Assembly (NCBI RefSeq): GCF_000499845.2
Contig: NC_023758.2
Coordinates: 40,442,108-40,506,107 of the forward strand
Direction of reading: 5' to 3'
Length of the DNA: 64,000 bases
From: Phaseolus vulgaris
Taxonomy: Eukaryota > Streptophyta > Magnoliopsida > Fabales > Fabaceae
The notes beneath the pieces were generated by a model that made no database searches, was not told the DNA's origin, and saw only the letters and a program-made list of their open reading frames with translations. Position 1 is the first letter of the stretch. The number at the start of each line of letters is the position of its first letter. Below are positions 1 through 64,000 of this stretch, one piece after another. Position numbers and translations under genes: made by a program.

Positions 1-430
1 GCGATCCATGACGCGGCCCAAAAAAACCCTAAATTTTAAAAAAACCTAAAAACCCTAATTTGAGTCTCAGAAACCCTAATCCCAAAACGCAATCCTAATT
101 TGAAGAACCTGTGCCTCTGTCGTGCCGTTTGGCCGCCGTCCACGCTACCTGTCGTCGTCGCCGCCGTCCACGCTACGCGTCGTCGCCTTCGTCGATCGTG
201 CCTTCGTCATTTGCCTTCGCCATTTGGATCATTTAGTTATATTATATATCTGGACCATTTAGTTATGTTATATATTTGGACCATTTCATGAATTATGAGT
301 CTATTTTTAATTATCTTATGTATAGTAACTCGGATAGTAACTCTTCCGAGTCGAGTTACGATCCCCGAGTTACGATCTTTTTTTCCCTCTCCAATCCGTC
401 TACGAGTTACGATTTTAACAACATTGAACT
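1..430. other. Left edge: AAACCCTAA boxes, GC-rich patch and CGAGTTAC hairpin
   Basis: No gene is supported here. The first 85 bases carry three AAACCCTAA-like boxes. A GC-rich stretch (about 120-225) is rich in CGCCGTC-type triplets. A short tandem repeat with TCTGGACCATTTAGTTAT-like units lies at 245-285. At 325-373 the sequence GTAACTCGGATAGTAACTC is followed after a 9-base loop by its near-complement, with another CGAGTTACGA at about 407. This probably belongs to transposon DNA adjoining the LTR fragment that starts at 431, but I cannot name the family. Confidence 0.4.
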
Positions 431-1012
431 TAGCCACTCATGACAGCTCTTCCAATCTTCATTCTTGATCTGGATTGCATAAGAAGTGCTGATCTGAGTA
501 AGTTCTTCTCCAAGAATAGAGTTCTCCTTCTTCTCTCACTAACTTCTCTCTAAAGATCTCAGTTTTTTTTCCCACCGCTTGTTTTGAGTTTTCTTTCAAA
601 ATTTATATAATCAACTTTAGCTCAAGCTAGCCCGTTTTGGCTTAAGCTAGATCTTTCGGTGCATTTTTAGCTTGAGCTAGCGATTCTAGCCTGAGCTAGA
701 ATTGTACTGCACCTTTAATCAACTCTGGACAGTTTTAGCTTGAGCTAAATCCTCTAGCTTGAGCTAAATCTTCTTGTGATCCAATTAAGTTTTTACTTTC
801 TTTCTTTCAATGCCAACTTAATAATTCTTTCAATGCTTCATATTCATCTGCAATTTACACAAAAATTGAAATTAAATTTTTTCATTTGTTTCTTGGTTCA
901 AAATATATAATCAGATTCAATAATTATCAGATTAGAGTAATTTTCTTTCATTAAGTAACAATTAAGTTCCCAAGTGTTCAATTTTCTCAATCATAAAAAC
1001 TACACATTGACA
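431..1012 (-). repeat. LTR fragment, palindrome-rich family (inverted relative to the 46,990 copy)
   Basis: Read on the minus strand from 1012 (TGTCAATGTGTAG...), this matches the plus strand from 46,990 to about 47,580, with substitutions and small indels throughout. It includes the stretches around GAGAAAATTGAACACTT, the repeated TAGCTTGAGCTA-type palindromes, and the end near GGAAGAGCT.TCATGAGT.GCTAAG. Similarity stops at about 431, so only the first ~580 bp of a longer LTR survive. It has no coding sequence. The TG start at 1012 fits an LTR end; no target duplication can be checked because the other end is lost. Confidence 0.7.
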
Positions 1013-4000
1013 CTTATAAAAAAGTAACGCAAGAAATAGTCTTTTTGAAAGAAAATTACGCACATTTTATTCTTTGTAAAGAAAATATTTTTTTAAACAA
1101 GTTTTAAACATAGAGACAATAAGAATAAAATGCACAAGTATATTTATACTATTTTTCTTAATCATCAATTATATCTAAGTTTTGGAAAATTTTCTAAGTT
1201 TTTTTTATAATCGTAAATGAATAAATTAAGTTATTTGGAGTATTTGAGAGATACTCCAACCGTATAAAAAAAAATTACAGCTATATTTCACTAAGATCAA
1301 CATGAGGAAAAATCTTTTAACCAAAAAGTTATATCCTACCTAAATAAAAAATTCGGTTATTATATGACCAAAACTTTTAAGTGTACCAAATTAAGATCGC
1401 TAGTATATTGATTGTCTTTTAACACAATTTATCTTCAATCACTTTCTCGATTCAGTTTTATATTTGATGGTGTTTAGACAATGTATGAGATCTAAAACCC
1501 TGCTTCTATTGTAACAAAAGATTCCCTTTTTATGTGGAAAAGGCCCGTATCAATAATTCTGATTTTACGTATGGACAATTCCTCAAAATCTTGTTCATTC
1601 GCAACAAAATCTTTTCTTTTTGCGATGGTCAAAAAAAACATGTCTAGCAAAATGATTATAAATCATTGATTCATCTGGTATCTAATATATATATATATAT
1701 ATAGAATAGGTTTACCTATTTACTAGATTGAAAATGTTGAATTTTTGATGTTCAAGGAGATCTGCCATTTCTTGAAATAGATCTTCTGATTCAAAATCGT
1801 GGTGTAACGTGTATCTCCCCCTGTTCCGGTCATGGAATAGATGAAAGAAACCCCAAAATGGATTTTTGTTCACTCAAAATATGCAATGCGGCAGATTTTA
1901 CTTTACCAGATCTAAGTTTTGAGTTGGGCAAGTGCAAAAGTTTCCAACGGATCTGGTTTTGCATTCTTGAACACAATCTGATTTCTCTACATCCAAATTT
2001 CAACTACTTATAAGCCCAAATTTTATTGTCAGCTCTCTTCAACCTACATATAGAAAATTGACAAAAGTGATTATTTGGTTCACAGTACATTATTGTGACC
2101 ACCATTCAAGTAAAACATTTATTCCATACAAAACAAAAAAAAAAACCGAAGATAAAAAAAAAACAAAGATCCTATGAAAAGATTGTTAAGTCATTCTAAC
2201 CTTCAAGTTCTACTAATTATTAAATATTACAAGTATTGTTTTCAAACATTTTTTTTATCCAAGTATATTTTTTAACTTGCTTCTCCAAGCAATTTTCCAT
2301 TATTTTGTTCATAGTAGCCTCTTCATGCTTCGTTTAATTCCAACTATTATTTCTTTCATGGTAGATTCTCGAGAATTTATACTCATTTTCAAATATTATA
2401 TTCACAATAGCCTCTTAAGACTTTGTACCCATTCAGAACAAATTATAAGACAACTATTGAAACAAGCCTACTTAAATGAATGAAGATATTAAAACCAGTG
2501 TCAAGTCCAAGCTAGTTTTCTGATAAACACTTAGAAATTTACAACTAAGTACACAAAAGTTAGTGTTAACAGATAATGTGTTGTTCTTGGAAAAGCTTTG
2601 TGCTGAGATTTTTTTCCCCGTTGAAGTTTGGGCAAATAAATATATTACTTATATAAAGATTTTTAACTTTATGTCTTTATCATTATTAGATTCTCCTTAT
2701 TTATACAAAATATAATATAGAATCATTATTTCATCTTTATAAAATTTTCAGTGGAGGTTGTATCTATATTTCTCTCTCTCTCTCTCTCAAAAATTTATCA
2801 TATTATTAAAAATCCAATATAAAAATATATACATTTTTTTTCTAATATTAAATAATAATAATAAATTATAATTATATATATACAAAACAATTATATATAT
2901 GCACTTCATTTTCATTCTCAAACTCAATTTAAAAGTCAAATATTCCTTATATTTATATTCATATTTAGTTAATTCAAATATTTTCCATAAACATCAGAAT
3001 AAGTTTAAATCATATAAAAAATAAAAATGTATTTATTATCATTATAAATAAGATTATAATTATAAGAGGTATTCATAAGAGAAGATATATTTTATTTTCA
3101 TTACCTTGATAATAGCATTATGAATTATTTAACTTATAATATGACTAATCAGGATTTGATGATTCGTGAGACAAGGGAGGTCAACTCAACTTTTATTCAA
3201 ATATTATAAATTAAAATATAAAATAAAAGAGAGGAGGTTTTATTTTCTAATTAAATATTTATAATTTTTTTTTCTTTGTAGACATTTCAGATGATGTTGT
3301 TCTCCTAACTAGTCACATATCTCTCTCATAATAATCTCTCACAATAATCTCAAGTAACCTTTCTAAATTGATTTTTAATCATTTTGAATGAAATTATCAA
3401 TATTTATTTGAATGAAAATTCTATCATAATTTAAATTGTTTATTTTTTAATACACATCTCTTTCCATTCGCCTCTTTTATTCCTATTCAAAAAATGAGCA
3501 ATCATTAAAAAAGTACAAGTAGTTAAAAAAAGCTAATCATATTTAAAATATGATTGATGTCTCCAAAGATACTTATTTACTACAAACTTTAATTATATAA
3601 AAACAGTTACGGACATTGCACATGAATTATATATTTACACTATATTAAATTATGTAGAGATGGTAAAATTAAATAAGTATAAAATAAATAAAAAACATAT
3701 TTGTAATATCATGTTTCGTAAAATATAACCCACTAATTAAAAAAATACTAATAATATATGATTAAAACTATTAAATTAAGATAACTAAAATATATCTTTA
3801 AATATGAACTTTTTTTTAGAATGGAGGAGATGATAATGAGTTCTTAGAGATTTTGATTGTGGAATCCATGCACATGGCTACAGAAAGTTTATGTGTCTGT
3901 TATGAAAATGAATTCCCAATTGATTATTATTATTATTATTCTTATAGCCGACACATAAAAGAATATATTATGATGAAAGGGAATACACATATGGACACAA

Positions 4001-4250
4001 ACTCATTGTCACTTTCTGTATGACTATATTAACATCTTCATTTTCCTTCTTCTATAATAAGTTGTTTTATTACTATTATCACCAAGGTATTCCATTAATA
4101 TTATTAAATCATTTATGGACAAAATCATTTTTTACTTTCCTTTGCCACCAAATCAAATAAAATAAAGAAAATATATAACTACTACACATCTTTTTACATA
4201 ATTTCACAAGTGGAGAAACATGCAACTCAAAATAATGCAACATGAAAAAT
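1013..4250. other. Intergenic AT-rich DNA
   Basis: No gene is recognisable. It holds simple repeats (TA tract about 1686-1702, CT tract about 2771-2788) and poly-A/T runs. The 68-codon frame at 2277-2483 shows no family resemblance and has the composition of the surrounding non-coding DNA. Confidence 0.6.
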
Positions 4251-4372
4251 TGTTGGAGATTTCACATCGACTAAATATTAGAATATTTTATAGTATATAA
4301 GTAGGTGTAAACCTCACCTTATAAGTTGAATTTTATGAAGTTGAATTAGGCTTAAAGTTTACTTTTTAATAT
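4251..4372 (+). repeat. Small LTR-like repeat (copy 1), Copia/TRIM-like
   Basis: It begins TGTTGGAGATTTCACATCGA, runs through TATATAAGTAGGTG..AACCTCACCTTATAAG and GAATTAGGCTTAAAGT, and is followed by AATATCAGAGTC. The last resembles the initiator-methionine-tRNA primer-binding site of Copia elements (TGGTATCAGAGC). A diverged copy of equal length lies inverted at 21,474-21,595. Part of the same sequence recurs at about 4440-4520. This LTR type is very common in legumes. I see no internal coding region, so it is a solo LTR or a relic of a short element. Confidence 0.6.
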
Positions 4373-4582
4373 AATATCAGAGTCATTTCATCATAGATAC
4401 ATACAATATATAGTTCCATATACGAATTGTCAGTCTCGGCGTGAAGGAGTATAAGTGAGTACAAATTTCACCTTATAAGTTAATTTTAGCTTTATGAGAT
4501 TGAGTTAGACTATGAGATTAATTTTTTTGTGTATGTTGCATTCCTAACGTTTTCACCCGTTTATTTGAAATTTGGTAGATTA

Positions 4583-4867
4583 TGTTAGGTATGAAGCCAG
4601 GACCAATTAGGTTGGGCTGAGTAGACACCATGTTTTAGTGAGTGGGCTTAATCATTGTGTCCCTTTATTATCTCTATTTATCTCTATTTAAAGAGATCAT
4701 TGTACTTGTAATTGGTGTGCAACAGGATATAATATAAACCTAATAGTTGCTCGTGTGGATGTAGGTTGCAGTTGACGACCGAACCACGTTAAATCTTGTG
4801 TTGTTTATTTTTTTTGCAGTTGATTCGTGATTGTGTGTATTGCTTCCGCGTGCGTTTTTTCCCATCA
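4583..4867 (+). repeat. 5' LTR of the Copia element
   Basis: This 285-bp LTR opens TGTTAGGTATGAAGCC and closes CCCATCA. The left target duplication GATTA abuts it. It carries the usual AT-rich middle and a CTCTATTTAAAGAG stretch that could serve as TATA region. Confidence 0.92.
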
Positions 4868-4882
4868 AGTGGTATCAAGAGC
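4868..4882 (+). other. Primer-binding site of the Copia element
   Basis: AGTGGTATCAAGAGC directly follows the 5' LTR. It matches the initiator-Met-tRNA site of Copia elements (TGGTATCAGAGC) apart from one extra A, which may be a mutation. Confidence 0.8.
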
Positions 4883-4956
4883 TTGGTTCGTTTACACACC
4901 AGAGATCCGATCAGCAGAAATTAATCAACGAGACATGAAAATTACGGCTGCAGTAG

Positions 4957-5086
4957 CGTCCCAAAGCTAGGGTTTCGCAGAGGCGGCAAGAACATCCCAA
5001 AGCTAAGGTTTTGCAAGGGTTGCAGCGGCATCCCAAAGCTAGGGTTTCGCAGAGGCGGCAACGACATCCAAAGTTAGGGTTGCATG
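4957..5086 (+). repeat. Short tandem repeat in the Copia leader
   Basis: Four imperfect units of about 36 bases, each built on CATCCCAAAGCTAGGGTTT-like sequence followed by a GGCGGCAA-like end. They lie in the untranslated leader between the primer-binding site and gag. Open frames on both strands here are by-products of the GC-rich composition and are not annotated. Confidence 0.6.
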
Positions 5087-5357
5087 TGTGTTCTGTAGGT
5101 GTGCTGGTCTGAGACGGCACGAAGTGCAGTGTGACAGCGGTGACCAACAACGGTGGTGGTGCGGAGCGCGAACAGCGGTGGTGCGCGTCCTGGCAGCTGC
5201 GGTCCAGTGCGGCGGAGCGCCAGTGCAGTGGGGACTGCGACCAGGTCTGTTGGTGAGTGATTTTGGGTGGTGCAATTTTTGTGGTTTTGATTTTTAAAAA
5301 AAAGGATTGCCAAGATCTGAAATTAGTTGTACCGAGTATCTCGTTTAGTCATTTGAG

Positions 5358-5840
5358 ATGGCAGAAGAAGGAAAGTTCCGAATTGAAAATTCGATGGTAC
5401 AAATTTCAGTTGGTGGAAAATGCAAATTGAGGATTTGCGATTTCAGTTACTGAGCACATCAATAAAACGAATTCGATCTTAGCTAGACTTATGTCAGTGG
5501 GCATTAAGTTCAATGATGAAGTTCAAACTTTACTACTGTTATTATCTTTGCCTGACAGTTGGTCCGGAATGGTTACAGTAGTTACCAGTTTAGCGGGATC
5601 CGATGGATTCACTTTTGAGAAAATTCGTGATCTCATTCTTGGCGAGAATGTCGAATAAGGAGTTTTGGGGAATTATCTAGTGAATCTCTATATGTCATTA
5701 GAGGTAAGAAAAATATCAGAGATAGTGGGAGCAAGAACAAAAGAAGGAGTCAGTCGAAGACTCGAGATTGCTCAAGTGTAACATGTTGAAACTGCAAGGA
5801 GGTGGGGCATTTCAGGAATCAATGCCCAAATGATAAATAA
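5358..5840 (+). pseudogene. Copia gag (broken)
   Basis: The frame starts at ATG 5358 (AEEGKFRIE) and soon needs a one-base shift, after which typical Copia gag sequence follows (FDGTNFSWWK, then QIEDL). Around 5435-5640 is the UBN2-type gag segment, with SILARLMSVG and LLLLSLPDSW in reading order, and a stop near 5656. A CCHC zinc knuckle lies at 5784-5825, with Cys-X2-Cys-X4-His-X4-Cys spacing and GHFRNQC visible; the residue after the first Cys is a TGA stop. Gag coats the RNA and forms the particle. Here it is clearly non-functional: at least one frameshift and several stops. Confidence 0.85.
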
Positions 5841-6197
5841 GTCAACATTGCAGAAGACTTCGCGGACGAGGACATTTTAGTCTGTTGCGCAGATAGTAGT
5901 GTGGATTCCTGGGTCATGGATTCTGAAGCATTGCAGAATCTAGTTATTGGAGACTTTGGAAAGGTAAGACTAGCAGACAACAGAACTCTTGATGTTACGA
6001 GCATGGGTGACATAGCGTTGAAGACACCAGTTGGTTTATGGACTTTGAAGGATGTCAGAGTTGTTCCAAGCTTGAGGAAAAGTTTGATTTCTGTTAGGCA
6101 ATTGGACGAACAAGGACATGAAGTGAAGTTCGGAAATCAGCAGTGGAAGGTCGTCAAGGGAAATCTTGTCATGGCCTGCGGAAGAAAGAGAGGTTAG
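5841..6197 (+). pseudogene. Copia protease region remnant
   Basis: This continues the gag-pol frame (DILVCCADSSVDSWVMDSEA). In Copia proteases the catalytic motif is DSGAS; here it reads DSEA and is followed directly by LQNLVIGDFGKVRLADN, so about 20 residues around the active site are missing. The rest (LKDVRVVPSLRKSLISVRQLD) is the normal lead-in to the integrase zinc region, but the frame ends soon after. The whole integrase-RT-RNase H part is absent, and 6200-6680 holds only unassignable remnants. Confidence 0.82.
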
Positions 6198-6688
6198 TTG
6201 TATATGGTCGGATTACCATGTCTGAGGGAGTGACCATCCCAGTTCAGAAGATAAACAAAGTCTGGTTCACAGAATCTCGTGGGTAGAAGAGGGTTGTCTT
6301 TACAAGAGAGAAACCCAGAGCCACAGGTCAGATTCAAGATGAACGAGCAAGGAAAGGTTTAGGTAGACCAGTCAGAGGTACTTGTGGCAGTGGGAGCACG
6401 GGTTCTGCTTCAGCTGAGGTTCCTAGATGACAGTGGGTTAGGAGAACCAGTATTCCAGCGGTTGAAACTTCTCCAGAAAATTTCTTGTTGAATATGGAGA
6501 GTGTTTGTTCTCAGGTTGTTTCAGGATCCGGCAGTTCCTGTAAGTGGGAGTCGGTAGGAACAGAGAACGGGTCAGTGATTGACGTGTTGAAACTCAGGGG
6601 AGTTTTAACGAAGTCTTCAAAATGATTAAGAAGGCGGGTGGCAACTAGAGGTGGAACATTGAGTTCCGTCGACAGATTACAGAAGTAC

Positions 6689-6890
6689 ATGTACACAGTT
6701 GAAGCGCAGGTAAACATTGTTCCGTGACTTCAAGTGGGAGATTGTTGGGTATGAAGTCAAGACCAATTGGGTTGGGCTAATAAGACACCATGTACACAAT
6801 TGAAGCGCAGGTGAACATTGTTCCGTGACTTCTAGTGGGAGATTGTTGGGTATGAAGCCAGAACCAATTGGGTTGGGCTGAGTAGACACC
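6689..6890 (+). repeat. 101-bp tandem duplication across the polypurine tract/LTR border
   Basis: Unit 1 (6689-6789) and unit 2 (6790-6890) are two near-identical 101-bp copies. Each contains the last ~54 bases of the internal region, the purine tract AGTGGGAGA, and the first 47 bases of the LTR (TGTTGGGTATG...GACACC). The 3' LTR therefore has a false partial LTR start (6743) ahead of its true start (6844). The unit border falls on a CATGT shared by the LTR and the internal sequence. Confidence 0.9.
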
Positions 6891-7126
6891 ATGTTTTAGT
6901 GAGTGGGCTTAATCATTGTGTCCCTTTATTATCTCTATTTATCTCTATTTGAAGAGATCATTGTACTTGTAATTGGTGTGCAACAGGATATAATGTAAAC
7001 CTAATAGTTGCCCGTGTGAATTTAGGTTGCAGTTGGCGACCGAACCACGTTAAATCTTGTGTTATTTATTTTTCTGCAGTTGATTCGTGATTGTGTGTAT
7101 TGCTTCCGCGTGCGTTTTTACTATCA
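6844..7126 (+). repeat. 3' LTR of the Copia element
   Basis: A 283-bp LTR, TGTTGGGTATG to ACTATCA, about 95% identical by eye to the 5' LTR. It is preceded by the purine tract AGTGGGAGAT and followed by the right target duplication GATTA (7127-7131). Confidence 0.92.
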
Positions 7127-7131
7127 GATTA

Positions 7132-8153
7132 TGTCATATTTACATATAATATTTTAAGTAATTTTTTCTTTGATAATATATTAATGAAAATTTTGTCTTT
7201 CAAAATACATACAAGGAATTGTGCTTTGTATGATGAAATAAGTGTATGAAATAAATTATAAATGATAATTAAAATTTATGTGTTTAAATCTTTAATTCAT
7301 TTAAAGTTATAGGTAGGACTTTTAGTAAAGGGTGAAGATAAAATTTAGATGTTGATAAAGTAAATAAATGGGTTTTAAAGTGGGTTAAAGATAGACTTCG
7401 TTTTAATTAGAATAAAAGAATAGGAGAGTGCTGTTTTAACAAGACATTAGAGTGTGATTAGCGAAAATGAACATGTTTTTTTCTCTCTAAAGATAGTCAC
7501 TGACTTTTATTATTAATTCTCGAAACTCACGTGTTTGCTATTTCAACTCCTTCGTCTCCCTTTTTTTTCATGCTTCATCTTAATAACATGGCTACAAAAT
7601 GAATACAGACTTCTAAAGTTGAGCTTTCTTTAGTAAGTTGTTTTCTTTTTTTTCTTTTTTCTGAAGAAAGACTTTTGGTAAATTTCTAATTGTTGTAAGG
7701 TGTTTTGTTAGATAATGTGTTTCATATAATTTTCTAGAATTTTTGTTAATATATTTAGTTTTTCTGTTTTAAGTTATTAGACTTTTTTTTTTCCAACTTT
7801 CCTTTTCTATTTTAGTTAGGTCTTAGTGTTTTTTTTTTATATATATACACCATGTATTTTATTATCTAATACACAAGTGAATAAGAGTTTCTTTTGTATT
7901 TTCTTTTTTATGTTTTTTTCTCTTTTACGCTTGAGTCATTGTCTCTTTTTCATTTGTAATTAGGGTTCATCAGAACCTTCATTTCTCCATTGTGATTAGG
8001 TGCGCTTCATTGAAACACCACATTAGACAAATATTCATCTTCATTGATTGTAATATAGCGTTTCTCTCTGATCTTTATTTTTTTCTTTGCTGTTCTTGGT
8101 ATTTTTTCTGTTCTCTTTCAAAATCTTGATTGAGTTTCAAAATCTCTTAGGCA
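7132..8153. other. Intergenic; possible LTR-derived T-rich stretch
   Basis: No gene is seen. From about 7830 to 8150 the T-rich sequence with ACACCATGTATTTTATTATCTAATACAC and TTTTGTATTTTC resembles the R/U5 part of a plant LTR. That would fit the gag fragment immediately after it, but I cannot define LTR ends or a primer-binding site. Confidence 0.4.
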
Positions 8154-8468
8154 ATGTCTAATGAAAACCCTAGTCTTCATAATCTTAACAGTAGTCGCAC
8201 TATTACATGCAATTTATGTGGTAAATACGGTCATACTGAGGTTGTTTGTTTTCGCAATGTGTGTTTTCCTTCTGGTGATGTTAAAACCTCAAAGTTTTTT
8301 TCTATTAGAAAAGTCTGCACTTTTTGTAATCGTCTTGGTTACAGTGTCGACACCTGTAAGCATGGGTTCCCTCCTTACTACAAATTCACCAATATGACAT
8401 CTCAAACCAATAATATGATTACTACCGACACTTTTTCTGAGTTTTTTTTTTTAAAGAACAATATATAA
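8154..8468 (+). pseudogene. Retrotransposon gag zinc-knuckle fragment
   Basis: A 104-codon frame (MSNENPSLHN start) with two CCHC-like knuckles. The first, CNLCGKYGHTEVVC, has perfect CX2CX4HX4C spacing. The second, CTFCNRLGYSVDTC, has Tyr where His should bind zinc. It is followed by KHGFPPYYKF, a signature found right after the knuckles in many plant Copia gag proteins. There is no gag core before it and no protease after it, and the frame runs into a T-tract (FFFLKNNI). I read it as a decayed Copia fragment; a host zinc-knuckle protein is much less likely because nothing else is conserved. Confidence 0.65.
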
Positions 8469-10720
8469 AGGGAATTCAACGGTCTTTGTATGACCTTTGT
8501 AAAGGGGATTCCCATCATGACCGTTTTTTGGTGTACATAATTTTTGTCCGGTTTTACCCTTATTTAATATATCTGATTTTATTAGTACAATAGAGTATTT
8601 TGTCATTTCATATGAATTACTTAAAATTAAAATAAAATTATTTTTTAATTTTTTAAATTAATATTAATGTACAATTTTTATACGCAAACTAACTCCTCCA
8701 CTCTTCCTTTAATTCCTTATTTTAAGGTAACAACAAGAAGAAAGAGAGAGCATACTCTCATCCATTTCCACATCAAATATCATATATCAAATAAAATAAC
8801 CTTCACTTTCAATCACTCTCTTCACTCCATTAAAGCAACTATATTATTTGATAAAGTCATTATTTTTTTGTATTTATAATCAAGTCAATCATAACCTCAA
8901 CGTGAACACCATCACACTCAAAACTGTCAATGGAAGAAAAAAAAAAACTTGAAGAATAAGAGAAACTTAAACTAGAGAAAAAGAAAAAAAAAGATTGTTT
9001 AATTAATTCATCATTTTTATTTTAAATGTTAATTTTTGTTTTTCAATTTTGACTCATCCTAAATTAGTTATGTATGTATGTTAAATTTCTATCATTATGA
9101 AAGTTGAGTAAAAGAGAAAAATGTGGATACACAAGCGCAACAACGCCTGTGTTTCTGTTAGTATATATATAAAATAATGAGTTAACTATTATTTTATTTT
9201 GTTCAAGTATATATTAAATTTATTTACGTTTTTATACAAAAACTTAGTTGATTACTTTTAACATATCTCCATTTTTATTATAATGTTTTGTCTACAAAAT
9301 TTAAACATGACATGCTATTTAATAAATATAAATTAAACTTCACTTAGATTAACACATTTCAAGTTCAATTTTTTGAATTATTTATGGTTTGTTTAATTAA
9401 TTTTTTTATTGAAAACAAATATTATAATAATTGAAATAAATAATGTAGTATCCAATGATTAGCAAGCATGAAGATTGTTTTTAAAGTATTGAGAGTGAAA
9501 ATGAAAAACAAATTATTAATAAACTCATTTTTGATAGTTTCTGAAAAATTACATTAAGTTAGTAAAATAAGTTTATTTGTTAGATATACTCCTATTTTAG
9601 TTAAACAATTTTATAACCCGAATAAATAAAATAAATGAGATGAAAAGGCTGATGAAATACACTTTATATTATTTTCCTAGAGAGGTTACATTTCTTTTAT
9701 TGAACTTTTGCACCAGTTGGACCTGTGGTTCATGGGATCCAACAACATGATTTCATTTATGGGTTAATTTTTATGGATTATCTATATTTGTTTGATGATT
9801 GCATAGTTTTGATGATTTTTAAAGATTTCAGTATATGTAATAGGTGATTTCAAGCTTTTTTTAAAGATAATATTTTAAAATTAATAATGATATTTATTTG
9901 TTCAAGTGAAAATTAATTTATTTCAATATTCAGTGAACTTTTTTAATCATGATTGTTTGTCTTAAAAGGAGATATATTGATTAGGTTAAAAAAATTCTCA
10001 TTGATAATGCATTAATTATACATATACTTCATTTAAACATTTTATATTTGGAAGTTATTAATACATATACTTCTATTTTATTCTTATTAATATTCATATT
10101 TCATAATACCTATATTTGTTGATTCGGTGCCACGTTAATAATTAAAATTTTATTTTGATCCATTAGAATGGACTTGATGAATAGTGATAAAAACTACAAG
10201 GCTTTTTCTTCATACACTTCTATAATTTTTAACTGCACCATATAATTTTTAAAATAATTATTTTATCTTTAGTAAATGTGAATTTTGGATTATCTGTTTT
10301 AAAAATATTTTAAAATAATTTTTTAAACACAAATTTTGGTATAAATAAAATTTTGAAAACAGATTTTCAGAACAATTTTTTTTAATATATAAAATACATT
10401 TCAAAACAATTTTTTTAAAAGATAATTTTTGGAATAAGCTTTCCAAAACATATAAATGATGTGTTCCAAAACAAAATTTCCAAAACTAACTTTCTAAAAT
10501 AGTAAAATATATATTATATCTTTTAGAATAACTTTTCTAGAGCAACTTTCTCTCCCTTCTTCTTTTTCCTCTCAATAAATGCAGCGACGATGGAGAACAA
10601 ATGTGTATGTAATAGATAGCGGTGTAGCGGTGATGGAAGTGATGACCATAGGGAAAGTGCGGTGACAGCAGCAGTGTGATGCGGCAGAGGAGGTTAGTAA
10701 TTATGGGGATTCAGAAAGCA
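8469..10720. other. Intergenic AT-rich DNA
   Basis: No gene recognised. Open frames at 8667-8879 (+) and 10,258-10,446 (-) are low-complexity. The stretch 10,230-10,530 repeats TTTTAAAACAATTTTT- and CCAAAACA-like words, suggesting local short duplication. Confidence 0.55.
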
Positions 10721-10729
10721 AAATGTTAA

Positions 10730-10992
10730 GGCAATTTCTTCCTGCACCTCTACATTTTACTTCCTTCTTCAAAAATACTGAAATTATTCTTTACAGTTAT
10801 AGATATTTCCAGAATAGTAGTTCCCTAAGTAAAAGATATTTTCGAAATAAAAATTATGAAAGACAAAAAAATCATTCTAAAACACTTTTTTCTGGAACAC
10901 ACTTTTTTATTATTTTCGGATTGATAAAACAGTCTTCTTTGAAAATTATGCGGTGCAGGAAGAAATTTGTAGAGGTGCAGGAAGAAGTTGCC
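10730..10992. mobile_element. Mutator-type MITE (263 bp)
   Basis: Terminal inverted repeats of 25 bases (10,730-10,754 and 10,968-10,992) match at 24 of 25 positions; the left one begins GGCAATTTCTTCCTGCACCT. The element is flanked by an exact 9-bp direct repeat AAATGTTAA (10,721-10,729 and 10,993-11,001). Nine-base duplications are the hallmark of Mutator-like elements. It has no coding capacity. A partial internal repeat of the TIR (GGTGCAGGAAGAAATTTGTAGA) sits just inside the right end. The frames that cross it on both strands are by-products. Confidence 0.9.
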
Positions 10993-11001
10993 AAATGTTA
11001 A

Positions 11002-14000
11002 CTGCAACAAGTTTGGGCCTTCATTATAAGCAGAGCAGAACAAGAGCCCATATTCTTCTCACTCCTTCTCCTTAATTTTAAGTTTTATCTGTTTTGTTAT
11101 TATTTTTTGTCTGAAAAATATGACACAACGTAAATACGATTCCGTTGTGTTATTTTAAAAAATATTCACGGAGTTCTATTTTTTTTTGTTTTTTTTTTTA
11201 CAGATTTCTTTTACATCATAATAAATATCATTAATAATAAAATATTAAATGATAAATAATATAATTATTAATTAAGAAAAATGTAAAATAATATTTATTT
11301 TATTTTATTTTAAACAGTAATGTTTAGAAAAGTAAGTTTTATTCTATTTTTTTTTTATATTTCTCTTCGATCAAACAATCTTATGAGCATAAAAAAAATA
11401 TTACTAAATTATTCATTCTATATTTCTTACTTTTTTTTTTAACCAAATAATTTTTATTTTGAATTTTTTTTTTTCTATCTAGAAGGCATACCCTAAGTAC
11501 CCTTAGCTTGTGCCTTCTTAATAAAACCATGTGGAAGCCTCGCCTATCAGGGACCTAAGTTGGTGGCATGAAAAGTTAATCCGCACAAGTTTTAAATTAA
11601 ACAAAAATAGAAATAGAAATAGAAATAATTAGCTTTAACAAATTAAGCCTACAATTAAATATCATTTGGTTTCAACAATGTTAATAAAAATATATTTCTT
11701 TTATTAAAAGTGATAACTAAACCCGGAGTAATTGAAAATAACATTTATCAAAATTAAAAATGTTTTAAAATAATATGATAAAATTAGTCAATCTTATCGT
11801 TATAAGACATCCATTAAAGTTAACATTTGTACTTGTGTGACTTTGTCATTTTGACGCCAAACTTACCATTTATGTTATTTTAGTTTTTTTAGTAAAACTT
11901 TTGAATTTTAATTAAGTATCATTATGAATATAAAATTATTAGGATATACATTTTTAGTTTATATTAACTATGACCTCACCATTTATATATTTGGCATTTA
12001 TAATTTAAAAATACATAAATAATGTAAGTTCAAATATATTTTTTCTTATAAAAGGTAGACTTTAAACCTATATATCTACCCAAGCTAATAACATGATTAA
12101 ATAAATTTAAAGATGATTTGACCACCTGAAATATTTATGCTATTAACATGTAGATATCAAGTTAAAATTTACTTTTACCTTCGCTTTGCATAGTAAATTT
12201 TCCAATTTATAGTAACTTCAACTATATTATATTTGAATAAGTGAATTTAAACTTATTGAATTTTAATTTTCTTCTTTAAGTATTTCAATTACTATCAAAT
12301 ACAGAAAATTATTTTAATGTCAAACCATCCTATTTAATGTAGGTGGTTTTTTTTCAATCAATATCTAAAAAAAATCCAAAGAAACTATTACTAAAAGAAT
12401 AATATTTGTGTAGATAATGATTTTTTTTTACTATAAACATTGTAAAAATAATAATAATCATAATTTACATTTGTCTAAAGATAATCTCCCTAATATTAAT
12501 CAATAAAATCTTCATTAATATCGAGTAAAATATAATAGTCTTTTACGATAATAAAAAAATAATTATAATAATTTAAATAAAAATTATTTTCTATCAACAT
12601 TAATAAAAAAAATCCTTAATCGAGAATATAAAAAAGTAATCATCCCAAGAATATATGAATTTTAGTTTGATTAACAAGTCTCAAATCAAAATCAAATTAA
12701 GAAAATAATATAAAAAAAACACATATAAATTTAAAAATAGGAAGAATGTCAGTAGGTGGAATTTAAAATTACTTAATTTTAAGCAATTCAATGACTCTAA
12801 TAAAATTCTAATATTTCAATACCCAAACAATATATTTTATTTTATTGTAAAGTATTTCAAATTTCCATATAAATGAATTTTCCTTCTAAAATTCTCTATA
12901 AAAAAAATACACTATACTATTGAAAATGAAAAATAAATATTTGGACTTAACATTTTACTCCAAGTTCATTTAAACTTTGAACAGTGGTGCCGGTAAGCAA
13001 ACGTGGAGATATAATATAAGTCCAGAAAAACTATAAAAGCATGTGAGAAAAAGGTAAGAAAAATATAAAATAAATAAATATAAGTGAACGAAAGAATTAT
13101 AATATATGCTGATAAACTACATATACTTAATTCAAAATTTGAAGAAAAAAAAACATCCATAAACTAGAATATTAATAGTTAAGTTTATCATAGTAATGTC
13201 AGATAAATATAAACATAACTAAAAGTAACATAAAATGACATGAATTAATTTTATTTTATTTTTTAAATTTTAATACTTTTCATAACGTTAAGTAAGAATG
13301 AATTATATTTTTGAGAACTAAAATGCTCATTTACCCAAAAAAAAAAATATTATGAAAACGCGCTATTGTGTATTATAACCAACATATGATCAAATATAAA
13401 TGTAACACAAATACGTCTATTACAAAATTTAGATAAAATGTAAAGTATTGATATAAGTCTCATAATACATACATTTTTTTCTTCACAGTTAACAAGAAAA
13501 AAATATGTAACATTTCTTTGAAAGTTATAATATTTTGATATTTTATGAGAAATTTGAAAGAATGAGTAAAAGGTTTTAAAAAAAAGTTAGGAATAGAGGT
13601 ATTTTTGAAGGTTATTTAATTGATGGCATGTATGGTTATTTGCATGCATTGGTGTGTCTGAAAGGAGTTAGGTGTTTTAGGTTATCCGTCAATTAATCTA
13701 AACCTAACATTTTCAACTGCCCTCTTTCCCCCTATCTCTCAAAACATGTACTATCCAAATTAAGAAAATTGGTAGATGCAATACAATTTCACTATTTAGT
13801 GTACTAGGTAATACAAATAAAAACAACTATGAGAATAAAAAGGAAAACTAAAACAAAATGGTGTATATGTATTTTTTTTACATATTCATATTTGAAATTT
13901 TCTCACTCTTCTATTCTTAAAAGATGTCATAGATTAAAGAAGAAAGATGTAGGTAAACTATTATTTATCTTAATTTTTAATTGATGTTAGATTATTGGAT

Positions 14001-15721
14001 ATACGAGATATGAATATATTATTGTTAAATAATGAGAAATTGTTGTAGAGTTGTACAGTGTGTAGGCAAAATAGGTGAGACTTTAGATTTAGTTGCTTGG
14101 TAGTGTGTCTAAGTGTTGTGGAAAGTGTGTTCCCTCGTCAATTATTTAAGGAAATGCAAGAGGCAAGTGCAGTGGTCTTTCTGTGCCCAACTTTTAAATA
14201 TTCAAACCGTAACAACCCTTCGAATAAATAAAGTGCAACCAAACACTTTATTTCTTTCCTAGACCCCCAATCACGGACCAAAGAACCGCAATCGATTGCC
14301 TTCAAAAATCACTCCATTTATTATTATTTATTTCATTATTATTATTATTATTATTATTCCTCTGCACACCCAACCAACAAATAATTAATATTTCTAGTTC
14401 CATCTCAAGAAACCCAAATTCACAACAACTCCACATTTGTACACCTTAAACCACAAATTGACCTAAATTTATTTATGTTCAAAGACTGTGGCAAAGGGTA
14501 AGCTATTCCTCCCTACTGTTTTCTAGCTCTCAGAAGCCACCGTTGAAGTGAATCAATGAATGTAGTTTTTTTCGTAATATTTAGTGTAGCTGCTTACATG
14601 AGAAGAATTTTTTTTAAAAAAACGTGAAATTATATAAATACATGAATGAATTTTAGTATATAATCAAAACAATTCATACTCCACATCACCGTTAGCCTTT
14701 CCTCCAAATAACAAGAGGTTCTACTTCACCTTATCTAAAATATATGTTTTCTATATATTTTACATTGAAGATATGATGAAATTAATATATAATATAATAT
14801 AATATAAAAGTAGCTTCGAAATTTAAGTGTGGAATTTAGGAGTTACATAAGTTGATTTTGTGATATTTAATTTTATGAAATTGAGTTAAAAGATAGACTC
14901 ACCTAATAAGATATCATAATTAAGTTATTTTTTAAAGGAATGTGTTGTAAATTCTACCTCGAATATAGGTAAAGGTTAAATTTTTTAATTTAAAGGGAAA
15001 ATAACCTTGATAAGATTGATATTCTAAAAAATTGTCATTTACGATTTTTTTTTTTGATGAATTAGTATGTGTTATTTTGCAGATATGGTCTTATCAGATT
15101 AGCATATGAGTATCTAAAGGAGGGTGATTTAGAAGTCGAAATTAATATGTTTTTCATTGCTAATCATTGACTTGGTTTTGTCCATTACGGTGGAAAAGGA
15201 AAGGTATAACAAAATGATGTTTATCACTCAACTTCAACAGTGTAGTGCTCCTCTCACTGTTTCAAAAATGGTATCTATGATCGTCTATGTTGGTAGGTAA
15301 GGCCAGTTGGACCACCAGAGAAGGTTTTAAAATTAGTAAATTTTGTTTCCTTTTATTGGTCTATGCTTCTCTTTCTCCTTCTCCCTAATCCTTGTGTTGC
15401 ACTGGTTTAAAGAGAAAAACAACGCAGAAGATTGTTCCTTTTTTAGTGAGAAAAGCCAGAAACCACAACATGTTCATAGCAAAAGTTACATATGCTTTGA
15501 TACTACATGCCATATTTCCAAATCATTACATAGACTGTGCAATTCCAAAAGCAAGATTTAATAAGATTACCACTAAGTAAAACCCCTCAATAAATTATTC
15601 TACTACCCTTTAACACTTTTTGTAATTTATAATGTAAAGCATAGTAAAACACCCACTGTGATGTGAATACTCCAAATCAAAAGCAAAATTAAGTCTTCAC
15701 TGTGACACTGATGACAGAAGC
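11002..15721. other. Long AT-rich intergenic region
   Basis: No gene or complete transposon is recognisable. It contains poly-A/T tracts and a TTA/ATT microsatellite near 14,320-14,358. Around 14,815-14,935 is weak similarity to the small LTR-like repeat seen at 4251 (GTTGATTTTGTG..., ATTGAGTTAAA..ATAGACTCACCTAATAAG). Sequence 15,600-15,721 should include the 3' untranslated region of the E6-like gene on the minus strand. Confidence 0.55.
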
Positions 15722-16756
15722 TCAAGGCTCGAAGTCCTCCTGGTCATCTTCAAACTGCTCCTGGTTCTGATAACCTTCCATGGAGTTCTTATTCTCGTAG
15801 GAGTTCACATTATTGTTGCCAAAGTAACCCCTGTTGTTGGACCAATTCTCGGAGCTCACTCCCCTGGATGAACCACCATATTGTGTTGGGTTGTTGTACT
15901 TCTCAGAGTTAACGTCATAAAAGTATTTTCCACCCTCCACGAACCTCGTGTCACTTAAACCCTGCCTCTCGCTGTTGTAATTGTTGTTCACAGCTTTAGT
16001 TTTGTAGTACCTGTTGTTGGCATTGTCCTTGTTGCTGTTGTAGTAGTATCTCTCATTGGCAGCATTGTCGTTGTTGTTGCTGTAGTATCTCTCATTGGCA
16101 GCATTGTCGTTGTTGTTTTGATTTTCCATGGACTTGTACCCTCCTTCTGCATACTTTGTGTCACTCAATTCATTTTGCTTACCAAAGTCATCCTTGCTGT
16201 TGTAGTAGTAGTTGTTGTTCTGATTTTCCTTGGAGTTGTATCCTCCTTCAGAGTACTTTGAGTCACTCAATTCATTCTGCTTACCAAAAGCATCATTGTT
16301 GTTGTAGAAGTAGTTATTGTTCTGATTTTCCTTGGAGCTGTATCCTCCTTCTGTGAACTTTGTGTCACTGAAATCATTCTGCTTTCCAAAAGCATCCTTG
16401 CTGTTGAAGCTGTGAAAGTTGTTGTTGTTGTTGTCCTCCTCAGTTGTGGTAGTTTTGTAAGGCTGGAAGGTGGTGGGGGTGGTGTAGGGGGCAGCATTAG
16501 TTGTTGTAGTGGAGGGAGGGTGCAGACCAGTCTCATGACCATATAGGCCATAACTGTTTTCTGTTTGTGGTAAGAAGACTGGCTGTTGTTGTTCTGGCTT
16601 GTTCAGTGAGGCTTCATTGTTGGTAATCTCTGTCTGTTTGAGGTTGTTGAGAGGGGTGACTTTGCTGAAGAACTGGCTTTCTCTGGCATGAAGTTGGAGG
16701 GAGAACAAAAGGGTTGTTAAGAACAGGAAAGGAATGAGTTTTGAGATGGGAGCCAT
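15722..16756 (-). CDS. E6-like secreted protein (Asn/Tyr-rich, 344 aa)
   Basis: A single-exon gene resembling plant 'protein E6' (first known from cotton fibre). Its biochemical role is unknown; a wall-associated structural role is inference. Residues 1-24 are a signal peptide (MAPISKLIPFLFLTTLLFSL, cleavage likely after LHA). Then come a conserved SQFFSKVT and a YGLYGHETGL block, a Thr/Pro-rich stretch, and three ~33-residue repeats, each with FGKQN..SD.K..EGGY..KENQNNN. NDNAANERYY repeats follow, then LSDTRFVEGGKYFYDVNSEKY, typical of the family, and an acidic tail. A longer frame starts 24 codons upstream, but that ATG lies at the TATA box, so I chose the ATG at 16,756. The asparagine-coding AAC/AAT runs are prone to slippage. 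Confidence 0.88.
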   Translation of the reverse strand: MAPISKLIPFLFLTTLLFSLQLHARESQFFSKVTPLNNLKQTEITNNEASLNKPEQQQPVFLPQTENSYGLYGHETGLHPPSTTTTNAAPYTTPTTFQPYKTTTTEEDNNNNNFHSFNSKDAFGKQNDFSDTKFTEGGYSSKENQNNNYFYNNNDAFGKQNELSDSKYSEGGYNSKENQNNNYYYNSKDDFGKQNELSDTKYAEGGYKSMENQNNNDNAANERYYSNNNDNAANERYYYNSNKDNANNRYYKTKAVNNNYNSERQGLSDTRFVEGGKYFYDVNSEKYNNPTQYGGSSRGVSSENWSNNRGYFGNNNVNSYENKNSMEGYQNQEQFEDDQEDFEP

Positions 16757-16809
16757 AGGTGAGTGTGAAAGAGAGAAACTGATGAGTAGCTTTGGTTGTC
16801 CAAGTTTCA

Positions 16810-16817
16810 TTATATAG
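16810..16817 (-). promoter_or_regulatory. TATA box of the E6-like gene
   Basis: On the minus strand CTATATAA lies 54 bases upstream of the chosen ATG. This predicts transcription start near 16,780-16,785 and a short leader containing CTCATCAGTTTCTCTC. It supports the downstream ATG (16,756) over the upstream one (16,828). Confidence 0.7.
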
Positions 16818-16829
16818 AGGCTCTGCAAC

Positions 16830-18167
16830 CTATGCTTCTCCCCTCTTTACTTTTCCACTCATCTATTGCAAATTGGAGTAGGGTTTTTCTGATGCTTGTG
16901 GTCCCCACACGCTGGAACTTTACCTTATTACTCATATTATATTACTCTCTCAGCCGGACTCACCCTCTTTATTTTGTTTGTGCAAAGCAACATCATTATT
17001 ATTAATGTTGTTCAGCAAAAAATTCTGGTTTTCTTGTTAGGCTAATCCTGGTTCAGCTCAACATTTAATTAAGTGTATCATATTTCTTTACTTCTAAGTC
17101 ACCCATCACTGATTAAAGTTTCATCATTGAATGTACAAATGCAAATGCTAAGTGGGGTAAATAATATGTAAAATCATTCTATATATATGCTAAGATTGTT
17201 AGCTTTTATTTTAAAAGTGAACAATATAAATAATTTTATAAAAATGAGAATGTAAAAACTTTATCAGCAAATGGAGATATCTGTTAAATTCATTAAACTA
17301 TTAAATTATATTATACTTTTATCCTGTACTACGATGTAGGTGTAAATTTTATTTAGGCTTCTCAACATGTAAGTTTTCTTATTTAAACTTCTATCAATCT
17401 TCACAATAAATATTGACATTGATAGGATACAAATATAAATATTAATAATATTAAATTTTTTAAATTTGATACAAGGATAAAAAATATGTATTTTATTTAG
17501 AGTTTAGGGTTTGTTTCATATTTATTTTTAAAAAATTTATTAAAACAACATTACGTTTATTAGACAATTTACATATTTATTTTGAGTGTCCTCCTATTGA
17601 GTTCATTTCATTTGAAAAAAAAAACATTTTAATGTTTAATTGTGTAAATTTTTAATTTATTAAGTAACATAAATAACTTATATTCTCTTATTTTTGTCTT
17701 CTTTGATTCTTGTTTCATTTAATTTGAAGAATCCTTCTTTTATTGTACAATTTTCCATTCTTTCTCAACCGTCTAACTTGTTTGATATTCACTAAGTATG
17801 TGTAAGGTACATTTCCTCTTAGTTTTTTACAAAAATAATAAACGTTGTTACATTGTGGTGATATTTTAATTACGTGTAATTATTTACTCTTATCTATAAT
17901 TACTTTATATTTACATAGTTGTTATTTTACATTTTATTTTAATATTTATAGTTTCATATATTTGACATTGAAAAAAATAAAATATTGTTTTTACAAGATT
18001 AATAATATCATATTTATTTTGTTGTATTTTTTTATAAAGAAATTAATTAATATTTGAAACAAGATAAATACAAATAAACGATTTTAAATTAATTATTTGT
18101 TTTTTCATTTTTTTTATCTTGTTGACATTTAAGATTTGTTTGGTTTGTTGCATTATATGGACTCTTA
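16830..18167. other. Promoter side of the E6-like gene, then AT-rich intergenic DNA
   Basis: The first few hundred bases are the presumed upstream region of the minus-strand E6-like gene. Beyond about 17,200 it is AT-rich with no recognisable gene. Small frames at 16,796-17,005 and 17,845-18,057 (+) show no family features. Confidence 0.5.
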
Positions 18168-19227
18168 GGTCCTGTTTATTTTTAGTGATATACTAAAGGA
18201 TTAGGTAACCTATTTGGATATAGGAATTTGTGTAGAAGAGAAAAAGATGATAAATATATTTTTCCCAAAAATAGAGAGAAAGTCAGGAAAATCAACTCAT
18301 GGTAGTTTTTCTAATTTTATCTATTTTTTTTAGAAGACAAGAGTAAATTTTTAATATTATATTTTACATTTTTAAAAAAAAATCAAAATACCTTAACAAT
18401 TCTCACATTACTTACAAAATTCAATATATTTTTCTCACTTATCCACTCTAACATTTTCTCTTTAATTTCACATATTCATCTTCAAATCCTCGTACTTTTC
18501 CTTCTAAATTCAAACACAATCTTAAAGAGAAAAGAATTAGAAAATATCATTGTTTTGATGAGAAAGAAAAATAATATATATTTGCACAATTTGTGTCCAA
18601 CTTGGAGAGACTAATAAATGGTGAAAAAGTGAGTTTGGTACAAATTCTCAAAATTTTCCTTTTTCATTTGCATATTTTTTTCACATTTTCTTTTTTATGG
18701 GAGTAAAATGGATTATGGATTAAATATATTCAATTATAAACCTATTTAATACCAAAACCAACTTCTAGTAAGAAGACCAATTTTTTTATTTAACATAAAA
18801 TATCATGAAGTGCATTTTATTCATTATTTAAAAAATAAAATATATAATTTTTTAACTACTTACAAAATTTTAATTTATTATTTTCTTAATTTAAATAATA
18901 ATACTTTTCATACTATTCTTATTTTCTCTTTTATTTTTCAATGTCTCATCTTCTATTTCTTAATCCAAATAAAATATTAATGTCCAATTATATTATTTTC
19001 TCTATAAAAAAAATATATTTTTCAAGCATGATTGGTAAGAAATTACTTGAAGAGACATGTTATATTTATATTAGAAGATAAATTTTATTCAATAATATCC
19101 CTTCAGTAGTCACGTTAGTTTTAATTATCTCCTCTTGTTTGTTTTCAATAAAAAATTTCAAAAAAATTGTCATTGGAGTAAAAAAATAAATTTGTGAGTG
19201 ATTGTGCAAATATCACCAAACATGACC
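18168..19227. repeat. Possible DNA-transposon relic with degenerate inverted ends
   Basis: The left end GGTCCTGTTTATTTTTAGTG and the reverse complement of the right end (GGTCATGTTTGGTGATAT) agree at most of the first dozen bases. TA lies outside both ends. An inner part (about 18,325-18,460: AGAAGACAAGAGTAAATTT.., TCTCACATTACTTACAAA, TTTTTCTCACTTAT) recurs diverged at about 32,810-32,930, so it is a dispersed repeat. No transposase is visible. The ends are a tentative reading. Confidence 0.4.
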
Positions 19228-21473
19228 TATAGAGAGGAATAGGAATAGGTTTTTTTTATACAGTGGTGTAATTTTCATATTAAATTTAATAAATAAATAT
19301 ATTTTTTAAAATTACACAATTAAATAAGTCATAAAAATAATTTTAAAATAGTTATTCTAATAATAAATAAATTTTAAATCTAAACTATTAAAAATTTAAT
19401 TTAAATTTAACTTAATCTCGTAATTAAAATTAACTCGAATTATATATTTTTTACTTTCAAACAAATACCCACTTGTGATTTTGTTGTTATTAGAATAGTT
19501 ACTACCAAGCACATGCTTCAATTTCTTTTGTTTTTTTTTTTTAAATTGTGTGGTCGTACGTTTTTCAATTTTTTTTTGGTGAAGTTGTGCTTGTAAATAT
19601 GACTTCTATTTTTTTAAGTTTTTTTTTATTTTTATAAATTTAAATAATATATTTAATTATTTATTTATATGATAATTGAATGTATTTTGGATAATTTAAA
19701 TATTAATATAGTTAAATATATGTAAATTAATTTGTCTAAAAAAATTAAATATTAATTTAATTAATTAATTAATGAAATTATTTATGTTAACTGAAATTTT
19801 GAAAAATTTAAAACAATGTCACTAAAATATATAATATCGTTAAAATAATTAAAATAAAAAGCAAAATAAATATGTAAGAAATTATTTATGATTATCTATA
19901 TGAAATTTTGTCCTACTATAACCTAACGATCTTATTTTTTAAATTTATAAAAATTAAAAATATGAAAAATAAACAAAGAATAAGGAAATACAAGAAAAAT
20001 TAGAAGTTGTGAGGAAGCACAATTTAAAAAAAAATAAAAAAAAATTGAAATTTTTTATACCAAGACTTCAACATAAATCATAAATCAGATTTTTGTATAC
20101 AATTTAAAAATTATAACAAAATTAATAAACGTACTTCGGAACAAAATTAACAAAATTACGCAATCGTATAATATTTTTAAAATTTGATCATTTATATAAT
20201 TTGCAATCAAAATTACACCAATTATATATAAAAAAAAAATCATAGGGATATATGTCCGAAAAGAAAGTGTAGTATTTTAGGGTTTGGGAGCAAAGTAATG
20301 ATAATGACACCCTATGACCCTGCCAAAGAAAATCCCAATGCAGATTATTACTGATAGTTGGAACCCAAGCATGTCATGGTGTGATGAAAAAGTTGAAGCT
20401 TGGAAGATGATTATAGGGGTAGAAGGGTAATATGAAAATTAGAGGGGTGGGGGAGTAATGAGTAATTACGCGTGATTTGTGGAGTGGGTGGGTCTTCAAA
20501 ACTCAAAATAATGAATGCCATTTGGTACACACACCATGTGCCCTCTTTGCTTTTCATTCCTCTTTTTCACCTCACTCTTTTTCCTCAAACTGCATATAAA
20601 CCATAGCCACAATATTACATCCAAAACTTCATTGATGAGTTCATTCCTAATTTTTTATATAAATTTGTTGAAGACATAAATATATCGGAATTTCTATCCT
20701 TAAAATAACACAATGCTATTAAAATAAAGTGTCGAACTAGTGTTTGGAAGAGTCTATGTTTAGGTGAGGCATGTGAATATTAAAGAGGGTGAATGTGATG
20801 CTACTAAATTTTCTTGATTCATCTCATACAAAAGGCGTGTAAGTTGGGAATCAGCTTCTAATTGATTTGGTTGCAGTGGCCAGAAATGGGAAAAGAAAAA
20901 TCCGAGTAGGTTGCCTCCACAATCTTCCACGTTCTGGTTGGAAGTTTCAAGTTTCAATCCAAATCTGAATTTTTTTTTGTAATATGAGAAATTTTGTTTT
21001 TCTTGTGACGTTTTGCTTAACACTTACCTCTTCCTAGTTAGATAAAAGGTAATAAAAGAAATTGGGATAGCTACTGTTAAGTTAAACCAGAGAAATGCAG
21101 AAAGAGAAAAGGAGAAAGTGATGGTAAGAAACTTCCATGTCTCATTCGTGCGTCCGTAGAACTGTGCCTGATCCACACCCAAGATCTATTTTGATTATAT
21201 AATCCTGGTTGTTCATCATTTTATAAAGTAAAAGTGTAAAGTTCAATTCATCCAAATTAAAAGGAAAAGAGATTAAAGTTCAACTACTTGACTAGTCTAA
21301 AGCCCACCACAAAAAAGAAGAGTAAATTGGTTACAATGTGTTGACATGGATAAACATTTCATTTGTTAAATTAATGGCCTTCAAAATACTAAGAAAGTTA
21401 AATACTGTAAGTATGAAAATTAAAATGTTACTAACAGTGAAAATTAAATATCAAAACTATTAGGGATGAAAAT
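19228..21473. other. Intergenic AT-rich DNA
   Basis: No gene recognised. The moderately GC-richer patch 20,270-21,140 contains an 87-codon frame on the minus strand (20,760-21,023). It has no recognisable motif and no codon-usage support, so I leave it unassigned. It might hold an exon or untranslated region of a poorly conserved gene. Confidence 0.45.
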
Positions 21474-21595
21474 TGTTAGGAAGTGAACTTTAAGCCTAAC
21501 TCAACTCCATAAAACTGGTTCATAGGATTGAGATTTGCATCCACTTATATACAATGAAATATCCTAATTTCTAGTTGACGTGGGATTTCAAAAAT
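21474..21595 (-). repeat. Small LTR-like repeat (copy 2)
   Basis: On the minus strand this reads GAAATCCCACGTCAACTAG, then ATATAAGTGGATGCAAATCTCA, TTTTATGGAGTTGAGTTAGG, CTTAAAGTTCACTTCCTAAC. It is 122 bp, the same length and order of motifs as the plus-strand copy at 4251-4372, but strongly diverged. No internal region or target duplication is visible. Confidence 0.6.
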
Positions 21596-24500
21596 ATTTG
21601 AATTTTGTACTAAAGTTTGAAATTAGTAAATATCCTCATAGCTCGTAAGTTAGGGGATCTTAACATATAAAGATTATTATAGTTCCAACTATCTTCATTG
21701 AATTACATTGGAGGATTTTCTTCTTCTACTTTTCTGCAATTTATTTGTTTTAGTAATTTGCTTTCTGCATTTTGTTGCTTTTTTTACTGTCAAATTTTGA
21801 GTAATATATCTTTTATTTTTAAAGATGTTTGTAAATATTTCATTTATAAGAAATTAACAGATAAACTCATAATAAGAAATAAGGAACAATCTATCAAGAT
21901 GAAATATTTCCATTCTTTTCCAGAGAAACAATTATACTAATGAGTGATGGTTTATTGATCATAATTATTTTAGTTTTAAACTTTTCCATTCATTATATTA
22001 AAAGGACCTTTAGTGGATCACATATTTACTATCAATGGTTTACTAGTCACCAATATTTTAAACCTATTTTTGGCTTGAAGCTATTACAATATATTTTTGG
22101 ATTATCACTAAAATCGATTTATCCTATATAAGAGTTGATAAGATTTTTGTAAAAAAAAATCGATTTTATTCTAAAGAATACTAAAATATTACAAGAATAA
22201 TAACTGAAAAAAATTTATTTAAATTAGTTTTCCTATTATTGATAAATAGTTTCTAAATTTTGTATCTAATTAGCTACCAAAATCTTAACTATTAACTTTA
22301 AAATAAAATGATTTGTAACTAATTAAATATCAATTTAAAAATTATTTATTAACAATAAAAACTAATTTAAATATCAATAATATTTTAATATCTAAAATAA
22401 TATTTAATTTAATCAATATAATAATTAATTATTTTTTATCTTTAAAATTAATTTTTATTTAATGATTTTTTAATAGTAGTTAAATCAACTCTATATAGAT
22501 GATAAAAGACTCTGAAAAGATGGATCATCTGATGATATAAATAGGTTAATATATGAAACTAAAGTCTAACTCTCTCTACATGTAACACTATATACAAATT
22601 GTATATGAAAATTTTCTTTTCTTTATTCTAAGTTTATAAAACTTTCTAATTATTTAGTGTTTCATATAATCATGAACACAAAATGCATGTAATTGTTCAT
22701 GACAATATTCCCTTTCCCATAACATTATTTGTAAATGAAAAACTAATATCACAAGTGCATAATGAAGGTAAGACCACATGCTTTTTAATGAACTCAAACC
22801 TTTTTAAATAACTGAAATAATGTGTCAACTATTTAATTACCTTAAAGACATTTATACAAATTTATGAATTAAGTACTACTCACTTTTTTTTATCAGCATT
22901 AAGTACTAACTACTCACTAGTGTCGATATCACATACACTCCTCCATTTAATGTCGATAAAAGAAATCCATACATATAGTAGATATGTATTTAGAAAATTA
23001 TTTAAATACTCGTTACAATTTTATTCATAAATATTCGTGAGCCAGATATTTTTGCTATCTATTCTCCTATATATACAATTTAAATTTTGCACACTACTAT
23101 AGTGATAAACCTTATGGTTGTCTCAACTCAATGCTTAAGTAAATGTTAATGGGTTTTTAACATGAGTTATCAATAACTTCTTTGCAATTTTGTTGTAGTG
23201 AAACTTTTATTTGATGAATGAATTTGGAGTGATTAATGGTGTGACTTTGTACTCTAACTAATCAAATTTATTTAAATGGACTCAAAGAGGTACAACTTTC
23301 TGAGTAAACAATGTATCAATAACCCAAAGAGACTATTTATATAACTTCTCTCAAAGAAGCCACCTCAACATGGAAACAATTTTACCTACCCTTTTGTTAA
23401 ATCAAATCAATGTTTATTCTCTTAATTATTTAATAAATGAAGATTTTTTTTTTAAAATTTCTTCAATACAATTTAAGCGTAACAAGAAATTATTTATTTT
23501 TTATTTTATTTATAAATAATATTATTAAGCGTAACAAGAATTTGTAAATCACTATAGTTTTTTCTATAAATTAAATTCATTTTTAAAAAAAAATTCAAAA
23601 CTTAAGTTTTTAACATATACATTTTACATTTAATTAATATTTATTTATCATCAATTAAAATTTTCTTTATTAGATTGCATTTCCTTTTAATATTTTTTAC
23701 TTCATAATATATTTTATAGTTTCCATGAATGATAAATACTTATATATTTGTTAGCAATAAATAATAATAAAAGAAGGAACCGGAGACCAATTATTCATTT
23801 GTAAATTATTAATATTAATATTCTCTTGAATTGAATTTTTACATTTATGAAAAGAAGTACTTATTTCTCTTTTTACAAAGTATTGAATAAGTTGAGCTTA
23901 TTAAAAATATATAAATAATTATAAAAACATATAAATTTTCCACATGTATGGAAAATCATTCTTTTTAAGAGAATAACAAAAGAAAATTATTATTTTTTGT
24001 ATCATATATAACAGTAGAAGATAAAGAATTTGATAATATTGCATCAAGTAACATAACAGAGACCACTCAGTTAATTAGTATCCTAAACACACTAATTTGA
24101 CCAGTGATTCAAGCCCTTGATTTTCTCTTGAAATAAATAAGAAATCAATGAAATGAAACATCAAAACATTGCATGCAATAAATCAGCACAAAATCAGGCA
24201 ACAAGGTAGTATGAAAGTGCTCCACATGTGTGTGTTTTTTTATTTTCATTTTAGTATTATTATCTTTTGCAGTTTGATGTGGAAGAATTCCCTTCTTCAA
24301 AGTTCACACATAAACTTGTCTCTTTTTCCTAATTTTGTTTTTTTCCTTTAACCCTTTATTCTTCTTGGATGAAGAGAAGTTGAATGCGCAATTGACGGAA
24401 CTTCCATTACTTTCTGTTATCTTTTCAAAGGAATAAATTATAGAAAAGTAAAAGAAATATGAAGGCTGGTGGAAGAGAAAGTTAAGTCAAAGAGGAAGAT

Positions 24501-25225
24501 TGCAGGCACTTGTACACTATTTTATTTTTATAATTATATACAAATTCTAACATATTAAAGTTTGCATTATAGAAAAACTTGTAATTCAAATTCTTTTGTC
24601 AAACCTTTGTTGGAACACTCACCCAAAAGCTTTTGTTAAATTTAAAATAAATTCTCATTGCTTGTCATTCTCAAGTAAGTAATCAAACACAACTTACATG
24701 GTTACCTAAAACAAACACCATTTCCATCTACCAACAATGACAAGTTCATTGTTAATCATCATGGATATATTCATTTTATAATTCAATGATCAGGATTTTG
24801 TAAAGAGTTTTTATAATAATAATAAAAAATGGGTCTCCGTAATTATTATATTTACAACATTTTTTGGTAATTATATTTAAAATATAAAATTATTTAGGGT
24901 TTAGGGTTTAGGGATAATAAAATTTTTTTATTATGTTTATTTTACTAATATTTTGATATTTCACTTTTAAATAAAATTATATATATAATGTTAAAGATAT
25001 ATATCATGTTAAGTTTGTTAAAAATTTTGATCTTTAACCATTAGGAAAAATAATATTGTAGTAAAATATCCATGATTATCATCAAGGACTAAAACCGCCA
25101 ATATGTGCTTTCAATTTTTTGTTCAACCTATTTATATGCAAATAATAAAATAGGTTAAGTAAATTTAATTCAGTTGCACTTAAAATTAAGGAGAAAATAC
25201 ACTTACTTTTCCTTTGATTATGATG
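21596..25225. other. Intergenic AT-rich DNA
   Basis: No gene recognised; frames up to 80 codons (21,698-22,131) lack family features. A short telomere-like run is listed separately. About 24,060-24,500 is slightly less AT-rich but holds no convincing coding sequence. Confidence 0.55.
24893..24913 (+). repeat. Interstitial telomere-like repeat
   Basis: Three perfect consecutive TTTAGGG units, the plant telomere motif, lie inside AT-rich intergenic DNA. Such short runs commonly mark repaired breaks or arise from slippage. Confidence 0.85.
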
Positions 25226-25230
25226 AATGA

Positions 25231-26076
25231 TGTTGAATCAAGTGGTGTTCAATGTTTTGAAGAATCCAAATCCTTTGAAGGATGTTAAAGCCTCTGCTTT
25301 GCTTGGTGTTGCTGTGCTGGTTTAAGCTTTGTTCTGGGGTAGTTTAATGTTGTAATCCACCCTTAGATTAAATCTCAAGCAATTAGCATCTCAATCTTTA
25401 TCAAAGTAAAATGTTTTTCAAACTTAGTTGAAACAACTTATTGTTTTGTCGAAACAACCGATTGTTTACACTTAGGTGTTTTGAGAAAGTTTAGAACTAA
25501 GATTTGATAACAAACTATATCCTTGAATATATTCTGAAAAACTGTTTTTAAGGATCAAGAATCTTGAGACAAAGTTTAGAACTAAGAGTTTTTCAAAGAA
25601 TTCTGAGATTGCTAAAGAGTTGAGAGATTGATCAAGGTGCTGGAATAGGATTCTACTTGTATTGATTTCAGATATTCATCTGCAACAAGTGTAATCTTTG
25701 TAAACTGCTGAACAATTCGTTTGTGTGTTTTTACTGAGATTGGTTGTGTGTTCTTTTGGTGTTCAAGATCCCAGGATTCTGAGAATACTGGATGTAGCTA
25801 TGGGTTTGGAGTGAAGCAGTATAAACAACTGTGTACAATTTCTCTATCCCTATCTCTTTAAATTCAGTTTTGTCATTTTGAGACTGGTATAAACAACCGA
25901 TTGTTTCGTTAAAACAACCGATTGTTTTTCCAGCTTTGTGCTTTTGCTGTTTGTTTTTGAAAAACTGAATCCTTAATCAAGGTTCTATCAAAAAAATTTC
26001 ATTCTAAGTTTAAAAGTTTTCAAAAATCCTTCTTAAACAATTCACCCCATCTCGTTTAAGACCACATATTCTAACA
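25231..26076 (+). mobile_element. Solo LTR (846 bp), probable Copia/SIRE-Maximus type
   Basis: It starts TGTTGAATCAAGTGGTG and ends CATATTCTAACA, with an exact 5-bp target duplication AATGA at 25,226-25,230 and 26,077-26,081. The 3' end (AACAATTCACCCC..CTCGTTTAAGACC) is the usual end of large legume Copia LTRs. No internal region is present, so unequal recombination between two LTRs removed it. Four palindrome-like motifs, AAACAACCGATTGTTT and variants, occur in two pairs at 25,429-25,469 and 25,893-25,928. Confidence 0.9.
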
Positions 26077-26081
26077 AATGA

Positions 26082-29000
26082 TACTCAAATCCCTTTAGTA
26101 TATATATACACACATTTTTTATATTTTAATAAACTAATACTCACGCCTTGTGTAGTTTCTAAATAAATATTTGCATATTTTAATAAAATGACATTCATCT
26201 CTTTTATTTTATTTAAAAACAACATATTCACTAAAATTTAAATAAAAAACTATGAAAAAATTGGAAGTAAAATTATTTAGTTATAGGTGCTCTATTTTTT
26301 TTTTAAATGACGTTCATGTGATAATTTATAAAGCAAGAAATTCATATTCGAATCATGTGTAAACATTTGTCGGAATTAAGGAGAAGTACACTATCACACA
26401 AGTGAGATTATAAAGAGTTAAGAAAAAATTGTTAAAGACTAACAAAAGATAACACACTCTAATTTTAAAATAGTTGGAAATATGTAAATTCCTATAACCA
26501 TTTTATGAGACAAACATGATGTTTTGCTCAACCCATCCCACTACAAACTTGTAGTTTATGAAAATTTGAAAAATTCAGTTTATTATAGAAGATATTTGTT
26601 TGGTGAAGATGTCCCTCTAAAAAGAAATGACTTGAAGCATGAAGAAAAGTTTCAAAAATATTGTTGCATTAACTTTTAGAATAATTTTATAAATTATTGC
26701 GTTAAAAAATTGAATCTTTTTACTTATGAAGTCAAAACTAACAAAGTGATAGAAAGTTAAAAATGTTGTTTGAAGAATATGCAAAAACATTGTCAATCCT
26801 ATGTGTTTCATTTTCACTCACCTAATGAATTCATCTTTATGTCTCACTTAAATACCAAAGTGAGACCAAAAGATCAAAGCTTATTTCGATAAAAAGTTTA
26901 GGCTAATTGTTTTCATTATTTATTGTTTTGTTTTGAAAGATAATATGTAATGCATAAGATTTTAAAATGTATCAGAATAAATTTAAATTTGTCATTGACA
27001 AAAATAAAACATAAATCAACAGTAGATAAAGATGTCATTGAAGAATTTGATATACTTGAATATTAGCACTAATGAGAGAAAGTTTCCTATAGTTTCTATA
27101 ATATAATATCATTTAAACCGTATGAGGGGCATTACTAGTTGCTTGTGGATTGCATAAAAAGTGAGTTTTCTTTTCATCTATTATCAAAATAACCAATTTA
27201 AAAAACGCCTAAGGTAAAAAGTAAGTATTTTTTTTTAAGCTGGCTCTATATTTATAGCATATCCCTAAACTTGTAAATTTTTAATAGTTATATTATATAT
27301 TTCCAAATAGTATATAGACCCAAGTATTACATATATATAAATTCAAAATATGCTTGATAAACAATAAATAACACATAAATTAATAAAATCAACTTAAAAT
27401 ACTTCATGTTCCAAACTATAATCTTGTAAACATTTAGAAAGAAGAAAATGTTTAGAAAATATTACAATATACAACTTATCCTAGCTCATTGAGTCTGAAT
27501 CCTTCCATAGTCTCTTTTAATAGCTCTTCAGTGTCACTAACTACAACAACATATAATAATAAGTCACTTTAAAAGCTTATAAAATGTAGTTGGAATTATC
27601 AAATTGGTGGGTTGGAATACACCCACTTTGAAAGAACTAACCACACAGTCGCACTATACAATTTGTTCATGAAAAAACAAAAAACAAAAATAGTTGGTAG
27701 TTGGATTTTGTAGAAATTATTGTTAATCATTTATCTACGTCTTATACAAATCCTGGCGATGTAATCAATTAAATGGTAACTTGATTGATTTTCTTTACTT
27801 TGGTTATCCAATCACTTACAAGATAATTAATTATTTCTTAATACAATTAATTATTTATTAATGGGTAAGGTTTTCTATGCAAAGTTCATTATAATGAAGC
27901 ATGAGAAGAAACAAAAAGCTGAAATTTTACCCAATCCCATGCCTAATGCTCTGTTTTTGTATTACTTTATTTGCCCCCACAAGCCATTTAAAAATAACAT
28001 ACTTAAGACTTAGGGATGAGTATATCATGGACAAAAGCATAATATAAAAAATGGTCAATGGTATGCAAATACAATTTAACACATCAATATACAATAATAC
28101 AAACTTGGGCAAATAACTAAATAGATGACAAACACACACAACTTGTATTCTAAATCTCATGACATAGATAAATGGACATAGAAAAATGGGTCCCAATTAA
28201 ATCCCGAATGAAAGTACATATTGTATATATATGCACTCAAACATCATGCATTCTCAAGAAAATATAAGAGATGTTGTTAGACATGCACCATGAGCCATAA
28301 TAATTAATTGTTAGAAAGTTACACATTGGTGGAGCTTAGTGGTATGTGAGCAGGTTTTGATCCTCCCAATTTCTTTTAAAATTTTAGTATATTTTATATA
28401 TTTGACAAAGAAAGGGTTTAACACACTTCACCATTATTTTAAAGACATTGTGTTTCTCTTAACTCTAAACAACAACTAGGACATATTATAATTAAAACAC
28501 CAAGTATTTATATAATTTTCCTAAAAATCAAATTTTTGTGTAGACCTGCACTAAATCGCTTCATCGAGAAGTAGGAGTAACTCAAAGATAGTGTAGCTGG
28601 AAAACAACAATAATTTCACATAGTGAAGTAAAATCTGAAGTCGAAATAATATATAAAATATCACGAGACAATGTATGAGAGTAAATATAGTTGAATTCAT
28701 GTGTTATAATTTTCTTAGAAAATTAGTTTTGAATTAGGGTTTATCGAGAAGGAGGAGTTTGTGAAGAGGTTGTTTATTTAAAGAATGATTGTAAACTAGA
28801 GGGAGAATAATTGTAAATAAAGAAAGTAGTTAAGGACTTCAACACTATGAGGAAGAATTCATGACAGGTATAATGAGACTCGAATCAATTTATATAAAAG
28901 ATTATGTTACCTTCAACTTCAAACATTAAGGAAACAATTATTTGATGTGTTTTCTATTTTATTTTATTTTTTTCATTTTTTTTTTCATTTTCATTCTTAC

Positions 29001-29488
29001 TAAGATTCAAATTCCTATCTAACATTTGTATGGTTTTCTTTAACTTTCTCCTTTTTTTTCATTTTATTTCTTATCAAATAACTTAAAAATTATCTCACAT
29101 GTTTTTCACTTATTTTTTATTTTATTTTTTTATTGAACCAAACAAACACAACGGTTTGTTAGATCTAGTGAAAAAGGGAACGAATTTTTGTGAAAGAAAA
29201 AAATATGGAAAATTTATCTTTCTATTATTTGGAATTATTCATTAAAGTTAGGAAAGAAAGTATTAGTATGAGTTCCACTCAAATATTTTTTTTAAATTAA
29301 AAAGAAAAGAAATAAGGGTATTTTAAAGGATAAACATAAATTTGATCTCTTATTTAGGATATTTATTGTATTTTATAAATATTTTTTCTTATCATTAGAA
29401 CTTCACATTCTAGTTTTAGACAATTGGATGACTTGTCTAGTGAGATTTAGTTATTCTAATAATTTTAATGATAATAAAAAATAAATTT
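26082..29488. other. Intergenic AT-rich DNA
   Basis: No gene is recognised. Frames at 26,617-26,817 (-) and 27,927-28,196 (-) have no family features. A possible tRNA-derived SINE head at about 28,325 is listed separately. Confidence 0.5.
28325..28440 (+). repeat. Possible tRNA-related SINE fragment
   Basis: GGTGGAGCTTAGTGGTATG resembles an RNA polymerase III A box and GGTTTTGATCC resembles a B box (consensus GGTTCGANNCC), in the right order and close together. The following sequence is AT-rich with no clear 3' tail. This may be a decayed SINE head, or chance. Confidence 0.3.
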
Positions 29489-31383
29489 AAAATTCAAAAT
29501 ATTCTTTCCTATAGTCATGGTTTTTTGCCTTTCCATTATTTAGGAGTGCATATCTTTGTTGGTGCTCCAAAGTGTCGGTTTCTTCAACCTTTGGCTGATA
29601 AAGTTAAATTGAAGCTAGCATCTTGGAAAGGTAAATCTCTTAGCATGATGGGTCAAATTCAGCTGGTCAATACAGTGATTACTGGATCTCTAGCTTATAG
29701 TTTTAATATGTATAAGTGGCCTGTTTCACTTATTAAGCAAGTTGAGCAGTGGTGTCGGAATTATATTTGGACTGGTGATATTCTGAAAAAAGGTATTGCT
29801 ACCGTTAATTGGGGGAATATTTGTTCACCTCTTGAGGATGGAGGCTTGAATATCATTAATCTTCATCATAAAAATAATGCATATCTTCTTAAGCTTGCTT
29901 GGAACTTTGCTTATAGCGACAAACCTTGGTCTTTACTCTTGAAGGCCAGGGTTCTTAAATCAAAATATGAATTTCGAACAGTTTATAGATCTTCCTCTCT
30001 CTGGCCTGGAATTAAGCAATTTTATTCTACCATACTTGACTATACTTATTGGACTGTTGGTACAGGTTCTTTTATTAATTTCTGGAATGATAAATGGTGC
30101 TCTACTACTTCTTTAGCAAATATTGCAGGGTTATCTGATGGTGTTAGCATTCCGGATACAGTCTCTCAATTTTGGACAGGTTGTGATTGGAATATTCCCT
30201 TCTCTTTACAGCAGATGCCTCTTTTTTTTAATCATATCATGATTAGAGAGGAACAGGATATTCCTAATTGGATTCTAAATGAGTCTGGTCGTTTCACTCT
30301 TAAATCGGCTAGGACTTTTTTCTTGGAACCAGGAGTTCCAGGTGGTTGGGGTAAATTCATTTGGTCTTCATCTATTCCGCCTTCCAAAACTCTAGTACTC
30401 TGGAAAAATTTTCATGGGCGACTTCCTACAGATCAACATATTCAGAATAAGGGTTTGCATATATGTTCTATGTGTTCGCTTTGTGAAAAGCAAGAGGAAT
30501 CTATTCAACATCTATTTTTTGAATGTTCTAACGCATTGCATATTTGGAGTTGGGTACGACAAATTTTTCTTACTTCTCATTTCTCTAATAAGGATGATCT
30601 ACTTTCTTTTATTAAGAGTGATGGTAGTCCTTTGGTTAAATTGATTAAGCTTGCGGTGATAACCTTTTCTATATGGATGATATGGCGTATGAGGCATTAT
30701 GCTAGATTTCAGGATAAGATTGGGGTTTCTAAGGCTATTTCGATAATTAAAGATTTAACTTGTCTAGTGGGAAATTCGTCTAAAGCTTCAATGAAGAATG
30801 ATATGTTGGACTTCAACGTGATTAAGTTTTTCGGTATTAAGACTCGTAGTGGTAAAGTTCTTCGTCCTCTTCCTATTAGATGGGAATTTCCTTCACCAGG
30901 CTGGGTCAAAATTAATATTGATGGGGCTGCTAGGGGGTATCCTGGTCTTGCTACTTGTTGAGGTATTTTTCGTGGGAGTATGGGAGAATTTATTGGTGCT
31001 TTTTCAGCGTTTCTTGAAGTTCAAACTGCTTTGGTTGCTGAGTTTTATGGAGTTATACATGCTATGGAGGAAGCTCAAAAAATGGGACTTACTAATGTCT
31101 GGCTTGAATGTGATTCTGCCTTGGTTTGTGCTGCGTTTACTGCTAGGACTAATGTTCCGTGGATGCTTTAGAATCGATGGAATACTTGTCTTAATTTTTG
31201 TGGGACAATCAGGTTTAGGGTAACTCATATTTTTCGTGAAGGGAATACGTGTGCTGATAAGTTGGCTAATTTAGGATTTATTCATAGAGAATCTTTTCAT
31301 TGGTATAATAGACTCTCAGCTAGTCTGTTCTTAGAATTCTTTATGAATAGGTATAATCTATCTATGTATCGTTTGTTTGTGTT
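29489..31383 (+). pseudogene. LINE ORF2 C-terminal half (RT thumb, zf-RVT, RNase H)
   Basis: The first open part (to 30,961) begins in the conserved LPFHYLGVHIFVGAPK region after the RT active site; the YADD-containing core is missing. SWKGKSLSMMGQIQLVNTVI follows. The zf-RVT region (about 30,330-30,560) contains IPPSKTLVLWKNFHGRLPT and CSMCSLCEKQEESIQHLFFECS, with its zinc-binding Cys/His. The RNase H domain starts at WVKINIDGAARG and continues with VAEFYGVIHAM, NVWLECDSALV and REGNTCADKLANLG, keeping the Asp/Glu/Asp pattern. Two in-frame stops interrupt it: TGA at 30,959 (after PGLATC) and TAG near 31,169 (after VPWML). It can make no active enzyme. Confidence 0.88.
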
Positions 31384-31563
31384 AACATATGAGTTTTGGT
31401 CTAGTCCCCCCATATTTTTGTTTTTTCTTTTTTTTTCTTTTTTTAATAATATTTTTTTTTTCATGTGATGACAGATGATTGTTGTTACTTGAGGTGTCAG
31501 CTTAGCTGAGATGTCAAGTTACATAGTGATGCCTAACACGAAAACTTTATAAAAAAAAAAAAA
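29489..31563 (+). mobile_element. 5'-truncated LINE (non-LTR retrotransposon)
   Basis: A plant L1-type LINE retaining only the end of the reverse transcriptase, the zf-RVT zinc region and the RNase H domain. It is followed by a short 3' untranslated region (GAGATGTCAAGTTACATAGT) and an A13 tail at 31,551-31,563. A 9-bp direct repeat AATAAATTT at 29,480-29,488 and 31,565-31,573 may be the target duplication, but it is low-complexity. Truncation at the 5' end is usual for LINEs. Confidence 0.85.
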
Positions 31564-33523
31564 GAATAAATTTTATATATACTAATAATTTACATGTTTT
31601 TAATGAAATAAATATAAAGACTATAATAGTTTGGTTATCTTATAATTTATATTGCTTTTAAATGACATTTGATCTTCAATCAGCATTGTTGAGTAAGTTG
31701 AAGACCGACAAACAATATACGACTCCGTCGTAACTATAAAATCCTATTGAAATTCTTCAAGGTGTTTCTCGTCAACTGTTAACACCTAACGGGGTGAAAA
31801 ACAATGTTCACGTTATATTGTCATATTATATGTTAATAAGAATGTTAACCTGTAAATAACTTTAATATTCAATTTCATTTCTTATTTCATTTACTTTGTA
31901 TTTGGTATTTTATGCATCCAAAGCACACAAGATTTCTCCACAAAAATTCTTTGGTTATTGGACAGTATTTTTATAACTATTTTATAAATCCGTCGAGCTT
32001 TAACATATTTTGAGATTCTACCCATCCAAATGAAACAACTTCCATTTTTTTTCTGGCAAATAAAACACACGATGATCACTCTTTAATTTCGAAATGTATT
32101 TTTTATATTTTAAAATGAACATTTCAAAATGTACTTTTATATTTTAAAATAGTCATTCTGAAATTAAATGTATATTAATTATATTCTAGATATTTTATTT
32201 GCATAATTGTCTTCATTCGGAAATAGGTATTCTAAAATATAAAACAAAAGTTAAAATGAGGGTGTGCATTGGATAAATTTGAAATTTGCTTTTTACTTAA
32301 ATTAAAAAGTGATTTTTCTTCTTGTACACTAATAGTTCTTCTGCATATCATGAATCTTAAAAAGTATTAAAAATATTCCTCGCTATTACAATTCAAGTTT
32401 TATGAAAATAAAAGACGAGATATAAATGTAATGAAGAGAAGCAAGCATGATATTATTTCTGAATTTATTTTTATTAAATAAATTTAACTAACACAAATAT
32501 TTTAATAAAATAAAATAATAATAATTAATAATAAAATATGTATTTATTTATAAAAAAATATTATTTATATTTAATATAAAAGATTTTCTAATTATAACTT
32601 TTAAATTTATGAATATTTAAATTATTTACTTTTATATAACAATTGAAATTTTTTACATATATTCAAAATTTTGCATTTACATGTAAATTATTTTTTCGTC
32701 AAATAATTTGTATATTTTTTTAGAAATTAATTATGAACTGTATCATATTATATTATTAATAATTTTAATTTATTCAAATTTACGCAAAAATACCTATTTG
32801 ATTATTCTATTTTTTTTAAAGACAAGAGTAAATTTGTAATCTTACATTTTACACCTTTAAAAAAAATAAAAATACTTTTACTACCATCACATTGCTTACA
32901 AACTTCAATAAATTTTTCTCACAAATTAACTATAAAATTCTCTAATCTAAAGACACTAACTTTTTTTTCACACTTTTCTCTAAAATCCTCCCACTTCCAT
33001 TCTCCAGATTCAGTTAGTTTCCCATAGTTTTGTTAATTTTCTGAGACCTTGTTTGATGAGACTAATCTTTTATGCCATCTGCAAATATTGTCCGATAGTT
33101 TACCTTGGCAAGTCTTGATTAATGATGGAAAGCTATGCAATCTGTTTAATGTATTGGTCTCCTCTGCTTTTGGTTTCCTGAATTCAATGTACAAGCCCGA
33201 TTGTAATACTATTCCGGATCAAAGAATTTTTGTCTTTTGTTGTTTATTTTGCCACCAATATGCAATACAATATACAATTAAGATTTTGCCGACTACTGGT
33301 TGGAAGCAAGAGGCAATGTTCTGATTTGTTTTGATTGTATAATAATATTAGAATCTTTCTATAAAAATCCTTTAAGAATCCACGCAATGGGCGGGTTTTT
33401 TTATATCTATTGTACACTATTAACCTACTCAACCATAAAACTCTCGAGAAGCCATGCCATGAGTTGGAACTCGGGTACCTTGTAAAGCTGCTATATAAAA
33501 ACGCAGCCTTTCAAAACAATGTT
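31564..33523. other. Intergenic DNA and 3' side of the RLT gene
   Basis: 31,564-33,000 is AT-rich, with repeated ATTTTAAAATA- and GAAATTAAATG-like words near 32,080-32,250. The diverged dispersed repeat shared with 18,325-18,460 lies at 32,810-32,930. From about 33,050 to 33,523 the composition is less AT-rich and probably includes the 3' untranslated region of the minus-strand RLT gene. The plus-strand frame at 33,049-33,324 has no recognisable family. Confidence 0.5.
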
Positions 33524-36500
33524 CTAATCAGAAGAATCTTCAGAGACATCTGAGTCTGAGCTTTCTTCATTTACAATTCTGTTTGCAGTACCATCTGAAC
33601 CCTCCTCGCTCATAACATCTGCATCTGCATCCGAATCCTCCTCTTCATTCTCTTCAATGCCATTCTCGTTCTGATTCTCATCTTCAGAAGCTTCCACATC
33701 TTCATCACTCATTCCAACCATATCCTCCCGCCATCGGCTGGGATTACCATTAAAACCTATTTCCCAGTTTCCTTTATCATATTCCACAGCTTGGCCATTG
33801 TCATCAGATTCCACAGCTTGGCCATTGTCATCAGATTCCACAGCTTGGCCATTGTCATCAGATTCCACTGCTTGGACATTGTCATCAGACTCCATTGCTT
33901 GGACATTGTCATCAGATTCAGCCTCTTCAGTGCTGTTACTAATGTTAGCAGTCCCCATGTGGATTGGAGTCATGGGACTTCCCTTTTCATCATCCCACTC
34001 CTCATCCAAGCTTCTTAATGATTCTTTAGCAATGTTGGAGCTATGAGAGGCACCCCTATGGCCAAGCAACAGATCTTCAACAGCCTTTTTCCCCACTCTT
34101 CTTTTCCGAATTGTTCGACGACCACGTCCACTAGCTTGTCCTTGTGATCCCCCTCCCTGTTGTTTTACCCTTTGATTTAGATTCCCAGCAACCTTAGCAC
34201 TGCGCCGACGGCCATTATTTCGTTTGGTTTTAGATATATTTTTAACCCGTCCTTTGACAGAACTACCTCGTCCTCGTTTATTGTTGTTTTGCACAACTTT
34301 TGCAGGATTTGATTTAACTTTCATGAATTCATCACAGTCCAAGTCTGCTGTTTCAACCACTTTAATAGATTTGGAAGCATTGTATCTTGAAGGAAGCTTC
34401 TGCAAGATAGAAAGTTACATGGCTGTTAAACATCAGATTAACACAGTAATTCCAGCAAAACAGCCACACCTTGTCCACAAAATATAACCAAAAGGGACTT
34501 GTACAACAGAAAACATGACAACCAATCTCCTTGGTGAATGTCCTGGACAAAATAGTTCATCTTCATTTTTTTCAGATAAAATATAAAATGGGAGCAGAAC
34601 TCATTGCAAACATTTCATGGGAATGCCTACAAAATTAAAAGTTTTTGCAAAATAAAAATAAAAAAAATAAGATAGACTCACTATGTATTGCCTATCTTCT
34701 TTCTCCTCAGAAGGTTCAGGTTTCTCATGCAGTAAGTAGACAATTGATTCATCAAACTCAAAAAGTCTGAGAGACACGGCTGAAGTTGTCAGTGGAACCC
34801 ATGGAAGTACAGCAACTGATTCAGAATCAGCGGAGGTTTGTGCAACATTCTCTGACATAGTGTTCAACCCCAATTGTTCCCCTGTTGTAGAGAAGGTTGA
34901 TGATAGAAAGTCCCGCTTCAATGCTCTCTCAAGTAGGGCCAATATCTGAAAAATGGATTGTTACATTTAGAAATGACTGAGTAGATATTGGTTCTTAATT
35001 TCTAAAATGTTGGAAAGATATGGATAACAATTTTAATCAAAATGCAAACCTGCAGCAGTTCCTCTACAGAAGATGATTTGCTCAACTTCACACTCCAATG
35101 CCTCCTAATATCTTCGATCCAATTTGATTGAAATGCTTCAGGTGGAATAGAAACCTATAAACCAGAATGTGAATATAAATTATAATATACCCTTCAACAA
35201 AAAGTACCATTCTAAAATTAAAGAGAGCAAGAGAAATAGTCTCCAGGTAAGAATGTAAATCACCAACACCATCAACTCACCTCAATATGGGCTAGCAGGG
35301 CCTTAAGCAATCTTGTCCGTAAGGGAAGATTTGAATCCAAAACACAAATATCTTTTGATAACTTTTCTCCACATTGAAATGCATGTTTAGAAAAATTAAA
35401 TCCATTATTTGAGGGAAAAGTCCGGTGGCAACAATTGCAATGGGAGTCTTCAAAGAAATAAGGATTGAGGCAGATATCACAGACGACAACCTGAGATTTG
35501 CCTCTTTTCTTCCCGTATTTCATGGCACATAATATTGATGAGTTATAGCATTCTTTCCATGTCCACTTTTGAAAATCTTGATACCTTCTCAAGGCAGATT
35601 TCTTGTCGCTCTCACTTTTCCCAAGCTCAATTTTGAAGGATGACGAAGTTTCCAAACTGTCAGAGTTCAAGCCACAAAGGGTACTGCTGGGACTGTCAGA
35701 TCCAGTGTGGCGATCAGGGCTGGAATCTGTTTCGTCAGCTTCATTTTTAACACATGTTTCGCCTCTGCTTCCAACTCTGGAACATTGTGTATTCTTACGA
35801 ACATTTTCCTTGAAGGAACTCTCAACCTTTTGCAACATTAGTCGCAAATGAGATTCCCTGACCCCACGTGAATCAAGCGAAATCAGAAGTGCATCAAAGG
35901 CCTGTAGGATTAATTTAATAAATTATAAAAATTAAGACAAATCATAAATCGAAATTTAAATTCACAAAAATGCTCACTTCAAAATAAAAAAGGAGTGCCA
36001 CATATTACTAACAGCACTTCTATCTTTGGCTAGTCGTAACTTAAAAACATAAAAAGAATGATACTTTGGAAAGAGGCAGACCACAAATACTTAGAATAAA
36101 AGCCCGGAACTGTGTTGATTTATTTTAGCAAGACGATTGCCCAAGTCATTTATAAGGGGTATGTAATACACACACAACCTTCACACCCAGGACTAAAAAT
36201 TTGGAGCATGAAGTTCTGAAAAAAATTAGAATTGAGAAAGTTTTTTAGCCTAATTCAACGTGACAATGAGGTAAGGGCTGTCTCTCACTTATATACTCTT
36301 TTCAAGTTCTATTTCTAGTCCAAGTGAGACTTGGTTTTTTCCAATACATCCCATCATGCCAAGCACTATCGAGCTTGGTGCATGGATTATATGATAGGTG
36401 GCCCTCTTTTAGTGGAGTAGTGTACAAGGAAAAGGAAGTGTGTTTGGTGGTAACCAAATTGAAGGGAGACACCGCAACATTTATGATGCTGGCCAGAAAG

Positions 36501-39500
36501 GACATTGGTGAATAAAAAATATACAGAAGAAAAAGATTAAATAGCTTAGTGATAACATAATAATAGTAAGAGGGCTTAGGTAAATAATGAAGAAATCAGA
36601 AAAACTAAAGATCATTCTAAATTTAGGAATGGTTTGATGCAACTCAAATTACAAAGCACAAACTAGTATCTATATTAGAGATAGACTTGTGGTCTTAAAT
36701 AAGGAAACAAATAGGAAAATATGATGAAATCTTAAGACCACTCCTAAGAGATCATTTAAGATACTCTAAATTCTAAAATATTGTGATAATAATAAAAGAT
36801 ATTATAAATTACTCTCTAAATACTCTAACACATTTTAAGGTTATCCTTCTTCTTATATACGTTAATATATACAATATATTCAGTTTGTAATACGTTAATA
36901 TATACAATATACCTTCAGTTTGTAATATGTTAATATATACAATATACCTTCAGTTTGTAATATAAACAGACACTGACACAAGTTCAACCATGGCTTAATC
37001 ATTAACCATAAACCAATGCTTTAACTGGTTCGATGATCAGTGCAATTTTATGGTGGTAAGATGTCAATTGAAGTTGGCGATGAGTTTACTAGAGTTGATC
37101 AGAGAAAGAGGGATTCATATAAAGGAAAGAAGAAAGGAAAAGGAAACTAGACCACACGCAGTTTACCTCTTCAGTATCAATAAGCCTCCAATTACCATCG
37201 AGGAACTCAACAAAGATCCTGCCAGAGCCAGGATCATTGGAAGAAGCAGATGCAACAAATTGCCAATAACGGTTACGTCTTCGATCTTGCCCAAGGGTTA
37301 AGGATCTGTAGGCACACATCTCCTCTGCTATGTGGAAAATATAAGATTTCAGTTGAGACCGTGACCTTTTTGAATACTGTGCAAATGTCTGAATCTGAGG
37401 GTTATCTGGGCCAGTGCAGAGATCTTGAACTGAAGAGTGTTTTTCAATAGACATGCTCTGTACACCTGGAGCTGCTTTTTGATTTTCTGCAGTGCCGGGA
37501 GAGGGCACATTATTACAATTGTTGCCAAGCAATGATGGGCTTTGGTTTCCCTCCATGGCAGAACAAGAATGTTGTATTTCAACTTTATTCCCATTGATAG
37601 ATGGAAAATCAGATTTACTGAAAATATCATCTTTTAATCGAAATTTATCTAGTTGTGCTTCTGCCCACATTTGTTTCTTCAGAGCATTTGCTGCTTCCAA
37701 ACGATCCTGAAAGACTACTCATGTCAATTTGATAAACAACACAAAAAATAAGTTAAGGACAAAATACATTATATGGAATAAAGTTTACCTCTAGAACAAC
37801 ACGGATTGAGTTTCCTTCATTTGCCACACCAACCAACACAACAAGAGCATTTAGACGCTCCTCTACACTGAGGTCAGAAAATTCTCCTTCTGCAAGCCCT
37901 TGAACCCATGACTCTCCAGGCTTGCTTTCATCAATTTCCATATTATCTTCACCAAGATTTCCAACATTTAAATCTTCACAAGCACCAGGTTTCCCGGTTA
38001 CAGCAATTGGAGTATCAATCTTCTTGGAACCACTCTCAGGAAAACGAGGCAGATCCTTATCAAACTCACCCTGAAGTCCAACATCATGGCCCAAATTTTC
38101 TTTTCCATTGGATGAGAAATCATCACAAGGTCCAGATGTTTTGTTAGCACTTGACGAATTTACCAAATCATCAACTTCAGGGTCCTCGTCAACTTCGTCA
38201 CTCTCTGACTCTTCTCTTTCAACATCATCAGTATCCTCCTCAGCTAGAAACCCATTTTCAAATATCTGAATTTTCTTTCTTGCATCTGAAAGAATGGACT
38301 CAGCATCAGCAGGGTTCTTTCTAAATGCCTGACGTACACAATATGTTGACGGTGCTATTCTTTCAAAAAGCTTGGTATCTCTTGTTAAAGCAACAGAAAT
38401 TGATGCCTCAGGTGTTTTGCTGGTCGTCAGGTCTCGAAGACCAGATTTCTGACAGGTAAAGAGACATGAGAAGTTAAGAACAAACATGACAATACAAAAG
38501 ATCCCTTAATATGGATATGCAAGTATGAACGCACCTGAATTTTTTCTGCAAGCTCTAGTACTGTCAATCCCTTGTCACCCTCAAGTGATAGAACATGAAA
38601 TGCTGCAAATTTAACTGTACCAGGAGTTAATCGATGTCTAGATCTTCGAGGGGCTAACAGACCTCTCTCATGCATTTTTGTAACTGCATTTTCAGCCGCT
38701 GAACCATTACGAAGTTTAGAAATGATATCTTCACAACTTCTTCCCTGTATTTTAGATATACATTTCAATCACTAATATTAAACCCCCAAAAGGAAAGTCT
38801 TTAATTGCTTACTAAAATGCGTGCAAACCAAAATTGTCAGCAAAATATTTAATTGTAACAAAAGTTTCCTGCGGTTCAGGATAAACAAAATAGATAAACA
38901 AGAAATCAGCAACTGAAATTTTATCTTAATTGTATATAATGCCTTTAATCATTGAAATGCGGAAGTATTCTCATAATGAAAGAATCTTTAAAGCTGGATC
39001 TGAAAATAATAAAAGTAAAACTAAGAAAACTGAACCTCATCTTTATTATTTGCATATGAGCAGGTAGTACTTCTTTTCTTCAACTGTGGTCCATATCCTG
39101 CAGATAAAGCCAGCTGTCGGAAAATTTCTGGCCACGTCAATAGATTCAAGTGCTTATGCCAATTCCGTATGTCAAAGCCCCATGCATATGCCTGACATGA
39201 CAAAGGAAATATTACATGTATGGAGTCTGCTAAATAAAACCACTATTCATCAAAACGAAAAAGAGACAAGTTTCTAAAAATCCTTGAACTTACCCCTTCC
39301 ACAATCTCTGGATGACCACCTCCAGAGTTAGCAGCACCATTTTGATTCATTCCTAATCCTGTAGAAGGTGTCCTTGCAACATCTTCAATGTCTTTTATTA
39401 CCACCTTAAGAAGAGCAACATGTATCTCACCCAATAATCTTGAATCCTGAGAAAAAATCATTTGAACACCCAGAATGAGCAAAGAGTGAACAAAACTAGT

Positions 39501-42500
39501 TAAACTAATAGCATGAAATCACTAACAAAGTCCAGACTGACTCACATAGTCATGAAATGCTTGAACAAACTCATCTAGAGTGAAAGACCATAACTCCAGA
39601 ACATCAGCAAAAGTAATCAAAAATCTCCAAACCTGAAATAGAACAGTACAGCTTTCAAACCTTCAACTTAGAATAGGGAATGAAATGAATGGTAACTTAA
39701 GGAATTTGTATACTTTGCGTGTAAAAAAGAGGCAAAAGGGATTATAAGAACATACCATGAGAAGATTGCCAACATTCTTCTCTGAGTTCATCCAGGGTTT
39801 GATTGCAAATGGTTTTTTTAGCTTTACACTCTTTGGTGGGAAAACGCACAATGAATCTATAATATAAGAATAATGTTTTAGTACTAAACGTAGAAATGCA
39901 ATCCCTTTTCCGTTTCCAAATAAATACTGAGCCCCTAAAGAGACCGATTATATAAAATTAAAGACAGCAAAATAAAAATAAATTGCTCACCCCTAAATGA
40001 CTCAACATGTTGCAAAGTATCAAAATCAAGATGGATAATAGAGGAAAACCCCTTGCTTGAGGCAGCCAACTCCATCATTTCCAGCTGTTCATCCTCAATA
40101 AGTTCCATAGATTCCTTAGCTATTCTACGGGCAGTTGCCTTCTCAAGGGCAGCTTTCCTTCTCTCTGCTTCTTTCTCTCTGCGAAGCTCTTCTCTTATCT
40201 TCATTTTTTCTACCTTTTATGGTAAAATATGTGAAAATAAATCAAGTATTCTCAGATGTTTAAATATAAAAGCTATCATCACAAGGCTTGCAAACTCACT
40301 CTTAAATTTTCTTTCAGCAAAAACTTTTCCCTTCGCTCAAGTTCACGTTTTTGCTCACGTCTTGCTCTTTCCTCTTCCCGTTGTCTCTCACGCATTAACC
40401 TCTCTTCTTCCTTCTTTCTTTCACGGTCTTGTTTCTCTATTTCTTTTCTCATCCTCTCTTCATTCTAAAATGAGGGGAGGAAAGAGAGATTAATTTAAAG
40501 AATGTGACTGCAATTGATTTCAACCCTTAAAAGTTAAAATAGTTATGATGGCAGGAAAAAGTGAGTTCATTAACCTTTCGTCTAAGGTTATCTTGCTTCT
40601 CAATCTCTTTCCGGATTTTCATCTCATGTGCTTCTCCATCACGGACATCATCACTCTACATCAATATAATTAAAATTATAAAACCACACTTTACAAAGAA
40701 TATACTAAAATTAAAAGGAGATCACTTAGCAAAATTACAACATTAACAAATTGCTCACAGATACCTTTCGTTTTTTCTCAATGCGTGTTGCATTGTTGTT
40801 ATGCAAAACTTGACCACTAGGTTGAGAATGGAGATTTTCTGGCACAACAATTTGGTGATCAGTAAAGTGAGAGCTTGTTCCAACATTAAGTATGGTTGGG
40901 TCCACTTCCCTAATTGGGGCAGCATTATCATCCCTCGTAGGAGATTGATTGGGAATCAATTGCTTATCTTGTTGAGACAAAAGACGACCACGGAATTGAC
41001 CTTGACCAGCACGAATTCTAGGTATAGTTTCATTTCCAAGGGCCAAATGAGGATTTCTGGCAGGACCTTCTATTGGATCATGTAAATGAGATTTGCTGAA
41101 CGGGCCAGAAGTATCTGACCTAGTGCCAGACTGGCTTGGTAGAGATCGATAGTCACGGAATGTCCTTGTCATAGCCTAGAATGGAGCTCAATTTAATCAA
41201 AGCTCAAATAAAGCAACTAACTTAAAGAAAATAACATCAAGACAAAATAATTTAAACAAATATAACAGCATGATCTTCAGTTCCTCAAACTGTCAAGAAA
41301 AACAGACAGATCATTTGAACAAAAAGGGCATTTAAAATGATAATCTGTGTACCACGACAAGCCAAAAGGCACTCAATTAAACATCATAAAGATATAAAAG
41401 CAAACACTAAAAACTGCTGATAGAAAAGAAGTAAACACTAAAATCTAGACATGATATTAACAACTCGAGCAATAAAAGCTCAGGCAACCTCCAACCTTGC
41501 CAACATTGTCCTTTCCAATTATCAATATGTGATCAAGAAGCAGTACATGAAAAGTTTCATTTTATTAACCAAGATTACACTGTTATAGAAGAAAGAAAAC
41601 CAACCTTATTAGCTCTAACATCATGTCTTTCATATATTTTACTTTCATAGGCAAAAGTAGGTAGCTTCTGCTGTTCTGTAACTGCTGCTCCAAAAGAGAA
41701 ATATACAAGAAACGTCAGTAGCCAAACAAAGGTCATACACCTATAACAAACCTTTACCTATTTTTCTAGCTATTTGTTTAAATTACAAAAGTAGCAGCCC
41801 TAGAGATGGAGAGCAAAGCCGTATACCATAAATTATCCAAATAAAATATAAAGCACATCTATGACAATTTTTCACGATGCCAAGATAGAGAAGCAAGGCA
41901 AGGAAGATAAAGCAATCCAGGTTAAATTAGGACCTAAATGTACAACACAACGTACAATATAAAAGAAACATCAGCATTCAGTCAATTCAGCAAGTTAAGA
42001 TAGAATTCCAAGTTTCTATTATTTTTCATATACCTATAGGTGCCCCAAAGGCATCTGGTGGCAATGGATCAAACTCTACTCCTAGAATTGGTCCATCTTC
42101 CCTCAACGGCTCCCCTAACTGCGCTTCAACACAAGAAATTGCTCTGTTCTCCATCATAGCCCGTGGGGACTCGTAATAACCAGGCACACCCCGGGGAACA
42201 ATGTTCAGGGGCTCCACTCGGGCATAAGGGCTGGACCCTGAACCGGACCCGGATCCATACTCATTACCAAGCTCCTGAGGGCCCAACATGGGGTCATCTG
42301 TAGGTGATTCCGGCAAAGGCTCTACCACCACCTTTCGTGGCAGTTTCTTGGACGTCAAGTCCTTCTTGTCCTTCAACCTCCTATGGCAGAACCACATCTG
42401 AAGCTGCCGATCCGACAAACCCAATTTCTCAGAAAGTTCTCCCCTCATCGTCTCCGACGGGTAATTATCCACTAATCAACCAAAAAAATAACAAAATTAT

Positions 42501-42834
42501 TTCCCAGGACCTCATCAAAAAACACAAAACTCCCCAATTAAAAACTTACTGCAGAAAAACAGAACAAAACAAAAATACAAGAAAATTGAAAATTGCTAAA
42601 CTCAAGAAACAAGAGGAGTGCAAGGAACGAACCAGCATAAGCCTTCTCAAGGGTTTCAAGTTGAAAAGGGGTTTTCATCTGGCGCTTGGGCTTGCTCTGC
42701 CCCTCATTAGAATTCACAATCTTGCTACTACTTCCGTGATTGGTGTTGTTGTTGTTGTTATTCTCATTGCTATCATCGTCTGTGCCACCCCTTTTCCGAT
42801 TATTGTCTCCCTCCGAATAACCCTCTTCCTCCAT
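33524..42834 (-). CDS. RLT1: Homeobox-DDT domain protein, RLT (RINGLET) family, 1791 aa, 18 exons
   Basis: RLT proteins bind plant ISWI remodelers in the nucleus and restrain flowering and organ programmes (family knowledge). CDS exons: 42834-42633, 42471-42034, 41687-41605, 41175-40765, 40655-40575, 40464-40300, 40213-39991, 39856-39756, 39632-39546, 39446-39294, 39191-39036, 38744-38535, 38448-37789, 37706-37167, 35901-35281, 35154-35050, 34945-34682, 34399-33524. All introns are GT-AG, the frame never closes, and the total is 5376 nt. Domains: homeodomain about 47-104 (WFCHRRLKDKK, His in place of the usual Asn51); basic/acidic coiled coil about 379-515; DDT about 535-620; HARE-HTH about 739-805; WHIM about 955-1005; WSD about 1121-1170 (DRRRNRYWQF); D-TOX/Cys-rich region about 1225-1300; Arg/Lys-rich then acidic C-terminus. 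KRQMKTPFQLETLEK favours RLT1 over RLT2; the paralogue call is tentative. An upstream in-frame ATG at 42,858 exists. Confidence 0.93.
33781..33915 (-). repeat. 27-bp coding tandem repeat in the last RLT exon
   Basis: Five consecutive 27-bp units encode ESDDN(G/V)QA(V/M) repeats near residues 1660-1705 of the RLT protein, in its acidic C-terminal tail. The three units at 33,781-33,861 are identical, and those at 33,862-33,915 differ at a few bases. Identical units imply recent expansion, and the unit length keeps the frame. Confidence 0.92.
36858..36960. repeat. 35-bp tandem repeat inside RLT intron 14
   Basis: Three units (33, 35 and 35 bp), each TACGTTAATATATACAATAT followed by (ACC)TTCAGTTTGTAA. 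They lie in the largest intron of the gene (35,902-37,166), which otherwise holds no recognisable feature. Confidence 0.85.
41681..41690 (-). promoter_or_regulatory. Triple tandem splice acceptor (NAGNAGNAG) at RLT exon 3
   Basis: The intron 2 end reads GAGCAGCAG|TT, giving three AG acceptors three bases apart (exon starts 41,687, 41,684 or 41,681). All keep the reading frame, so products could differ by one or two Ala residues. Confidence 0.6.
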
Positions 42835-45149
42835 CGACGAAAACCAATCAAAGATCAAGACTTTCGTATCCCCGCTTCACAAAACCCCAGAAATTGCAGA
42901 ACCCCAAAAGTACATGGAACAAAAATTAGGGTTCCCCAGGAGAACGAACTTCTGTTCTTCCTCCAATTCTTTATACCTTTCTCTCTCTTGCGATCAAATC
43001 CGAATTTCGTAATGACGAGGAACGGAAGAGCATAAGGTATGAAAACAAAAACAACGATAAATAAAGGGGAAAATATAACAGCTGTGGGCAATGTGAGGAT
43101 TGAAAAGATAGAACAAGGAAGAAGAATAAAAGAAGCAAGATAAAAAACAATAGTAAGATAAGAATATTAATAATCGAAAATCAAAAATAATAAACCAACA
43201 ACAACAACAACAGTTGCTCTTGACTGCTACTCCTACTATAATTCCACCATCAACACCTCCACCTTTCATAATAATTCCCTTTTTTATTTTTTCTTCTTCG
43301 AATAATAATCCGTTTTCTTTTTTTTTTTTTGGTTCTCTTTTTTATGAACGAACGGTGTGAGTGTGAGTGTGTGTTTTGTTGTTCCTGTCAAACAGGACTT
43401 TAACGAACAATAACACGCCAAAGATAAGAAAATATGCCTTTCTTTCTTTATCTTTTGTTTACATTTCATAATATTTCTTATTTCTTATTATCTTTTGAAT
43501 TTTTCTTTTGTTGGATTAGATTAGATTTCTAACTGAAATTTTATGGGGGCGTTTGGTTCGATTTTGCTAAAACTAAAAATGAAAAAACATGAAATGTTTT
43601 GCTGAGAGTCTTGCATGTGTGTACTGTTCCTGTCTCCGCGGTGTATTAATTTTGATGAACATTTTTCGGAGGTTCTTGTCTGGGATTTTATTTTTTTTTA
43701 TTTTTTATTTTTGTTTTGCTTTTATTATTTTCTTGCTAAAATGTAAATTGTGGTGTGTATGGTTTTTGGTTTAGAAGGAGAGAGAGAAAGAGAGAGAGAG
43801 AGAGAGGGGAAAAGAAATGAATTGCTTCTTACTCTACTTGGGAATTGATTGGTTCTTTAAACTTGTTTTTTGGTTTTCGGTTTCCTTGATTTTCAGTGAT
43901 TTGGGATCTCTTGATGTTTCACGTTTATGTTTTGTGGGGTCCCTTTCTTTCCTGGGACAATGATGCATTAATTGGGCTTCTCTTTGGGCCTCCTTGTACA
44001 TGACGAATTAAATGAGGTTTCTTCTTTCATCATCATTTCTGTCTATACCTCCAAATTTTTAAAATATTACTTTGTCCTTCTCTCTTTAGAACTTCATTGT
44101 TGGTGCTTGGAGTTGGCTAATGCTTTTGGCTTTCGTAGAATACAAAAAGTGTTGGTAGAGCTTAAAGTGTTTCAAGGTATTCAAATTAGTTGTTTAACAT
44201 TGGTTCTAGTATTTTCTTTTTAATTGTTTATTTCTAAAATAATGATTCTAGATTTTATGTTGTTACTTCCTGAATTTTGGATAAATCCGTATATTTTAGG
44301 CTGTTTCTCGTATCTTTAAAATATACTGATTTTGATATTTTAAAATATATTTAAAAAAATATATATATTAAAAAACACAATAAAGGACAATATCAAAAAC
44401 TCAATGGGAAATCTAGATTTCACTTTCCCAGAAGCAAATATATCCTTATGGAAAATACAATCTATATTTATAATGGGAGAAGTTTTGGATTATTATTATT
44501 ATTCTAAAAGAGCACCTCATTGAAAACATTATGGAAGGTATAACTTGAAAGTTTTTTTTTTAAATTTTGAATTGATTCATTCATAAGGTACTTCTAGAAG
44601 GTGATTCATAACTTTCGTACTGTATAATATGAAAATTCATTTGACACATTTTGAATGGGGTTATTTGTTAGACATTTCTTAGTAATCTAATTTGGAAATG
44701 GATTTATGATTTCTAAAATAGTTAATCCTAAATATATTTTAATAATTATGGTGTGCTGTGTGTGTTATGGATTATGAAATGTGGAAGTTATTTTTTACAG
44801 TTATAGATTACTTGTTTTGGAATGTAATTATTTTTTAAAATGTAATGTATTTGTGTTACAAAATGAAAATGGATAATCAATTTTAGAATAAACTACCAGA
44901 TAAAGTTAATATGTTGTTAATATGGATGAAATTAATGGTATTATGAAATTTTGTTCAACAACACGATAATTAGTTAATGAGATTGCAATAAAATTTTCAT
45001 AATAGATAAGGTAAATACTATATTTTGTTATATTTACTAAAATTGTAATAAGTGACACATTTATATTGTGATGTATTTATGTAGGTGTTTGATATATAGG
45101 AAGATTTATTTAAATAGGTTTGTGGGGTAGCATTTAAGTTTGGATTTGT
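42835..45149. other. 5' region of the RLT gene and intergenic DNA
   Basis: 42,835-43,300 is the probable 5' untranslated region/promoter of the minus-strand RLT gene. A GA-microsatellite lies at about 43,776-43,808, and CT/T-rich tracts near 43,310-43,530. Frames at 43,589-43,774 and 43,972-44,223 (+) lack family features. 44,230-45,140 is AT-rich with no gene seen. Confidence 0.5.
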
Positions 45150-46035
45150 CATTGTCATATTGGGTCAAATACAACAAATAACCAATAAAGAAGGAAAATA
45201 TGTGTTGTTAGATTGTGAAAGATGTGGTAAATACAAACATGACAAAAAGAATTTACAACTCAATGTAATTAGAACAATAAAATGTAATTGTCCTTTTAAA
45301 TTGCAAGAAAAATTAGTGAACATGAGAAGATTTGTGAAGTTATTTTGTACATATCGTAATCACTAGTCAGGAGATGCATCAATATGTCATACTTATGTTG
45401 GAAGATTAAAAACTAATGATAATTTCAGGTTTCTAGTCATGACTATGAGTTTATTAAATTTTTAATGGTATTGCTTGAGCATGATATGTATATTCACTTG
45501 TATAAAACCTTAAAGATTAATGATAAATGGTTTTGCAGACAACTGAATTCGATGAAACTACTTGATACATTTAACATAATTTTGTTGATGAATAATATAT
45601 ATATATATATAATTGACACATATAAATTATCTTTACTTGATATTGTTGGTTTGACATCCACAAAGTTAATTATCTTTATGGTGTTTGTGTTTTTCGGATG
45701 TGAAAAGAAGAAAACTTTGTTTTAGACCCTTCAAATTGTTAGAAAGTTGTTTCTTAGAGTGAATCTTCTCCCTCAAGATGTTGTCACTGATAAGGATCTT
45801 ACTTTAATAAATGTAATTACCACTATTTTTTCTAAAGCTTGCAATGATTTACATAAAAAATTGTTAAATTAAAATGTAATATGTTAGTGCTTTCTGCAAA
45901 GGATTAAAAGTAGATGATGAACACTTATAGAGTTGTCATGGATTGTCCTTATTATGATTTTGAAGTTGTTTGTTCAATATGTCTTGTATTCATTGAATAT
46001 GTGAATGATGAATGGTTAATTGGTATTAAAAAAAT
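45150..46035 (+). pseudogene. Mutator-like (FAR1-type) transposase relic
   Basis: Broken frames carry successive blocks of the plant MULE/FAR1-like transposase family. The N-terminal DNA-binding part has LLDCERCGKYKHDKK then TIKCNCPFKLQ. A middle part reads LLEHDMYIHLYKTLK. The transposase core reads DTYKLSLLDIVGLTSTKL, then LPQDVVTDKDLTLIN. A C-terminal part encodes ...MDCPYYDFEVVCSICLVF..YVNDEWL-like sequence in another frame. Stops (for example 45,366, 45,462, 45,725) and frameshifts separate the blocks, and the large middle region between DNA-binding and catalytic parts is shortened. No terminal inverted repeats were found. It is a dead autonomous-type element, not a working FAR1 gene. 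Confidence 0.78.
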
Positions 46036-46989
46036 AAAATAAAAATAAAAATATATATATATAACCTTTGAACAAGAAAGAAAAACATTTTAAAGAATCG
46101 CATGCGCATGATTTTTTGAAATTGTGTTTCATTGAATGTACAATCCATAAAAAAACTTTATCATAAGGTTTTAACAAGACATGAATTATATAAATTATTT
46201 TACTAGAATATTACAAGAATTACATCTTTGTTACATATACCAAGATCAAGACCAAGGGATAATCTTGAATTTTGCCTTATTATGACACGAACATCACAAC
46301 TTCAACTTGCAACCTTATTGCATTTTCTTATTACATTCTTTACATATGTAACTCACATGCAAACTAAGAATCTAGATCAATAAGGGTTGTACCACCATAA
46401 ATCCTTTTATCCCTTCCATATACATGTATATCCCTATCAATTTCTCCCATTCCCTAATTAGTTCTACTTTCCACCGTAATAAATGTTTCTATTGTTTATT
46501 CATGAATTCCTCCTTTTTTTTACCTTTATTGCATTTTTTCAAGTATGTGTAGCAAAAAAACTCATCTAGTAATACTAATATGAACGCTAGTCACATTTTT
46601 TCCTTTGATCTAGTAAACCAATTATCATGTATTGTAAACAAATCTTCATTGCATGCTTAAGTTATGTAAAATAATAGGTTGCTTTAATTGGATGCAACAC
46701 ATAGAACTTGATTGAGTGACTATCTATTATCGTTGGGTCTGCAACAATAAATTCATAAAAGAAAGAGAATAGAAAGAAAATATTATTATATTGAATTATA
46801 GTGTTAGACCATACACATTGAGATCACACATAAAAATATACATTAAGTATAAAAAAACTTTTAATAATATTTGATAATAAGCTACACTTTTGATACTTTA
46901 GATGTCACAATGAATGATGACATTGTCTTTTATAATACTTAACTCTCCTCCATCCGAATAACCATAACGTCTCATTTATACAGTTGATA
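46036..46989. other. Intergenic AT-rich DNA
   Basis: No gene or complete element is recognised between the transposase relic and the LTR that begins at 46,990. Confidence 0.5.
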
Positions 46990-48262
46990 TGTGACAATGT
47001 ATAGTATTTATAATTGAGAAAATTGAACACTTTGAAACTTAATAGTTGCTTAATGTTAGAAAATTACTTTAATCTGAGAATTATTGAATCCGATTACATA
47101 TTTTGAATCAAGAAACAAATGAAGAAATTTAATCTCAATTTTTGTGAAAATTTTATATGAATATGAAGCATTTAAAGAAAGAAAAGCAAAAACTTAATTG
47201 GATCACAAGAAGGAGCAAAGAAGGGAAATTGAAAGGAAGCATCTCACTCAAGCTAGAAGATTTAGCTCAGGCTAAAATTATCCAGATTAAATTAATGGTG
47301 CAATACTAATATAGCTTAGGCTAGAATTGTTCGCCCAAGCTAAAACAACATCGAATGATCTAGCCTAAGCTAGATTGGCTCGCTTGAGCTAGACTTCATT
47401 AAATAAATTTTGGAACAAAGTTAAAACAGGGGCGGTGGAAAAAAAGTGAGGATTTTAGAGAGAAGTTAGTGAGAGAAGAAGAAGAAGAAAACTTTGTTAT
47501 CAGGAGAAGAATCTGCTCAGATAACCCCTTCTTATGCAATCCAGATCAAGAATGAAGATTGGAAGAGCTATCATGAGTAGCTAAGTGCTTTCTAAACTTG
47601 GGATTGAATGTAATCTACTCTGTTCAAATGTATTTTTGGTGATATATATAATATTTTCTTTTTTGCTTGTTCTTGGTATTTTCATTTCATGTTTATTGTT
47701 TGATTCTAACTGATCAATTGAGTCTTGATTTTGATCTTTAAATTTAACTGGAAAGTATTCTTAGGGATCTGAAATAGACGAAAATATTTGATAACTTGTA
47801 ATGCTAGGAATAGATTCCAGGTTATCAATTGCATCATAATTTTATTCATAAAGTTGGATGATTTGTTAGATATATGAAGAATCAGTATTTGAGAAATTAT
47901 CTTATGAATTTCATTTATGATGAATCAAGGTGAATGACTTTAAATTAAGCATCAATAATAAGTAGTTTTGAGTATTATATATTGTATTATTCTGAAATAC
48001 ATATGACTAATAGAAGCAATTCAATCCCAAGTATTTTTTATCTATATTTGATAAGTTAGTTTCGTTACTTGTTGAATCAAATTGTAAACTTTGAGTTAAG
48101 TCTGGTAAAAGTGTTAATTTGGTTATGAACAAGTTTCTACAATTATTATCTATACTTGATGAGTTTTATAACAGAACTTCTTAATTATAATTGTTCCTTA
48201 TAGGTTCGACATTCGTACTTTAAATAGTACTATATTACAGTTGAGACGAATAAGGATGTTCA
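46990..48262 (+). repeat. 5' LTR of a gypsy-type element (palindrome-rich family)
   Basis: It starts TGTGACAATGTATAG. Its first ~590 bp match the inverted fragment at 431-1012. Between 47,250 and 47,395 are six TAGCTYRRGCTA-type palindromes. The far end (TATAGGTTCGACATTCGTACTT...TAGTACTATATTA) is typical of plant gypsy LTRs. The exact right end is uncertain (about 48,260). Same-orientation gag-like sequence follows, so this is the 5' LTR of the element split by the insertion at 48,567. Confidence 0.65.
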
Positions 48263-48479
48263 TTAAGTTGCTTCATCTGCCACCATTTCTCTTGTGAGGA
48301 ATAAAGCTTGTACTAATATAAGTTCAAGTAAATAAGCTATAGATCTTGAAGTCGAAGAGAGGGCCGAGAGAGCAGAAGAGAATTGAAGTCTTCATCTCGG
48401 CTATGATTAGGTTAATCCCAAAGTTCGAGAATATTTCTCGCGATATCTTTATTCTTCAATCCTTCATAGTTTTATTTCT

Positions 48480-48566
48480 AAAATTTCAATTTATTATCAT
48501 AATGCCATCAAAGAAATCATTTCTTTTTGGCGTGCCCGAGTTATCGACAACGTTTGTCATGGCCAT
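48480..48566 (+). pseudogene. Gypsy-type gag-like gene, left part (interrupted)
   Basis: The left remnant of the gag-like domain that resumes at 54,565. The open frame from ATG 48,502 (MPSKKSFLFGVPEL) is one candidate start. Skipping the inserted element and one copy of the 5-bp duplication makes another frame of this stretch continuous with the right part, without a stop in the ~60 bases before the junction. Leader-like sequence 48,263-48,480 precedes it. Confidence 0.5.
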
Positions 48567-49698
48567 TGATGAGCATATATTTATTCACACACAATAGCCT
48601 TAATCATAGATTATTGGACTATAATAATAAATAAATCCATTGTTTTAATTAATATTCTTATAATTGGGTTTATTTGGGCCTTAACTATTATTATTGTTAA
48701 TTTTTTGTTTTTAGAGTACATTATCCGGAGGAAGCATCTACCTTTGTGAATGGGCCAAATATGCAAAAGTCCAAGTTGTTTCTTGAACCAAAACAGGAAA
48801 CAGATTCTGAGGAGAAGAAAGAGAAAATAAAAGCTACAACATTCCAGAAGCAGAATTGGAAGCAAATCTTCTGCAAAATAAAAAGAATTATGGAAAGATA
48901 GAAACTTGGAAACGGTTAACAAAATATAAACTACAATATTCTCTCAAAATCCTTGGAGCAAAAAAGCTTATAAAAGGACACAAACATCAAGGAGAAAAGA
49001 GAGCTTCATAGGGTTTTCTTAGTTTATTTTCTTCTTAGTAATTCTTTTGTTTTGCCTCCACATGGAAGGTTAAACCTTTTTGGTTGATTAGACAACCAAA
49101 AACAACTGTTATAGAGAATTAAAAATCGAAACTTTTATTGAACAAAACCTCATAACTCAAGGGGAATTACAAAAGAATCAACCAAAAAGGTTTAACCTTC
49201 CATGTGGAGGCAAAACAAAAGAATTACTAAGAAGAAAATAAACTAAGAAAACCCTATGAAGCTCTCTTTTCTCCTTGATGCTTGTGTCCTTTTATAGGCT
49301 TTTATGCTCCAAGGATCTTGAGAGAATATTGTAGTTTATATTTTGTTAACCGTTTCCAAGTTTCTATCTTTCCATAATTCTTTTTATTTTGCAGAAGATT
49401 TGCTTCCAATTCTGCTTCTGGAATGTTGTAGCTTTTATTTTCTCTTTCTTCTCCTCAGAATTTGTTTCCTGTTTTGGTTCAAGAAGCAACTTGGACTTTT
49501 GCATATTTGGTCCATTCACAAATGTAGATGCTTCCTCCGGATAATGTACTCTAAAAACACAAAATTAACAATAATAATAGTTAAGGCCCAAATAAACCCA
49601 ATTATAAGAATATTAATTAAAACAATGAATTTATTTATTATTATAGTCCAATAATCTATGATTAAGGCTATTGTGTGTGAATAAATATATGCTCATCA
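48567..49698. repeat. 1.13-kb palindrome made of one folded-back LTR
   Basis: Arm 1 (48,567-49,089, plus) and arm 2 (49,698-49,176, minus) are both exactly 523 bp and read the same from TGATGAGC to GGTTGATT, with roughly ten differences by eye. The 86-bp centre (49,090-49,175) is the next LTR segment in minus orientation. At the turn, minus-strand LTR sequence ...TTGTCTAATC is followed by AACCAAAAAGG instead of TCCTGG as in the intact LTR. The plus and minus 103-codon frames in the two arms are mirror images, not genes. A TATAAAAGG box lies in arm 2 near 49,295. Confidence 0.92.
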
Positions 49699-49716
49699 AA
49701 TACCCCCACATTTATC
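49699..49716 (-). other. Polypurine tract of the nested element
   Basis: On the minus strand AAATGTGGGGGTATT directly precedes the 3' LTR start TGATGAGC. It is the expected primer site for plus-strand DNA. A second G-rich tract (AAGTGTGGGGGAGGAG) lies inside the element at 50,981-50,998. Confidence 0.8.
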
Positions 49717-51107
49717 CTTTTGCACTCCCAGGCAAAACATTCTAAGGTTTAAAAAGAAAAGAAAAAGCAGTGCAAATAACAAATAGCAAATTCTAAGAAT
49801 GCATAATGAAAGACGAGATATAATTTCAAGGAATCAAGAAAAATGTGAATGGAAATTCCTATATTTTAATATAGAAGCAGGTACTTGAAATTGAAGGTTG
49901 AATCAAAATTGACAAAACTTCAATGGACACTCTCCAACTCTCAAGTGTTTAGGGTTTGTAGTTACACTCAGCACTCATGCAGACAAACACTACCATATGC
50001 TTAGCAAGACTCTAATATTCATAACAATCGAAAAAAACATGCAATCAATGATCAAGAGGACTTCATAAGGGATGTGATGAGGCTAAGGTAAAGGTAGGTA
50101 AAAAGGGAAAAAAGACTTAAAACCATAGAAAAACAAAGGAGCAATGGAGGATAGGTATAAAAACAAGTGTAAGTATTATGACAATTCAACTCCTCTTTTT
50201 ATTTCAAGATATAATTTTTTTTTCATATAATAGATAGTCAATCCAGTGTATTAGAGGATCCACTCTTATTTTCTTTGTTTTGCTTTGCTCTCTTTTTTTT
50301 TCTCTTGTTGTATTCTTTTTTTTCTACCCCTTTTCTTTTTTTTTTAAAAAAAAAAACTAAGAGGTAAACTATGAAAATGAGATACACCCCCAAACTTATT
50401 CAAAAACCTATTCCCAAATGATTTCAAAGCTCCTTTATCTTCTAAGGTAGGGACAAACATGATTTTTCTTGTTTTGAGGCTTGTAATGAGGGTTAAAAAT
50501 AAGAAAAAAGTTATAGGCTCAAGGGGCTAACAAATGGATTATCATAAAGGTAGGTTAATATGGCTAGTGGGTTAATTTAAACAAAGAATGCCTTTATCAT
50601 ATCAGTTCATGCACGTAAATCACAATTGTAAAACAAAGAATCAAGCTAAGTTCTAGAGTATAAGCAAACATGAGTGAAAACACACTAAAAAGAGTATTAA
50701 ATGATATATCAATTAAGGCTCAAAACTCACTAGGGACATTCTATCAAAAGATTCAACCCAAAATTTCTCATAACCAACTTATTTATCAATTTTTTCAGAA
50801 AATCCAAACAAAAAAATATCAGGAAACCAAGATTTTCAAGAATTATAAAACATGTCAGCCATTAAACAATCCTAAAAAGCTTATTTATTATCAAAAGCAA
50901 AAAGAAATCCAAACAATTAAAAGAAAAAACAAAAAACACAAAAATAAATCAACAAAAGATAAATCCTAAACTATCATTCTCCTCCCCCACACTTAAATCA
51001 TACATTGTCCGCAATGTAAAATCAACAAATAAATGTGTATAATAAAAGTGAGAGAAGAAGTACTCCCTCATTCAGCTTGAGGGAAGTGGCAACTGCAACA
51101 AATCTCT

Positions 51108-52565
51108 TTAACCATCTCCTCTACAATATAATCCAAGGGCCTTTGTATAGTGTAGCACAAAGATGATGATTGCTGAAAGGTCTTGCCAAGGCATGCAGTA
51201 CCTTGGTAAACTATGAAACAAACATGCTATGACGAATAAGCCTTGAATTAATAGATGAAAATGGGGCGGGTCTGGAGGGCGTGTGAAATGGTACAGTTTC
51301 TTCCATGAATGGATGATGGTACTTTCTAGAGTATATATGGAAGACAAAAATTTATTCATCATAGACGATCTGATATGGTTAGCTGTTTGGGGATCGTCCA
51401 AGGGTGGTGGTCTAAGGCTAGACAATCTAGCTAAGGTAGATGGTCTAGTTGGGGTGGGAGATGGAATGAAATGTAAGTTAGGAGGTGGTGGTGGCTGGTA
51501 AAGGCTGCTTTCAAACGTTCCAATTATGATAGAAGGTGTAGCCAGTGGAGATGATGGAATGAGTGATATGGGCTTCACCTTAAATAACGGAGGTTGTATT
51601 ATTTGAAGCTTCAAGGATGGAAGAATAATATCATCTTCTTCTCCACTAGCAGCATCTACCTGAAAGATGGCCAATGACAACTCTTCCTCATTTTGTATTA
51701 CCTCCAAAACCCTGTTAGAGTCATCTGCTAGTGCGCAATCCTTTTCAGTAGATTCAGCAAGTATAACAACATCAACAACTTCAGCATGTGTCATAAAGTC
51801 TAATGCCTCTTGATTAAGCAATGATTTTTCCTCCATCAGTGGAGGTTGGACATTAGTTGGTAATGGTTCAGAGATCCTAACAACCTGCAAATCAACAGTG
51901 TCTGCATTGCAAATTATATCATCAAAGGATATGCATTTGTTCATCACAGAACATGCTGCACATGTATCATCAAAATCCTCTGTGTCTTCAGCAGTCATAT
52001 GCACTTTGGGAGTGTCTGGATAAGGTTTTATTCCTGCAAATGAAATGGAAACTGGAGGCATGGCAGAATTAATCTCAACACATATATCAGGATCACAAGT
52101 ATAGCATGTATCAAAGTTGGAAAAAATTTCTATATCTAAATTAGGATCATGATGTGAATTCAAACTTTGCTTAGAAATATCTTCAAATTGTCTAGTCAAT
52201 TGACCAACTTTCTCTTCTAACCTTGATAGAGTAGCATCTATGCTTTGCTGAGATTTTATTGTATTTACCATTAATTGTCTCACCAGCTCCTCCAAAGATG
52301 GCTCTTCAAGATTATGAGTAATATTATCAGTTTGCAAAAATGGTTGAAAAGGTGTTTCACTTTCATCAAAATAGTATTGCTGATAATATGGTTGTTGTTG
52401 AGGTTGCTCATATGACGACTGACAATATGGATTAAAATGTTGAGGTTGTTGAAAATATGGTTCACATTGTTGTAGAGGCTGCTCATAAAATTGTGAACGT
52501 TGCTGCAAATATGGCTCATAATAAATATCATAATTGTAAATTTCTTCAGCTAATTTTCGTTCCAT
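51108..52565 (-). CDS. Gag-like protein of the nested non-autonomous element (485 aa)
   Basis: The only long frame of the element, intact from ATG to stop. Residues about 12-80 are Gln/Tyr-rich (YEQPQQQPYYQQYY). Residues about 88-135 (EEPSLEELVRQLM, SRLEEKVGQLTRQFEDISKQ) form a predicted coiled coil like the segment found before the protease in plant gypsy gag proteins. The middle is acidic with scattered Cys. Pro-rich stretches follow (about 335-400), and the C-terminus has a hydrophobic run (LSAIIIFVLHY). I see no zinc knuckle, protease or polymerase. It may help particle assembly in trans, but this is inference; it may also be a non-essential relic. The conserved open frame over 1.4 kb argues for recent origin or selection. 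Confidence 0.6.
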   Translation of the reverse strand: MERKLAEEIYNYDIYYEPYLQQRSQFYEQPLQQCEPYFQQPQHFNPYCQSSYEQPQQQPYYQQYYFDESETPFQPFLQTDNITHNLEEPSLEELVRQLMVNTIKSQQSIDATLSRLEEKVGQLTRQFEDISKQSLNSHHDPNLDIEIFSNFDTCYTCDPDICVEINSAMPPVSISFAGIKPYPDTPKVHMTAEDTEDFDDTCAACSVMNKCISFDDIICNADTVDLQVVRISEPLPTNVQPPLMEEKSLLNQEALDFMTHAEVVDVVILAESTEKDCALADDSNRVLEVIQNEEELSLAIFQVDAASGEEDDIILPSLKLQIIQPPLFKVKPISLIPSSPLATPSIIIGTFESSLYQPPPPPNLHFIPSPTPTRPSTLARLSSLRPPPLDDPQTANHIRSSMMNKFLSSIYTLESTIIHSWKKLYHFTRPPDPPHFHLLIQGLFVIACLFHSLPRYCMPWQDLSAIIIFVLHYTKALGLYCRGDG

Positions 52566-53350
52566 TTTAGAATTGAAAACAGGGGATGTATATTATGGAC
52601 ACCAACACCTATTAGACGGCTTAGAGCAAACTCTTTTTTGTTTAAATTGAAAAGCAAACCAAGTAAACTCCCAGGAAAGAGAGGTGAGTCACAAGCGGAC
52701 AAACTTAAAAACCAAGTCTTTCCTAGCCAGAGTCTTCCCTGAATTGCTTTCAGTTTAAAAAAACAATCAAAGAGTAGCAACTGAAGTGTCTAACCTAAAT
52801 GCAAGATCCTAAAAAAAACTAATGCAAATGCTACACTTAATGCTTAAAAAAATAGTTAGAGAAAAAAAAATTATGTTAAAATAAATAAAGAAATAAATAA
52901 AATATAGAAAATAAAAACAGTAAACAAAAACAAAAATAGAAATAAATAAAGATTACAAAACAAAATAAAAGAAATAACTAAAAACATAAAAGATATAAAA
53001 TAAAGGCAAAATAAGATAAAGAAAAAAGATATAAAGGAATAAAATAAAAACAAATCAAAACAAAAAATAAAGATAAAAGACATAGGAGATAAAATAAAAT
53101 AAAAACAAATCAAAACAAAAAATAAAGATAAAAGATATATAGAAAGAAAATAAAAACAAATCAAAATAAAATAAACGTAAGAGATATCCTAAATATTATA
53201 TTTTTTTATTTTTTTCGTTTTTTTATTGCTATAATAAATAAATAAAAACTAATAGGAAGAAAATACAGGTTAAATATTCAGAAAAAAAAATTAGGAAAAA
53301 AAATTTATGCAGATAAAAAAGAAAAACCTGATAACCAAAATCAAATTGGA

Positions 53351-53373
53351 TTCCCCGGCAACAGCGCCAAATT
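53351..53373 (-). other. Primer-binding site of the nested element
   Basis: On the minus strand TTTGGCGCTGTTGCCGGGGA begins just past the LTR end (GCTATCA). This sequence is characteristic of plant Ty3-gypsy Athila/Tat-type elements (usual form TGGCGCCGTTGCCGGGGA), so it places the element in the gypsy group. Confidence 0.85.
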
Positions 53374-54564
53374 TGATAGCTGTCGTTTTGCTGTCAAATT
53401 AATATGATTCTAGCGTAGACTTGTCTAGAGAGATGATAGTATAATTGTGGACAAATGTCCCCAAGTCGTCTCCCAACGAATCCAATAGTAAAATTAGCTA
53501 ATCAGGGTTTAAAATCTATCTGCAAACAATAAAAGTTAGCAATAACAATAAAGATAAAAAGGGGTTTAGATAGTTATGCAGAAAATATAAAAAAGATTAA
53601 AATATCAAATAAAAAGCGGTTGATCCCAAGTTCTTCCACCATTGAATTCTTCACAGGTTCTCTAAAGAATAATCTTTTCTCAATCCTCCAACAGAGCTAC
53701 ACCAGATTGAACATGCGCCGATCTGATTCAACTGAAACTCACCAGTAAAGCATGTGTCTACTAGTTTAATCAATACCCACTTTGTTTCATGCGTATACTC
53801 CATGGTAATGCTTACCTCCTCTCCCTTGAATCATGCGCCCAAGAAATTAATTAGAACAATGCGAACTAACTAAGAAACCAAAGTTTAAGATAAGGAAGAC
53901 TCTCAATCATGCGTTCAAGTACAACCTCTCACAAAAACCAGTTTTCCAGGAGATTAGACAATAAAAACAACTGCTATAGAGAATTAAAAATCGAAACTTT
54001 TATTGAACAAAACCTCATAACTCAATGGGGAATTACAAAAGAATCAACCAAAAAGGTTTAGCCTTCCATGTGGAGGCAAAACAAAAGAATTACTAAGAAG
54101 AAAATAAACTAAGAAAACCCTATGAAGCTCTCTTTTCTCCTTGATGCTTGTGTCCTTTTATAGGCTTTTCTGCTCCAAGAATCTTGAGAGAATATTGTAG
54201 TTTATATTTTGTTAACCGTTTCCAAGTTTCTATCTTTCCATAATTCTTTTTATTTTGCAGAAGATTTGCTTCCAATTCTGCTTCTAGAATGTTGTAGCTT
54301 TTATTTTCTCTTTCTTCTCCTCAGAATTTGTTTCCTGTTTTGGTTCAAGAAGCAACTTGGACTTTTGCATATTTGGCCCATTCACAAATGTAGATGCTTC
54401 CTCCGGATAATGTACTCTAAAAACACAAAATTAACAATAATAATAGTTAAGGCCCAAATAAATCCAATTATAAGAATATTAATTAAAACAATGGATTTAT
54501 TTATTATTATAGTCCAATAATCTATGATTAAGGCTATTGTGTGTGAATAAATATATGCTCATCA
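53374..54564 (-). repeat. 5' LTR of the nested element
   Basis: A 1191-bp LTR from TGATGAGCATATATTTATTC (at 54,564) to CGACAGCTATCA (at 53,374). It contains a TATAAAAGG box near 54,155-54,165, a CTTTTATTGAACAAAACC segment seen also at the palindrome centre, and repeated CGCATG motifs. It is the reference for recognising the folded 3' LTR. Confidence 0.9.
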
Positions 54565-55200
54565 GCCGTGAAGGCGAGGCTTGTGAATTCTTCTATTTTT
54601 ATGAATGTCATTTTACTGATATTCATGTTCGGCTCTCATTAGATGAATTTCAAATGGGTGTCCTTCACCTTTTTAACGTTGCTCCTACTCAACTTCACCC
54701 TAATAGATGGGCTTCTATGCAAACTTTTCATCTTTTGTGCAAACATCTAACATTGTCTCCTAGTCCGGGAGTTTTTCTTTATTTTTATAGCTCTCGGCCT
54801 GACAAGTGACCAAAGGAGGTTTTTTCAAAATTCTAACTGAAAAAGTCAGGAAAAACTATTTTTATGATGGTGATGTACCAAAATTTCCATTCTATTGGAC
54901 GCGTTCTCCACTAAAGTTTAACTCATGTTCATATCATTCAATGAGCGCATAAGACCGACATGTTCTTTTGGTGCTTAATCACTTATCTCAAAAGCTTCCT
55001 ACTCATGCTTTACTTGATTTCGAAACTCCCTCAACTCCTCCATCTGCATAAACTTCGCTGCACGCTACCTTAACTCATCAAGATTTGTTGCCGATTTTTT
55101 AAAAAGGCTATCGTCAAATGGTCCCAGCCTTAGTGTTGTAATCATATGATGCATAGTGACCTCCGGACTAAGATTTCGGATACTCAACACTACTTTTCCA
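54565..55200 (+). pseudogene. Gypsy-type gag-like gene, right part ('putative gypsy type transposon' domain)
   Basis: The open part to 54,809 reads REGEACEFFYFYE, HVRLSLDEFQMGVLHLFNVA, PTQLHPNRWASMQTFHLLC and SPGVFLYFYSSRP. This is the plant domain annotated as putative gypsy type transposon (Transposase_28-like), a gag-like region. Later stretches in the same direction (YFYDGDVPKFPFYWT, then PPSA) continue it past stop codons and frameshifts. It is the downstream half of the gene broken by the nested element, and its 3' remainder is lost where opposite-strand gag sequence begins at about 55,206. Non-functional. Confidence 0.75.
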
Positions 55201-55205
55201 AAGCG

Positions 55206-55874
55206 CTATATGAATATTCTCAATGATTCTCCCTTTTCCTGTCTAATATTCACCAAGGAAATTGATGTCAAATGATGTGGCTGGCTCGTAGCAAATTGAG
55301 CTCCAAAATTCTCTACTAAAGTGTCAAAACAATCGATAGATAACGGTGGCAACCGAGTAAAATAACTCAAAGTCGCTCCCTTCAAAGTTGTTGGGAATAC
55401 TAGGCACAAAATGACGTCATTCCATGTATACAAACTTATTTGTGTTGTATATACTGCAATGTGTTCATCAGGATTTGTACTTCCATCATACTTCTCCATG
55501 GTTAAATTCTTCCAATTTTCAAGTAGTGGGGTTTCTATAATGGCTTCAGAGAATGGATGCCTCCTAACAAATATTTTGGCAAACGTATCAGAAGTATCTG
55601 ATAATCTCTTCCTTGTAGCTTCAAAGCTCTCCTCATTATGTACCATCTGGTGGATATGTGTTCTTGGCTGAACAGTTTCAAATGATGTGTTTAAAATTGT
55701 CTCTTCATTCAACTTCCACTTTATGTATGCATTTTCTGCCCTTAACATACTTAACTCTTCTTCATTGCTTTTCTTTAGTGTTTCAAACTCTCTTTGTAAC
55801 TGCATGAGCATAGCCATTGACATGGCATTCTGATTATCTCCCTGCTCCCCAAACTGCTCTCCTCTTCTACTCAT
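55206..55874 (-). pseudogene. Ty3-gypsy gag, C-terminally truncated (222 aa)
   Basis: The frame starts MSRRGEQFGE. A coiled-coil-like region (LQREFETLKKSNEEELSMLR) precedes the Retrotrans_gag domain: PFSEAIIETPLLENWKNL, YDGSTNPDEHIAVYTTQI, ATLSYFTRLPPLSIDCFDTL, LVNIRQEKGESLR. A complete protein would go on to a zinc knuckle and protease; here it ends at ESLRIFI, where other repeat DNA begins. The primer-binding site and 5' LTR lie just upstream on the same strand. It is a broken element end, not a host gene. Confidence 0.85.
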
Positions 55875-55906
55875 CTTTGCTTACTTCCTCAACTGTCTTG
55901 TTTCTC

Positions 55907-55928
55907 AGCCCCACAATAGGCGCCAAAA
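55907..55928 (-). other. Primer-binding site of the truncated gypsy element
   Basis: On the minus strand TTTTGGCGCCTATTGTGGGG follows the LTR end GCAAAAACA. The TTTTGGCGCC..TGTGGGG form is usual for plant gypsy elements. It lies 33 bases before the gag ATG. Confidence 0.75.
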
Positions 55929-56580
55929 TGTTTTTGCAAGGTCCTATAAACAATATTATTTCTTTTGATGTTGTTGACTTCTCGATCTTTTATCTCGATT
56001 TGGGCTTTCAGCTTTCGATTTGCTACTTTTCTATCCTGGGTTTGGGATTGGATATGACTTGTAGACTCTCACTTCTCTAGACTAGGTCAACTGGATCTTT
56101 CAGTCTTTGCATATGATCTTCTTTAAACACACCATTTATGTTTTGAACCCTTTAAATAGGTTTTGCCACAATAACTATTTATTTATTCTTTTCTTATTTT
56201 TTATTTGATTTATCAACTATTTGCTACTTTTTTTACGAGGTTCACTACTTTTAAAATTCCATTGTTGATGGTTGATGGCATTCTAAGCACGGGTAACTTA
56301 CTAATTCATCTTATCTCTCTAGTGCATTGTCAATTTGATGAAGAGGATATCGGTTCGCTTCATTACTTTTTTGGTCTCTCATCGTCTTAATATTTTCACG
56401 ATTACCTTTAGTAAGCTCAAATTCATTCTCTAAATGAAATTATTTTCTTCTCTGTGCCATGACCCTCTCAAGCCTAGAGTTTTTAGCATGACCATTGACA
56501 CAACTGCATTGACTGCTTACTAATTTTAAGCTTTCATAGTAGTTTCAATAGCTCTTTATGGGAATCAAAGGTACATCATT
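55929..56580 (-). repeat. 5' LTR of the truncated gypsy element (outer end uncertain)
   Basis: The minus-strand LTR ends ...CTTGCAAAAACA at 55,929. A TATTTAAAG box lies near 56,150. The outer end may be the TGATG at about 56,578, but with no 3' LTR for comparison it cannot be fixed. It sits about 220 bp downstream of the translocator stop codon. Confidence 0.55.
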
Positions 56581-56799
56581 TTTCAGTAGGGACGAGAAGA
56601 CTGCAAATCAGCAGCAAGACATTGTTTTCTGAATGAAGAGAAAAAGAAAAAAGAGAATATTTAACAAAAAAGGAAGAAGGAAAAATAAAAGCGCGCTATC
56701 ACGAGGATAGTACAATACTGAACCAGTCACTCAATTATTTTGAAGGAAATTTGGCGTGATTTACAGTGCAAGACCTCCTCCAGGTTGACCACTTTCTTC

Positions 56800-59700
56800 T
56801 TATGCTGCTTTCGCTTGCTGACAAGAAACCAAAAACAAAATTGTGTCAATTAAACATTCATTGTTATGAGTTGAAATATTAGGAAATCACAAATTGTATA
56901 GGTTTTGCCCTATTTAATAAACTTCTACTCATGGTTTTGTAGTTTCTAATAATTTGTAATCAATAACAGAGTGAGTCAAAAAGAAGAATGTAATATGGAC
57001 TCATTAAGAACTTTCAATTTGATAATGATAATGGAATTGCGGGTCTGCCAACATTCTCATCCCTAAAACTGAAACTAACTTGAAACTACATATGATGGTG
57101 ACTTATAAGTTATAAGGAATCTATAAAGAAAGTGGTTTAAACATGCATATGAGCAACAACTTTTCAAGTTTCAACCAGGTACAAATAAATTGAAAAGGGA
57201 CTCACTCGTTTCTCTTCCTCCATCCTGGCTTTGATGAGAGAGTAGATTGCCACTCCAGCAATTGCAATGGCTGTTCCTATACCAGTTTGGGTGCTAATCT
57301 TGTTACCTGTGTGAAACAATTAGCCATGCAGAAATATGTTTAGACTCTCAGGAAGATGAGTTTTTCTTCAATGGCAAGGAACAAATAACTCGTGAAGGTT
57401 AAACTTTAATAACAGGGAAGGAAGATAACGATATTTACCAAAGATTACAATTGAAAATCCAATCACAAATACACGTTTCAGTACGTTCCCAACTGCATGA
57501 GTGAGAGGGGCCACTCTCTCCAGTGTGTTGGTAGCCACCTGTTGACCAAAAATGTAGATGTGTTTCATTCCAATTCAGGAAAAAAATATATGAATTTAAT
57601 TGGAATTAATTGAAAGTTTGTCATCGTATCATGAATTTATATAAGATAGTTGAGTATTGAAATGACTATTCTACAAATTATTCCTCCGTTGCCTTTTATA
57701 TCTCTTCTAAGATCATTACGTATAAATCAAGAAATGTAATAATAATTCAAGATATTGTGTTTCTCCAAAAGGAGTTCATTAGAAGAATAGGCCAAAATAA
57801 ATTAATTGAAGCAACATTTTAGTACAGAATATGCTAATAAATGCTCTAAGGAGTTTAAAATCAAAATTATTAAATGAAAATTCGCTTTTCTCAAAAACCT
57901 TAATATTTAATGTATTGTTTTCCATCTTCCTTTTTTCAATTTCTCAATTTCAAGGTAATTTTTCATCCAAAATTTAGACTAATGCATCGAAAAAGAAGGA
58001 TTTACCTGGTTGTAGAGGTGGTAAAACATCCCAACCCAGAAGAGATCTGAGACGAACTTGACCAAACCTACTTTAGCAATAGCATCATTGAAGCCGTGCT
58101 TCAACAGAGTAGGCCCTTCCAACTGTGGTATCAAATAATCATTAATCAGGATACGATGCCAAAATAAAAAAACAAAGCAACGTATTACATAAATTATACA
58201 ATAAAATTTGAGTTTTCAAGGGAATTAAAACAGGTTTCACTCACAATTATTGCAGGGGGTAGGCAGACAATTAGAGCAATGATGGAAATGTAGGCGTAGA
58301 CATTGGTACTATCCATATCAGTCTGCACAAGAGTTATTAAACAATAATATGAAACAGCAATAGTTAGTTAAGTAGGAGGACATGTAACTGATATAAGTAA
58401 TGCAATGGAAATCACAAATTCACACAAATTTGGATGCGTTTACAGTTAGTAAAACAAATAATTAACATGGGTAGCATAGGGATAACCATGGCTTTCTTTG
58501 AATAGATGCTCCGGTATGTGAAGGAAATGTTTGAAATCATAGCACTTATGAAGCCAACCCAGTTGAATGAGAGCTCGGTCAAAGATGCCATGGACACACC
58601 TGTAACATGACATGCAAAATTATGTTAAGTTCTCCGTTCACTAAATATTTCTCTGCAAATGTGCAAATATTACTTGTATTTTGGCATATCATCTGTTTAC
58701 AATCTTCTGGGTTTAGAGTCCAAGTTTAGAGTTAACAAATAAAATAATAGTTCATGAGAGATTGGGATTAATTTTCAGAAAATAATTTCAAAGCTCTCTT
58801 AAGAAGTTAAAAAAGAAAAGCATTCCCTAAAATAACTGAACAAAATGCTCACCTTGACAGTTCATAAAAAGTCATGAATTAATGAAAGAAGAGTGCTACT
58901 CATTTCAACATACTCACATTTAAAATGGAGAATGAGATGAGATCCACATATTTAATAGGACCCCTATGGATTATATCTTATTGGAAGGAGTGTGTCTTAA
59001 ACAGAGGAGGGGCAGAAAATGTGTTGTGAACATTTTTCCCAATGAAATAGCTGGTTAGTAGAAACAGTGAATCTTATCTCAGTTTAATGAAGAAGAGGGA
59101 TGTTATCTTACCAATAACAACGGGAGCCAGAGACAGCCACAAAGTGATGGGGATTGATTGGCCAAGTATGAACTGTGAAGCAGCAGCATTGAAGAATGGT
59201 TCGAGAGCTGAAACAAAAATTTATCAATGTTATTAGAAACTAGATACAGTTAAACTTCAAGTACCTCCTATTTGATGTATATGATAAACTCTTATAACCT
59301 TTAACGGTATGAGTGAAAGAAACAGCAACTGCAGCAAATGAGACATTGCTGGTCACATGGCCTAATGCATGGCACACAGCCACCGGAATGAGCAACTTCA
59401 GCAGGTTGGAGTCTATAGGCTGCAGAAACAACAGCCTTATCAGTACACTACTATTTATGTACAGTAATAGTATTCTATGTAAAACATTTATCATGAAACT
59501 AAAATTAATATCCCAAGATGTGGATGAGTAGAATCAGTGAATATTTGTAATATCGACTTAGGAGTTAGATATTTTTTATGTATTCTGGGCTGGGGATATT
59601 GAACTTGACTTACAGCACGCTTAGGAAGGCCCACGGTCCAGCTCAACAAACAGTACACCACACCCACGAATAAATGGATAACCGATACGAAGCTGCATAA

Positions 59701-61331
59701 AGGCAGGTTAATCAAAAATCCAAAAGAAAACTGATGTAAAATAAAAGAATCTCGGGAAGAATTTTTATTTATAACAACCTTTGACTTTTTTCTATTTATA
59801 ATACACTAACATATAACATGTGCAGGATAAAAATTTAATCATAAACTCAAACGTCGCTCACGTTTAAATTAGTAAACAGAAAGATTAAAGATTTAACATA
59901 TAACATTATTGAGATTTTAATAATTGTTTTAAAAATCATACAAACAACTCTAGTTAATAGAGTTTATAAACTCATTAATGAATTGGAGAAATTCAAAATC
60001 AAAACCTTGTTAGCTATTATTTCCAAGAGTCCGTTTCTGTCTTAAAACGGTATAGGCACGCTTGGATTAAAAAGGAAAAAGAAATTCTCATTGAACAGAA
60101 GCAAAAGTTTTGTTTCCTTTTCTATTATATTAAAACTAGTTAGAATAGTCTAAATCACCAACCAAGTCCAGAGAGTGTGAGATCTCGTCAATTTATTCTT
60201 TAGAAAAATGAAAAATTTGATGTAGTATCTGAATATACAAAATATATACAAATTGGTCACTAAATAATACTATTGCTTTATAACAAAATATCCCCTAATT
60301 TAATATTAAACCAGTCCTTAGAGTTACAACTTAAAGACAAAATATTCCAGAAAACTATTTCATTGTTTCACTTTTTGGAGTATTCAGAAATTAAATACGA
60401 TTTTTTTCTTAATTTAAGAAGAAAATTGACCACGTCTCCACATTGGTAGTTTACCCAATTAAAATATATTAAATATAAGTATTATACAACTTTTGCTCTA
60501 TTCTTAATATAGATTCAAAATCAAGAGGATCTGTCTGTATACAGCATTAAGCGCAGTCCGTTCTAACTCATTTCATGGACACTTAAGTGTAATTTTATAA
60601 CAAAATATAATAATCAAGAAACGAGAAATCAATTATTACGATATTTCCCTAAGTTGACCTTAACTCAATTTTAATCGATTTTAACAAAGCCAGAGACCAT
60701 TTTTGCGCATATTTCACTGATCAACGAGCCAACACCAGACAGAGAATCACTGAACACTTACTACGGATAGGGGAAATAGTTGTAGATCTTCTTGTTCAGG
60801 ATGTTGAAAATCACGTTCAAGAAGTACCTGCATCAGAAAACCGAAGGGAACGTAAGCAGAAGACACTACAGAGTCAGAGGTTGTAGGCATGTAAGAAGAG
60901 CAGAATCACGTGACGTACCACGTGAAGAAGAAAAACCCGGTGACCAGAGCGGGGTTCTTGTCAAAGAATCCCGCAGGAGCAACCTTCTCCCTGTAATGAA
61001 AAAAACGAACGGCATTAGTTAGGAGAGTGAATTGGCCGAGTTGGCCGAGTCAGAACGGATGAAACGGACCTCACCCGGCGGAATCACCACCCTCGGCCGG
61101 CGAGGAGGCGGCAGCCAGGCAAGGCCGGAGGAGAACGGCCTCCTTCTTGAGCACCGGCGAGCAGAGCTCAGGACGCAGCTGCCTACCCCAAATCAGATTC
61201 CCGCCATCCGCGAGTGACCCCACGGCCTTCACTGTGACGAAGGAGGCACCGCCAGCGGCCTCCCGCGGTGGCTTGCGGAGGTGAGCAAGGGAGGAGAAGG
61301 CTCCGGCGCGTGACAGCACTCGCGACTCCAT
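56800..61331 (-). CDS. TPT: Chloroplast triose-phosphate/phosphate translocator, 405 aa, 12 exons
   Basis: Exports triose phosphates and 3-phosphoglycerate from chloroplasts in exchange for phosphate at the inner envelope (family knowledge). CDS exons: 61331-61075, 60990-60919, 60827-60762, 59692-59614, 59419-59299, 59207-59112, 58599-58487, 58322-58245, 58122-58006, 57538-57439, 57306-57206, 56817-56800; all GT-AG, 1218 nt. Residues 1 to about 80 ([10 protein letters not shown] start, Ser/Ala/Arg-rich) are the transit peptide and end near the exon 1 border. The rest is the hydrophobic transporter: [83 protein letters not shown]. Lys354-Arg355 correspond to the phosphate-binding pair of the family. 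Length matches pea and spinach TPT (about 402-404). The last exon codes only QAKAA and stop. No damaging change is seen. Confidence 0.96.
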
Positions 61332-61575
61332 CTGAACCCGAACGAAGAAGTGGGAATGGCGAGAAAGAAAGAAGAAGAGGTGTGTGTGTATGCGATATTG
61401 TTGTGGTTTTAGTACCTGTGGCTCTGGTTTTGCAGGGCTCTGATTGGGTGCTTCGCGGCTTTAAAGCACGAGATGCGCGTAGTTGTGATTGGCGTCGGTG
61501 CGTGGAATGATGGAATGGAGAGTGGGAGATGATGAGGGAGCAGGATGGTCTGGTGTGGTGACCGACAGGGAAGTG

Positions 61576-61696
61576 GATAAGTGGGACCCTCTTATCTGTT
61601 GGGAAGAGATTTTTGTATACGTGTAAGGGATGATTGGTGGTGAAGGAGGGAGAGTGTGTGTGCTTGGTTTTCTTGAAATCAAGGTCACCCCTTATC
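61576..61696 (-). promoter_or_regulatory. Three I-box (GATAAG) motifs upstream of TPT
   Basis: GATAAG occurs at 61,576-61,581 (plus) and 61,591-61,596 and 61,691-61,696 (minus), 245-365 bases upstream of the ATG. I-boxes recur in promoters of light-regulated photosynthesis genes, which would fit TPT. The motif is short and its function here is inference. Confidence 0.4.
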
Positions 61697-61699
61697 ACA

Positions 61700-64000
61700 T
61701 TCTCTTTCTCCTTCCCCTTTCTAAAGTTGTGAGGGATGTTTGTTTATTCACTTGCCATTGGATGTTACTGTAGTTCATGTCACGGAATCACTCATTCTCC
61801 CACCAAAACTTTAGATCATAAATAAATAAATAAAAAAGCTCAGACTTTCATGATTTTCCTTTTTGTTCTTCAATGCATAAATCTCTGCATCTAAATAAAT
61901 GGTACATCCTAATCCTTCTTCTAATCCTTGTTCCTATTGGTTGATTCAAATAACCTACATGGTTGTTTGAGAGAGAAGAGATGTGGCATTAGATTTTGAT
62001 GATTTGGAATTCACTGGGAACAACTGGACAACAACGTCTCCTGTGTAAAAATGTTTAAAGAGATTCTCTCTTTTGTGTACAAATTTTATTTTTCAATTTT
62101 ATTCTTTATAATATTAAACTTTAATTTTTATTTTTATTTTTATTTATTCTATAAAAAAATTTAGAGGAATTTAAATTTGAAAAAAAACACAATTTCTTAT
62201 AATTTTACATCTAAATTCTCCAAAAGTTGAAATGCATGAGTAGACAATAGCTCGTGGAAGAACCTCAACTCAACTCATTTTAAATTTTTATTTTCTTTTT
62301 CTATAAATGTTTTATAAAATAGTTATTCAAGCACAATTTAGTTGTAACATAATTTAAACTTAGCCAAATTTCACATAGGAAGTTTTTTTACTACCCTCTT
62401 AATTTTCTTTGAACTTTCCATCCTTAGCATTCTTCCTATCCACATCAATAGCTAAGGTGTTTAATTTTGTACTCTATTTGTTCTTCATCTTTCATGTGCA
62501 TTTAAATTTTACTATATCTAAATATTAAAAAAAAAACATATGGACAAACAAATAAGAAGATTTATCAATGCGATTAAAAATATAAAGCTCAATTAATATT
62601 TATTTTTTTTATATATGAAAACAAAATTTCTGTTTATGGTAGTAATAACATGATAAAAAATAATTATAAGCATTTAAGTAAAATTATTAAAAAAAATTAA
62701 AAATAAAACTTTGGAATGAAAAAGTAGGAAAAATATTTTTTTAAAGAAAGAACAATAATAAAAAAAAATCATGATTCATGCTATATTAAAATAAATTATA
62801 AAAAAAATTCTACAATTGCCTTGAGATATAAAATAATACATATATCATGGTATTGAATAAATTAAAAATAATATAACTATCTTAATTTAAAATATTTTTT
62901 ATTATCCTAATAATAATAAAAAATATTTTTAATACTAAATCAATTATAATTAATATAGTGGAGACTAAAAAACACTTAAAAATCATCTAGATACTAAAAT
63001 AATTTTATTTATAAGGATTAAAATCAAACAAGTTCATATTTATAAAGCTTTTGAAGAAAATAACTTGAGATTTATTCTTATTTAAATTTAGTTCTCATGG
63101 CTGCACTTTTTTCTAAACATACAAGTACTTGAATATGGATAAACTCTGTGCTACATGTATAGCATTCTTAGATCTGTTCATTCATATTCAATTCTGCTAT
63201 TGCTGGCTTTCTGAGTAGGATGACTAAGAAACTTTTCACACATTCTCTATTGTGTCTTCACTGAAAGCTGCTGAAATATTATGATGATCTTGAATAATAA
63301 AAAAACTGCAAATTCTATCTCTGCTGAAACTGTGTATACATAAGAGTATAGCTGTTTTTAAAGGAATTTATGATCATGAATCTTGAGTCTATCATGTATC
63401 ATGTTATTGCCAACAAACTAGTAGAATATATTGTTGTTAGAAGCTTCTGTAATGGCTCGCTCTAAAATACAGGTGTAAGAAGTGTGAAATAGATTCAACC
63501 GACAAAATAAACAAGTGTTTGATGTAAAAAAATATAGCAGGAACAATGCACACAAGAAGCATTCAATTAAGGAAGAAATAACAAAGACTTGTGTGTTTAT
63601 ATATCTTTATGGAATTGATTCTGTCAGGCTGTCTTGTTGTCTACAGTTGAGTCCACAACTCCACATGTAATATTCTCTTTCTAGTTTTGTTGTCAATTCG
63701 TAAAGGCTTTGCCTGTGGATAGATCCATTTCAGAATTGCATCAGATCCTCTCATCAAATTCCATAAGACTTGGTAAAAAATAAAACTAGTTTCATAGAAT
63801 GAAAAGTTAAATATTCCACTTTATTTATATGATATCAGAACAATGAAATTCAACTAAATTCCTATATGGTGTCACAGAATCACAGTGTTGAAAATGGTCC
63901 ACAAACATAAATATAAAGGACCCCAACTTTTAGTTTGGTGATAGTGGGAAGCCAATTCCGTGTCTCTGTGTTGGAAAAGCCACAAAGAGCATGCTGCAAA
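61700..64000. other. Intergenic DNA to the right edge
   Basis: The first part is the distal TPT promoter region. From about 62,050 to 63,060 the DNA is very AT-rich. 63,080-64,000 is less AT-rich with no open frame of note; it could hold untranslated sequence of a neighbouring gene, but I see nothing identifiable. Confidence 0.5.

Follow-up and report, generated by a model that had tools for sequence, protein, structure and literature searches.

An LTR retrotransposon insertion in Phaseolus vulgaris bounded by two U3 termini, with an inverted partial LTR copy at one border

The window analyzed here, a 64,000-nucleotide stretch of Phaseolus vulgaris DNA (contig NC_023758.2, positions 40,442,108 to 40,506,107), contains a 5998-bp insert at 48,567-54,564 whose element reads on the minus strand. 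From the right border inward, the insert consists of a 5' LTR, a primer site, a frame of 485 residues, a polypurine tract (PPT), and a truncated 3' LTR. The features needed for the argument are the following, in coordinates of the window.

48,411-48,561, plus strand: left half of the interrupted target frame, a host-side transposon fossil; with one of the two repeat copies taken out, the frame continues at 54,565
48,562-48,566, plus strand: left copy of the target-site duplication, GCCAT, which differs from GCCGT by one CpG-type change (from the sequence and the frame test)
48,567-49,089, plus strand: outer inverted arm, LTR positions 1-523, with its U3 terminus outward
48,969-48,976, plus strand: TATAAAAG at LTR position 403 of the outer arm, perhaps a promoter directed from the border into the element (function inferred from the sequence)
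49,077-49,102, plus strand: perfect 10-bp stem at the turn, TTTTTGGTTG / CAACCAAAAA, closing a loop of 6 bases; also present in the predicted fold
49,086-49,089, no strand assigned: GATT, the 4-bp microhomology common to both arms at the turn
49,086-49,698, minus strand: truncated 3' LTR, positions 613-1 of 1191, without the U5 part (sequence comparison)
49,090-49,175, minus strand: loop that separates the arms and is present once, LTR positions 609-524 (sequence comparison)
49,134-49,139, minus strand: AATAAA, the likely poly(A) signal, at position 560 of the 3' LTR (the 5' LTR has it at 561)
49,699-49,709, minus strand: putative PPT GTGGGGGTATT, adjoining U3, its role suggested by its position
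51,108-52,565, minus strand: 485-aa open frame of the element, with no confident Pfam family and six protein relatives at 41-74% identity
53,353-53,369, minus strand: primer binding site TGGCGCTGTTGCCGGGG, matching the tRNA-Asp 3' end at 16 of 17 positions
53,374-54,564, minus strand: complete 5' LTR of 1191 bp, TGATGAGC...CTATCA
54,565-54,569, plus strand: right target-site duplicate GCCGT (from the sequence and the frame test)
54,570-54,809, plus strand: right half of the interrupted target frame, with a PF04195 match (joined frame; Pfam)

Of the direct LTR pair with TG...CA ends that such elements have, the 5' copy (54,564-53,374) is complete at 1191 bp and the 3' copy is present only to position 613; over 49,698-49,086, sequence alignment with the other LTR gave 98.2% identity across 614 columns. 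The CTATCA end of the full LTR lies four bases before the primer site. For that site, which we take from the tRNA letters to be of the tRNA-Asp 3' end type, presumably as in the plant Tat/Athila group, the next best candidate had seven mismatches, and GTGGGGGTATT lies directly against U3, so that both priming signals are in place. A protein search with a chance frame of the 5' LTR found ten small proteins that appear to read across the same LTR region in relatives; eight of the ten run past position 613, and the LTR therefore normally extends beyond that point. Together with the position of the primer site and the TG...CA ends, this rules out an LTR of about 610 bp, the length given in the original prediction: 613 is the cut point of the 3' LTR.

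No integrase, reverse transcriptase, or tyrosine recombinase was recognized by Pfam in the 485-aa frame, which is the frame of the element that the Pfam scan covered; the six other open reading frames measure 50-99 aa. The enzymes would therefore have to come from another element. A tRNA scan and an Rfam search found nothing, and an A-rich internal stretch of the element (52,877-53,187) repeats itself at 73%. Judged by these sequence features, the element is probably a non-autonomous Ty3/Gypsy-like LTR retrotransposon. It shares with Ty3/Gypsy insertions the TG...CA LTR, the primer binding site, a PPT adjoining U3, and a 5-bp target duplication, but it differs from them in that its left border is a second U3 instead of U5, in that LTR positions 614-1191 are missing from the 3' LTR, and in that no pol gene was recognized in the long frame. 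DIRS-type elements carry inverted terminal repeats, as this insert does, whereas the insert has a primer binding site, a PPT, and a 5-bp duplication. DIRS elements use a tyrosine recombinase and make no target duplication; the duplication found here speaks against an element of that type. Other frames in the window include one with a Retrotrans_gag match to the right of the insert (55,206-55,874, minus strand; PF03732, E 1.7e-5), a zf-RVT frame (29,468-30,961, plus strand; PF13966), and a WSD-domain frame (37,089-37,700, minus strand; PF15613).

At both borders, which read TGATGAGC and GCTCATCA, the U3 start of the LTR faces outward. Followed on the minus strand from 49,698, the 3' LTR ends at LTR position 613 (49,086) and gives way to an inverted copy of positions 523-1 that runs to 48,567. 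The U5 half (positions 614-1191) is absent from the 3' LTR of the insert, and the border at 48,567, where a U5 end was looked for, is U3 position 1. The inverted copy of the first 523 bp (48,567-49,089) aligns at 98.1% to the 3' LTR arm and at 97.7% to the 5' LTR. It bears out the proposal that the 3' LTR retraces its own beginning and ends precisely at its first base, and the border letters and the length of the insert agree with the further proposal that both ends of the 5998-bp insert are U3 termini. The U3-U3 structure of the insert is real. Its palindrome tops the list of inverted repeats in the window (E up to 1e-10). Other such repeats in the window are an inverted 0.6-kb pair (46,984-47,586 and 428-1,020; 79% identity, about 46 kb apart) and two stretches that match their own reverse complement (22,216-22,373 at 77% and 32,499-32,779 at 70%), possibly small inverted-repeat transposons.

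The target of the insertion is the fossil frame of a PF04195 gene (putative gypsy-type transposon), split by the insert into 48,411-48,566 and 54,565-54,809. PF04195 is a plant family. By their letters alone, the repeats flanking the insert make a weak case, since GCCAT on the left and GCCGT on the right agree at four of five letters and agreement at four or more has a chance of 2.6-2.8%. The target frame is more informative: 5998 plus 5 makes 6003, a multiple of 3, and when the insert and one repeat are removed the joined flanks are open over 131 codons, with the PF04195 match (E 7.4e-8) in the right part of the joined frame, beyond the join. A protein search with the joined frame yielded 20 homologs (11 of which were taken into one alignment), and all 15 that span the join are ungapped from residue 41 to residue 61, seven of them reading CHGRE exactly at the join. 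The other five (P0013, P0014, P0015, P0019, and P0020) have alignments that start past the join, at residues 51 to 81, and are not counted among the spanning homologs. The 5-bp duplication is secure because the frame length, the open joined frame, and the ungapped spanning homologs all point to it; the original prediction, which named GCCGT as the target, needs correcting in that the two repeats are one letter apart.

Because the flanks rejoin as a frame and every spanning homolog is ungapped, the U3-U3 unit must have arrived in one integration event with a 5-bp duplication. The U3 termini at both borders, taken with the uninterrupted rejoined frame and its duplication, thus support integration through two U3 ends, as originally suggested, and we consider the U3-U3 insertion itself highly probable. 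A nested second insertion was rejected: the outer arm stops against the target repeat, and U3 forms the opposite border as well. Later rearrangement of a normal insertion, by inversion, by gene conversion, or by a second LTR replacing the U5 end, would have to account for an outer arm that ends at the exact first base of U3 against the 5-bp repeat and for flanks that rejoin in frame. A second inserted copy would moreover bring its own duplication, and none is seen; we regard such a history as very improbable.

Over 523 positions there are 10 differences between the palindrome arms, 7 between the two LTRs, and 12 between the outer arm and the 5' LTR. Four of these differences are private to the 5' LTR, two to the 3' LTR, and seven to the outer arm, and there is one three-way site. 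Equal branches for the three U3 copies, and hence equal age, are not rejected (chi-square, p = 0.23), and the largest share of private differences, that of the outer arm (7 of 13), has a binomial p of 0.14. This pattern fits three U3 copies that would have been alike at insertion and then aged apart; a slightly different donor RNA for the outer arm is neither shown nor excluded by these counts. The differences among the three copies gave no sign of conversion between the palindrome arms. Inverted chimeric reads are known to give rise to long palindromes, and an artefact of the assembly or of a chimeric read was considered for this reason. An inverted chimera would be nearly identical in its arms, whereas these differ by changes private to each, which rules out a copy-exact artefact, and the border agrees with the frame test; an artefact of any kind appears extremely remote.

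At the turn, AATC (LTR positions 610-613) and GATT (520-523) overlap exactly, with 86 bases between the two words. Both pairing words are therefore present at the spacing first described; a 4-bp inverted match turns up at 0.64% of random point pairs in the LTR. Beside the turn, the 3' LTR reads TTTTTGGTTG and the 5' LTR reads TTTTTATTG at the matching place: CC at 49,096-49,097 replaces the T of the 5' LTR, an A-to-GG change in the 3' LTR that completes the 10-bp stem with the other arm. When 380 one-site edits were made to letters 595-613 of the 5' LTR, a single edit yielded a stem of at least 10, and it was the edit present, although natural changes of this kind would differ in likelihood. 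As a whole, the turn region had a predicted fold no more stable than those of shuffles (z = -1.27; 28 of 200 as stable).

The LTR-frame relatives suggest which state at this site came first. Nine of the ten cover it (the tenth, P0036, has no alignment there), and all nine keep the 5' LTR frame, seven reading LDNKNN exactly at the site and two (P0029 and P0030) keeping the frame with differing residues; the state of the 5' LTR is thus likely older than GG. The protein search is biased in that the GG state puts a stop just before the site, so that relatives with GG could be missed, and the argument draws on diverged relatives with a common 5' LTR frame, not on the absence of the GG state.

We propose that the insert with its two U3 ends was placed by integrase from a cDNA. 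While reverse transcription was under way, the right end of this cDNA was probably made anew by a tail-to-tail junction, at the 4-base match, with a second plus-strand strong-stop DNA. We judge this account about equally apt to prove right or wrong. Normal reverse transcription would have produced the full left LTR. The PPT would have primed more than once, as reported for Ty3, to give at least two plus strands starting at U3 position 1. The right-end plus strand would have halted at 613, having passed the likely poly(A) signal, and the AATC at its 3' end would have annealed to GATT (520-523) in the second strand. Copying would then have reached the 5' end of the second strand, which is U3 position 1, and so left a duplex U3 terminus ending in CA, and integrase would have inserted the two U3 ends with the usual 5-bp stagger. 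The GG was likely templated by the mirror arm, either during extension of the 3' end of the second strand or later in the chromosome. If patch and turn arose together, the direction of synthesis would have been from the outer arm to the inner arm; if it arose later in the chromosome, it says nothing about direction. These steps are all consistent with the anatomy of the insert, each being inferred.

In Ty3, the PPT is reported to prime repeatedly, plus-strand strong-stop DNA to be displaced, and dead-end copies to build up in particles (PMC5371799). Such recycling would provide a free plus strand starting at U3 position 1; in Ty3 the extra strands are described as dead ends, whereas in the bean insert one of them would have become an integrated end. 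PPT recycling is a finding from Ty1 and Ty3 and would be carried over by analogy to the lineage of this element.

The mechanism first envisaged for the insert was a snap-back in which a stalled plus strand folds via AATC and GATT and copies its own U3 to its own 5' end. The 4-bp match with only 86 bases between the words makes this possible, and at DNA breaks in yeast a foldback is described as having primed synthesis from an imperfect inverted microhomology of 10 bp with a 41-nt loop (PMC11724301). The product, however, would be a closed hairpin whose sole open end lies beside the PPT, and further steps would be needed to turn it into a linear duplex joined to the internal region. The A-to-GG patch, if made in the same act, would also imply synthesis in the reverse direction. 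Snap-back of one plus strand thus survives as a feasible route and not as the best fit, and we think it unlikely. Given the extra strands described for Ty3 (PMC5371799) and an open U3 duplex end that is made directly, a second strand fits better. The letters at the turn, on the other hand, do not tell a second strand from the same strand, and the turn points 523 and 613 are close together, which the short loop of a snap-back explains more directly.

A third possibility is that the U3 ends of two cDNAs were integrated at one target and that their free tails were joined by microhomology end joining, with nearly all of the second cDNA lost. The 4-bp overlap suits such joining. Concerted integration has been assayed in vitro with short LTR-end oligonucleotides (PMC11054761), and HIV and avian virus DNA insertions with one end completed by host enzymes are described (PMC5041404). 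The second cDNA could have broken at any point over several kilobases, but its break and the mirror position in the first cDNA are within 90 bp of each other, and this makes two donors quite unlikely in our estimate. The aberrant viral insertions resemble the bean insert in having one abnormal end, but large host duplications, deletions, or inversions are reported for them (PMC5041404), whereas the flanks here show only the 5-bp duplication. Retroviral autointegration likewise gives rearranged, partly inverted cDNA; the products described are deletion or inversion circles formed when a CA end attacks inside viral DNA (PMC2644782). In the bean insert the inner joint connects 613 with 523, position 1 and both LTR termini lie at the borders, and no terminus is joined inside the element, so autointegration was rejected.

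Any model with two U3 ends also has to face the statement in a review that, for integration during infection, integrase must act on the U3 end and the U5 end alike (PMC11054761). The evidence for the mechanism comes from one locus. A variant of the second-strand model, only an idea, would have the 3' end of the second strand primed on the A-tailed 3' end of the RNA. It requires the poly(A) site to lie exactly at 613, and the run of six paired bases that it finds at 523 recurs, among 1171 LTR end points, only at position 797.

In the open-access literature (titles and abstract openings, among the matches listed, with few subscription papers), no integrated LTR element with two U3 borders was recognized. 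Scans of viral contigs gave nine loci from one scan without a blastn match to the element and no lead from the others, and none of 27 stretches from a genome contig scan was a relative. Fourteen prokaryote loci from a second genome contig scan, found with a pattern of 18 fixed letters, were taken as chance matches.

The truncated 3' LTR keeps U3, a TATA box (position 403), and AATAAA (560); a transcript could therefore end normally, and progeny would be expected to have ordinary ends. The two-U3 form should thus be a one-time product unless the error recurs. The TATA box of the outer arm would transcribe into its own mirror copy (48,969-49,089 into 49,090 onward), and from its position it is a possible source of hairpin or antisense RNA against the family. 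It is conceivable, though we consider it doubtful, that the supposedly dead-end plus-strand strong-stop DNAs of Ty3/Gypsy elements steadily supply U3-U3 cDNAs that integrase accepts. Genomes would then contain a hidden insertion class, marked by U3 at both borders, by a palindrome of half an LTR, and by a mirrored promoter directed back into the element and producing hairpin RNA against the family.

At this locus, the chromosome appears to preserve a by-product of reverse transcription that is normally found only as free DNA in particles. The insert suggests that integrase, acting in a living genome, can use two identical U3 ends and keep its normal stagger. It also supplies an exact pattern by which such events may be sought in any assembled genome: a U3 start, a turn inside the LTR, and a U3 start.
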